In this document: piece after piece, positions 1-43,018 of the stretch
Position numbering within the stretch: the stretch's first letter is position 1
Layout of the letters: each line of letters begins with the position of its first letter
Assembly: GCA_900314585.1 (NCBI GenBank)
Contig: OMVV01000017.1
Coordinates: 1 to 43,018 of the forward strand
DNA from: an uncultured Erysipelotrichaceae bacterium
Lineage (GTDB): Bacteria; Bacillota_I; Bacilli_A; RFN20; CAG-826
DNA: 43,018 nucleotides
Reading direction: 5' to 3'
Made by a program: the position numbers and the translations under genes
The notes under the pieces: generated by a model
The model's database searches: none
The model's input: the letters and a program-made list of their open reading frames with translations, nothing else
Told to the model about the DNA's origin: nothing

Positions 1-711
1 GTCAATAGGTGTACCCTTTCGGCTCATTGAAATAGATATACCTTTAGAAGCACAGATGGCTTTGTATTCATTGGATGTGTATTGGAAACCCTGGTCACTA
101 TGTAGGATTAATCCATATACATCCTTTTCTATTTCTAAAGCTTTGTTTAAGGTATCAATAACCAATGGGATGTTGTTAAATTTTGATATTTGATATGCTA
201 CGACATGACGATCGTATAAATCGATTATTGTCGACAAATACGCTCTTTTGTTTCCAAATATTAGATAAGTTATATCTGTACACCATATCTGATTAAAACC
301 TTTGGTTTTGAACTGTCTTTTAACTAGATTTGGCTGAACATTTTCTTCTAGGCGTTTCGCTAAAGTATTTGGTCGCAATCTTCTTATGTATTCAGGCTTG
401 AGATTATATTTTTTCATAATCCTTGCCACCTTCTTGTGATTAAAAATTACACCATATTTAATCTTGAGGCCTTCTAACACCCTACGATAACCATATGTGC
501 CTTTGCTTTTATCAAAGATATCTTTAATAAGCAGGTAATCATAATAATCAGGATCTTCTTTGTTACGATATTTGTAATAAGTTCTACGAGATATCGCTAA
601 AGCCGCACATAGATTGGATAATTTGTATTCGTTTATATGAATCGAAATGAACGTTACTTTTTCCCTCGTCGTGCTTGTAAGAAGGCCTGGTATTTTTTTA
701 GAATTGACAAA
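1..711 (-). CDS. IS3-family transposase OrfB (DDE integrase domain), partial
   Basis: The frame is open on the minus strand from 711 to the window edge, with no stop codon. It encodes an rve-type DDE integrase: IWCTDITYL with the first Asp near 270, YLSTIIDLYDRHVVAY near 200-240, HSDQG with the second Asp near 95, and SMSRKG at the edge. The last catalytic Glu would come just after SMSRKG and is not in the window. There is no good independent start. The frame is reached from orfA by a -1 slip, so the active transposase is probably an OrfAB fusion. Family and role are clear; activity cannot be judged. Confidence 0.85.
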
Positions 712-875
712 TTATCGCCTTTCTTTAATTTATTAATCCAGTTTCTAATAGTACCTGGAGAAATAGAATATTTATGTCCTAAAGATTCAGCTCCATTTCC
801 ATCAAAATACTCTTTGAGTATCTGCTCCTTAAATTCAGAAGAATACTTCTTAAATTTTTGACCTTTGCTCGCCAT
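654..875 (-). CDS. IS3-family transposase OrfA (HTH protein)
   Basis: A 73-residue protein with a helix-turn-helix at about residues 25-50 (YSISPGTIRNWINKLKK), the usual DNA-binding part of IS3 transposases. An AGGAGG sequence precedes the ATG at good distance. The run of seven A's on the minus strand (693-699) reads CTA AAA AAA in the orfA frame, a standard A AAA AAA slippery heptamer. The orfB frame is exactly -1 relative to orfA, so slippage here would give the fusion transposase. OrfA is somewhat shorter than the usual ~90-100 residues. Confidence 0.85.
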   Translation of the reverse strand: MASKGQKFKKYSSEFKEQILKEYFDGNGAESLGHKYSISPGTIRNWINKLKKGDNLSILKKYQAFLQARRGKK

Positions 876-974
876 AATAAAAGCCTCCTAACGTATAGTT
901 TACGCTAAGAGGACTTTTTATTTCTTGTGAACTAAATGGGGTTCAGTTCATAAACCGATTTTTCTTTTATGATA

Positions 975-1004
975 TTGCTAAGCAAGTTATCTATCGTTTA
1001 GAAT
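975..1004 (+). promoter_or_regulatory. Possible promoter of the lipoprotein gene at 1024
   Basis: TTGCTA (975-980) and TAGAAT (999-1004) are spaced 18 bp apart, ahead of a GAGGATATAAAT ribosome-binding region and the ATG at 1024. It lies just outside the IS end at 950. Confidence 0.4.
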
Positions 1005-1023
1005 AAATTTTGAGGATATAAAT

Positions 1024-2204
1024 ATGAGAAAACTTCTTTTGTCGTTTTTACCTATTCTTTTACTTACTTCATGTTCTTCATCAAGACATGTTACTTTAGT
1101 CCATCTTGATGGTCATGAAGAAGCATTTGAATATCAGGGCGATTCTTTTGTTGTCCCTGTTCCAACAGTTGCAGGATATTACTATATGGGTGGCTTTAAA
1201 GAAAACAACATGAACTCCACTCAATATATTGATATCACTGGACAAAGTGTGAACTTTAAACAGATCGATGATTATCCAGAAAAGATTTATCATGTTTATC
1301 ATCAAAAGTTAGAAAACTATGTTTTCGAAACAAGCTATAATGACATCACACTTTCTTCTAGCGGCTCTAAGAGCGCATCATTCAGCTTTGATGATACTTT
1401 AGCGCATTACCTGGCTTTAGATGGCTATAAAGCCTATGTAAGACTTCAATTTGTTCATTATGAAAAAGAAGAAGGTGTTATTGGTATTAATACCTTCGAT
1501 TGGTCAACATATGAAGTTAGCTATGGAGACGCTAAGTTAGATAGTGGTGCATTAAGAGCAAATGGCTCCGCTCAAGACTTTGACTATATTTATGATATAG
1601 GTCAACTTATGGATGGGGCCCAATTTAGATTTGTTGTCACTCGCCCAAGCAATTGTGTATCAACTGCTTCAGCGACCTATAAACATTTTAAGGCAACATT
1701 TTATGTTGGCGACGATCAATTCCTCGCCTCACATAAATACGATAATTTAAATATAAAAGAAAATTCCACTTCCTATTCTTGCTTTGTTGACAATGGCTCA
1801 CTTACCCTTAATAGCACCTATTCAAAAATCGCTAACGTTACATATAACCTTCCTTGGAATTTAAAAGATTATCTTGTTGAACATAAAAAGGAAATAGATA
1901 CTGGAAAAGTTAAAATAATTGTTAAAATTATGGTAGTAAAGGTGGTCTTTTTGGCGCCTTCTCAAATTGGTCCAATTACACAGTTGAGTTAAAATCAAGC
2001 AATGCTCTTCTTGCTGAAGGTAGTGGCCATCTTGAATCAAATTCAGCATTCAAAGACAGCGCTAATGAAATTAGCATTGCTGATAATTATAGTGAATTAA
2101 ATAACATTAACTTTGCCTTTACATATGGCTCTCCAGGTGGAAGTCCAAATGCTTCAGGGATGTTTTATTACGTCCATTACATTAAATTAGTCTTTAGCAT
2201 CTAA
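1024..2204 (+). pseudogene. Lipoprotein of unknown function, split by a one-base frameshift
   Basis: The first frame (1024-1992) starts with a lipoprotein signal peptide, with lipobox LTSC near residues 14-17, and is rich in Ser/Thr/Tyr as expected for a surface protein. Near 1924-1927 the frame changes. The continuing frame reads NYGSKGG..., keeps the same composition and ends at TAA 2202-2204. One extra A in the A4 run at 1924-1927 would restore a single ORF of about 393 residues. As written, the protein ends with an out-of-frame basic tail after about residue 301. The cause may be a real mutation, phase variation or a sequencing or assembly error. No family was recognised. A ribosome-binding site (TTGAGGA) precedes the ATG. 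Confidence 0.65.
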
Positions 2205-2223
2205 CTCATTTATTAATAAAGGG

Positions 2224-2247
2224 AATATCAATTAAGTTTGATATTTT
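2224..2247 (+). terminator. Weak intrinsic terminator candidate
   Basis: AATATCAA (2224-2231) pairs perfectly with TTGATATT (2238-2245) around a 6-nt loop and is followed by a T-rich stretch. The stem is AT-rich, so strength is doubtful, but it sits right after the lipoprotein gene. Confidence 0.45.
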
Positions 2248-2287
2248 CTTATTTTCTTAATAGAAATTGTGATTAAATATATAGGCA

Positions 2288-3436
2288 ATGGAAAAGAAGA
2301 ATAATTTAGTCTTAGATTTCCTAATCAAAACCTTAAATGGGATGGCGTATGGACTTTTTGCCACCCTTATTATCGGAACAATATTTGCGACAATTGGCGG
2401 TCTTTTCGCCTATGGCGAAGGAAATCCGTTTTGTGACTTTATGTTCCAAATCATTGGTAATGGTAAGAATGGTATTTCCTATGTCTTACAAATCTTAACT
2501 GGTGCTGGAATTGGCATCGGTATAGCCTTAGCCTTAAAGCTTGATCCACTTAAAACGGTCGTTTTAGCTGGCGCAGGCTTTTTAGCGGCGTATTTTTCTT
2601 TAACCACCAAGTTTGTTACTGCTGGAGATTTCCCACTTAGCGATTATGTTAAGATTGGTGATCCTTTAACAATCTATTTAGTTTGTATCAGTGTCGCTTT
2701 AGCGATGAAATATGTGTTAAGAAAGAAAACGCCTGTTGATATATTGCTTGTTCCATTATTTGGTGGAGCAGTTGCTTTAGTAACATCACTATTGCTTAGA
2801 TATCCCGCAATTTACGTTACATTCGCTATTCAATGGCTTGTTAATAGTGGCACCAACGCAGTTCCATTTGTAATGGGTATTGTGGTAGCGGTGCTTATGG
2901 GCATGGCTTTAACCGCACCAATTTCATCGGCGGCAATCGCTGCAATGATATTCACACTTCCTGAAGGCGTTACAATTGCGATGGCGATGGCTGATCCTTC
3001 CTATAGCGGATTATTGATTGCCTCTGGCGCGGCAGTTGTAGGCTGTTCAACCCAGATGATTGGCTTTATGATTCAATCGAGAAAAGATAACAATATTGGC
3101 ATGGTTATTTCCATTGGAATTGGCACGTCAATGTTACAATTTAAAAACATCTTAAAGAAACCAATTATTTGGCTTCCAACGATTATTGCTTCTATGATTC
3201 TTGGACCAATTTCTACGTGCGCTTTAAAGACTATTTGTATGGGCTCAAGTGCAGGTATGGGAACGGCTGGACTTGTCGGTCAAATTGGCACGATTACTTC
3301 GATGGGAATTTCATCGTGGCAGGGCTGGTTATCGATCGTCTTATTGCAGCTGATTGGACCTGCTGTTTTAGTGTTCTTCCTCGACCTCTTATTCCGTCAT
3401 TTTGGTCTTATTAAAGAAGGCGACTTAAAAGTATAA
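2288..3436 (+). CDS. PTS_EIIC-type membrane protein (PfoR/COG3641-like)
   Basis: A 382-residue polytopic membrane protein with about ten hydrophobic segments and many Gly/Ala-rich helices. Motifs such as ALTAPISSAAIAA and GCSTQMIGFMIQSRKDN fit the PTS_EIIC_2 family (COG3641), which includes PfoR, named as a putative toxin regulator. The length fits the family. No EIIA or EIIB gene is nearby, so sugar phosphotransfer is not supported and the substrate is unknown. There is no clear Shine-Dalgarno before the ATG; an AT-rich TATATA lies just upstream. It is first of three close genes (2288-4419). Confidence 0.75.
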   Translation: MEKKNNLVLDFLIKTLNGMAYGLFATLIIGTIFATIGGLFAYGEGNPFCDFMFQIIGNGKNGISYVLQILTGAGIGIGIALALKLDPLKTVVLAGAGFLAAYFSLTTKFVTAGDFPLSDYVKIGDPLTIYLVCISVALAMKYVLRKKTPVDILLVPLFGGAVALVTSLLLRYPAIYVTFAIQWLVNSGTNAVPFVMGIVVAVLMGMALTAPISSAAIAAMIFTLPEGVTIAMAMADPSYSGLLIASGAAVVGCSTQMIGFMIQSRKDNNIGMVISIGIGTSMLQFKNILKKPIIWLPTIIASMILGPISTCALKTICMGSSAGMGTAGLVGQIGTITSMGISSWQGWLSIVLLQLIGPAVLVFFLDLLFRHFGLIKEGDLKV

Positions 3437-3459
3437 ATCCTCGTAAATCTCGAATAAAT

Positions 3460-3972
3460 ATGAAAATTTCTGATAGTGAAAAACGTGAATTAGAATCTTT
3501 ATATTCCTCGTTTTTTAACAATGAAAAAATCCGTCGATTGATGGACATTCCAATGCACCGCGGATCGAACACTTTTATTCATTCATTTAAGGTCGCAAAA
3601 TTAGCGGTAAAACGTGGTCTTAGACATAAGAGCGTTGACCTTAAAAAGATCCTGGTGGCATCCGTCCTTCATGACTATTATCTTTACAATTGGAGAAGCG
3701 ATAGAAGTAAGCTAAAAGGACATGGTAAAAATCATCCTTATATCGCCGCGAAGAATGCTGCTGATGACTTTGATATTGATGAAGATATTGTTAAGATCAT
3801 CAAGTCTCATATGTGGCCAATCAATTTCAAAGAATTTCCAAATTCAAAAGAAGCTAGAATCGTCAATTTAGCGGATGACCACATCGCTTTAAAAGAAGGG
3901 CTTTGTTCCGTGTCCTTCAAAGCTAAACGACGCCAAAAATATATGGATGATATTTCTCATCTATTTTCATAA
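3460..3972 (+). CDS. HD-domain metal-dependent phosphohydrolase
   Basis: A 170-residue protein with an HD-domain pattern: a His in NTFIHSFKVAK near residue 41, the His-Asp pair in SVLHDYY at residues 71-72, then HPYIAAKNA near 92 and IIKSHMWP near 113. These residues normally bind a metal pair and hydrolyse phosphoesters, often of nucleotides. The protein is cytoplasmic, with no signal or membrane segment. It begins 23 nt after the membrane protein gene and has no clear Shine-Dalgarno, so it is probably co-transcribed. The substrate cannot be told from sequence. Confidence 0.8.
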   Translation: MKISDSEKRELESLYSSFFNNEKIRRLMDIPMHRGSNTFIHSFKVAKLAVKRGLRHKSVDLKKILVASVLHDYYLYNWRSDRSKLKGHGKNHPYIAAKNAADDFDIDEDIVKIIKSHMWPINFKEFPNSKEARIVNLADDHIALKEGLCSVSFKAKRRQKYMDDISHLFS

Positions 3973-3975
3973 AAT

Positions 3976-4419
3976 ATGGATATGAACGAAATCGAACAAC
4001 AAAAAATTAGAGAAAGACAACATCGCAAAGAAGCTTTAATACTTCAAGCGATTACTTTCGCTATTGCTTTAGCAACTGGTGGATTAATCTTTGTTATATA
4101 TTATTTTGCGATGGGCGCTCATTTTATTGATGCAGTTAATGGGATGGCACTTACCACAATTATCCTTGTTTCTGCAGGTATTTTATCCTTGCTTGCTCGA
4201 CTCGGCGCATTTGATACATTTGCCTATGGTTTCAAGCAACTTGCAACCTCAATGTTTTCGAAAAATACCAATAAATACAACAATATGGCGGATTATAAGA
4301 AGCAAAAATATGATGAACGTAAGCTTAAATCCAAGTTATATATCGCTATTTTAGTAGCGGCAGCAATATTTGCTGTTGTCTTACTTGTGCTCGAAATTCT
4401 CTATCACTCAAAATATTAA
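3976..4419 (+). CDS. Small membrane protein, DUF3899-like
   Basis: A 147-residue protein with three or more hydrophobic segments (about residues 18-40, 49-68 and 121-143). Between the second and third lies a conserved-looking stretch, GAFDTFAYGFKQL, followed by a Lys/Tyr-rich cytoplasmic loop. This pattern resembles the DUF3899 family of small Firmicutes membrane proteins; I am not certain. The ATG is only 3 nt after the stop of the HD gene and has no Shine-Dalgarno, which suggests translational coupling. Function is unknown. Confidence 0.65.
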   Translation: MDMNEIEQQKIRERQHRKEALILQAITFAIALATGGLIFVIYYFAMGAHFIDAVNGMALTTIILVSAGILSLLARLGAFDTFAYGFKQLATSMFSKNTNKYNNMADYKKQKYDERKLKSKLYIAILVAAAIFAVVLLVLEILYHSKY

Positions 4420-4437
4420 TTAATTCACCTTTTTTTA

Positions 4438-4465
4438 AAATAAAAACATTTTTATTTGTTTTTTT
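4438..4465 (+). terminator. AT-rich intrinsic terminator candidate
   Basis: AAATAAAAA (4438-4446) and TTTTTATTT (4449-4457) can pair, followed after one G by seven T's (4459-4465). The stem has no G:C pair, so this is only a candidate, but it lies at the end of the 2288-4419 gene group. Confidence 0.35.
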
Positions 4466-4531
4466 CATGCATGTATAGTATGCTTTAGCAAATAAAAGTG
4501 TGAAACACGTTTATTAGAAGGAGGTAAACAT

Positions 4532-7500
4532 ATGGTTAAATCTCATCTCTTAACTGGAATGGTTGCGATCATGGCGGCAGCTGGTCTATCAGCTTGCGCT
4601 AATCCAGCAGAGTTAAATTCCCCTCAAACTGAGAAAGATACCAGAATCATCGTTGAAGTTGATAAAGACCTCAAAGGCTTAAATGAAGAACAAATCATCG
4701 CTAGCCAAAAACAAGTCTTAAATCGTATCGCTCATCGCGCGACTTCAAACTATGATGGCTTTGGATCTTACACCGTATTAAATAACGCTTTTACTTTACG
4801 AGTCAATTCCGCAGATGTTGAGTCTATCCGTAACGTCCCAGGAGTTAAAAGTGTAACAATCGATAAACCACACGCTTATAAATCAATGAGCAGTGGTTCA
4901 ACTTACAGTGTTTCAATTAAGAAAGCTCCAGGAGTTATCGAACCAAACCGTTCAGCAGAAACAATGCTTAAACCTGCTGGTACTGAAGAAGGTGCTGGTA
5001 CAATTATCGCTATTTTGGATAACGAATTCTTCTTTAGAGCAAAGCACACTGAAACTGAAGACTGTAACTTCCATAAACTTAACTTAGATGGTGAAGGTCA
5101 TGGTTGTGATGGCTCAATGGTCTATCACGAAGTTTATTCCCCACTTGCTGATGATGTCCCGACTAAAATCACATTTGAAGACATCGTTGCAACCTTCAAA
5201 ACAACTCCTTCAAAACCAGAATCTCCATATCACCAACAATTTGCCTATCGTATCGATGGTAAAGGTGAAGGAGAAGAAGGCTCCCTTTACTTTAACAATA
5301 AAGTCCCATTCTATTATGACTATGGTGGAACTTGGTTTACCTATGGTGGTGACCCAATTCCTGACTTTGATGTCTCATCCCTAATTGACTACCATGGTAG
5401 TCACGTCTCATCACTTGCTGGTGCGAATGCGCCTACATATAAAGGTATTGCTCCAAACTGTCAGCTCGCTTGTATGAAAGTCTTCACTGACTTCAAGGCT
5501 AGCGAACTTGATAAGTCAATGGGACTTGGTGATGGTTTATATTGCTTTGATTCCAACATCCTTTGGGCTTTAGAAGATGCGATCAAACTTGGTGTTGATG
5601 GCATTAACATGTCCTTAGGTAGCGATCTTGATGACTTCGATGATCAATCGATTTGTAAGTTAACTTTATCTAAACTTGCCAATCAAGGCATCATGTCATC
5701 TATCTCTGCCGGTAATGCCGGTAAGACATCATTCAACTCCGCTGGTGCCTATGCAAACTGGACAACCGATATGGTTGAAACTGGTATTTTAGGTTCATAC
5801 GCTAACCAAGTTGATTCAACAATCATTGGTTCAGCTCAACCAAACTACACATATTACAAGCACGCGATTAAGATTGGTGATGCCAATATCGCTTACGAAG
5901 ATCAAATCACCAACCGTGAAGGTTATGATGCTGAATATACCGAAGAATTATTCTTAAAAGACATTACTACAACCGATTTTGTCTATATTCCTGGTTTTGG
6001 TATGGCTTCTGACTATGATGGCAAAGATGTCGAAGGTAAACTCGCCATCGTTAATCGTGGTTCAACTGCCTTCTCTGATAAATATGCTATCGCCGTTGAT
6101 AAGGGTGCTGTTGGTTTAATTGTTATTAACAACGACCCAACTGCCTCTGACTTTAACTTCAGATGTAGCTTTGGTGATGGTTTCTCACCATCCATTCCAT
6201 GTGCGTTAGTCTTATTTAAAGATAAGCAAGTCTTTGAAAAAGCTGAAGCTGGTACATTTAGCTTCATTAACAATGAAGAATGTGAAAACGATAAAGCATT
6301 TACCGTTTCAACCTTCTCTTCTGATGGTGCAACCTATAACTTTGACTTAAAACCAGAGATCTCTGCTCCTGGAGATATCGTTAAAGGTGCTGTTCCACCA
6401 AAAGATAAGGAACATAAAGACACTCCACTTACTTCATACGAATACTTAAGTGGTACATCAATGTCTTCACCAAACCACGCTGGTGCGCAAGCACTTATGC
6501 TTTCAAAAGTTGCTGGCCCAATTTATAAAGCAAATCCAAATCCAACTGATTCTCAATTAGAAGAGATTGATACTTATCGTCGTACAGTTGATATGCGTTT
6601 ACAATCAACCGCAAATCCAATGTATGAAACCGATGTCAATCCTGAAAGTGGTGAAAAGAACTATGCTTCTCCACGTGTTCAAGGTGCTGGTATGGTTGAC
6701 CTCACTGGTGCGCTTGAGACCAAAGTTTATCTTGAAGGTTTAGACCTTGAAGGTAATCCAATCAATAAATCCAAGATTGTCCTTAAGGATAGCGAAGATA
6801 TATCTAAGGGCGATGTCAAACTCAAATTCATCGCTCATAACGAAGGTGCTGCTACTTCTTACAAAGTTAAGTTAAGCGTTATGCGTCCAGCGATTAAAAA
6901 CGATAATCAAGTCGCAACTAAGGAATACAATTACCGTACTGAAATCTCTGATGTGCAATATTTACCAGGTATTTCATTCTATGATGAATATGCTGATATG
7001 CAAATCGATTCCTACGGAACCGCTTCATTCCGCGATGTCTTCAAGTTAACCAAAGACCTTGAATTCTATCGCAGTAGATCCGATTACGATGAAGGTAACA
7101 AGACTACCATGAAAGCTGGTATGTGGTATGTTGCCTCCTCTGGAACTGATCAAAAACGTAACGTTTCTTATGAAGTTCTTCCAGGATATGATTATCAATC
7201 CACTCAAGATATTGTCTTAGCAACTGTCGAATCACAAGTCGTTAATGTTGCTGCTAATGGCGATAGCGAGATCCTCATCGATACATATTCATTAACTGCT
7301 GAACAAAAAGCCGATATCGCTAAATATTATCCATACGGATGTGCGATCGAAGGTTTCGTTGAGTTAGAAGCTCAAGGCGATTATCCAGATCTATCAATCC
7401 CATATTTAGGATTCTATGCTGGCGAAGGTAAATCATATAAAGACGCTCCAGTAGTGGAACCATTCGACTTCGAAAAGAAGAGCAATGTCATTTATCAATC

Positions 7501-8689
7501 TGATTTAGCGAATGATATCGCTAAAAACTTAGCCGGTAAAGACAATGCTGAACTTGGTTCAACCTGGGCAATTGGTTACTCCGATAACCCACAAACAGTG
7601 GACATTTCGAAAGTCTTATCTAACGAAATCAAATTATCTTCACTTCGTGGCTTCCATAATATCGGTACTGATCCATATAGTGGTGAATATGGTTCTAATC
7701 CAAGCGATGAACTTTATGTGGGTAATCCACATAAGTCAAACATGATGATTGTTTCTCAATACGTCATGCGTTCAGTCTCCGAAAACTATTTCACCATCAA
7801 AAACAAAGCTGATGGTAAAGAAGTTTATCGCTCCGCTTTGTCTGATTCCATTTATGGAGATCAATATGGTCACAATGTCTTATATAAGAGCCATGTCGAT
7901 GCTTCTTATTTAGGTTCATACGTCTGCCATAAAGCGGTCGCGAAGATTCCATTATTTGATCCAAATACAGGTATTGCCTATCCTGATGGTGACTATGAAA
8001 TCACCTTCAACTATCAACTCGCTGGTTATAACAACGAATGGGTGAGCAAGTCTTACACCCTCCACGTTGATTCAACCGCGCCAGAGTTTGATGATGTTAT
8101 CGAAACAAAAGGCAAAGAAGAAACAGATAGCTCCACAGTTCGTTTCACATTTAAAGATCGAGCGATTTCCTATGGTGTTGTCGGTTATGAAATTAGCAAG
8201 GTCCAATATGATTCCAAAAACGGTGTCTATTACATGGATTTTGATAAACAGGCAATTTTGAGTGCAATTAAAGAATTCGGTGTCTCTTCTTCGAAGTGCA
8301 ACAGAATTTACCTCAAAGCTGTCGATAAGGCCTATGGAGAAACGGGTGTAGTCGTCCACTTCTCTAATCTAGATGATTTAAATAACTATGAAGCCTTATC
8401 TTACCGCGCTTTAGCGGCAAACCACGACTACAAGAAAGTCAAAGGCCAATATGTTGTCTTTGAAATCGATGAACGCGGAAATGAAACGATCATCGATGTC
8501 GACGCTAACGAGTTAGTGTCGAAACGTAAGGGTACAGGCGGTAATCCACTTCCTGAATCAACGAACCCGATAGTCGACTTTGTGACGAACAACCTCGCCT
8601 TATCAATTGCGATTGGTGTCGACGTAGTCCTTACCTTGCTACTTATCGTCTTCGTCCTCATCATTACCTTACGTAAAAAGCCTATTTAA
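4532..8689 (+). CDS. Giant surface subtilase (S8 peptidase, lactocepin/C5a-peptidase type)
   Basis: A 1385-residue exported serine protease. Residues 1-22 form a lipoprotein signal (lipobox LSAC), followed by an I9-like propeptide with NVPGVKSVTID near 90-115. The triad is D163 (IAILDNEF), H288 (HGSHVSSLAG) and S643 (SGTSMSSPNHAG); N395 (SAGNAG) fits the oxyanion hole. A PA-like insert (GKLAIVNRGS, GAVGLIVINND) lies between His and Ser. After Ser comes a long beta-rich region as in lactocepins. A membrane helix (about 1355-1378) and LRKKPI end the protein. Lipid and helix anchors together are unusual. GGAGG precedes the ATG. The peptide-binding lipoprotein starts 16 nt downstream, so the protease probably supplies peptides for it and for Opp. 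Confidence 0.93.
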   Translation: MVKSHLLTGMVAIMAAAGLSACANPAELNSPQTEKDTRIIVEVDKDLKGLNEEQIIASQKQVLNRIAHRATSNYDGFGSYTVLNNAFTLRVNSADVESIRNVPGVKSVTIDKPHAYKSMSSGSTYSVSIKKAPGVIEPNRSAETMLKPAGTEEGAGTIIAILDNEFFFRAKHTETEDCNFHKLNLDGEGHGCDGSMVYHEVYSPLADDVPTKITFEDIVATFKTTPSKPESPYHQQFAYRIDGKGEGEEGSLYFNNKVPFYYDYGGTWFTYGGDPIPDFDVSSLIDYHGSHVSSLAGANAPTYKGIAPNCQLACMKVFTDFKASELDKSMGLGDGLYCFDSNILWALEDAIKLGVDGINMSLGSDLDDFDDQSICKLTLSKLANQGIMSSISAGNAGKTSFNSAGAYANWTTDMVETGILGSYANQVDSTIIGSAQPNYTYYKHAIKIGDANIAYEDQITNREGYDAEYTEELFLKDITTTDFVYIPGFGMASDYDGKDVEGKLAIVNRGSTAFSDKYAIAVDKGAVGLIVINNDPTASDFNFRCSFGDGFSPSIPCALVLFKDKQVFEKAEAGTFSFINNEECENDKAFTVSTFSSDGATYNFDLKPEISAPGDIVKGAVPPKDKEHKDTPLTSYEYLSGTSMSSPNHAGAQALMLSKVAGPIYKANPNPTDSQLEEIDTYRRTVDMRLQSTANPMYETDVNPESGEKNYASPRVQGAGMVDLTGALETKVYLEGLDLEGNPINKSKIVLKDSEDISKGDVKLKFIAHNEGAATSYKVKLSVMRPAIKNDNQVATKEYNYRTEISDVQYLPGISFYDEYADMQIDSYGTASFRDVFKLTKDLEFYRSRSDYDEGNKTTMKAGMWYVASSGTDQKRNVSYEVLPGYDYQSTQDIVLATVESQVVNVAANGDSEILIDTYSLTAEQKADIAKYYPYGCAIEGFVELEAQGDYPDLSIPYLGFYAGEGKSYKDAPVVEPFDFEKKSNVIYQSDLANDIAKNLAGKDNAELGSTWAIGYSDNPQTVDISKVLSNEIKLSSLRGFHNIGTDPYSGEYGSNPSDELYVGNPHKSNMMIVSQYVMRSVSENYFTIKNKADGKEVYRSALSDSIYGDQYGHNVLYKSHVDASYLGSYVCHKAVAKIPLFDPNTGIAYPDGDYEITFNYQLAGYNNEWVSKSYTLHVDSTAPEFDDVIETKGKEETDSSTVRFTFKDRAISYGVVGYEISKVQYDSKNGVYYMDFDKQAILSAIKEFGVSSSKCNRIYLKAVDKAYGETGVVVHFSNLDDLNNYEALSYRALAANHDYKKVKGQYVVFEIDERGNETIIDVDANELVSKRKGTGGNPLPESTNPIVDFVTNNLALSIAIGVDVVLTLLLIVFVLIITLRKKPI

Positions 8690-8704
8690 AAGGAGGAAAA
8701 ACAA

Positions 8705-11578
8705 ATGAACAAACATTTAAAGGTATTCTCGCTATTCACAATAGTGAGCTGCATGAGCTTGGTTGGTTGCTCATGTTCTGAAGCTGCGCCAACAGACTTC
8801 GACTTTACCATTTCCCTTCAAAGCGGCAAAAAAGCTATGCTTAAAGGTGATATTGATCAAGTTGTTATCTTTGGTAACGGCAATGAAAATGGTTCAGAAA
8901 CATTCACATATTTATCTTCTGATCCAGCCGTCTTAACAGTTTCAGATAGTGGTGCTGTTAGCGCTGTTGGTGAAGGTAGATGTTCAATCACCGTCACCGA
9001 AGTTAACTCCAATATCACTTCCGAACTTTCTGGAATCGAAGTTTACGCTCCAGAAGGAAATGCTAACGGTGGATTTAACTATGCTTCATCAAGTGGTGAA
9101 GCCGCGGTTGCTAAACGTACCGAAATCTTAGGAAAACTTGAAAAATATGTCATGGATTCCCATTTGACTGGTATTTCCCTATTTGAAAATGGTGGATACG
9201 TCAAATATCAAGATCGTATTAACTTACCAACACAAAACTATATTACAGGTTATGGTTTTGGTATTCTTTCCGAAGGAAAGATAACTAAAGATCTTCCAGG
9301 TGAAAAAGTCCCTCAATATCAAAGATATCTTCACTCTGCATCTGCCTCAAATCCATCTACAATCAACGCTTATAACAATGATGGTAGCGAAGTCAGTGAC
9401 CTCCATGGTTACATCTCATCTTCATACTGGGGCACAAAGATGAATGACCTCAAAAATGGTTATGTTTGGTATCCAATCTTAGCCAATGCTGCTGATCCAA
9501 TTCGCAACGAACCAGAAAATGCAACTGGTTTATACCGTAAATGGAAAGTCCCAGTAAAAACTGGTGCTGTTGATGGCGTTCAATATCGTAGCTTATCTTC
9601 TCTTAATACTGAATACGAAGGTCGCAATATTGAACTTGAAGACTACGAATTCATTTATCAAGCCCTCTTAACCGGTGCTTGTAAGATGAGCCGTGGTGCT
9701 CAAATGGCTGCTGACCAATCATATGGTATCAAGGGTGCTCTTCAATATTACAATGCAACCAAAACTGTAAAGAGTTGGGCTGCAGCCAAAGATATTTGGA
9801 AAAAGATGCAACCTGATCCTGAACATCCGGAAAAAACAGCTAAACTTGGTTTCTATTTAAATAAGAGCGAAAATGCTATTGAATTTGAATTTATCAACCC
9901 TATTGATCAATTCACAGCCAAATATTCATTATCATCCAACTTAACTTCACCAATGCCAGAAAGCTTCATTGCTAAAATTGGTGGTGGCGATGTTATTGCT
10001 GGTATGAAAGCGTACGGATCATGGAACTCCGGTTCTGATATGCTCCGCTACGTCCTTAACGTTGGCCCATTCATGCTTGAAAAATGGGATAAGGGTCAAC
10101 AAATCATCTTCAAACGTAACGACGATTGGTTTGAAGTTGGTGAATCCCGTTACTTAATCGAAGGTGTCAAAATTCGTATCGTCGAAGCTGCTCAAAAAGA
10201 CCCAGATGCCTTATATAACTTATTTGGCAATGGCGAACTAGATAGCTGTGGCATTCCAATTCGTCACATTGAAGAAGAAGTTGGAAAACCAGGTGTTAAG
10301 GCAACCAAAGGTGATTCAACCTTTAAACTTAACGTCAACTCTTGTTCACAAGAAAGATGGGATGAACTTTTCGGTCCTAATGGTAAGATCCATAAAAATG
10401 CGAACTGGAATGTTAAACCATGGATGTCAAACGATGACTTCCTTGATGGATTATTCTATTCCATCAACCGTAAAGAATTCGCGACTAAACGTGGCGTGAA
10501 TCCTTCTATCAACTATTTCGCAGACGCCTATATGTCTGATCCACAAAACGGTGTTTCTTATAACGATACTGCGGCCCATAAGCAAGCCGTTGCTGCTTAC
10601 CAAGTCGTCGATGGCGAAGGTAACGACATGTTTGGTTATGATAAATCAAAAGCCATCAGTTGCTTTAAAGCCGCTGTTAACTCTTTAGTTAAAGCTGGTA
10701 AGATCAACTATGGTACTGCTGATAACCCAACCACAATGGAATTCAACATCGAATGGATGTATGAATCCGATAAGACTGAATACGGTGAAGATATCATTCA
10801 CTATTTCGAAGATGCCTTCAACGATCCAGCTGTTTGTGGCAATCGTATTAAATTAGTCGTTAATCAATCCGCTAATACCGATTGGCAACAAGTCTATACT
10901 CACATGAGACAAGGTGAATTCGATCTTGCCTTCGGTGCGATTTCTGGTAACACTTTAGCACCATTAAACTTCTTAGAAGTTTTGAAATCAGATAACTCCT
11001 CTGGATTTACTCTTGACTGGGGTGCTGATACTTCTAAAGTTGATACAACTAACTATCTCATCTATGACAATCACTTATGGTCATTCGATGCTCTTTGGGC
11101 AGCAGCTGATCACGGCTGTGTTGTCAGTGATGGTAAAGCGGCTAAATCAGTCCAAAAAGCCTACATTGATTCTTTAAAAAATACTTCTGGCACTGCCGCG
11201 AGTAGTTTAGGCAATGGTGGAACCGCAACTGTTAAAGTTGAATTTATCAATGTCGATAATGTTGCATTAAATGTTGATTCTGTCTCTTTATACCTCGCTA
11301 ACTATGGTATTTGGGATGATGGTGTTTCAATCACAATTGACGGAAATACCGCGACAATTGCCTTAAATAAGGCAACTGCTGATGCAATCAACGCTCAAAT
11401 CAAAGAATCAAATAACAAGACCTCTGATCCAGAGGGTACCGACTATTTGAAACTTGCTAACTATGGCACACTTTGGTCATTCGACCTTTACTATAACCTC
11501 CGTATCGGTGGTGGTGCTGCCTCACAAAGTTATGAACCTATCGCGAAAAACCGTGATAGCGCAAATCAAAACAGTTAA
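8705..11578 (+). CDS. oppA: Oversized peptide ABC transporter substrate-binding lipoprotein with Big2-like domain
   Basis: A 957-residue lipoprotein (lipobox LVGC) of the SBP_bac_5 oligopeptide-binding type. Residues about 28-115 look like a Big2 Ig-like domain (YLSSDPAVLTVSDSG, VSAVGEGRCSITVTE). The binding fold follows, with family-like stretches such as MLRYVLNVGPFMLEKWDKGQ, IIFKRNDDW and DGLFYSINRKEFA. Family members are usually 500-600 residues, so this one carries an extra domain plus inserts. A strong AAAGGAGG precedes the ATG, 16 nt after the subtilase stop, so the two are surely co-transcribed. With oppBCDF at 13062-19491 it would capture peptides on the outer face of the membrane. 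Exact ligand is unknown. Confidence 0.88.
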   Translation: MNKHLKVFSLFTIVSCMSLVGCSCSEAAPTDFDFTISLQSGKKAMLKGDIDQVVIFGNGNENGSETFTYLSSDPAVLTVSDSGAVSAVGEGRCSITVTEVNSNITSELSGIEVYAPEGNANGGFNYASSSGEAAVAKRTEILGKLEKYVMDSHLTGISLFENGGYVKYQDRINLPTQNYITGYGFGILSEGKITKDLPGEKVPQYQRYLHSASASNPSTINAYNNDGSEVSDLHGYISSSYWGTKMNDLKNGYVWYPILANAADPIRNEPENATGLYRKWKVPVKTGAVDGVQYRSLSSLNTEYEGRNIELEDYEFIYQALLTGACKMSRGAQMAADQSYGIKGALQYYNATKTVKSWAAAKDIWKKMQPDPEHPEKTAKLGFYLNKSENAIEFEFINPIDQFTAKYSLSSNLTSPMPESFIAKIGGGDVIAGMKAYGSWNSGSDMLRYVLNVGPFMLEKWDKGQQIIFKRNDDWFEVGESRYLIEGVKIRIVEAAQKDPDALYNLFGNGELDSCGIPIRHIEEEVGKPGVKATKGDSTFKLNVNSCSQERWDELFGPNGKIHKNANWNVKPWMSNDDFLDGLFYSINRKEFATKRGVNPSINYFADAYMSDPQNGVSYNDTAAHKQAVAAYQVVDGEGNDMFGYDKSKAISCFKAAVNSLVKAGKINYGTADNPTTMEFNIEWMYESDKTEYGEDIIHYFEDAFNDPAVCGNRIKLVVNQSANTDWQQVYTHMRQGEFDLAFGAISGNTLAPLNFLEVLKSDNSSGFTLDWGADTSKVDTTNYLIYDNHLWSFDALWAAADHGCVVSDGKAAKSVQKAYIDSLKNTSGTAASSLGNGGTATVKVEFINVDNVALNVDSVSLYLANYGIWDDGVSITIDGNTATIALNKATADAINAQIKESNNKTSDPEGTDYLKLANYGTLWSFDLYYNLRIGGGAASQSYEPIAKNRDSANQNS

Positions 11579-11615
11579 TTTAATTTATTAATTCCTATTT
11601 ATAGGAGGTGAAATT

Positions 11616-12860
11616 ATGAAGAAAATAACTCGCTTTATTGTCCCACTTCTATGTGTCAGTGTTCTTTCTTCATGTTCCGGTCCAAATAAGAAATCATCAT
11701 CTTCAAGTGAACCTCTTCCAGAAGTGAAAGTTGTCAATGAACTTCATCTTTCAAAGATGAATCTTGGCCTAACATTAAAGGAAGAAGTTGACGCAGATGG
11801 TAATCCAACCGGCAAAATTGTTGGAGAAGAATACCAATTCGAAGCTCGTACATATCCAAATCAAAGCGAAGCTAGTAACGTCACATATACATCTTCAAAT
11901 CCTTCCGTCGCATCTGTTACTTCTAAAGGCTTAGTTAAAGCCGTTGGTGAAGGCAAATGCCAAGTTATCGCTTCATACGATGATGGTCGCGTGAAAGACA
12001 CTTGCGATGTCTACGTCAATAAAGGCACAGACATTAAAAGTGTTAAACTTGTCGCCGCTAAGATGCGCGACAAACAAGATGAAACCGGAATGATCGATGC
12101 TGCTGACGTTTTACAGCTTAAAGAAAATCGTTTCTATTATCGTACAAAGAACGATAACTATATCGAAACTGAACGTGAATACGAAACGATGACGATGTCG
12201 AAATCAAAAGCCTTCTTCTCAATTGGTTCAACATATTCAACCTCGATTACTGAAAATGGTTCAAGCCGTTTCAGCAATTATCAATGGATTTTCTATGTTA
12301 ATGAATATTATGATGCGTATTTATTCCATATTAGTGGTGAAACCCGTAACTACGCGGTTGTCGACTGCACATCATACATCGATAAAGGCTTAACTCCATT
12401 CGACGCTTTAGGTGGTGTTTTAGGATCATTCTTCATCAATGGTGATACGATGATTTCTCGTCAATTCGAAGATTATTTTGGTCGCGGTGAAAACGGTGCT
12501 TTAATGGCATCAACCATCAATAACGCGTCAAAATCCGAACATCTTGGTGTTCGTGGAGAATCTGAACTCATGTATTCATTCAAACAAACTAACTCGATGA
12601 ATATCGCTGATTTAGATGATGAAAATGATTACTACATTCCTTATGGCACAAAATATAAACTTATTGTCAGCCATGACTATGTCGCGACAGATAACGTTGT
12701 TATCTCCGACGCCTTAATCCAAGGTATGGAATGGAAACAAGGTGATGATTCATATTCTTGCTATTACGACATCGAAGATTATCACACCTCCCAAGGAGTA
12801 GATATTGTCTTCCCAGATATCAACACATTTGCGAAAGTCGATTCTGCTGCCGAATTATAA
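11616..12860 (+). CDS. Lipoprotein with a Big2-like Ig domain, unknown function
   Basis: A 414-residue lipoprotein (signal peptide with lipobox LSSC, then a Ser-rich linker). Residues about 40-135 form a Big2-like domain (TYTSSNPSVASVTSKGLVKAVGEG) close in style to the one at the start of the preceding binding protein. The rest is Tyr/Asn-rich with no family I recognise. It has a strong AGGAGG and starts 37 nt after the binding-protein gene, so it is third in the protease/binding-protein operon. A terminator follows. It may be an accessory surface protein for peptide capture; that is inferred only from position and the shared domain. Confidence 0.8.
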   Translation: MKKITRFIVPLLCVSVLSSCSGPNKKSSSSSEPLPEVKVVNELHLSKMNLGLTLKEEVDADGNPTGKIVGEEYQFEARTYPNQSEASNVTYTSSNPSVASVTSKGLVKAVGEGKCQVIASYDDGRVKDTCDVYVNKGTDIKSVKLVAAKMRDKQDETGMIDAADVLQLKENRFYYRTKNDNYIETEREYETMTMSKSKAFFSIGSTYSTSITENGSSRFSNYQWIFYVNEYYDAYLFHISGETRNYAVVDCTSYIDKGLTPFDALGGVLGSFFINGDTMISRQFEDYFGRGENGALMASTINNASKSEHLGVRGESELMYSFKQTNSMNIADLDDENDYYIPYGTKYKLIVSHDYVATDNVVISDALIQGMEWKQGDDSYSCYYDIEDYHTSQGVDIVFPDINTFAKVDSAAEL

Positions 12861-12884
12861 TTAGCTCATTAATTAAAAAATTGA

Positions 12885-12908
12885 GGACCTTGCAAAAGGC
12901 CCTTTTTT
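12885..12908 (+). terminator. Intrinsic terminator after the protease/binding-protein operon
   Basis: GGACCTT (12885-12891) pairs with AAGGCCC (12896-12902) with one mismatch around a GCAA loop, followed by six T's. Confidence 0.75.
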
Positions 12909-12988
12909 ATGTATTTATTCGAGTTTTGTAGACTTTTTGATGCAAAATCCCTTTCTTTTTATGTGCAAAAATATGAAATAAACAATCT

Positions 12989-13016
12989 TTGATTGTAAGA
13001 AAGTATATTGTATAAT
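12989..13016 (+). promoter_or_regulatory. Promoter of oppBCDF
   Basis: TTGATT (12989-12994), a 16-bp spacer and TATAAT (13011-13016) lie between the upstream terminator and the oppB start at 13062. This makes oppBCDF a separate transcription unit from the upstream lipoprotein genes. Confidence 0.7.
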
Positions 13017-13061
13017 ATAATTTATAAAATTTGTTTTGCGAAACAAAGGAAAGGAAATACA

Positions 13062-14105
13062 ATGCTAAAATACTCAATTAAAAGAATTATCCTAGCGTTT
13101 GTTACAGCTTTCATAATTCTCACATTGACATTTTTCCTTGTTAAGTCACTTCCTCCACGTGGAGTTGTCTCGACCGATATCAACGTTCGATACGCTTTCT
13201 ACATGACTCAAATTGATTTAGGTTATGTGGTGGATGTTAATAAGCTTACTCCTGAACTAGGAACGTGTCTTGAACATATGGAAATTGATGGTGTCAATCA
13301 CTATTTCTATCAAAAGCCAATCCTCGATCAATACTTTGTCTGGCTTGGTAATATCGTCACTAAATGGGATTGGGGACGTTCAACTGTTATCGAACCGAAC
13401 TCTTCGGCGATTTCAATTATCTTTTCTCGTTTGCCTGTTTCAGTCTCTGTTAATATTATTTCTGTTTTTGTCTCAGTACCTTTAGGTATTGCCTTAGGTA
13501 TTTGGGCAGGTTTAAAGAAAAATACTTGGATTGATCATACGATTTCAACCCTTGTTATGATCTTTATTTCCATTCCTTCCTTCGTTGTTATTTCCTTCAT
13601 GGTCCACCTTTTTGCTTTCCAAACAGGCTGGTTACCAACGATGTGGCCAACACCAGATCAAGATACATCCACTAAAGTGCTTGCCTACATCATTCCTGTT
13701 TTAGCTCTTTCCTTTGGCTCGATTTGTGGTTATACCCGTTTCGTTCGCGCTGAACTTTGTGAAGTTATGTCTTCCGAGTATTTATTATTAGCGCGCACAA
13801 AAGGTTTAACCAAAACTCAAGCGATTACTCGACATGCGCTTCGCAATGCATTCGTTCCGATTTTGCCATCGATTCTAGCGGAATTCATCGGTGTTTTCTC
13901 CGGTTCAATGATCCTTGAAAACATTTATGGCATCCCAGGTATTGGTGACTTATATATTAAGGCTCTCGATCAAAACTCACCTGACTATAACGTCTTGATG
14001 GTGGATATGGCGATCTTTACTACGGTTGGTTTGCTCGCTGGTATCATCTTAGACCTTTCATATGGTTTTATCGATCCACGTATCAGAATGGGGGAAAAGA
14101 AATAG
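13062..14105 (+). CDS. oppB: Oligopeptide ABC transporter permease OppB
   Basis: A 347-residue permease of the DppB/OppB family. The N-terminal helix (YSIKRIILAFVTAFIILTL) is typical. The EAA loop that contacts the ATPases is LLARTKGLTKTQAITRHALRN. The C-terminus ends SYGFIDPRIRMG as in the family. I chose ATG 13062, preceded by AAAGGAAAGG, rather than the in-frame TTG at 13008, which overlaps the -10 box. The extracytoplasmic loop after helix 1 (about residues 27-110) is longer than in common homologues. The gene is first in oppBCDF and pairs with OppC in the membrane. Confidence 0.9.
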   Translation: MLKYSIKRIILAFVTAFIILTLTFFLVKSLPPRGVVSTDINVRYAFYMTQIDLGYVVDVNKLTPELGTCLEHMEIDGVNHYFYQKPILDQYFVWLGNIVTKWDWGRSTVIEPNSSAISIIFSRLPVSVSVNIISVFVSVPLGIALGIWAGLKKNTWIDHTISTLVMIFISIPSFVVISFMVHLFAFQTGWLPTMWPTPDQDTSTKVLAYIIPVLALSFGSICGYTRFVRAELCEVMSSEYLLLARTKGLTKTQAITRHALRNAFVPILPSILAEFIGVFSGSMILENIYGIPGIGDLYIKALDQNSPDYNVLMVDMAIFTTVGLLAGIILDLSYGFIDPRIRMGEKK

Positions 14106-14106
14106 T

Positions 14107-16203
14107 ATGGCTAAGAAAAAACTTAACGATAACGATTTCGATTTAGTTAATCTCCCAATCGAAGCTCAAGATCCAGAAATTAGCAAAGAAGACTTTGTCT
14201 TACAAGCTAGCGACAATGAATCTCATGAGCAAAAATTCCAAACTAAACCAACCACATTCTTAAAAGACTCCCTTAGGAGATTCTCTAAAAACAAATCATC
14301 TGTCGTCGCGGCAGGTATCTTAGGTGGATTACTTCTTTTATCCATCTTTGTTCCAATCTTTGACCGTAACGACACATCTAAACCAAATCCATCCATTATT
14401 TATCTTGAACCAAAACTATTTAACGCTGGAACAGGATTCTGGGATGGCACAAAAGAATGGAAGGACATTCCAGTTGATACTTCTAAAGATCCTGAGGGAA
14501 AAGATAAAGAAGCTAACTGGGATCCAAACCCAAATGTCTTCGTTCCAAGTGCAGTTTCGAATAAGAAATTCACTGAATTAGAGTACACAAATGAAGCTTC
14601 AACCCTCGGTAATGGTGGTTATGTCCATATCGGATATTATGAAAATATTGCCGATACAACTGAATTTGTCGTCTTCCAAAGTGCAGATTTAGAGACATCA
14701 TTAGATATCAATCAACCACTTTACCTCACAAGTTTTGATACTTATGACTCAAGCAAGATTGGCGCTCTTGAATCCGATAATTTAATTCCTGAAAACTATG
14801 CTTTAGGTGAAGCGGCCCTTTACCTCAACTATGTTGAATCAGGCGAAGGTAAGTCAATTGAACTTATTCCTTATAAGAGCGTTCATAATATCGGTTCTGC
14901 TATTTCTTCCTTAAAGGAAGATGCTGTTAACTTAAGTGAAGTTATCAAAGCGCAAACCACAAAAACTACATTTGATAGTCCATCATTCGCAATTAGAGTG
15001 AAAAATAAACATGATCACCAAAATAATTGTGTATTAGTGAAATCGCTCGAATTTATGACTGAGTCTTCTGATGCTGAATATAAAGCGGCGGTGGAAACCC
15101 CATCATTTAAAGATGCGACCGAATGTATTAATCGTGGTGAAAAAGATCCAGGTCTTTGGTCATCAAACGGCATTAAGAAAGTGTTTAAATCAAAGATTTA
15201 TTACTGCACTTTCACCTATGACGTTTATGAAGCTAAACTTGGTAAAAAGACCGATTCTTCATTCCCAATTTCCAATATTAAGAAATATTCAACTGGTAAA
15301 AATGCAACTCTTAAATGGAGATGCGATACCAAAGTTAATAAAGATACTGGTAAATATGAAGTTAATAAGGATACATTCCTTTGCCAAATCATCGATAAGG
15401 ACAAATGTCCTTTAGCTGAACCAGTTAAAGCTGAAGATGTTTATCTAAACGAATACACTGGTACGATCAGTGGTGTTAAAGCAACTTATTATCAATACCG
15501 TGAACTTGGTTATGATTCCATGCCACGCTTCTTATTTGGTACTGATAAGAGTGGCCGCGATATGTTCAAGTATGTCTTTGAAGGTTTAAGAACTTCGCTC
15601 TTACTTGGTATTATTACCGCTGCTGTCTGTTTTATCTTTGGTTTAATCTATGGTGCAATCAGTGGTTATTTCGGTGGCACAGTCGACTTAGTCATGGAAC
15701 GTTTCACCGATATTTTAGCGGGTGTTCCTTGGATTGTCGTAATGACATTAGTCATTATCCACCTTGGATCCAGCTTTATAACGTTCGCGATCGCCTTATG
15801 TTTAACTGGTTGGATTGGCACGGCCGCGACGACCAGAACTCAGTTCTATCGTTTTAGAGGTCGAGAATATGTTCTTGCCTCTCGTACATTAGGTGCAAGC
15901 GACGCTAGACTTATCGCTAAACACATTCTTACTAACGCGATGGGTACAATTATTACTTCAGCGGTTTTGATGGTTCCATCAATCATCTTCTCTGAAGCGA
16001 CAATTTCCTATTTAGGTTTAGGTCTTAAGAATTTAGCGAGCTTAGGTGTTATTCTTTCGAATAACCAGTCCGAACTATCGACCAATGCATATTTACTTTT
16101 ATTCCCATCAGTAATCATTGCCTTAGTTATGATTTCATTTAACTTATTTGGTAATGGTTTGCGTGATGCGGTTAACCCATCATTGAAAGGAGAAGATGAA
16201 TAA
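14107..16203 (+). CDS. oppC: Oligopeptide ABC transporter permease OppC with very large extracytoplasmic insert
   Basis: A 698-residue protein; OppC/DppC proteins are normally about 300. An N-terminal cytoplasmic tail and helix 1 (about residues 68-86) are followed by some 390 mostly hydrophilic residues before the family motif FGTDKSGRDMF (from about 477). The usual permease core then follows, with EAA loop YVLASRTLGASDARLIAKH. The insert is predicted to lie outside the membrane and matches no domain I know. ATG 14107 is chosen, one base after the oppB stop, with GGGGGAAAAG upstream; an earlier in-frame ATG at 14062 lies inside oppB. The stop overlaps the oppD start (TAATG). Confidence 0.9.
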   Translation: MAKKKLNDNDFDLVNLPIEAQDPEISKEDFVLQASDNESHEQKFQTKPTTFLKDSLRRFSKNKSSVVAAGILGGLLLLSIFVPIFDRNDTSKPNPSIIYLEPKLFNAGTGFWDGTKEWKDIPVDTSKDPEGKDKEANWDPNPNVFVPSAVSNKKFTELEYTNEASTLGNGGYVHIGYYENIADTTEFVVFQSADLETSLDINQPLYLTSFDTYDSSKIGALESDNLIPENYALGEAALYLNYVESGEGKSIELIPYKSVHNIGSAISSLKEDAVNLSEVIKAQTTKTTFDSPSFAIRVKNKHDHQNNCVLVKSLEFMTESSDAEYKAAVETPSFKDATECINRGEKDPGLWSSNGIKKVFKSKIYYCTFTYDVYEAKLGKKTDSSFPISNIKKYSTGKNATLKWRCDTKVNKDTGKYEVNKDTFLCQIIDKDKCPLAEPVKAEDVYLNEYTGTISGVKATYYQYRELGYDSMPRFLFGTDKSGRDMFKYVFEGLRTSLLLGIITAAVCFIFGLIYGAISGYFGGTVDLVMERFTDILAGVPWIVVMTLVIIHLGSSFITFAIALCLTGWIGTAATTRTQFYRFRGREYVLASRTLGASDARLIAKHILTNAMGTIITSAVLMVPSIIFSEATISYLGLGLKNLASLGVILSNNQSELSTNAYLLLFPSVIIALVMISFNLFGNGLRDAVNPSLKGEDE

Positions 16204-18002
16204 TGGAAAACAAAGAAAAAGTTCTTTCTGTTAAGAATTTACGTGTCAACTTCTCCACCGACCATGGTTATGTCCAAGCGGTTAGAGGTGTTAGCTTCGA
16301 TCTTTATCGCGGTGAAACCCTTTGTATCGTCGGCGAATCTGGTTCAGGTAAATCAGTTACCTCCAAGACTATCATGGGCATTCTTTCTAAGAACGGTCGA
16401 ATCGTTGATGGATCAATCATGTATGAAGGCGAAGATTTAACAAAGATTTCCGAAGACGAATTCCATAGAATTCGCGGCCATAAGATTGGCATGATCTTCC
16501 AAGATCCGCTTTCATCCTTAAACCCAATTGTTAGAATTGGTAAACAAATTACGGAAGCAATGCTCATCAATGCGTCTCGCACAAAGAAGATTTATGATGA
16601 TGTCGTCGCTAATGAACTCGTCGCTTATAAGAATGCGGAAACTGAACTTAGATCATCATTAGCAAAATATGGTGAAAACATCTCTTTCTTAAAAGCCGAA
16701 CGCAAGAAAGAAATTAACAAGGCTAAATCTTTAGCGAGCAATGAAATCGAATCTCGCATCTATAATCTTCAACAAGATTATGGTGCAGAAGAATATCGCC
16801 TCATTGAAAAGCTTCAGATTTATCAAAAAGAAAATGATGCTTCTTTTGAAAGAGGTGAAATCTCTCAAGATGATTATCTTTTAAACAAAATCGTCGCAAT
16901 TAACACTCACAAAGAAGAAGTTAAAGCGTTACACGCTGAACTTAAAGAAAAGAAAAAAGAAGTTAAGTCAAATAACGCTGAGTTAAAAGCCCAAGCTAAA
17001 GAAACCGCCAAAGCTGTTAAAGCTGAATACGATCAAAAGATTGCTGAAGCATCTAAAGATGCTAAAGCGGAATCCAAACGCTTGAAAGCTGAATATAAGC
17101 CTGTTATTGCTGAAACCAAATTAGCATATAAACAAAAAACCAAAATCGCTAAAGAAAAGGTTAAAGAATATAAGGCCGAAGTTAAAGCGGAACACCGCGA
17201 AAATGTTAAGAAAATTGTTTCTGGTGCGAATTCCAACTATTCGAAGAATAAAGTTGCTCACCTTAAACTTGATTTAGAAAAAGAACATGAACGTTATAAA
17301 TCAAAATTAAGAGTGACAAAAGCTGAGGCTAAAGCTAAAGCTTTAAAGATCATGAAAGAAGTCGGTATCTCCGAGCCAGAAAAACGTTTCCGTCAATATC
17401 CGTTCGAATTCAGTGGTGGTATGAGACAACGTATCGTTATCGCGATTGCCTTAACCGCTGACCCAGATATTCTTATCTGTGATGAGCCAACAACCGCTCT
17501 TGACGTTACCATTCAAGCTCAAATCCTTGAACTTATTAATTCTCTTAAGAGAGAACGTAATTTAAGTTGTATCTTCATCACCCACGACTTAGGTGTTGTT
17601 GCCAATATGGCGGACCGTGTCGCGGTTATGTATGCAGGTAAGATTGTCGAATATGGAACCGAAGAAGAAATTTTCTATGACCCACGTCATCCATATACTT
17701 GGGCGCTTCTTTCTTCCATTCCTGATGTCGATTCCAATGAAAAACTTGATGCGATTCCAGGCACTCCACCTAATATGATTTACCCACCAAAAGGTGACGC
17801 CTTTGCTTTAAGAAGCAAATATGCCTTAGCAATCGACTTTAAAAAGGAACCACCTTTATTTAAAGTTAGCCCAACTCACTACGCGGCGACTTGGTTACTT
17901 GATCCACGCGCTCCAAAGGTTGAGATGCCACAAATTGTTAAGACTCGTATCAAAAACTCATTAAAAGCAAACAAGATGAAAGGAGTTAGAAAACATGCAT
18001 AA
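16203..18002 (+). CDS. oppD: Oligopeptide ABC transporter ATPase OppD with charged helical insert
   Basis: A 599-residue ABC ATPase. Walker A is GESGSGKS (44-51), the Q-loop MIFQDP (97-102), the signature FSGGMRQR (403 on), Walker [13 protein letters not shown] around 427-428, and the H-loop ITHDLG. Q-loop and signature are normally about 55 residues apart; here the gap is about 300. The extra ~250 residues (about 125-375) are Lys/Glu/Ala-rich and look like a long coiled coil in the helical subdomain. The C-terminal oligopeptide-transporter domain ([17 protein letters not shown]) is present but has lost the usual Cys residues. Start and stop overlap the neighbours by 1 and 8 nt. Confidence 0.92.
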
Positions 18003-19491
18003 ACGTAAAGTATCTTATCGTCCTGAACTTGTTGAAAATAATGTCGTTTTAAGCGTTCGTCACTTAAAACAATTCTTTAAGTTTGGCCATGGACCAAATG
18101 CCTTAAAGACAAAAGCGGTGCATAATGTTAGTTTCGATATTACTAAAGGTGAATGTTTTGGCCTTGTTGGTGAATCTGGTTGTGGTAAAACCACAACAGG
18201 TCGTTCATTAATTCGACTTTATAACATCACATCTGGCTCCATCTATTTTAAAGGTTACCGTATATCTGCTGGTAAAAGATGGAACGAGAAAGAGATCAAA
18301 TGGTCTCGTATCAAAGGTAAAAACCGTATTAAAGAAACATATGAAAATGAAAAGAATGAACTTTTATATGCTTCAATCAGCGAATCTTTAGCGGATGAAC
18401 TTAAAGGTTTAGTCGCTAAAGAAGAAGGCCTTAACACTAAGTTAAGTATCTTAGAAAACGAATACAAAGATAATGTTAAGCAAGCCAAAGCGGAATTCAC
18501 CCTTGAAGAAAAGAAAAACGCCCTTGATGAATTAAAGAATAATTTCGAAGCTTCTAAAGCTGAAGTTTTAAAAGAAATTGAAGCGGTCAAAAAGGAAAAA
18601 GAAAAGGTCCTAAAGATCGCAAATTCAGAGGAAGAAAAATCCAAGCTTTCTAGTGAAGACATCGCTTCTAGAAGCGAAGAGATTAAAGCTAGATACGCCA
18701 AAGAGCGTAAAGAAATCAAAGAGAAAATCGCTGCGACTAAAAAGGAACAAAAAGAAGCGATTAAGCAAATCAACTATGACAACAAACATGTCGATAAAAA
18801 GTTGATGGCGAAGATGCAAATGATCTTCCAAGATCCAGTCGATTCTCTCGATCCAAGAATGACCGTCGAAGATATCATTCAAGAAGGTCTTCATATTCAA
18901 GGTCAACATAATAAGTTTGCGAACTCACGTCGAGTTGCTAATGTCTTAGAAAAAGTTGGCTTAATTCCTGAATATGCATCCCGTTATCCACATGAATTTA
19001 GTGGTGGTCAACGTCAAAGAATCGGTATCGCTAGAGCGCTTATCATGAATCCAGAATTCCTCATTTGTGATGAACCTATCTCTGCTCTTGACGTCTCAAT
19101 TCGTGCGCAAATCATTAATTTACTTAATGATCTTAAGAACGAATTAGGTTTAACCATCCTCTTTATTGCTCACGACTTATCAGTTGTTAAATACTTCTGT
19201 GACCGTATCGCAGTTATGTATTATGGTGAAATTGTTGAGCTTGCAGATTCTGATGAACTCTTCAAGCATCCACTTCACCCATATACCGATGCTTTGCTAT
19301 CTGCAATTCCAAAACCAGATCCACTTTCTGAAAAGGTGAGAAAGCGTCACGTTTATAACCCCGCCAAGGAACATGATTACTCGAAAGAAAAACCATTCCT
19401 TCAAGAAATCCTTCCAGGTCACTATGTCCTCGCTAATAGCGAAGAGATGAAAAAATATCGTAAGCGTATCAAAGAACTCGATAAACAATAA
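17995..19491 (+). CDS. oppF: Oligopeptide ABC transporter ATPase OppF with charged helical insert
   Basis: A 498-residue ABC ATPase. Walker A is GESGCGKTT (59-67), the Q-loop MIFQDP (276-281), the signature FSGGQRQR near 335, Walker [13 protein letters not shown] and the H-loop IAHDLSVV. Here the extra Lys/Glu-rich helical block (about 100-270) lies between Walker A and the Q-loop, not after the Q-loop as in OppD. Apart from the insert, the length fits the family. The start overlaps the oppD stop by 8 nt, with AAAGGAG upstream. With OppD it powers peptide import. A UUCG-loop terminator ends the operon. Confidence 0.92.
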
Positions 19492-19498
19492 GTTTATA

Positions 19499-19522
19499 GG
19501 TCCTACTTCGGTAGGGCCTTTT
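19499..19522 (+). terminator. Intrinsic terminator of oppBCDF
   Basis: GGTCCTAC (19499-19506) pairs with GTAGGGCC (19511-19518), with one G-U pair, around a stable TTCG tetraloop, followed by TTTT. Confidence 0.85.
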
Positions 19523-19554
19523 AATTACTAATAGTTATATAATGCCCTTTTTAT

Positions 19555-19583
19555 TTGAAAAAGTGCATCTAGGAAACTATAAT
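19555..19583 (+). promoter_or_regulatory. Promoter of the lipoprotein nuclease gene
   Basis: TTGAAA (19555-19560), a 17-bp spacer and TATAAT (19578-19583) lie just before the AAGGAGA ribosome-binding site and ATG 19607. Confidence 0.75.
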
Positions 19584-19606
19584 GAACTTAAGTAAGGAGA
19601 TCGCTT

Positions 19607-20582
19607 ATGAAATTTCCAAAATATGTAATTATTCCACTTTGTGCTCTCGCTCTTTCAAGCTGCGTTGGTGGCGGAAGTGGTAACAAAGGCGGAGGCGGCG
19701 GTGGCGGAGGATAACCCATCAACCTCTGGTCCAGAAAGATATCCAGTTGTTGAAATCAAGAAAGAAGATTTTGGTGGATACTATGACACCGATAAATATA
19801 CTTTAAACGGTACATATGGTCCTTCACTTCAAGTTCAACTTCATGCCTTGATGCTTGACACTCACACCAAACACGTTCTTTATTCACAATTTAAAAACTA
19901 CATCACTCCAAACAAAGATTTACCATATTCAGTCGATCAAGTTAGTGCTTCCGTTCAAAAGAACGAATATTTCTATACTGGTGCTGAACATAACTTCTCT
20001 GATGGCGCTGGTGCTCGTGAGCACGTCTGGCCATGCGCTAAGAGCGGTGGTATGTGGGTCCATAACGATAACTTCGGAAAAGAACATAACGTTGATGGCA
20101 CCGGTTATTATGGTGGTGGTTCCGATTTATTTCATGTCCGTTGTTGCAACTCTCCAGTTAACTCACAACGTAGTGACTCTAAATTCTGTGAATTTAGTGA
20201 GGAAGATAAAGAAAGCGGTCGTTTATATGAAGCTAAAGAAAGTGGCGGCAAATACATTCTTCTTACTGATTCAAAACAAGCTGACTACGCTGAACCTGCC
20301 GATGAATTTAAAGGCGATATCGCTCGTATTTGTGTCTATGTTTGGACACACTATGGCATCATTGGCACATACAATAACAGTCTCTGTGGTGCTCTTAACT
20401 TAAAAGAAGTATTCGCTGGTGATGACGATTTTGCTGTTTACGACATGATTTGTCGTTGGAACGAAATCGATCCACCTTCTGAATGCGAAAAACTTCGTAA
20501 TGAGACCGTCTTTGCGATTCAAGGTAACCGTAATCCATATGTTGATTACCCACACCTCATGCGCGAAGTCCTCAATGTCTAA
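19607..20582 (+). pseudogene. Lipoprotein endonuclease I family nuclease, frameshifted in a polyglycine tract
   Basis: ATG 19607, with AAGGAGA at 19594-19600, starts a lipoprotein signal (LALSSC) followed by Gly/Ser/Asn and a Gly run, then stops at TAA after the run (19688-19710). The nuclease body continues in the next frame, open from 19641 to 20582. It has endonuclease I motifs REHVWPCAK (His codon at 20022), HVRCCNSPVNSQRSD, KGDIARICVYVW and NPYVDYP. One base too many in the GGN-repeat tract explains the break. The whole protein would be about 325 residues, secreted and lipid-anchored, degrading external DNA. The frame may be restored by slippage; this could equally be a dead gene or an assembly error. 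It sits in its own unit between two terminators. Confidence 0.8.
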
Positions 20583-20587
20583 CCTAT

Positions 20588-20611
20588 AGCCTTCCAAAAG
20601 AAGGCTTTTTT
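20588..20611 (+). terminator. Intrinsic terminator after the nuclease gene
   Basis: AGCCTTC (20588-20594) pairs perfectly with GAAGGCT (20600-20606) around a CAAAA loop, followed by six T's. Confidence 0.85.
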
Positions 20612-20627
20612 CAATCCTTATTAATTT

Positions 20628-21920
20628 ATGATTAAAGTTGGTTTAGTATCCCTTGGTTGCGCGAAAAATCTCGTCGATAGTGAGATTATTTTAGGAATGC
20701 TTGATGCTTCTAAATTTAAATGCGTTAACACGGTTGAAGAAAGTGATGTCATCATCATCAATACGTGCGGCTTTATTGAAGCGAGCAAGCAAGAATCAAT
20801 CGAAAATATTTTAGATATCGTTTCTTATAAGAAAAAGACCGTTGTTACCGGTTGTTTAGTGGAAAGATATCTCGATGAACTTAAAGCCTCGATCCCAGAA
20901 GTCGATCTATGGGTGAGAATCAAAGATTATCCTCACTTTAATGAGATGCTTGAAAAACTTCTTAACGTCAATGATATTGAACCATTTAATCCATTTGTTA
21001 GACTACTGTCCACACCTAAATATATGGCGTATCTAAGAATCAGTGAAGGCTGTAACAATTGTTGTGCCTATTGTGCGATCCCATTAATTAGAGGACATTT
21101 TAGATCACGTCCATTTGATGATGTCATCATTGAGGCTAAATCTTTATTTAATAAAGGCATCAAAGAATTAGTGGTGATCTCCCAAGACACGACTAGATAC
21201 GGAACCGACTTAAAGGAAAAGAAAAGTATCGTTGATTTACTTAAGGAGTTAGAAAAGATTGGCTTTTATTCAATTAGACTTCTTTATTTATACCCAGACG
21301 AAATCACTGATGAATTAATTGATTTGATTGCAAGTAGCAAGGTTATAAAACCATATTTTGATATTCCATTCCAACACGCTTCTAACAAAGTCTTAAAAGC
21401 GATGTATCGAAGAGGAAGTATGGAAGAATATCAATCATTGATTGATAAAATAAGAGCAAAAGTCAAAAATCCAATCATTAGAACAACCTATATCGTTGGT
21501 TTTGCTGGTGAAGACGATGATGATTTTAAAACCTTAGTTGATTTCACGATCAAGAATCATTTCGATCACATGGGAGCGTTTAAATATTCACGCGAAGATC
21601 ACACTCCCGCATATTCATATCCAAATCAAGTTCATGAAAAGATTAAGGAACTTCGTTTAGATAAAATCATGGAAGTTCAAAAGAAGATTTCCTATCAAAA
21701 TAACAAAGCTCATATTGGTGAAGTGATGGAGGGAATTGTTATCGATTATAATCCAGGTAGCAACATCTACTCATTACGTAGCTATTGGAATGCGCCTGAT
21801 GACATCGATGGTAAGATTTCTTTTACCAGTAAAAACAAACTAAATGTTGGCGATATTGTTAAGGTAAAAATCACCAGTGCATTTGTTTATGATTTATTTG
21901 GTGAAGTAGTTGTTGAATAG
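20628..21920 (+). CDS. rimO: Ribosomal protein S12 methylthiotransferase RimO
   Basis: A 430-residue radical-SAM methylthiotransferase that adds a methylthio group to an Asp of ribosomal protein S12. The N-terminal UPF0004 domain has its three Cys in SLGCAKNLVDSE, IINTCGF and VTGCLVER. The radical-SAM motif CNNCCAYC (C-x3-C-x2-C) follows, with IRGHFRSRP. A C-terminal TRAM domain begins near residue 370. GCAKNLVDSE favours RimO over MiaB. The length is normal. The ATG lies 16 nt after a terminator hairpin with no Shine-Dalgarno, so the mRNA may be leaderless. Confidence 0.93.
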   Translation: MIKVGLVSLGCAKNLVDSEIILGMLDASKFKCVNTVEESDVIIINTCGFIEASKQESIENILDIVSYKKKTVVTGCLVERYLDELKASIPEVDLWVRIKDYPHFNEMLEKLLNVNDIEPFNPFVRLLSTPKYMAYLRISEGCNNCCAYCAIPLIRGHFRSRPFDDVIIEAKSLFNKGIKELVVISQDTTRYGTDLKEKKSIVDLLKELEKIGFYSIRLLYLYPDEITDELIDLIASSKVIKPYFDIPFQHASNKVLKAMYRRGSMEEYQSLIDKIRAKVKNPIIRTTYIVGFAGEDDDDFKTLVDFTIKNHFDHMGAFKYSREDHTPAYSYPNQVHEKIKELRLDKIMEVQKKISYQNNKAHIGEVMEGIVIDYNPGSNIYSLRSYWNAPDDIDGKISFTSKNKLNVGDIVKVKITSAFVYDLFGEVVVE

Positions 21921-21951
21921 TTACTTTTATAAATATATAATTTAATTCGCT

Positions 21952-22025
21952 GCCTCCATAGTTAAGTGGTATAACGGATCCATGGTAAGGATCAATTCGT
22001 AGTTCGATTCTGCGTGGAGGCACCA
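21952..22025 (+). tRNA. tRNA-Thr (anticodon GGT)
   Basis: A complete cloverleaf can be folded by hand. The acceptor arm is GCCTCCA with TGGAGGC, the D-arm GTTA-AGTGGTA-TAAC. The anticodon stem is GATCC/GGATC with loop ATGGTAA, giving anticodon GGT. The T-arm is CGTAG-TTCGATT-CTGCG. The discriminator is A and CCA is encoded. Confidence 0.92.
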
Positions 22026-22039
22026 CGAATGTAGGTTAA

Positions 22040-22065
22040 GGATATGCTGTAAAGTATATCCTTTT
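22040..22065 (+). terminator. Intrinsic terminator after tRNA-Thr
   Basis: GGATATGCT (22040-22048) pairs with AGTATATCC (22053-22061) with one G-U pair around a GTAA loop, followed by TTTT. Confidence 0.75.
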
Positions 22066-22174
22066 ATTATATTGTAGGACAAAATCGAAAATATCGCGAA
22101 ACCTGTAAACATTTCAATCAAAAACCCATGCAATGTATAGAGTTAAGTATAAAACATGATAAATGGCGCCATCT

Positions 22175-22214
22175 AGCACTAAGTGCTTGTTTCTCCTCTT
22201 CTTCCTCCTATAAA
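22175..22214 (+). promoter_or_regulatory. Promoter with palindrome upstream of the G+C-rich exported gene
   Basis: TTGTTT (22187-22192), a 16-bp pyrimidine-rich spacer and TATAAA (22209-22214) form a promoter. AGCACT-A-AGTGCT (22175-22187) is a perfect palindrome touching the -35 box and could be an operator. A strong AAAAGGAGATTG precedes ATG 22269. Confidence 0.5.
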
Positions 22215-22268
22215 ATAAAAGAAGTTAATTACTTAATTACTATTTTCTAAAAGGAGATTGAAGAAAAT

Positions 22269-22883
22269 ATGAAGAAAAAAGCATTATTATTAGCCTCAAT
22301 GGGAGTGCTAGCTTGTACAGTTGGCGTTACCGCCTTAGTTGTTGGCGGAGCAAATCAATTAGATGCGTTTGCGATAGAAGCGAATCCAACTGGGCATAGC
22401 TTCACCTTCAACGCCGCCACCGGATCCCAGTTCGAGTCCATGCCGGGTCGTCAAGACGTTAATGTCACAACCGGCGTATCCGACCCCATCCACACGACGG
22501 TCGCGCCGGAGTCCATGGAGCTCTTCTTCGGGCAGTCCGGAAGGTTCGTGGGAGCGGAACCGACGTTAGGGCAATGCGACTACTCCCTGATGATCGGAAT
22601 AAACAACCTCACCCATTTCGAAATCGACATGGGCGTCGAAAACGACGTGGACACGGAGGACGAGTACAGTATCACCCTGCTCGACGGCGACAGAAACCAG
22701 GTCGGGTATTGGCACTCCTCTTTCGAACTCGACGGGGATGGGAACGGCACCGCGAACCTCGAATGGGACAAAGGGCCTACCGACGGAACCGTGGTTGAAG
22801 TCAATGTAAGTCTCTACTCCATGGACGATTCGCCGGACACCAATTTGTACATCGAGAGTCTGAGTCTTACTTGGAACTGCTGA
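22269..22883 (+). CDS. Exported protein of unknown function with foreign G+C-rich body
   Basis: A 204-residue protein starting with a signal peptide (KKKALLLASMGVLACTVGV...). The signal part is AT-rich with host-like codons, with GGAG upstream. From about 22395 composition changes sharply: 22441-22500 and 22501-22560 are 60% and 65% G+C by hand count, with CAG, GAG, CCG and TTC codons rare in neighbours. The mature part is acidic and polar and reads as a small beta-rich secreted domain, with Cys only near residue 103 and at the end (TWNC). It is the only intact gene here ending in TGA. No family was recognised. It looks like a recent chimera or acquisition under a local signal peptide. Confidence 0.7.
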   Translation: MKKKALLLASMGVLACTVGVTALVVGGANQLDAFAIEANPTGHSFTFNAATGSQFESMPGRQDVNVTTGVSDPIHTTVAPESMELFFGQSGRFVGAEPTLGQCDYSLMIGINNLTHFEIDMGVENDVDTEDEYSITLLDGDRNQVGYWHSSFELDGDGNGTANLEWDKGPTDGTVVEVNVSLYSMDDSPDTNLYIESLSLTWNC

Positions 22884-23274
22884 TATCGCGCTAGTCAAGT
22901 TACGGGGTTTGCTAGAAGCAAAGGCGGCCCTGTTTTTTGCATCTAGATGCGGTGGTGGACGACTCGGGTTCTCATTCTTGCTAGGGGTCACAATCATTCG
23001 CGAATTTAAACCGATGCCCATGTGTGCTTCGGCCTTTTTTCATCCTTTAGTTACCCTCTACACTTTTAGTGTTTAACACAATTTGTCCATTTTTACCCAA
23101 AAAGAGGGGTACGCAAGGGGGACATTGTATCAAATAAGGCAAAACCTTCCACTTGCAGACTACAGCATTGATACAATTTCAGTGCTGTTTTTCTTTAGTT
23201 TTATTAAAAATCCTTATATTTTAAACACATTTTGAGTTTCTTTATAGTTCTTCGATACTTTTTTAAGGAGTATT
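22884..23274. other. Intergenic stretch: tail of the G+C-rich segment, then a repeat relic
   Basis: To about 23030 the DNA stays richer in G+C (22921-22980 is 53% by hand count) with no convincing gene. TTTGCT/AGCAAA (22908-22922) forms a small hairpin before TTTTTT and may terminate the upstream gene. At 23117-23132 a 16-mer ending GACATTGTATCA closely matches 25876-25891. ATTGTATCAA (23123-23132 or so) and TTGATACAAT about 40 bp later are inverted copies. The rest is AT-rich with no feature I can support. Confidence 0.4.
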
Positions 23275-23385
23275 TTGTTTTTAATTATTACACACTTGAA
23301 GTTAGATGATTTAAGAACCATTCATAATACTAAAATTAATCAAGTTTATTTTGAAGGAAATCAAGTTTTTACAAAACGCACTTAG
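23275..23385 (+). CDS. Possible 36-residue ORF or gene relic
   Basis: A TTG start at 23275 lies 4 nt after AAGGAG (23265-23270). The frame runs 36 codons to TAG 23383-23385, converging on degV. The composition looks protein-like (LKLDDLRTIHNTKINQ, VYFEGNQVF), but there is no family match and the spacing is short. It may be the tail of a lost gene. Confidence 0.2.
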   Translation: MFLIITHLKLDDLRTIHNTKINQVYFEGNQVFTKRT

Positions 23386-23390
23386 ACTCT

Positions 23391-24242
23391 CTAATTTTTA
23401 ATGTAAAGTATTCCGATGCAGCCTTTTCCGCAATGTGAAGAAATAACGCATCCTGAAGTAGTAACAATTATTGATTTTGGATCTACAATTTTTGCTAGTT
23501 CAGTTTTTGTATATTTAAGTAATTCATCACTTACTAATGAATGTGTAATAATAACAGCAGATTGATCAACGTTTGGTAAAGCCTCTTTTATATCTTCGAG
23601 TTGCTCATTAACTGCAATTCTCATAGGCCCTCTAGGCTTTTTATATACATACATCTCGCCATCTTTAACTTTAATATATGGGCGGATATGGAAAATATGA
23701 CCAAATATTTTAGATGCGCCAGAGCATCTTCCACCTTTATGTAGGTATTCAAGCTGTTCAATAGTAAATTGTGCTACGACATTTGGAACAGTTTTTTCAA
23801 GTTCCTCAGCTATTTCTTTTGCACATTTACCTGCTTCAACAAGTTTTGCAGCCTTTAAAACAAGTAAACCAGTGCCAGTAGATAAACTTTTTGAATCAAC
23901 TAAATAAATTCTGTCATCCTTAAAACTTGCTTTTGCAATAAAAGCGTTTTGGAAGTTGCTAGACATTGTGCTTGATAAACCAAGAAATATAATGTCCATG
24001 CCCATGTCAATGTACTTTTTAAACGTTGCACGTATTAATTCTGGCGAACATGCACTGGTATGTGGAAGTTTACCTGTTTCTTCAACTTTCTTAAATAAGG
24101 TGGCGATATCAAGATTAACACCATCTTGGTATGTTTCTTTTTCAAAAGAGACATTAAGTGGTAATACTTCAATGTCATACTTTTCGTAAATTTCTTTTGT
24201 TAGATCTACAGTGGAATCAACAATAATTTTAACTTTGTTCAT
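23391..24242 (-). CDS. DegV family fatty-acid-binding protein
   Basis: A 283-residue DegV protein: KIIVDSTVDLT at the start, LPHTSACSPEL near residue 63, FLGLSSTMSSNFQNA near 90, and YLHKGGRCSGA in the second half. DegV proteins bind a fatty acid; FakB-type members present it to FakA for phosphorylation. No fakA gene is nearby. I start at ATG 24242, with GGAGATTGAT upstream, rather than an in-frame ATG seven codons earlier that lies before the ribosome-binding site. It faces away from the XRE regulator. Confidence 0.87.
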   Translation of the reverse strand: MNKVKIIVDSTVDLTKEIYEKYDIEVLPLNVSFEKETYQDGVNLDIATLFKKVEETGKLPHTSACSPELIRATFKKYIDMGMDIIFLGLSSTMSSNFQNAFIAKASFKDDRIYLVDSKSLSTGTGLLVLKAAKLVEAGKCAKEIAEELEKTVPNVVAQFTIEQLEYLHKGGRCSGASKIFGHIFHIRPYIKVKDGEMYVYKKPRGPMRIAVNEQLEDIKEALPNVDQSAVIITHSLVSDELLKYTKTELAKIVDPKSIIVTTSGCVISSHCGKGCIGILYIKN

Positions 24243-24343
24243 ATCAATCTCCTTTTTTATCAACCTAAGAAACGAGTATTAATTTAAAGGTTAATTAAAA
24301 AATAGTCACTATACTGTGAAACACAAGTTAGTAGAGAAACAAT

Positions 24344-24373
24344 TTACAACTCCACTCAGAGTAGAGTAATATT
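24344..24373 (+). promoter_or_regulatory. Promoter of the XRE gene, probably leaderless
   Basis: TTACAA (24344-24349), an 18-bp spacer and TAATAT (24368-24373) are followed by ATG 24380 only 6 nt later, with no Shine-Dalgarno. Transcription probably starts at or near the ATG. Confidence 0.5.
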
Positions 24374-24379
24374 TTTACC

Positions 24380-24973
24380 ATGGAAAATTTAAATCAAATA
24401 TTTGCAGAAAACTTAATAAAATTAAGAAAATCAAAAAAACTTACTCAATTAGAGTTATCAGAGAAACTCAACTACAGTGATCGTAATATTTCTAAATGGG
24501 AAAACGGTACATCCTTACCAACTTGCGATACTTTAAAAGAACTTGCATCATTTTTTGGTGTTTCAATGGATTACTTTTTTGAGAAACATAATAAAGTTGA
24601 AATGTTATCAAATGAAGATGATGGCAGACGTTTAAAACTGATTATTATTGGTCTTGCAATGTTGGGTGCCCTTTTTGTTTCTGTTGTCTGTTTCGTTGCT
24701 TTCCCTAACTTTTTTAACGTTTCATGGTTATCATTTGTTTGGGGAGTAGTACTTTGTTCAATAATCGGAATTATTTTTACATCAATTTGGTTTAATAGAA
24801 GTCATTACCTATTTTTGTTTATAAGTTTATTAGTGTGGACTGGCATAGCTGCTTCATACTTAACTGTATTAATGGTGAATAATTTAAACCTTTGGTATTT
24901 ATTTTTTGTCGGTATTCCTCCTCAATTGGCAATCTTTGTGTGGAGTAGAATGCCAATTTATAGAAAGAAATAA
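24380..24973 (+). CDS. XRE-family membrane-bound transcriptional regulator
   Basis: A 197-residue protein. Residues 1-65 form a Cro/C1-type HTH (LRKSKKLTQLELSEKLNYSD, ISKWENGTSLPTCDTLKELA). Residues 80-195 hold four hydrophobic segments, giving a DNA-binding head on a membrane tail, a type common in Firmicutes and often linked to stress or antimicrobial responses. It is divergent from degV with 137 bp between the starts. The ATG has no Shine-Dalgarno. Target genes are unknown. Confidence 0.85.
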   Translation: MENLNQIFAENLIKLRKSKKLTQLELSEKLNYSDRNISKWENGTSLPTCDTLKELASFFGVSMDYFFEKHNKVEMLSNEDDGRRLKLIIIGLAMLGALFVSVVCFVAFPNFFNVSWLSFVWGVVLCSIIGIIFTSIWFNRSHYLFLFISLLVWTGIAASYLTVLMVNNLNLWYLFFVGIPPQLAIFVWSRMPIYRKK

Positions 24974-25191
24974 ATATTTTAAGTATTAATAATTTGAAAA
25001 ATAGAATTGCATAAAATAAGCGATGCAAAATATGTTCATTTCAAAGTAAATTAACTCCAGGTATTGATCCTAGTTTATTTTTAGGAACAAAAATTGGCGA
25101 TGGTTATTTTTATTTAAACTTGGTTCTTTGAAATGATTCAATATTTTTTTGCAAGAACTCTTAACTTATTCGATCGGTTCTTCTTGCACTG

Positions 25192-25320
25192 AGCATAGAT
25201 ATTGTTGTGCTCATTGACGGAAAGAAACTTGCTGATTTAATGTATGAACATGGCGTTGGAGTTTCCAACAAGAAAACCATTGTTTTGAAGAAGCTGGATA
25301 GCGACGCATTCGAAGAATAA
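25192..25320 (+). pseudogene. Remnant of an Mrr-type restriction endonuclease (C-terminal end)
   Basis: The frame up to TAA 25318-25320 reads IDIVVLIDGKKLADLM, then EHGVGVSNKK and LDSDAFEE. This is the usual C-terminal end of Mrr-like type IV restriction endonucleases. Nothing upstream keeps the family pattern; the body of the gene, including the catalytic domain, is gone. The AT-rich stretch 24974-25190 holds only short coding-like scraps (for example TPGIDPSLFLGTKIGDGYF near 25050-25110). Confidence 0.7.
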
Positions 25321-25339
25321 AACCATTTTACTTAGATTA

Positions 25340-25367
25340 CCTCTCAGAAAGACTTGAGAGGTTTTTT
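25340..25367 (+). terminator. Intrinsic terminator after the Mrr remnant
   Basis: CCTCTCA (25340-25346) pairs perfectly with TGAGAGG (25355-25361) around an 8-nt loop, followed by six T's. It was probably the terminator of the lost restriction gene. Confidence 0.8.
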
Positions 25368-25425
25368 CTTTTTTGGACATAATCTTACTTTTGAACAGTA
25401 GGTATATGAAAGGATGGTCCTTAAA

Positions 25426-25812
25426 ATGAAAACAATTAGTAAAGAATTTATTGAAAAAGCTAGAGAGATAATGGATAGAAGTAAAGTCGTCTTTGTAAAA
25501 GACTTTTGTAAAGAACTAAACATAGATGGATATACACTCAGGCAGTTATATCAATATGGCATTCACGCTTATGGAAAAACAAAGTGTGGTTATTGTGGTA
25601 GAGCGTTCTTTTTAAGAGCGTCTTCAAGAGCCACTAAGTTTTGCTGTCCAGAACATAAGAAGCTTTATTTCCAAAAGCATAGAGCAAAAACTAAGGTTTC
25701 TATCTGCGAGCATTGCGGTAAAGAGTTCAGACAGTATAGTTTTAGAAACTGTAGATTTTGTTCTCCTCAATGTGCAGGTTTACATAGACGCAAACAAAAA
25801 GACGAATTATAA
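25426..25812 (+). CDS. Small protein with paired zinc-finger-like Cys motifs
   Basis: A 128-residue protein from ATG 25426 (132 from ATG 25414). The first half is a helical region (DFCKELNIDGYTLRQLYQYG) that could be an HTH. Then come two Cys clusters, CGYC...CC and CEHCGKEF...CRFCSPQC, each fit to bind zinc, with basic stretches such as KHRAKTK and HRRKQK. It resembles small DNA-binding zinc-ribbon proteins of mobile or phage DNA, but I know no family name. I prefer 25426 because AAAGG abuts the earlier ATG without spacing. It sits among gene relics, beside IS21-like repeats. Confidence 0.65.
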   Translation: MKTISKEFIEKAREIMDRSKVVFVKDFCKELNIDGYTLRQLYQYGIHAYGKTKCGYCGRAFFLRASSRATKFCCPEHKKLYFQKHRAKTKVSICEHCGKEFRQYSFRNCRFCSPQCAGLHRRKQKDEL

Positions 25813-25833
25813 TGGTTTCGTGCCTGCAATAGA

Positions 25834-25891
25834 GGTGGACAATTTCACTAAAAGGGTGGACAGTGTGCAACCGATGGTGGAAATTGTATCA
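25834..25891 (+). repeat. Three 21-bp-period GGTGGA repeats, IS21-end-like relic
   Basis: GGTGGACA occurs at 25834 and 25855, and GGTGGAAA at 25876: three copies exactly 21 bp apart. The last extends to GGTGGAAATTGTATCA. Multiple short terminal repeats of this kind are seen at ends of IS21-family elements. A 14/16 match to the last copy lies in the same orientation at 23117-23132. No istA or istB gene is present. Confidence 0.45.
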
Positions 25892-26038
25892 TTTCCTAGC
25901 ATCACAGCCATTTAAGAAAAACTGATTGATACCAAGCGTGTCAATCTTTTTTATTCGATGAACTTGATCACTTGATTTGTCTAAACATCAAAGCCCCTCA
26001 TTGAAGGTGGTATAAATGAATAAAGCAAAAGGCTCTTT

Positions 26039-26443
26039 TTAAATGATATAATCGTTTGAATAAGATTCTTTCGCCGATTCAATTAGATTGGCTAATGTTT
26101 TCTTTTCTAAATAGATTTCTAAATGCTTATCTATTTGATTTAAGAAATCATCAATAGGGGCGTAGCCAACATTTTCTTTTCCTAGTCCAATTTCAGATAC
26201 ATAGATAATATCTTTTAAAGTGACTTCGTTAGGGGATTTAGCTAAACGATACCCACCTTGGTTACCTCTTGTACCAACTAATAGGCCACTAGCCTTATAT
26301 AACGGCACAATTTGTTCTAAGAATTTCTTGGATAATTCTTTTCGATTGGCGATATCCACTAAAGAGATATAGCCATCTTCATAGTGTTCACCTAAATCGA
26401 TGAACATCTTAATAGCGGTAATAGTTTTAGAAGATAGTTTCAT
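26039..26443 (-). CDS. Rrf2-family transcriptional regulator, CymR-like
   Basis: A 134-residue Rrf2 protein. The winged HTH covers about residues 1-75: DIANRKELSKKFLEQIV recognition region, then GTRGNQGGYRLAKSP as the wing. There are no Cys residues for an Fe-S cluster, so it is not IscR-like. It is divergent from cysK, the arrangement expected for CymR, which represses cysteine genes together with CysK in Bacillus and Staphylococcus. GGAG precedes the ATG. The CymR role is inferred from the neighbour and the missing Cys. Confidence 0.83.
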   Translation of the reverse strand: MKLSSKTITAIKMFIDLGEHYEDGYISLVDIANRKELSKKFLEQIVPLYKASGLLVGTRGNQGGYRLAKSPNEVTLKDIIYVSEIGLGKENVGYAPIDDFLNQIDKHLEIYLEKKTLANLIESAKESYSNDYII

Positions 26444-26489
26444 AATTATCTATTCTCCTTAATACTTTTTTATTCATAGAGTTGCCTCG

Positions 26490-26543
26490 TTGACACCATT
26501 ATAGCAAAGAGTTATAATACTGTAAACCTATTAAACATATAGG
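26490..26543 (+). promoter_or_regulatory. Consensus promoter of cysK with downstream dyad
   Basis: TTGACA (26490-26495), exactly 17 bp, then TATAAT (26513-26518) is a perfect sigma-A promoter. Just after the expected start site, CCTAT (26527-26531) and ATAGG (26539-26543) form a dyad. It is well placed for repression by the adjacent Rrf2 protein; that link is inferred. Confidence 0.75.
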
Positions 26544-26567
26544 AAAAGTAAATAGAGGAAAAAACAA

Positions 26568-27497
26568 ATGAAAGTTTATCAAAAAATAATCGACACTATT
26601 GGTAATACTCCATTAGTGGAACTCTCAAATTTAGAAAGTAAATATAATTTAAAAGCAAGAATTATTGTTAAAGTTGAATATTTTAATCCAGGTGGCAGTG
26701 TTAAAGATCGTATTGCGAAAGCCATGATTGAAAAAGCCGAAAAAGAAGGCTTAATCAATAAAGATACAGTTTTAGTGGAACCAACATCAGGTAATACTGG
26801 TATTGGCTTATCTATGGTGGCCGCTTCTAAAGGATTAAAAATTATTCTTACTATGCCGGAAACAATGTCTGTTGAAAGAAGAAATCTTCTAAAAGCTTAT
26901 GGTGCGGAACTAGTGTTAACCGAAGGCAGCAAAGGCATGAAAGGCGCAATTGCAAAAGCGGAAGAACTCGCTAAAGAAATTCCTAATTCCTTTATTCCTT
27001 CACAGTTCACCAATATGGCTAACCCAAATATCCACTATTTAACAACTGGTCCAGAAATCTTCAAAGATTTAGATGGTAATATTGACTACCTAGTAGCAGG
27101 CGTAGGTACAGGCGGTACTTTATCGGGTACAGGTAAATATTTAAAAGAAAACAAACCAAACATTAAAGTAGTGGCAGTTGAACCAGAAACTTCCCCAGTT
27201 TTATCTAAAGGCACACCAGGTCCACATAAGATTCAAGGTATCGGTGCGGGATTTGTTCCTCAAACACTAGATACATCCATCTATGATGAAATTATCACAA
27301 TCGGTAATGAAGAAGCGATGGAAATGGGCAAAGAATCTGCAAGAACAGAAGGATTGTTAGTTGGTATTTCTAGTGGCGCTGCTATTAAAGCGGCTATCAA
27401 ATTAGCGCAAAGAGAAGAAAATGCTGGCAAAACAATTGCGGTAATCTTGCCAGACACTGGTGAAAGATATTTATCCACAGCGATGTTCCAAGAATAA
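26568..27497 (+). CDS. cysK: Cysteine synthase (O-acetylserine sulfhydrylase) CysK
   Basis: A 309-residue PLP enzyme that makes cysteine from O-acetylserine and sulfide. The PLP lysine is K46 in NPGGSVKDR. The substrate loop is [10 protein letters not shown], the phosphate-binding loop [12 protein letters not shown], and the C-terminal [10 protein letters not shown] and [11 protein letters not shown] are typical. The length is normal. GAGGAAAAAAC lies before the ATG. It is divergent from the CymR-like regulator and ends at its own terminator. A decayed piece of a second cysK lies at 40654-40818. Confidence 0.95.
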
Positions 27498-27515
27498 ATC
27501 ACCATATATAGAAAT

Positions 27516-27539
27516 AGACCTAAAGGTAAAGGTCTTTTT
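27516..27539 (+). terminator. Intrinsic terminator of cysK
   Basis: AGACCT (27516-27521) pairs with AGGTCT (27530-27535) around an 8-nt loop, followed by TTTTT. Confidence 0.7.
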
Positions 27540-27687
27540 CTTTATTAACCTTGAAAAAATTGTGAAAAATTCTCTTTTTCATCATTGAATAATTTATGCA
27601 TTCTATATAAGATATAGTTAATTGATTGGGATGAGTATGGTTATGGAGTAATAATCATATTTTTTGTTTTACGCATCGGAGGTTCTT

Positions 27688-28047
27688 ATGTCTAACAAAA
27701 ACTAATCGCCAATTTCAAAAACAATCGAAGTCGGAAAATTTTATTTTATCCACGATGGCAGCAAAAGTGGTCATCCTGGTTATATAGTTTGGAAAGACGA
27801 GGAAAGAAATCTTTATATAGCCATAAAATTTGGCACTACAAAAAATGATGATAATGAAATTCTGAATGAACGTATTAGTCAAATAACTCCAAATTATATT
27901 TACAAACGTCTTTATGCAGGCAAAAGAAAAGATTTCGGAAAAGATGCATTATTCACTTTCCATATAAGTAATGAAATTGTAAAAAGATTTAAGGATATTA
28001 AAAAAAGAAATCTAAAATTTTCCAAAAATGTATCTAAAGCGCAATAA
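27688..28047 (+). pseudogene. Small protein gene with an in-frame stop at codon 6
   Basis: ATG 27688 has a strong GGAGG and opens MSNKN, then TAA (27703-27705). The same frame continues without a break for 113 more codons to TAA 28045-28047. It encodes a basic small protein with VGKFYFIHDGSKSGHPGY, YIAIKFG, YIYKRLYAGKRKDFGKDA and a Lys-rich tail. No start codon follows the early stop before the conserved-looking part. A single base change (for example CAA to TAA) would explain it. The short beta-rich pattern brings MazF-like toxins to mind, but I cannot support that assignment. Confidence 0.55.
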
Positions 28048-28088
28048 CATTACTTGAACAAGAACAAAGATCATGTTTTATTGGATAT

Positions 28089-28340
28089 AAAAAAATAACC
28101 GATCAACCATAAGGTTCTATCTACCGGTTACGTTTATTATTAAATCAAACAACTAAAGTTGTGTCAATAACATTAATAAAAAAATAACCGATCAACCTTA
28201 AGGTTCTACATACCGGTTACATTCAATATTCAATCAAATGACATAAGTTATGTCAATAAAAAACGTCCCGATTGAACCTATTCAGCTCTGCGTACCGGTG
28301 ACGTTAATTAAAGTTAACCAAACAACCTTTGTTGTGTCAA
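28089..28340 (-). repeat. Three tandem ~85-bp structured repeats (candidate small-RNA array)
   Basis: Three direct units (period 89 then 84 bp) fill the space up to the glycosyltransferase stop. On the minus strand each opens TTGACA-[C/T]AAC (28162-28167, 28251-28256, 28335-28340), has a small hairpin, then 17 bp after TTGACA a TTTAAT, TTGAAT or TTAACT. A second hairpin with ACCGG and its complement ends in a run of T's, like an intrinsic terminator. Outer stems are TAACCG/CGGTTA in units 1-2 and ACGTC-CCG/CGG-GACGT in unit 3, so bases differ but pairing is kept. Each unit could be a promoter plus a short RNA, or part of one structured transcript. Confidence 0.7.
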
Positions 28341-28341
28341 T

Positions 28342-29601
28342 CTACTTTTGATATTTTTTAGGATGTTTTGCCTGCTTTTTAGCAGCACGCATATAACGTT
28401 TATAAAGAACTTTATCTTTTCGTCTTGGTCTTTGATGAGGTAAATCTTTTTTCTCTTTGGCTTCGTTATATGCATCGATAAACATTTGTTCTAAGGCATC
28501 AACTTGAAGAGATACTTCGTATTTTTTAGATTCTTCTTCATATGTTTTCTTTAAACGAGCAACTTCTTCAGGATGATCATAGAAGTATTCAATCTTCTTT
28601 GCTAAATCTTTGGAAGAACCATGCTTAAACAAACATTTCTCATCAATTGCGAAATCTTTGGTTGCACATAATCTATGATTCGAAATTAGTGGGACCACTC
28701 CACAGGTGATAGCTTCCATGCAGGAAATACCTTCGATTTCATAATCAGAAGCATGAATATATAAATCGATATAATTCATTGTTTCCCTGAGTTCTTCATG
28801 GGAACAGAATTTGATTTGTAATGGATTAGCAAGTTTTTTACGTTTCGCTAAACGAAGATAAATATCATGGTTTGGACCTTGTCCACATAAAATTACTTGG
28901 ATTTTGTCGTTATATTTTGATCTAGCGACCGCTTTAATGATTAAATCTTGGCGTTTTTCATCAGCAAGCCTACCAGACATGCAAACGATGAATTTATCCG
29001 CAAATTGCGATGGTTTTTTAACATTGTCGAGTTTTTTGAAAAATGGAGTAACTCCATTAGAAATAACGCGCGGGACACAGTATTTAGCTTGATGTTTCTT
29101 TAAAACTTCCGCGGCCATCTTAGAAGGGCAGTGGACATATCTAACTTGGTTATATAAATATCTTTTGAAGAAATATAGAACTGTTCCATTGATTAACTTT
29201 GACCAACCTAAATGGATTGCGGCGGTGCAGTTTTGCGGGACGATATGGAAAGCTGTTGTGACTGCGATTCCTCTTTCTTGAGCCATCAATCTACAAACAT
29301 TTGATAATTTAAATGGCAAGAAGGTGTGGACAACATCTTGTCCTTCGATCGCTTCTTCAAGGGTTTTGTAAATCATCTTACACATAATAAAGCCATCTTT
29401 GACAATCGCTTTATCGGCAAGCGGGAATTTATATTTTGGTAAACCAAAGTAGCGGTGATACTTTTCACCGATGATTCTGTCACAGCCGATAATTGTTATT
29501 TCGTGGCCTTTCTTTTCAAGCTCTTTGGCAAAACGTAAACAGGATGCAGTCGTTCCATTCGTGGATTGATTCGCGCATTCTAGGACAAATAAAATCCTCA
29601 T
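28342..29601 (-). CDS. GT4-family glycosyltransferase
   Basis: A 419-residue GT-B glycosyltransferase. The N-terminal Rossmann part starts RILFVLECANQSTNGTT with the glycine-rich acceptor loop region. The C-terminal donor domain has VISNGV, SGRLADEKRQD and EIEGISCMEAITCG, the EX7E motif of family GT4. The tail is Lys/Arg-rich and may contact acidic membrane lipid. It is divergent from a PlsC acyltransferase 64 bp away, so a role in membrane glycolipid synthesis is plausible but inferred. Its transcript would run straight into the tandem hairpin repeats at 28340-28089. Confidence 0.87.
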   Translation of the reverse strand: MRILFVLECANQSTNGTTASCLRFAKELEKKGHEITIIGCDRIIGEKYHRYFGLPKYKFPLADKAIVKDGFIMCKMIYKTLEEAIEGQDVVHTFLPFKLSNVCRLMAQERGIAVTTAFHIVPQNCTAAIHLGWSKLINGTVLYFFKRYLYNQVRYVHCPSKMAAEVLKKHQAKYCVPRVISNGVTPFFKKLDNVKKPSQFADKFIVCMSGRLADEKRQDLIIKAVARSKYNDKIQVILCGQGPNHDIYLRLAKRKKLANPLQIKFCSHEELRETMNYIDLYIHASDYEIEGISCMEAITCGVVPLISNHRLCATKDFAIDEKCLFKHGSSKDLAKKIEYFYDHPEEVARLKKTYEEESKKYEVSLQVDALEQMFIDAYNEAKEKKDLPHQRPRRKDKVLYKRYMRAAKKQAKHPKKYQK

Positions 29602-29665
29602 GTTCTAAATTATAGCAAATAATATTACCTTTATCACATAGGGGTTTTATTATAAAATAAAGAAT

Positions 29666-30490
29666 ATGTCTGTGCCTGATACAAGTCGATATCACTTTCC
29701 AGAAGATACTTCGTCTCACTATCTCGAAGTGAAGATGGATCGAGGAATCGTCTTCGATAAGAATTATCCTTATGTCGATAAATCATTTGGATTTCGTTTT
29801 AAAAGATTTTGGGTGAGACTCCTACTTAGAATTATCGTTTTTCCACTTGCGAAAATTCGTTTTGGGATCAGGATATATGGCAAAGCTAATATAAAACAAC
29901 ACAAAAGGCTTTTAGCTAATGGTGCGATTACAATCGCAAACCACGTCTTTATGTGGGATTACATTTGCATTATGAAAGCCGTTCATAACTTCAAGTGGCC
30001 GTATCTTCTTTCCTGGGATAAAAACGTCAATGGTGATAGTGGACCACTCGTTAGAATGGTCGGTGGAATCCCAATTCCTGAAAAAGATAACGAGGCTACT
30101 CTTGCGTTTATGAAAGATACAAAACAACTTTTAGATGAAGGCAACCTCTTACAAATTTATCCAGAAGGAAGCATGTGGGAATATTATTCTCGTATCCGCC
30201 CATTTAAAAGAGGAGCGGCTTCATTTGCAATCAAAAACAATAAACCAATTCTTCCAATGGCTTTTTCTTATAGAAAACCAAGTTGGTTTAGACGCAAATT
30301 ATTCCATCAATTAGCGCTTGTGAATCTTTCAATTGGTGAGCCAATTCTTCCGAATCCAGAGCTAGAAAGAACTGCTCAAATTGATGATTTAACTCGCCGC
30401 GCTTTCGAAGCGGTTTGTAAATTATCTAAATTTGGGGATCGCAATATTTATGAAGCAATATATAATAATTCACGTAAGAAAGGTGATTAA
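29666..30490 (+). CDS. plsC: PlsC-type 1-acyl-glycerol-3-phosphate acyltransferase
   Basis: A 274-residue acyltransferase with the four-block pattern: NHVFMWDY (the catalytic NHx4D) near residue 92, then GIPIPE, YPEGSMWEY and the following ILPMAF. A membrane helix lies near residues 55-65 before the catalytic block. PlsC transfers the second acyl chain to make phosphatidic acid. The ATG is 10 nt after a TATAAA box (29651-29656) and has no Shine-Dalgarno, so the mRNA is probably leaderless. It is followed after 3 nt by a membrane protein gene, and is divergent from the glycosyltransferase. Confidence 0.88.
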   Translation: MSVPDTSRYHFPEDTSSHYLEVKMDRGIVFDKNYPYVDKSFGFRFKRFWVRLLLRIIVFPLAKIRFGIRIYGKANIKQHKRLLANGAITIANHVFMWDYICIMKAVHNFKWPYLLSWDKNVNGDSGPLVRMVGGIPIPEKDNEATLAFMKDTKQLLDEGNLLQIYPEGSMWEYYSRIRPFKRGAASFAIKNNKPILPMAFSYRKPSWFRRKLFHQLALVNLSIGEPILPNPELERTAQIDDLTRRAFEAVCKLSKFGDRNIYEAIYNNSRKKGD

Positions 30491-30493
30491 TTT

Positions 30494-31465
30494 ATGACAA
30501 ATTTCAAAGTCTATCAAAAAACATTATCATTCTCGCTCGTCTCATTTTTGTGGGATCTGCTCGGCTTTTTAGTTGTTGTCGGTTGTGGCACAGCTGGCTT
30601 CTTCTTATTGAACCGCACGACTGAAATGGCCATCCTTGGTTTAATCCTTGGTGTTGTTGTCGGTGGTATTGGTGCATTCCTTATTTCTTTGTTTATAACA
30701 AATCGATACAAATGCGCCCAAATCGCGATGATGACCAAAGGCGTCACTGAAGGAAATCTTGAAGATAATACTTTCCGCGCTGGTCTAGATGAAATGAAAG
30801 GCAAATTCGGTAAGATTACTGCATTTTTCTTCATCACTAGAGCGATCAAAGGTATCTTCAAACAAATTGGTAGAGGTGTCAATCAACTCGGTACCGCTGT
30901 CGGCGGTTCAACTGGTAATGCAGTCACATCTACTATCGATACTGCAATTCAAATCCTCATTGGCTATCTTTGCGATTGCTGTTTAGGCTGGATTTTCTTT
31001 AGAAAAGACATCAATTCATTCAAAGCTGGCTGTGAAGGTGCAGTTATCTTCTTTAAACACGGCAAAACCTTGATTAGAAACGTTGGTCGTATCTTTGGTA
31101 TGGGCCTTCTTTCTCTTGTCGTTATCGCTGGTGCAGTCACTGGAATTTTATTTGCTATCTTCAGCGCTCTTCCAGCAATGTTCCAAACCTTAGCAAACGA
31201 AATCGCTGAAATTGGTGTGAGAAATTCAATTGATTTCCCAGAATTCTTAATGAATCCAACAATTCTTTCACTTGTTATCGCGGCCATTATCGGTATTGTT
31301 TTCTGGTCGATGATTCATTCTGTATTCATCCGTCCATTCATCTTAGTTGGTGTTCTTCGTAACTTTATGGCCGCTGGTCAAAAGAATATGCCAACTGAAG
31401 CTGATTTCAAAACTCTCGACGAGAAATGTCCTAAGTTTTCAAAACTTTACGAAAAAGCCAGTTAA
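30494..31465 (+). CDS. Polytopic membrane protein of unknown function
   Basis: A 323-residue protein with about six hydrophobic segments: residues 13-40, 45-68, 145-165, 200-228, 255-280 and 282-300. Between them lies a Gly/Thr-rich loop (RGVNQLGTAVGGSTGN). No family was recognised. AAAGGTG near the end of plsC serves as the ribosome-binding site, and the ATG is 3 nt after the plsC stop, so the two are co-transcribed. A role near lipid metabolism is suggested only by position. Confidence 0.75.
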   Translation: MTNFKVYQKTLSFSLVSFLWDLLGFLVVVGCGTAGFFLLNRTTEMAILGLILGVVVGGIGAFLISLFITNRYKCAQIAMMTKGVTEGNLEDNTFRAGLDEMKGKFGKITAFFFITRAIKGIFKQIGRGVNQLGTAVGGSTGNAVTSTIDTAIQILIGYLCDCCLGWIFFRKDINSFKAGCEGAVIFFKHGKTLIRNVGRIFGMGLLSLVVIAGAVTGILFAIFSALPAMFQTLANEIAEIGVRNSIDFPEFLMNPTILSLVIAAIIGIVFWSMIHSVFIRPFILVGVLRNFMAAGQKNMPTEADFKTLDEKCPKFSKLYEKAS

Positions 31466-31530
31466 TATCTTTGCATATTATGCTGGTATTTATTAAATAA
31501 AACGCCTATAATATTTCACGAGGAAAAATT

Positions 31531-32262
31531 ATGGTTACATTTGATCAAAAAATAGCTGAACTATTAAACAATTGGACAGTTGATGGCTGGCCAGTTGGAA
31601 ACTTGATACTTTGCATTATCGCATTAGCACTTTGTGTTATCCTTTGTGGAACAATCGGTATCGAAAGAGAATGGCGCGGTCGTAGCGCTGGTCTTAGAAC
31701 CCATCTTTTAGTTGGTGTTGGTTCATGTTTGATTATGATCATCTCCATTTATGGATTCCCAGAAATTTTCTCTCATGACGTTGCTCGTCTTGCCGCACAA
31801 ATCATCACTGGCGTCGGTTTCTTAGGCGCTGGCGCAATTATGCACCGCAATAGTGGTGTTAAAGGATTAACAACTGCTGGAACCATTTGGGTTGTTATGG
31901 CGATTGGTATCGCCTGTGGTTCATTCAACTTTATCCTTGCCTTTGTTGGCACAGCCTTAATCTTGTTTGTCTTAACAAGCTTCAAGAAAGTTGAAATTCG
32001 TATGAACCGTAAGAATCCAACTATTCTTTTAACAGTTCCTGCTGATAAAAATATCTTAGATATTATTCTTACTGTCTCTAAAGAATTTGAATGTTCAGTC
32101 CATGGACTTTCTTCAGAAATTTCCGAAAGTGGTGGACGTAAGACTATTGATGTCTCATACCAAGCTACATTTGAAAATAACGAAGATCGTTTAGCGGAAT
32201 ATGCTTCAAAAATTGAACATGACTCAGAAGCGATTTCAATTCAAATCCTTGGACATCGTTAA
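31531..32262 (+). CDS. MgtC/SapB family membrane protein
   Basis: A 243-residue protein. The N-terminal MgtC domain (about 1-150) has GIEREWRGRSAGLRTHLLVGVGS-type signature blocks and ITGVGFLGAGAI, with four to five helices. The C-terminal cytoplasmic domain (about 155-243) is the usual small ACT-like part. MgtC proteins affect magnesium or phosphate homeostasis and membrane energetics; the exact role varies. TATAAT (31507-31512) and a GAGGA ribosome-binding site precede the ATG. A strong terminator follows. Confidence 0.9.
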   Translation: MVTFDQKIAELLNNWTVDGWPVGNLILCIIALALCVILCGTIGIEREWRGRSAGLRTHLLVGVGSCLIMIISIYGFPEIFSHDVARLAAQIITGVGFLGAGAIMHRNSGVKGLTTAGTIWVVMAIGIACGSFNFILAFVGTALILFVLTSFKKVEIRMNRKNPTILLTVPADKNILDIILTVSKEFECSVHGLSSEISESGGRKTIDVSYQATFENNEDRLAEYASKIEHDSEAISIQILGHR

Positions 32263-32281
32263 TTCTTAATTTAAAGTTGTT

Positions 32282-32315
32282 AGCCATTTTGTTTAACAAG
32301 ATGGCTTTTCTTTTT
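32282..32315 (+). terminator. Intrinsic terminator after the MgtC gene
   Basis: An 11-bp stem (32282-32292 with 32296-32306, one G-U pair) with a TTA loop is followed by TTTTCTTTTT. Confidence 0.85.
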
Positions 32316-32331
32316 GTAAAATAATGTCGAT

Positions 32332-33222
32332 ATGTCGATGCTAAAGAAAATATCTTCCAGAATTGCATGCTTATTTTTTGCACCATTTCTTTTAGCCTCC
32401 TGTCAAAACTCAAGCGAAAAACCCGCTAAAAGTTCGACAAGTGAAGAAATAGTGTCTTCTTTTGATGTTGGAGTATTCTTAGGTGAAACATCTAAAAATG
32501 TCGATAAACTTGTTGCTTATAAAAGTGTCGCAATTGATCTAGATGAATTTGATGAGACAAGCATCAAAAAGCTAAAAGAAAACAATGTTGAAATATATGC
32601 TTATTTATCGATCGGTTCTTTAGAAAGATATCGTTCTTATTACGATGAGTTTAAAGAATCAACGATTATGCCATATGAAAACTGGCCTGATGAGTGGTGG
32701 ATGGATGTCACTAATTTAGACTGGCAAGAGCACATTAAAAGTGAGGCAAATCGACTCTCATCTTTAGGCGCAGATGGCTTATTTATGGATAACTTTGATG
32801 TTTACTACATCGTTAATGAAGTATATGAATGTAGTGATGAATATAAACACAATGTTTATCAGGCTTGTAAATCCATGTTATCTGATCTTGAAATAACATC
32901 ATTAAAACTTATGATCAATAGTGGAACCGACTTTCTTGAAGCTTTGCACGATGAGTCTTCGCCCTTACTTAAAGAAATAGATGTGTACGCTCAAGAATGC
33001 ATCTTTTCTTCAATTAAGGATTATGAAAACGATATCTTTGGTAAACAAAATGAAGAAGATAAAAATTACTATTTATCGATTGTTTCGTTTATGAAAGATA
33101 ATTCAAAAATCCTTTTTATCGAGTACACAAAAGATGATGTTTTAGCTAACGAAATCAAAACTTATTGTCAAAATAATCAATATTTTTATCATATTTCCCA
33201 TAACGTTAACCTGACGTTTTAA
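32332..33222 (+). CDS. Lipoprotein with GH114-like TIM-barrel domain
   Basis: A 296-residue lipoprotein (lipobox LLASC) with a Ser-rich linker. The rest fits the GH114 / endo-alpha-1,4-polygalactosaminidase-like family: DVGVFLGETS, AIDLDEFDE, EIYAYLSIGSLERYR, WWMDVTNLDW and LGADGLFMDNFDVY. The Asp residues in the last two blocks match those usually catalytic. It may cut an amino-sugar polysaccharide; nagB at 41570 could use such sugars, but that link is inferred. The ATG lies 9 nt after TAAAAT (32317-32322) with no Shine-Dalgarno, so it is probably leaderless. Confidence 0.8.
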   Translation: MSMLKKISSRIACLFFAPFLLASCQNSSEKPAKSSTSEEIVSSFDVGVFLGETSKNVDKLVAYKSVAIDLDEFDETSIKKLKENNVEIYAYLSIGSLERYRSYYDEFKESTIMPYENWPDEWWMDVTNLDWQEHIKSEANRLSSLGADGLFMDNFDVYYIVNEVYECSDEYKHNVYQACKSMLSDLEITSLKLMINSGTDFLEALHDESSPLLKEIDVYAQECIFSSIKDYENDIFGKQNEEDKNYYLSIVSFMKDNSKILFIEYTKDDVLANEIKTYCQNNQYFYHISHNVNLTF

Positions 33223-33349
33223 TCCGTTAATACATAACTTTAAGATATAATCTTACTAATTGTTGTCTTTTTCATACGGAATAAAATATACAATATTTCT
33301 ATTTACAACATACCGAAAAAGGAATAAGATTTTTGTCGAGGTAAAAATT

Positions 33350-34765
33350 ATGGATTATTGTTCAGTTTTAGATATGGCGAAGAAATGGGATATTTCTGAA
33401 CGCCGCATTCGTTCTCTTCTAATTGAAGAAAGAATTAAAGGTGCAAAAAAGATTGGCAAATCCTGGGTAATTCCTGCTAACGCAACTAAACCTGGTGATT
33501 TACGTAATACATATCAATTTGATGAAGTTAAATCTGTTGAACCATCAGATATTGATTTCCGTTCATACACAAAACGCTTCCCAAATGAAAAAGGTTATTT
33601 TGGTAAATATGGTGGAGCCTATCTTCCAAAAATCTTAGAAAAACCATTTCAAGAAATCTATGATGCCTATTTAACCGTTTGTAAGTCCTCTGATTTTATC
33701 GCGGATCTTAGAAAGATTCGTAAATATTATCAAGGTCGTCCAACTCCAGTGTATTATTGCCGAAGATTATCTGAATCTTTAGGTAAAGTTCAAATTTATT
33801 TGAAAAGAGAAGATTTAAATACGACTGGATCGCATAAACCAAACCATACGATGGGCGAAGGTTTGCTCGCTAAATACTTGGGTAAAAAGAAACTTATCGC
33901 GGAAACAGGTGCAGGCTCACACGGAACTGCTGTTGCGACCGCAGCCGCATATTATGGACTTGAATGCGACATCTACATGGGTGTTGTCGATATGAAGAAA
34001 CAAGCTCCGAACGTAGCAAGAATGCGTATCCTTGGAGCACGTGTCATCCCTGTGGATAGAGGCGCTGGCACACTTAAAGAAGCTGTTGATGCTGCCTTTG
34101 AAGCATATTCTAAAGAATATAAAACATCACTTTATTGTATTGGAAGTGCGGTTGGACCTCATCCATTCCCACTTATGATTCGTGATTTCCAATCAATTAT
34201 TGGCACCGAAGCTAGAGAACAATTCTTAGAGATGACTGGTGAACTTCCAGATGTTGTCTGTGCTTGTGTCGGTGGTGGATCAAATTCAATCGGCATGTTC
34301 ACTCCATTTTTAAATGATCCAGTTCGTATCGTTGGCGTGGAACCTTTAGGTAAAGGTAAAGAAGCCGGTCAAAACGCTGCTTCGATGAGCTTTGGCAAAG
34401 AAGGAATTATGCATGGATTTAACTCCATCATGCTTCAAGATAAAGATGGTAATCCAGGAGCAGTTTATTCAGTCGCGTCCGGACTTGATTATCCGGCCGT
34501 AGGACCAGAACACGCTTTCCTTCACGATCTAGGAAGAGTCGAATATGATTCTGTTACCGATGAAGAAGCGATCGATGCCTTCTTTAAGCTTTGTAAGCTA
34601 GAAGGAATTATTCCAGCGCTAGAAAGCGCTCATGCGGTTGCATACGCCATCCGTTTAGCGAAAAAGATGCATCATGGTTCAATCTTAGTCAATCTCTCTG
34701 GTCGAGGTGATAAAGATATCGATTATGTCATCGAACACTATGGAGAAAAATACGGAATTAAATAA
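33350..34765 (+). CDS. trpB: Tryptophan synthase beta-like enzyme fused to an N-terminal helix-turn-helix
   Basis: A 471-residue protein. Residues 1-50 form an excisionase/MerR-like HTH ([36 protein letters not shown]). From about residue 75 it is TrpB-like ([19 protein letters not shown]). K163 in [11 protein letters not shown] is the PLP lysine and E185 in AETGAGSHG the catalytic Glu, 22 residues apart as in Trp[11 protein letters not shown] and SGRGDKD are also there. HKPNH replaces the usual HKINN, and Ser replaces the Gln of GAGQHG. No trpA or other trp gene is near. ATG 33350, with GAGG upstream, is chosen over an upstream in-frame TTG at 33260 because the HTH begins there. It may serve another beta-replacement reaction or act as a PLP-dependent regulator. 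Confidence 0.87.
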
Positions 34766-34792
34766 TTTATTATTTATCTTAGTAACTTAATT

Positions 34793-34827
34793 AGTCCTTA
34801 TCGATCCAAAAATGATGAGGACTTTTT
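34793..34827 (+). terminator. Intrinsic terminator after the HTH-TrpB gene
   Basis: AGTCCTTATC (34793-34802) pairs with GATGAGGACT (34814-34823), with one G-U pair, and is followed by TTTT. Confidence 0.8.
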
Positions 34828-34893
34828 AATTATATTAAGCTGATTTTTGTAATTTTAGGCGTTAACTAGATTAACGATATCATCAAAAAAATA

Positions 34894-34922
34894 TTGCATT
34901 AAAAAATCCTACTTATTAATAT
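34894..34922 (+). promoter_or_regulatory. Promoter of the large nuclease gene, probably leaderless
   Basis: TTGCAT (34894-34899), a 17-bp spacer and TAATAT (34917-34922) precede ATG 34929 by only 6 nt, with no Shine-Dalgarno. Confidence 0.6.
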
Positions 34923-34928
34923 AAGTCC

Positions 34929-37900
34929 ATGAAAAAAGTCGTAAAAAGTATTATTGTCTCGCTCCTAGGAGCCACTCTTGCAACCAGTGTTGGGGTTGCT
35001 CTAGCACACAATTCAAAAGCTGATCAAGTTAGTGCTTATTCAACTTCATCATTACCAACAACAATCGATTTGAATGATACCAGTGCATCCAATATTCGCT
35101 CATATTACTCAAGTCTTAATAATCTTTCTCAAAGTGAAAGACAAGGCACCAATCTTCTCAAGAATTTAAAGACTATTCTTAAGAATGAACAAAAATATTA
35201 CTCATACGACTCTGGAAACGCAATATGGCAAATTTATGAAATCGCTGATCGTGACTGGGCTAAATCGCCAGCTAGTTCAACGAGTTATGGCACATATGAT
35301 TCTGGAACCAATAAAATCACGAATTATCAATATGGTACCAGTTCATCTTCATCTAAAAATAATCCTTATATTCATGCTTTATACATAAATCGAAACGTCA
35401 CTAACCAAACAACCGCATGGGACGACCATCAACAAACCCAATGGGGAATCAACCGTGAACACGTTTGGCCAAAGGCTGAAGGTTTTGAAACAAGTGCTGC
35501 CGGTGGTGCTCGTGGTGACCCAATGCACTTAATGGCTGGTAATGGCTATTCAAATAATATTCATAGTAATTATTACTATGGTTACGTTAATACATCATCA
35601 AGTTATACTGATTGCGGTGATAAGTATTCAAATCAATCAGGCAACTTAAGAGGAACTTCAAAGACTCTTAATACCGGAACAGTATTCGAACCACAAGATT
35701 GTGACAAGGGTGATATTGCCCGTGCAATCTTCTACATGGTTGCTCGATACAATTACTTATCTGGATCGGATTCAGACGGTATTGATTCAAATAACCCAAA
35801 TCTTACATTAACCCAAAACATGTCTGATTGGGCTAGTAGTGGCTATGTTTCGACTACAAGTAATCCTGGCAAGATGGGTGTTATGACCGATCTTTTAGCG
35901 TGGCATCATCAAGATCCAGTCGATGAATACGAAATTCATAGAAATAATTTGTTATATACAAATTACACTAATAATAGAAACCCATTTATCGATTTCCCAG
36001 AATGGGTCGACTTCATTTGGGGAACAGCTACATATAGTGGCACAACATATAAATCTTATGATTCTACCCCAACTGGTTATGCTACTCCGAGTAGTGACAC
36101 AATCAATGGTTATAATGGCGGTGGAGGTTCAACCGAAGCTACAGGTATTTCATTAAACAAGAATACAGCTTCAATAGCCCCAGGCTCTTCCGAAACATTG
36201 ACCACAACAATTACTCCGAGTAATGGAACTTATACAAGTATTTCATGGAGCAGCAGCAACACATCAGCAGCTACCGTTTCAAATGGAGTTGTTTCCGTTC
36301 CAAATAATGCGACAGAAAATGATCAATCAACGATCACTGTTACATTAACAACTCCAAGCAATACATACACCGACACTTGTGTTGTTACCGTTTCATCATC
36401 TGGTGGCGGCGGCGGAGATAGTGGAACCATTTCATTTTCACGTTCAGGAACAACCGACACAGTTACTGATGGTTATGCACTAACACTTACAAACGCTAAG
36501 AGTGCAACCGGTTACTACCAGGATAAAAGCTCGACGGTTGGTTTAGATTTAGATCTAAAGAAAAGTTCTGGAACCATTTGGTCGTCATCTCCTGATAGTC
36601 TATCATTAACGGTTAAAGTTGGTGGTGGACAGGCAAAAGATCCTTTGGGCAATAGCGTTATTGCCTATTTCTTAGACTCAAGTGGTAATACTATTTCATC
36701 GTCCTCTACAACAGTTACAACTAAAGTTGAGGAGACAACTGGTAAAGAATATACAGTAACTATGCCATCAACCAACAACGTTGCCGGCATAAGAATTCAT
36801 CATGACAAAGAAAGTAGTTATAACATTCGTGTTTATTCTTTTTCATTAACTTATACTTCTTCAAGCGAACCAACACTTGATTCAATTGCTGTTGAAACAG
36901 CACCTACTATCACATCATATTCAGTCGGCGATGATTTTAATCCAAATGGTTTAGTCATCACAGCGACTTATGTTAATCCATCATCAACCGAAGACGTTCC
37001 TTACAAGGACAATGAAGATTTATTTGACTTTGATCCGATTAACAATCTTCAAACAAGTGATGTCTCAGTAACAATCACATATGGCGGAAAAACATGTTCA
37101 CAAGCTATTAGTGTTACTGTTCCTAAGACTTTGTCTTCAATTGCAGTTTCAACCGCTCCTACAAAAACAACATATAATGAAGGCGAGTATTTTGATCCAA
37201 CTGGATTAGTTATTCGCCGTAATTATTCGGATAGCACATATGACACCTATACATATGCTGATCACACAAGTGATTTCAGTTTCACTCCAAGCACCGCTAC
37301 GGTATTAACAACCAGCGATGTTTCTGTGACTATTACTTATGGTGGCAAATCGACAACTCAAGCAATTACAGTTAATGCGAAGACTTTGTCTTCGATTGCT
37401 GTCGAAACTGCACCTACAAAAACAACCTATAATGAAGGCGATTATTTCGATCCAACCGGATTGGTTATCACAAGAAATTATTCTGATAGCTCAAGCGATA
37501 CATATACATACGCTAACCATACTTCAGAATTTACATTCACGCCATCTACTTCAACTGCATTAACAACTTCTGTTGTTAGCGTCTCAATTGCTTACGGCGG
37601 TCAAACAACATCACAAACAATAAAAGTTAATGCTAGCGGAACAGCAACCGAAGAAGGTTCTGTCACAGCAGCTTCAGGCGCACTTGAGGGTTGGACGGCA
37701 GATGGAACCGGATCGGCTTATGCTGATGGTTCTGTTAAGTTTGATGGTTCGGGTGATAATGTTTACAAATTGGATATTTTCACTGGTGATGTTTCAGATA
37801 ACATGATCAATCTTGAAGTTACTATAAATAGTAAAATCAACGGCACACCAACAAGTGCTAACTCATATAAGGTCGAAGCTCTTGATTCTTCAGGAAATGT

Positions 37901-39116
37901 TTTAGCATCAGACACCAAAACTGGTGCTGATATTGTCACTACCTCCTATGGAGATGCAGTCTTTACTATGTCCAGTAATTTATCTGGTTGTACCGGCATT
38001 CGTATTACATATGTAACTAAAGGCAGTGGTAACTGGGGTATTAAACAAGTATCGTGGGTCGCTACTTATTCAACTGGTGGCGGCGAGGTTACATCAATTA
38101 CCGCTTCCGTATCAAAAACATTTTATGTTGGTGAAACAATTTCAGCATCGGATATCACTGTTAAAGACAACAATAATCACACCGTTAGCGGATTCACGTT
38201 CGCAAATGATGGTTACAGATTCACTTATAGTGATGCTGCGAGTGGTGGTTCTTTAACTGATAAAACATTCACGAATTCAATTTCATATAGCACATTTACT
38301 TGCTCATTAACTGTTCGGGTTCAAAGAAAAGCGTATGGAACACCAGAAACTTCTTCAGTAACGCTAGTTTCCTCATCTGTGTTTAGTGGAATTGGTGGTG
38401 GAAACAATAGTTTAAAATCCGGAACAGTTTCTTATGGCGGAATTACTTATGATTACTATAAATCCTATTACTATAGTGGCGGCTCATCCATTTCCTTTGG
38501 AAATGCTTCAGCTCTAGCTGGCTATATTAAAAACCAAACACCTTTTGCTACTGGCATAAGTGATGCAACGGTTACAAGTAGTGGTCGAGCTGTTAATATT
38601 CGCTATAGTGTTGATGGAAATACTTGGGTTTTAAAAGCAAGTGCAGATCCTTCGAACTATGACTACAAATACATAAAAGTCGACTGTATTGGCAATACAG
38701 GCAGCAATTATTCGAATATCACTCAAATTTCTATTACCTTAAAAGGTGAAGAAACACCAAACAATGTAGCGAACTACATTATGTTCGAAGATTCCAGCGG
38801 TCAATGTGTTAGTAAGTACGATGTCGCTAAAGATTATTTCGAGAGTATGTCGAAGGCTAATCGTGTTGAATTTATGGAATCAACTGACTATGTCATTTCT
38901 ACGGCTAGAGAAAGATTAATTGCTTGGGCCAAATATCATGGCAATGTAATTAATGCTAGTGGTGATGATTATATCATCAGCCGTAACGTTATCCCGTTTG
39001 GTCCAATAGGTGATAGTAATAATACAAAGATAATTGCAATTGTTTCTATCGTCTCGCTTATTGGCGTTAGCGCAATCGGTGGATATTTCTTCTTAAAGAA
39101 GAGAAAAGAACAATAA
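34929..39116 (+). CDS. Large surface nuclease (endonuclease I domain) with Ig-like repeats
   Basis: A 1395-residue exported protein. After a signal peptide (about 1-32), residues about 50-380 form an endonuclease I domain: GINREHVWPKAEGF with H178, GDPMHLMAGNG, KGDIARAIFYMVARY and NPFIDFPEW. A Big2-like domain (about 403-490), a beta-rich domain, three Big_3-like repeats (650-904), further beta-rich modules and a C-terminal membrane helix (about 1368-1388) with a KKRKEQ tail follow. It would be anchored outside and degrade DNA for uptake or defence against DNA traps. It shares its catalytic domain with the frameshifted nuclease at 19607. No Shine-Dalgarno is seen; a promoter lies 6 nt upstream. 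Confidence 0.88.
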   Translation: MKKVVKSIIVSLLGATLATSVGVALAHNSKADQVSAYSTSSLPTTIDLNDTSASNIRSYYSSLNNLSQSERQGTNLLKNLKTILKNEQKYYSYDSGNAIWQIYEIADRDWAKSPASSTSYGTYDSGTNKITNYQYGTSSSSSKNNPYIHALYINRNVTNQTTAWDDHQQTQWGINREHVWPKAEGFETSAAGGARGDPMHLMAGNGYSNNIHSNYYYGYVNTSSSYTDCGDKYSNQSGNLRGTSKTLNTGTVFEPQDCDKGDIARAIFYMVARYNYLSGSDSDGIDSNNPNLTLTQNMSDWASSGYVSTTSNPGKMGVMTDLLAWHHQDPVDEYEIHRNNLLYTNYTNNRNPFIDFPEWVDFIWGTATYSGTTYKSYDSTPTGYATPSSDTINGYNGGGGSTEATGISLNKNTASIAPGSSETLTTTITPSNGTYTSISWSSSNTSAATVSNGVVSVPNNATENDQSTITVTLTTPSNTYTDTCVVTVSSSGGGGGDSGTISFSRSGTTDTVTDGYALTLTNAKSATGYYQDKSSTVGLDLDLKKSSGTIWSSSPDSLSLTVKVGGGQAKDPLGNSVIAYFLDSSGNTISSSSTTVTTKVEETTGKEYTVTMPSTNNVAGIRIHHDKESSYNIRVYSFSLTYTSSSEPTLDSIAVETAPTITSYSVGDDFNPNGLVITATYVNPSSTEDVPYKDNEDLFDFDPINNLQTSDVSVTITYGGKTCSQAISVTVPKTLSSIAVSTAPTKTTYNEGEYFDPTGLVIRRNYSDSTYDTYTYADHTSDFSFTPSTATVLTTSDVSVTITYGGKSTTQAITVNAKTLSSIAVETAPTKTTYNEGDYFDPTGLVITRNYSDSSSDTYTYANHTSEFTFTPSTSTALTTSVVSVSIAYGGQTTSQTIKVNASGTATEEGSVTAASGALEGWTADGTGSAYADGSVKFDGSGDNVYKLDIFTGDVSDNMINLEVTINSKINGTPTSANSYKVEALDSSGNVLASDTKTGADIVTTSYGDAVFTMSSNLSGCTGIRITYVTKGSGNWGIKQVSWVATYSTGGGEVTSITASVSKTFYVGETISASDITVKDNNNHTVSGFTFANDGYRFTYSDAASGGSLTDKTFTNSISYSTFTCSLTVRVQRKAYGTPETSSVTLVSSSVFSGIGGGNNSLKSGTVSYGGITYDYYKSYYYSGGSSISFGNASALAGYIKNQTPFATGISDATVTSSGRAVNIRYSVDGNTWVLKASADPSNYDYKYIKVDCIGNTGSNYSNITQISITLKGEETPNNVANYIMFEDSSGQCVSKYDVAKDYFESMSKANRVEFMESTDYVISTARERLIAWAKYHGNVINASGDDYIISRNVIPFGPIGDSNNTKIIAIVSIVSLIGVSAIGGYFFLKKRKEQ
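36876..37640 (+). repeat. Three 255-bp repeats coding Big_3-like domains
   Basis: Units start at 36876, 37131 and 37386, an exact 255-bp (85-residue) period inside the large nuclease gene. Each encodes L[DS]SIAV.TAPT..TY, [FP]DP.GLVI and TITYGGK-like ends. Units 2 and 3 are much closer to each other than to unit 1, which suggests a recent duplication and possible copy-number change. Confidence 0.85.
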
Positions 39117-39165
39117 TTGTTCTTCCAATCTAAAACCAATTATTCAAGGAGATTGTTTTACATAT

Positions 39166-40653
39166 ATGAAAAAACAAGCGTTTGATAGTAAAAAATATCT
39201 CAAAATTCAACGCGAGAATATATTAAAACGCATCGAAAAGTTTGGCGATAAACTCTATTTAGAGTTTGGTGGCAAGCTCTTTGATGATTATCACGCTTCA
39301 AGAGTGCTCCCTGGATTTGAAAGTGATCTTAAACTTCAAATGCTTTTAGGCATCAAAGATAAAGCGGAAGTTGTTATCGTTATCAATGCAAATGATATTA
39401 ACTCCAACAAAATGAGGGGCGATATAGGTATTACCTATCAAGAAGAAGTTCTCCGTTTAATCGATGCTTATAAAGAAGTTGGCTTATTAGTCTCTTCAAT
39501 AGTTATTTCTTTCTATCAAGAATTACCAAATGTCATTGAATTTGAACGAAAACTTAAAAACAATAAGATTGCCATTTATCGTCATTACAAGATCAATGGT
39601 TATCCTCATAATATTCCGCTTATCGTCTCTGATGATGGACTTGGTAAAAACGAATATATTAAGACAAGTCGACCTTTGGTCGTTGTGACTGCTCCTGGAC
39701 CAGGAAGTGGTAAGATGGCGACCTGTTTATCTCAGATTTATCAAGATAACAAAAACGGTGTTCATGCGGGATATGCAAAATATGAAACTTTCCCAGTATG
39801 GAATCTTCCTTTAAATCATCCAGTCAATTTAGCCTATGAAGCAGCGACCGTTGATCTAAATGACGTCAATATGATCGACCCATTCCATCTTGAAGCATAT
39901 GGAGTAACTGCGATCAACTATAACCGCGATGTTGAAGTATTTCCTTTATTAAAAGCGATTTTTGAAAAAATATATGGCAAATCTCCATATAATTCCCCAA
40001 CTGATATGGGAGTGAATATGGTTGGTTTAGCGATTGTTGACGATGAAAAAGTATGTGAAGCGTCTAAAGATGAAATCATTCGTCGCTACTACGATACAAA
40101 AGTAAAAATCTTCTTAGGCAAGCTTGATAACTCGGCCTTAGAAAAATCAGAAGTGCTTTTAAATAAAGCAAATATTAATTTAGCTGAGAGAAAATGCGTT
40201 GATGCAGCGCTTAAAGCTAGCGAAAAAGAAAAAGAACCAGCGGTGGCGATTGAACTTAATAATGGTAAGATTATAACCGGTCATCGTTCCCTTCTTTTTG
40301 GAGCGTCTGCTGCAGCGTTACTTAACGCTTTAAAATCCTTAGCAAAAATCGATAAAAATCTTTATTTACTTTCTCCATCGGTCATTAATCCGATTCGTGA
40401 ACTTAAAGAAAATTATCTCCATAAACAATATTCTCGCCTTAGAGCAGAAGAAATTTTATTAGCCTTATCAATTCAGGCTCTTAATAATCCACTCGCGGAT
40501 TTGGCCTTAAAACAGCTTCCTAAACTAAAGGGATGTCAGTTACATTCATCAACTTTGTTATCACAAGTTGACCTAGTCACCTTAAAACGACTCGGAATCG
40601 ATGTTACTCAAGAGCCAATCAATTATCAAAAGAAACTTTATAACAAGGGATAA
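39166..40653 (+). CDS. DUF1846 family protein
   Basis: A 495-residue cytoplasmic protein of the usual DUF1846 length (~500). It opens FDSKKYLKIQRENILKRIEKFG and contains LYLEFGGKLFDDYHASRVLPG, a P-loop-like TAPGPGSGKMATCLSQ (about residues 170-185) and KYETFPVWNLPLNHPVNLAYEAAT-type blocks. The family is common in Firmicutes; structures suggest a nucleotide-binding fold, but function is unknown. GGAGATTG precedes the ATG, 49 nt after the nuclease gene. It is followed directly by a cysK relic. Confidence 0.88.
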   Translation: MKKQAFDSKKYLKIQRENILKRIEKFGDKLYLEFGGKLFDDYHASRVLPGFESDLKLQMLLGIKDKAEVVIVINANDINSNKMRGDIGITYQEEVLRLIDAYKEVGLLVSSIVISFYQELPNVIEFERKLKNNKIAIYRHYKINGYPHNIPLIVSDDGLGKNEYIKTSRPLVVVTAPGPGSGKMATCLSQIYQDNKNGVHAGYAKYETFPVWNLPLNHPVNLAYEAATVDLNDVNMIDPFHLEAYGVTAINYNRDVEVFPLLKAIFEKIYGKSPYNSPTDMGVNMVGLAIVDDEKVCEASKDEIIRRYYDTKVKIFLGKLDNSALEKSEVLLNKANINLAERKCVDAALKASEKEKEPAVAIELNNGKIITGHRSLLFGASAAALLNALKSLAKIDKNLYLLSPSVINPIRELKENYLHKQYSRLRAEEILLALSIQALNNPLADLALKQLPKLKGCQLHSSTLLSQVDLVTLKRLGIDVTQEPINYQKKLYNKG

Positions 40654-40818
40654 AACACGAAAAACATATTTAAACAATTTAAAGTCGGCATCTCTTCTGG
40701 CGTGGCCCTTTTCGTAGCGTTACTAGAAGCCAAAAAAGACGAAAATAAAGGCAAAAACATCGTTGTTATTTTCCTAGATAATATAAAAAGATATGCTCCC
40801 GAAGATTTTAAACTTTAA
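40654..40818 (+). pseudogene. C-terminal relic of a second cysteine synthase gene
   Basis: An open frame right after the DUF1846 stop, with no start, encodes KVGISSGVALFVALLEAKKD, then ENKGKNIVVIFLDNIKRYAP, ending at TAA 40816-40818. It matches the C-terminal end of cysteine synthases; the intact CysK here has [18 protein letters not shown] and [14 protein letters not shown]. The catalytic part is absent and changes such as LDNIK for PDTGE show decay. Confidence 0.7.
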
Positions 40819-40821
40819 TTT

Positions 40822-40886
40822 AGCAAGTCACATAAACGAAAAATCATTGACTAATATTCTATAAAAGAATATATTTTTGACTTGCT
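40822..40886 (+). promoter_or_regulatory. Promoter with two nested dyads upstream of the ECF S-component gene
   Basis: TTGACT (40847-40852), 17 bp and TATATT (40870-40875) form the promoter. ATATTCT (40854-40860) and AGAATAT (40866-40872) are a perfect dyad in the spacer. AGCAAGTCA (40822-40830) and TGACTTGCT (40878-40886) flank the whole promoter as a perfect 9-bp inverted repeat. The leader before ATG 40890 is short, so control by a DNA-binding repressor fits better than a riboswitch. Confidence 0.6.
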
Positions 40887-40889
40887 GTT

Positions 40890-41471
40890 ATGAAAAATCC
40901 ATTTACTGTCAGAAATATGCCGCTCATCGCAATCCTCACCGCAATCGAGATTGTTTTGCAATTTGTTGGCAATCACATTGCATTTGGTCCAGTAAGTATA
41001 AATTTATCGCTTATTCCAATTGCTTTAGGCGCAATTACATTAGGACCTTGGGTTGGTTTATTTCTTGGCTTAATTAATTCTTTATTTGTATTGCTCGCTC
41101 CATCGACTGCTTTGTTTTATAACGTTAGCGTGGGTGGAACGATCTTAATTGTGCTTGTTAAATCATCTGCCGCTGGCTTTTTAGGTGGATTAGCCTATCT
41201 ACTTTTACATCGTTACAACAATTTGATGGCAACTATTGTTACCTCAATCTTAGTTCCAGTTGTTAATACAGGGATTTTTGTCGTTGGCGCGTTAACATTC
41301 TTTAGACCAATCTTAGAAGAATATTCTGGTTCATTCGCGAATATCTATGAATTTTTATTCATAGGAATGATTGGTTGGAACTTCATCTTTGAAATCTCGA
41401 CTTCGATTGTTTTGATCTATCCTTTATATAGATTAGTGAATATTTATCAACAAAAATATCAAGCTGCATAA
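40890..41471 (+). CDS. ECF transporter S component (substrate not assigned)
   Basis: A 193-residue membrane protein with about six helices, fitting the ECF_trnsprt S-component family: RNMPLIAILTAIEIVLQFVG, LSLIPIALGAITLGPWVGLFLG and a NTGIFVVGALTFF helix. S components capture a vitamin or similar and join a shared EcfA-A'-T module, not encoded here. The substrate could be folate, pantothenate or another vitamin; sequence alone does not tell me. The upstream dyads suggest regulated expression. No Shine-Dalgarno is apparent. Confidence 0.83.
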   Translation: MKNPFTVRNMPLIAILTAIEIVLQFVGNHIAFGPVSINLSLIPIALGAITLGPWVGLFLGLINSLFVLLAPSTALFYNVSVGGTILIVLVKSSAAGFLGGLAYLLLHRYNNLMATIVTSILVPVVNTGIFVVGALTFFRPILEEYSGSFANIYEFLFIGMIGWNFIFEISTSIVLIYPLYRLVNIYQQKYQAA

Positions 41472-41569
41472 TTTGAAGGTAAAGAAAGATATGCATCATA
41501 AAATGCATTTTTTTGTTGACTATAAACCTAAGATAATTTAAAACTTTTTTACCAAAGGAGTTACAAATA

Positions 41570-42292
41570 ATGAAAGTTATTGTAGGAAACGAAGACTATA
41601 TTTCAGAATTAATTGCTGAAGAATTTATTAAAGTTGTTAATAAGAAACCAAATGCTGTTTTAGGTTTAGCAACCGGTACATCCCCGTTAAAAGTTTATGC
41701 TGATATGGCAAAGGCAAATAAAGAAGGCCGTGTTTCTTTTAAGAAATGCACAACCTTTAACCTTGATGAATATGTTGGCCTTGAAGGCACTCATAACCAA
41801 TCCTATCGTTATTTCATGAATGAAAATCTCTTCAATCACATTGATATCGACAAAAAGAACACTAATGTGTTACTTGGTGTCGGAGATTATAAGAAGTTCA
41901 TGAAAGAATATGATGGAATGATCGCAAAAGCCGGTGGAATCGATATTCAAATCCTTGGTATTGGTTCAGATGGTCACATCGCCTTCAATGAACCAGGAAC
42001 TGCATTTGATTCATTAACCCATGAAACTGAATTAACTGAACAAACTATCAAAGATAATTCCCGTTTATTCAATGATATTAGCGAAGTCCCAACTAGAGCA
42101 GTCACCATGGGTCTTAAATCGATTATGAACGCTCGCAAGATTGTTCTTATTGCCACAGGCAAAAACAAAGCGAAAGCAGTGTATGGTCTTATCAAAGGAC
42201 CAATCGTTGAATCGATGCCATGTTCAATTCTTCAAAAACATCCAGATTGCACAATCTATGTTGATGAAGAAGCTTATAGCTTAGTTAAATAA
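41570..42292 (+). CDS. nagB: Glucosamine-6-phosphate deaminase NagB
   Basis: A 240-residue enzyme converting glucosamine-6-phosphate to fructose-6-phosphate and ammonia. Family motifs are LGLATGTSPLKVY (sugar-phosphate loop), TFNLDEYVGL with the catalytic Asp, NQSYRYFMNENLF and LGIGSDGHIAFNEPG. The length fits the short Gram-positive NagB type. AAAGGAG lies before the ATG, with TTGACT and a T-rich region upstream. It ends at its own terminator. It would let the cell burn amino sugars. Confidence 0.94.
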   Translation: MKVIVGNEDYISELIAEEFIKVVNKKPNAVLGLATGTSPLKVYADMAKANKEGRVSFKKCTTFNLDEYVGLEGTHNQSYRYFMNENLFNHIDIDKKNTNVLLGVGDYKKFMKEYDGMIAKAGGIDIQILGIGSDGHIAFNEPGTAFDSLTHETELTEQTIKDNSRLFNDISEVPTRAVTMGLKSIMNARKIVLIATGKNKAKAVYGLIKGPIVESMPCSILQKHPDCTIYVDEEAYSLVK

Positions 42293-42305
42293 TTTAGCAA
42301 AATAA

Positions 42306-42334
42306 AGCCACTGTCGAAGCTATAGTGGTTTTTT
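42306..42334 (+). terminator. Intrinsic terminator of nagB
   Basis: AGCCACTGT (42306-42314) pairs with ATAGTGGTT (42322-42330), with two G-U pairs, and is followed by TTTT. Confidence 0.75.
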
Positions 42335-42404
42335 CTTAGAAAAATGCTTTGTTGTAATTTATGAAACATATTTGTAAAATAAATATGTAACTTGAGGTAT
42401 CAAA

Positions 42405-42890
42405 ATGAAAAATTTGTTAAAGAAATTTCGTGATTTTAGATTAACAGCCATGATTGAAGGTTGCTTAGGTCTACTCAGTGCGATTTGTTCGCTTGCCTTA
42501 TTATTGTTTTATCAATTCAACCAAGTTGATCCAGAAGATCCATCTAAGATTGTTACTGGATTTAATGGCGAACCAATCTTAGGCATGATGATGTTCTTAT
42601 TTGGATTATTCGCTTTAATCTTCTCAATTGTTGTTGTGTATACTTCGTATCCATTTATCTTTAAGAAAGAAGAAAAACTTGAACCAAATAAAGCATTAGT
42701 CTGGTTTGGTGTTACCATCGCTGTCTTATCCATTTTATTTGTTGTCTTTGCATTTATGATGGTTGGACGTCCGGGTAGCAGATACACCGTTGGCGTTATC
42801 ATTGTTTCGATCTTCTCTCTTATTGCTTCAATTGGTCAACTCTTAATGATGTATCCAGCGCTAACTGTAAGAATTGAAAAGCAAAAGTAA
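42405..42890 (+). CDS. Small polytopic membrane protein, unknown function
   Basis: A 161-residue protein with four hydrophobic segments (about residues 14-38, 58-82, 96-118 and 125-150) and a short basic N-terminus (LLKKFRDFRLT). No family was recognised. TTGAGG lies upstream of the ATG. It stands alone after the nagB terminator and before the repeat-bearing end of the window. Confidence 0.75.
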   Translation: MKNLLKKFRDFRLTAMIEGCLGLLSAICSLALLLFYQFNQVDPEDPSKIVTGFNGEPILGMMMFLFGLFALIFSIVVVYTSYPFIFKKEEKLEPNKALVWFGVTIAVLSILFVVFAFMMVGRPGSRYTVGVIIVSIFSLIASIGQLLMMYPALTVRIEKQK

Positions 42891-42923
42891 ATATTCCTGT
42901 ATATTAAATTAGGCCATCATGAT

Positions 42924-43018
42924 TGAAGTGAACCCATTATGTTGGACTGAAACGTTTCAACAATCATATCACTTCTAAGTAGACTGTTGAAGGGACTGAA
43001 TCCTATATTGAACTGGAC
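42924..43018. mobile_element. Probable end of another IS3-like element, cut by the window end
   Basis: TGAAGTGAACCCATTATGTT at 42924 closely resembles the terminal repeat of the IS3 element at the window start, which reads TGAACTGAACCCCATTTAG inward. The following bases have repeated GTTG/GGACTGAA motifs and no ORF before the window ends. It is similar but not identical, so it may be a related element or a diverged copy. Confidence 0.5.

Follow-up and report, generated by a model that had tools for sequence, protein, structure and literature searches.

Tandem structured RNA genes beside a broken gene of predicted MazF fold: a probable type III-like toxin-antitoxin module of uncultured gut Bacilli

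Do three short tandem repeats beside a damaged small gene represent a toxin-antitoxin system with an RNA antitoxin, and how would such a system relate to the known types? The question is raised by a stretch of 43,018 nucleotides (the window; contig OMVV01000017.1) of an uncultured Erysipelotrichaceae bacterium, in which a first-pass annotation described three ~85-bp structured units, proposed selection on their RNA structure, and likened the layout to type III toxin-antitoxin systems. The array and its neighbour were compared with related genomes, which are mostly MAGs.

The array in the window and its broken neighbour

The three tandem units are real and lie on the minus strand (28340-28089) with start-to-start distances of 89 and 84 bp; the spans 28087-28170 and 28176-28259 are 86% identical, and the third unit is more divergent. 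On that strand each unit comprises TTGACA, a spacer of exactly 17 nt, a -10 hexamer, about 6 nt, a hairpin of ~40-45 nt and a run of 6-7 T, so that the annotated promoters and RNAs are distributed as follows.

27678-27682, plus strand: ribosome-binding site GGAGG of the broken toxin-like gene (from sequence)
27688-28047, plus strand: toxin-like gene, predicted MazF-fold family (ATG at 27688, stop at 28045-28047)
28335-28340, minus strand: unit 1, -35 element TTGACA (from sequence)
28312-28317, minus strand: unit 1, -10-like element TTAACT, spacer 17 (from sequence)
28258-28305, minus strand: unit 1, predicted RNA (covariance model match 28259-28307, 61.1 bits)
28268-28298, minus strand: unit 1, core CCGGUA..AUCGG, with U-tract at 28258-28263
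28251-28256, minus strand: unit 2, -35 element TTGACA (from sequence)
28228-28233, minus strand: unit 2, -10-like element TTGAAT, spacer 17 (from sequence)
28178-28221, minus strand: unit 2, predicted RNA (covariance model match 28179-28225, 53.7 bits)
28188-28216, minus strand: unit 2, core, with U-tract at 28178-28184
28162-28167, minus strand: unit 3, -35 element TTGACA (from sequence)
28139-28144, minus strand: unit 3, -10 element TTTAAT (extended TGA), spacer 17 (from sequence)
28089-28132, minus strand: unit 3, predicted RNA (covariance model match 28090-28136, 47.0 bits)
28099-28127, minus strand: unit 3, core, with U-tract at 28089-28095
28150-28163, no strand assigned: unit 3, spacer palindrome ACAACTTTAGTTGT, candidate operator, outside the RNA
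Counterpart spacer palindromes: GACATAACTTATGTC in unit 2 and ACAACAAAGGTTGT in unit 1, candidate operators, outside the RNA

By prediction from its sequence, each repeat is a very small RNA gene equipped with a promoter and a terminator of its own. Of the layout first proposed (TTGACA, hairpin, -10 hexamer, second hairpin), the promoter and the terminal hairpin stand, as does the observation that the stems differ between units with pairing kept, but the first hairpin is not part of the RNA: palindromes of the ACAAC/GTTGT type lie between the -35 and -10 elements, so a transcript from such a promoter would not contain them, and they are present in only some units. They are DNA palindromes, possible operators at most. 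Several units have different palindromes at the same place and other units have none, and the total is modestly above chance (10 of 32 units versus 2.2 expected, maximum 8), two of the ten coming from units without a promoter of their own. At some loci of relatives, genes for XRE helix-turn-helix proteins directly adjoin the RNA promoters, divergent from the RNA (L160:3137-3991, L161:3061-3936, L171:2882-3808, L173:647-868, L016:1581-1802); these proteins are candidate binders of the spacer palindromes.

The adjacent gene, already described as damaged, has a good ribosome-binding site and an ATG followed by an in-frame TAA at codon 6 (27703-27705); downstream of this stop, no further one interrupts the frame from 27706 to 28044. 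As it reads, it is a pseudogene or a barely expressed gene.

A structured RNA family linked to a protein family

The array unit belongs to a dispersed RNA family. Covariance model R1 yields 27 matches in 12 of the 24 genomes of the genus, bearing out the expectation of homologous units in related genomes, and further copies in relatives were found by DNA searches; within its own assembly the unit has no copies beyond the three in the window, by this model or otherwise. By inspection, the consensus consists of CCGGUA, a 5' bulge, an inner stem and AUCGG, flanked by a variable outer stem and the U-tract, with the core CCGGU/AUCGG invariant and compensatory changes in both the outer and inner stems. 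Covariation across 24 type A units amounts to 38 compensatory cells versus 11.3 in shuffles (0 of 500 shuffles as high) and is destroyed when pairing partners are slid. RNAalifold independently recovers the inner core and inner stem; three registers are in use in the outer stem, which, with these allowed for, averages 4.76 bp of pairing; exchanging 3' arms among the units lowers the mean to 3.11 (at most 3.88 across 1000 randomizations). Covariation is seen independently in a second RNA, type D (TGATTCG...GAATCA; 7 cells versus 0.8, 0 of 500), and the covarying helices are nested. These compensatory changes support the first-pass reading of selection on RNA structure. In genome G010, the four units pair up into two transcripts, each led by a unit devoid of a U-tract, which implies that the hairpin is not merely a terminator; together with the promoters, these units exclude the possibility that the repeats are only scattered terminator-like elements.

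Searches of the window and its relatives against Rfam returned only tRNAs (plus SRP RNA in one relative) above threshold and no family for the units; weak matches within the array, mostly to eukaryotic snoRNA or miRNA models, all lie far below cut-offs, and a PreQ1-like resemblance of the plus strand of the array has no Rfam support. The RNA at locus L166 matches the type A model at 26.5 bits, which suggests that the RNA types are homologous to one another. Further RNA types accompany clade members at L170 / L042 (G012) and L166 / L064 (G175). A YACGY motif in the 5' bulge of 10 of 31 RNA clusters (shuffled mean 2.9) was found post hoc and is not used as evidence.

The protein beside the array likewise belongs to a family. 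Homologues of the open frame 27706-28044 were found in 13 of 96 relatives by single-sequence search, and a profile search extended the family to 68 of 224 genomes of the bacterial family, with up to five members per genome, often clustered. Outside the bacterial family, members are thinly spread across the order and the class. The named records that carry the family come from uncultured Bacilli and are MAGs, several of them derived from gut samples of ruminants and other animals. A second member in the same genome (L099:2000-2264, on contig C24) belongs to a subgroup with the signature HFRIY..HPAYIVDEEGN and lies beside tRNA-like genes. The proteins are ~110-150 amino acids long, basic and lysine-rich, with a beta-barrel in the model; the histidine of a His-Pro motif is invariant across sixteen diverse members, and Gly-His-Pro and an Arg-Lys-Asp motif are conserved in the close clade.

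As the first-pass annotation had surmised of the protein family, it has no match in Pfam (including PemK), NCBIfam, PHROGs, PADLOC or PDB sequences, and 16 members gave no matches to ToxN, CptN or TenpN in Pfam, NCBIfam, PADLOC or PDB sequences. Comparing profiles with the PemK proteins found in relatives gave no significant result, and no sequence relation to MazF or CptN was detectable. No viral relatives were found in IMG/VR with three queries, nor any relatives by tblastn of one member each against plasmids and against phages. The only match in a virus to the pattern of the RNA core (L220) is due to chance, lying in a phage gene that the covariance model does not match, and weak DNA matches to phage records are short and AT-rich.

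For both the window protein and an intact relative linked to type A RNA, the AlphaFold models (pLDDT 86.7 and 91.6, respectively) have MazF/Kid at the top of Foldseek results (probability 1.00, TM 0.49-0.59) and of VIA results (Z 8.1 over 93 residues at 3.2 Å, to MazF-mt3, and Z 8.0 over 99 residues at 3.5 Å), scores that are moderate. The Foldseek E-values are only ~2e-3, and the tool warns that a Z of about 8 can reflect a common arrangement. VIA also matches the type III toxin CptN (4rmo; Z 6.9, 108 residues, 18% identity), and ToxN is not among the structure matches listed. The protein is thus predicted to fold like a MazF toxin, and its conserved Gly-His-Pro may occupy the position of the MazF Arg-Pro.

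Protein and RNA genes are linked. Nearly every homologue inspected has downstream of it a different hairpin, encoded on the other strand and preceded by a promoter of the same architecture. The convergent orientation noted in the window is thereby supported, and the association of RNA and protein is conserved in homologues. The signature of a promoter, single-domain hairpin and T-run, scored with a promoter model trained on type A/C units only, follows 54 of the 107 genes that belong to other subfamilies, against 7 of 277 controls taken at the same loci (Fisher P 5e-28, with a smaller effective sample number because the members are related, the 65 RNAs forming 31 clusters); a convergent, individually promoted hairpin RNA is ~20 times commoner after family genes than after controls. 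Spacing is equally regular: the promoter spacer is 17 nt in 58 of 65 RNAs, the T-run begins ≤12 nt from the toxin stop in 53 of 65, and in 27 of the 32 cases in which it extends into the final codons, the C terminus of the toxin is encoded by lysine codons (AAA) that form the U-tract of the opposite-strand RNA. The strict signature is missing from about half of the family genes, most conspicuously from the HFRIY..HPAYIVDEEGN subgroup beside comFA, which often runs straight into comFA with no RNA at the usual place.

In the best-sampled clade, the distribution of RNA types A, B and C tracks the toxin tree, needing no more than the minimum of two changes. In f27 genomes of the same class, a hairpin with TTGACA-17-TAAAAT, read by eye, lies upstream and divergent of the homologues, which suggests that linkage to an individually promoted RNA is conserved and orientation is not. 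At f27 loci L211, L212 and L209 this RNA, AAAAAAGGACCTGG...GACCAGG, is upstream-divergent rather than downstream-convergent. Protein and RNA constitute a module that is widespread in uncultured gut Bacilli and apparently undescribed; publications on the family were absent among the open-access papers searched, which cover the literature in part.

Decay, mixed arrays and cassettes

Within the genus, type A/C RNAs accompany an intact protein gene at four loci (G010, G013, G016 and G022) and a broken gene or remnant at three (the window, G011 and contig C10 of G004), and occur without a detectable protein gene at nine; in the A/B/C clade, every intact gene seen had an RNA next to it. This pattern, together with the mixed arrays described below, is what one would expect of harmless antitoxin RNAs free to accumulate and persist, and of a toxin that survives only with its partner. 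The window reads as a relic module, its toxin broken and three type A RNAs left. The window toxin groups with the type B-linked toxin of L160 (support 88/78) and the window array has no type B unit, so its type A RNAs may not be cognate to the toxin beside them. RNA types are also mixed after one toxin in the arrays L160, L161 and L168, the last of which adjoins an IS110-family transposase gene (L168:3344-4513).

At L087 (G206:C4:205700-208900), L088 (G207:C21) and L100 (G216:C10), toxin/RNA cassettes alternate with repeated comFA-like 5' fragments, most of which end near residue 86 of the query at the Walker A sequence GS|GKT, one full-length copy remaining. The pattern looks like repeated site-specific insertion into comFA with gene restoration; the ~700-bp cassette contains no recombinase. 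Three head-to-tail toxin and RNA cassettes at L086 (G254:C69), where an upstream leader is repeated, and at L090 (G245:C12) are another sign of cassette-like duplication.

Proposed mechanism, alternatives and known systems

From units, promoters, RNA structure, linkage and decay read in the sequence, and from the predicted fold, we infer a type III-like toxin-antitoxin system, a reading that we consider probable: a MazF-fold ribonuclease would be bound by a small structured RNA expressed from monomeric, convergent genes that abut the 3' end of the toxin gene. The protein is probably an endoribonuclease and, in light of its predicted MazF-like fold, the RNAs are probably its antitoxins. Each RNA would be a gene of its own, with a strong sigma-A-type promoter (TTGACA-17-TTTAAT), an invariant inner core, a variable outer stem and a U-tract, transcribed toward the toxin gene and ending at or beside its stop codon. 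The ~45-nt RNA would bind the protein directly and block it, like the antitoxins of type III systems. Constitutive synthesis of the RNA at a high level would hold the toxin in the bound state, from which a stop in transcription, caused for example by phage, would release it. Extra or foreign-type RNAs would gather in arrays and outlast the toxin as harmless protection. Conservation of the core in solitary copies argues for recognition by a protein.

Antisense control resembling that of type I systems is also possible, given that a toxin mRNA extended by read-through would match, base for base, an RNA encoded opposite its 3' end; pairing there could lower translation or stability with no RNA-protein contact, and convergent type I pairs are known. 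We regard it as unlikely: unusual pairing of the RNA with the toxin start region was found in 0 of 58 pairs (rank ≤0.05), solitary copies and distant tandem copies, for which there is no complementary toxin mRNA, retain the conserved core and the covarying stems, the RNA is upstream and divergent in f27 genomes, and the proteins, with their size, basic character and predicted MazF fold, are not small hydrophobic peptides. The tight linkage, the many RNA types and the mixed arrays would also suit an RNA that is a partner or guide of the protein in an effector or regulator, such as a defence complex, instead of an antitoxin; this is improbable given that the RNA persists where the protein is lost, that the MazF-like fold suggests an RNase toxin, and that a variable guide-like segment was not seen. 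Least probable is that the hairpins act as DNA elements or terminators, whether as plain terminators, as REP-like repeats or as the recombination sites of cassettes like those of integrons. In favour, cassettes recur head-to-tail every ~670 bp and some sit within duplicated comFA 5' fragments; against, the sequence of the hairpin is subfamily-specific. The terminator-only and REP versions are rejected by the matched promoter of each hairpin and the units devoid of a U-tract, and the integron or attC version by the absence of an integrase IntI (TIGR02249) above the curated cut-off in 41 relatives and of any universal crossover box on inspection.

If the toxin-antitoxin reading is true, it would add to the type III-like systems a large and hitherto undescribed family of proteins whose genes follow a different logic. 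The toxin clades and the types of RNA would form a natural set for studying the co-evolution of proteins with structured RNAs, the RNAs being very small, independent and without an Rfam family, and the mixed arrays and toxin-less RNAs resemble RNA-based immunity genes. About as likely as not is the broader claim of a new class, common in uncultured gut Bacilli, in which MazF-fold toxins would be paired with independently promoted, monomeric RNA antitoxins running head-on into the toxin 3' end, with no processing by the toxin, diversifying with the toxin clade (31 clusters) and accumulating in mixed arrays that confer immunity to related toxins on their own.

The predicted toxin fold is shared with the type II systems MazEF, PemIK and Kid-Kis, in which the antitoxin is a protein (MazE), whereas here no protein antitoxin is consistently adjacent: there is none in the window, and XRE genes occur at only some loci of relatives. 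Convergent type I modules such as Fst/RNAII and TxpA/RatA resemble the present module in having an RNA convergent with the toxin gene, but their toxins are small membrane peptides and their antitoxins act by antisense pairing.

In the AbiF/RCd22 system of C. difficile, an RNA with a sigma-A promoter and a terminator neutralizes the protein directly (PMC12373285). The RNAs described here resemble RCd22 in bearing a promoter and a terminator, and would resemble it in direct neutralization, whereas AbiF is a HEPN/Cas13-like protein and its RNA is upstream of and co-transcribed with it.

Type III systems comprise three sequence families with one common operon layout (PMC5086642), in which a single promoter serves an antitoxin array upstream of the toxin with a terminator between them (PMC5086642, PMC8860590). 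In contrast to that bicistronic operon, the RNA here is downstream and convergent (upstream and divergent in f27), each copy has its own promoter and terminator, and the terminator adjoins the toxin stop rather than separating the repeats from the toxin start in the manner of the Rho-independent terminator of type III. The RNA is often a single unit (three tandem units in the window, four in G010 and three in G011, one at many loci), processing is apparently unneeded, and no sequence match to ToxN models was found. Because the defining operon layout is not that of type III, formal membership is not claimed, and the earlier type III-like reading is retained as a similarity. That similarity comprises a small protein of MazF/ToxN-like fold (predicted here, with moderate scores) beside structured RNAs of ~35-50 nt (in tandem at some loci here), as in ToxIN, CptIN and TenpIN; RNA types that are specific to toxin clades; and an RNA length of 40-60 nt, within the range of the CptIN (45 nt) and TenpIN (50 nt) repeats (PMC12373285).
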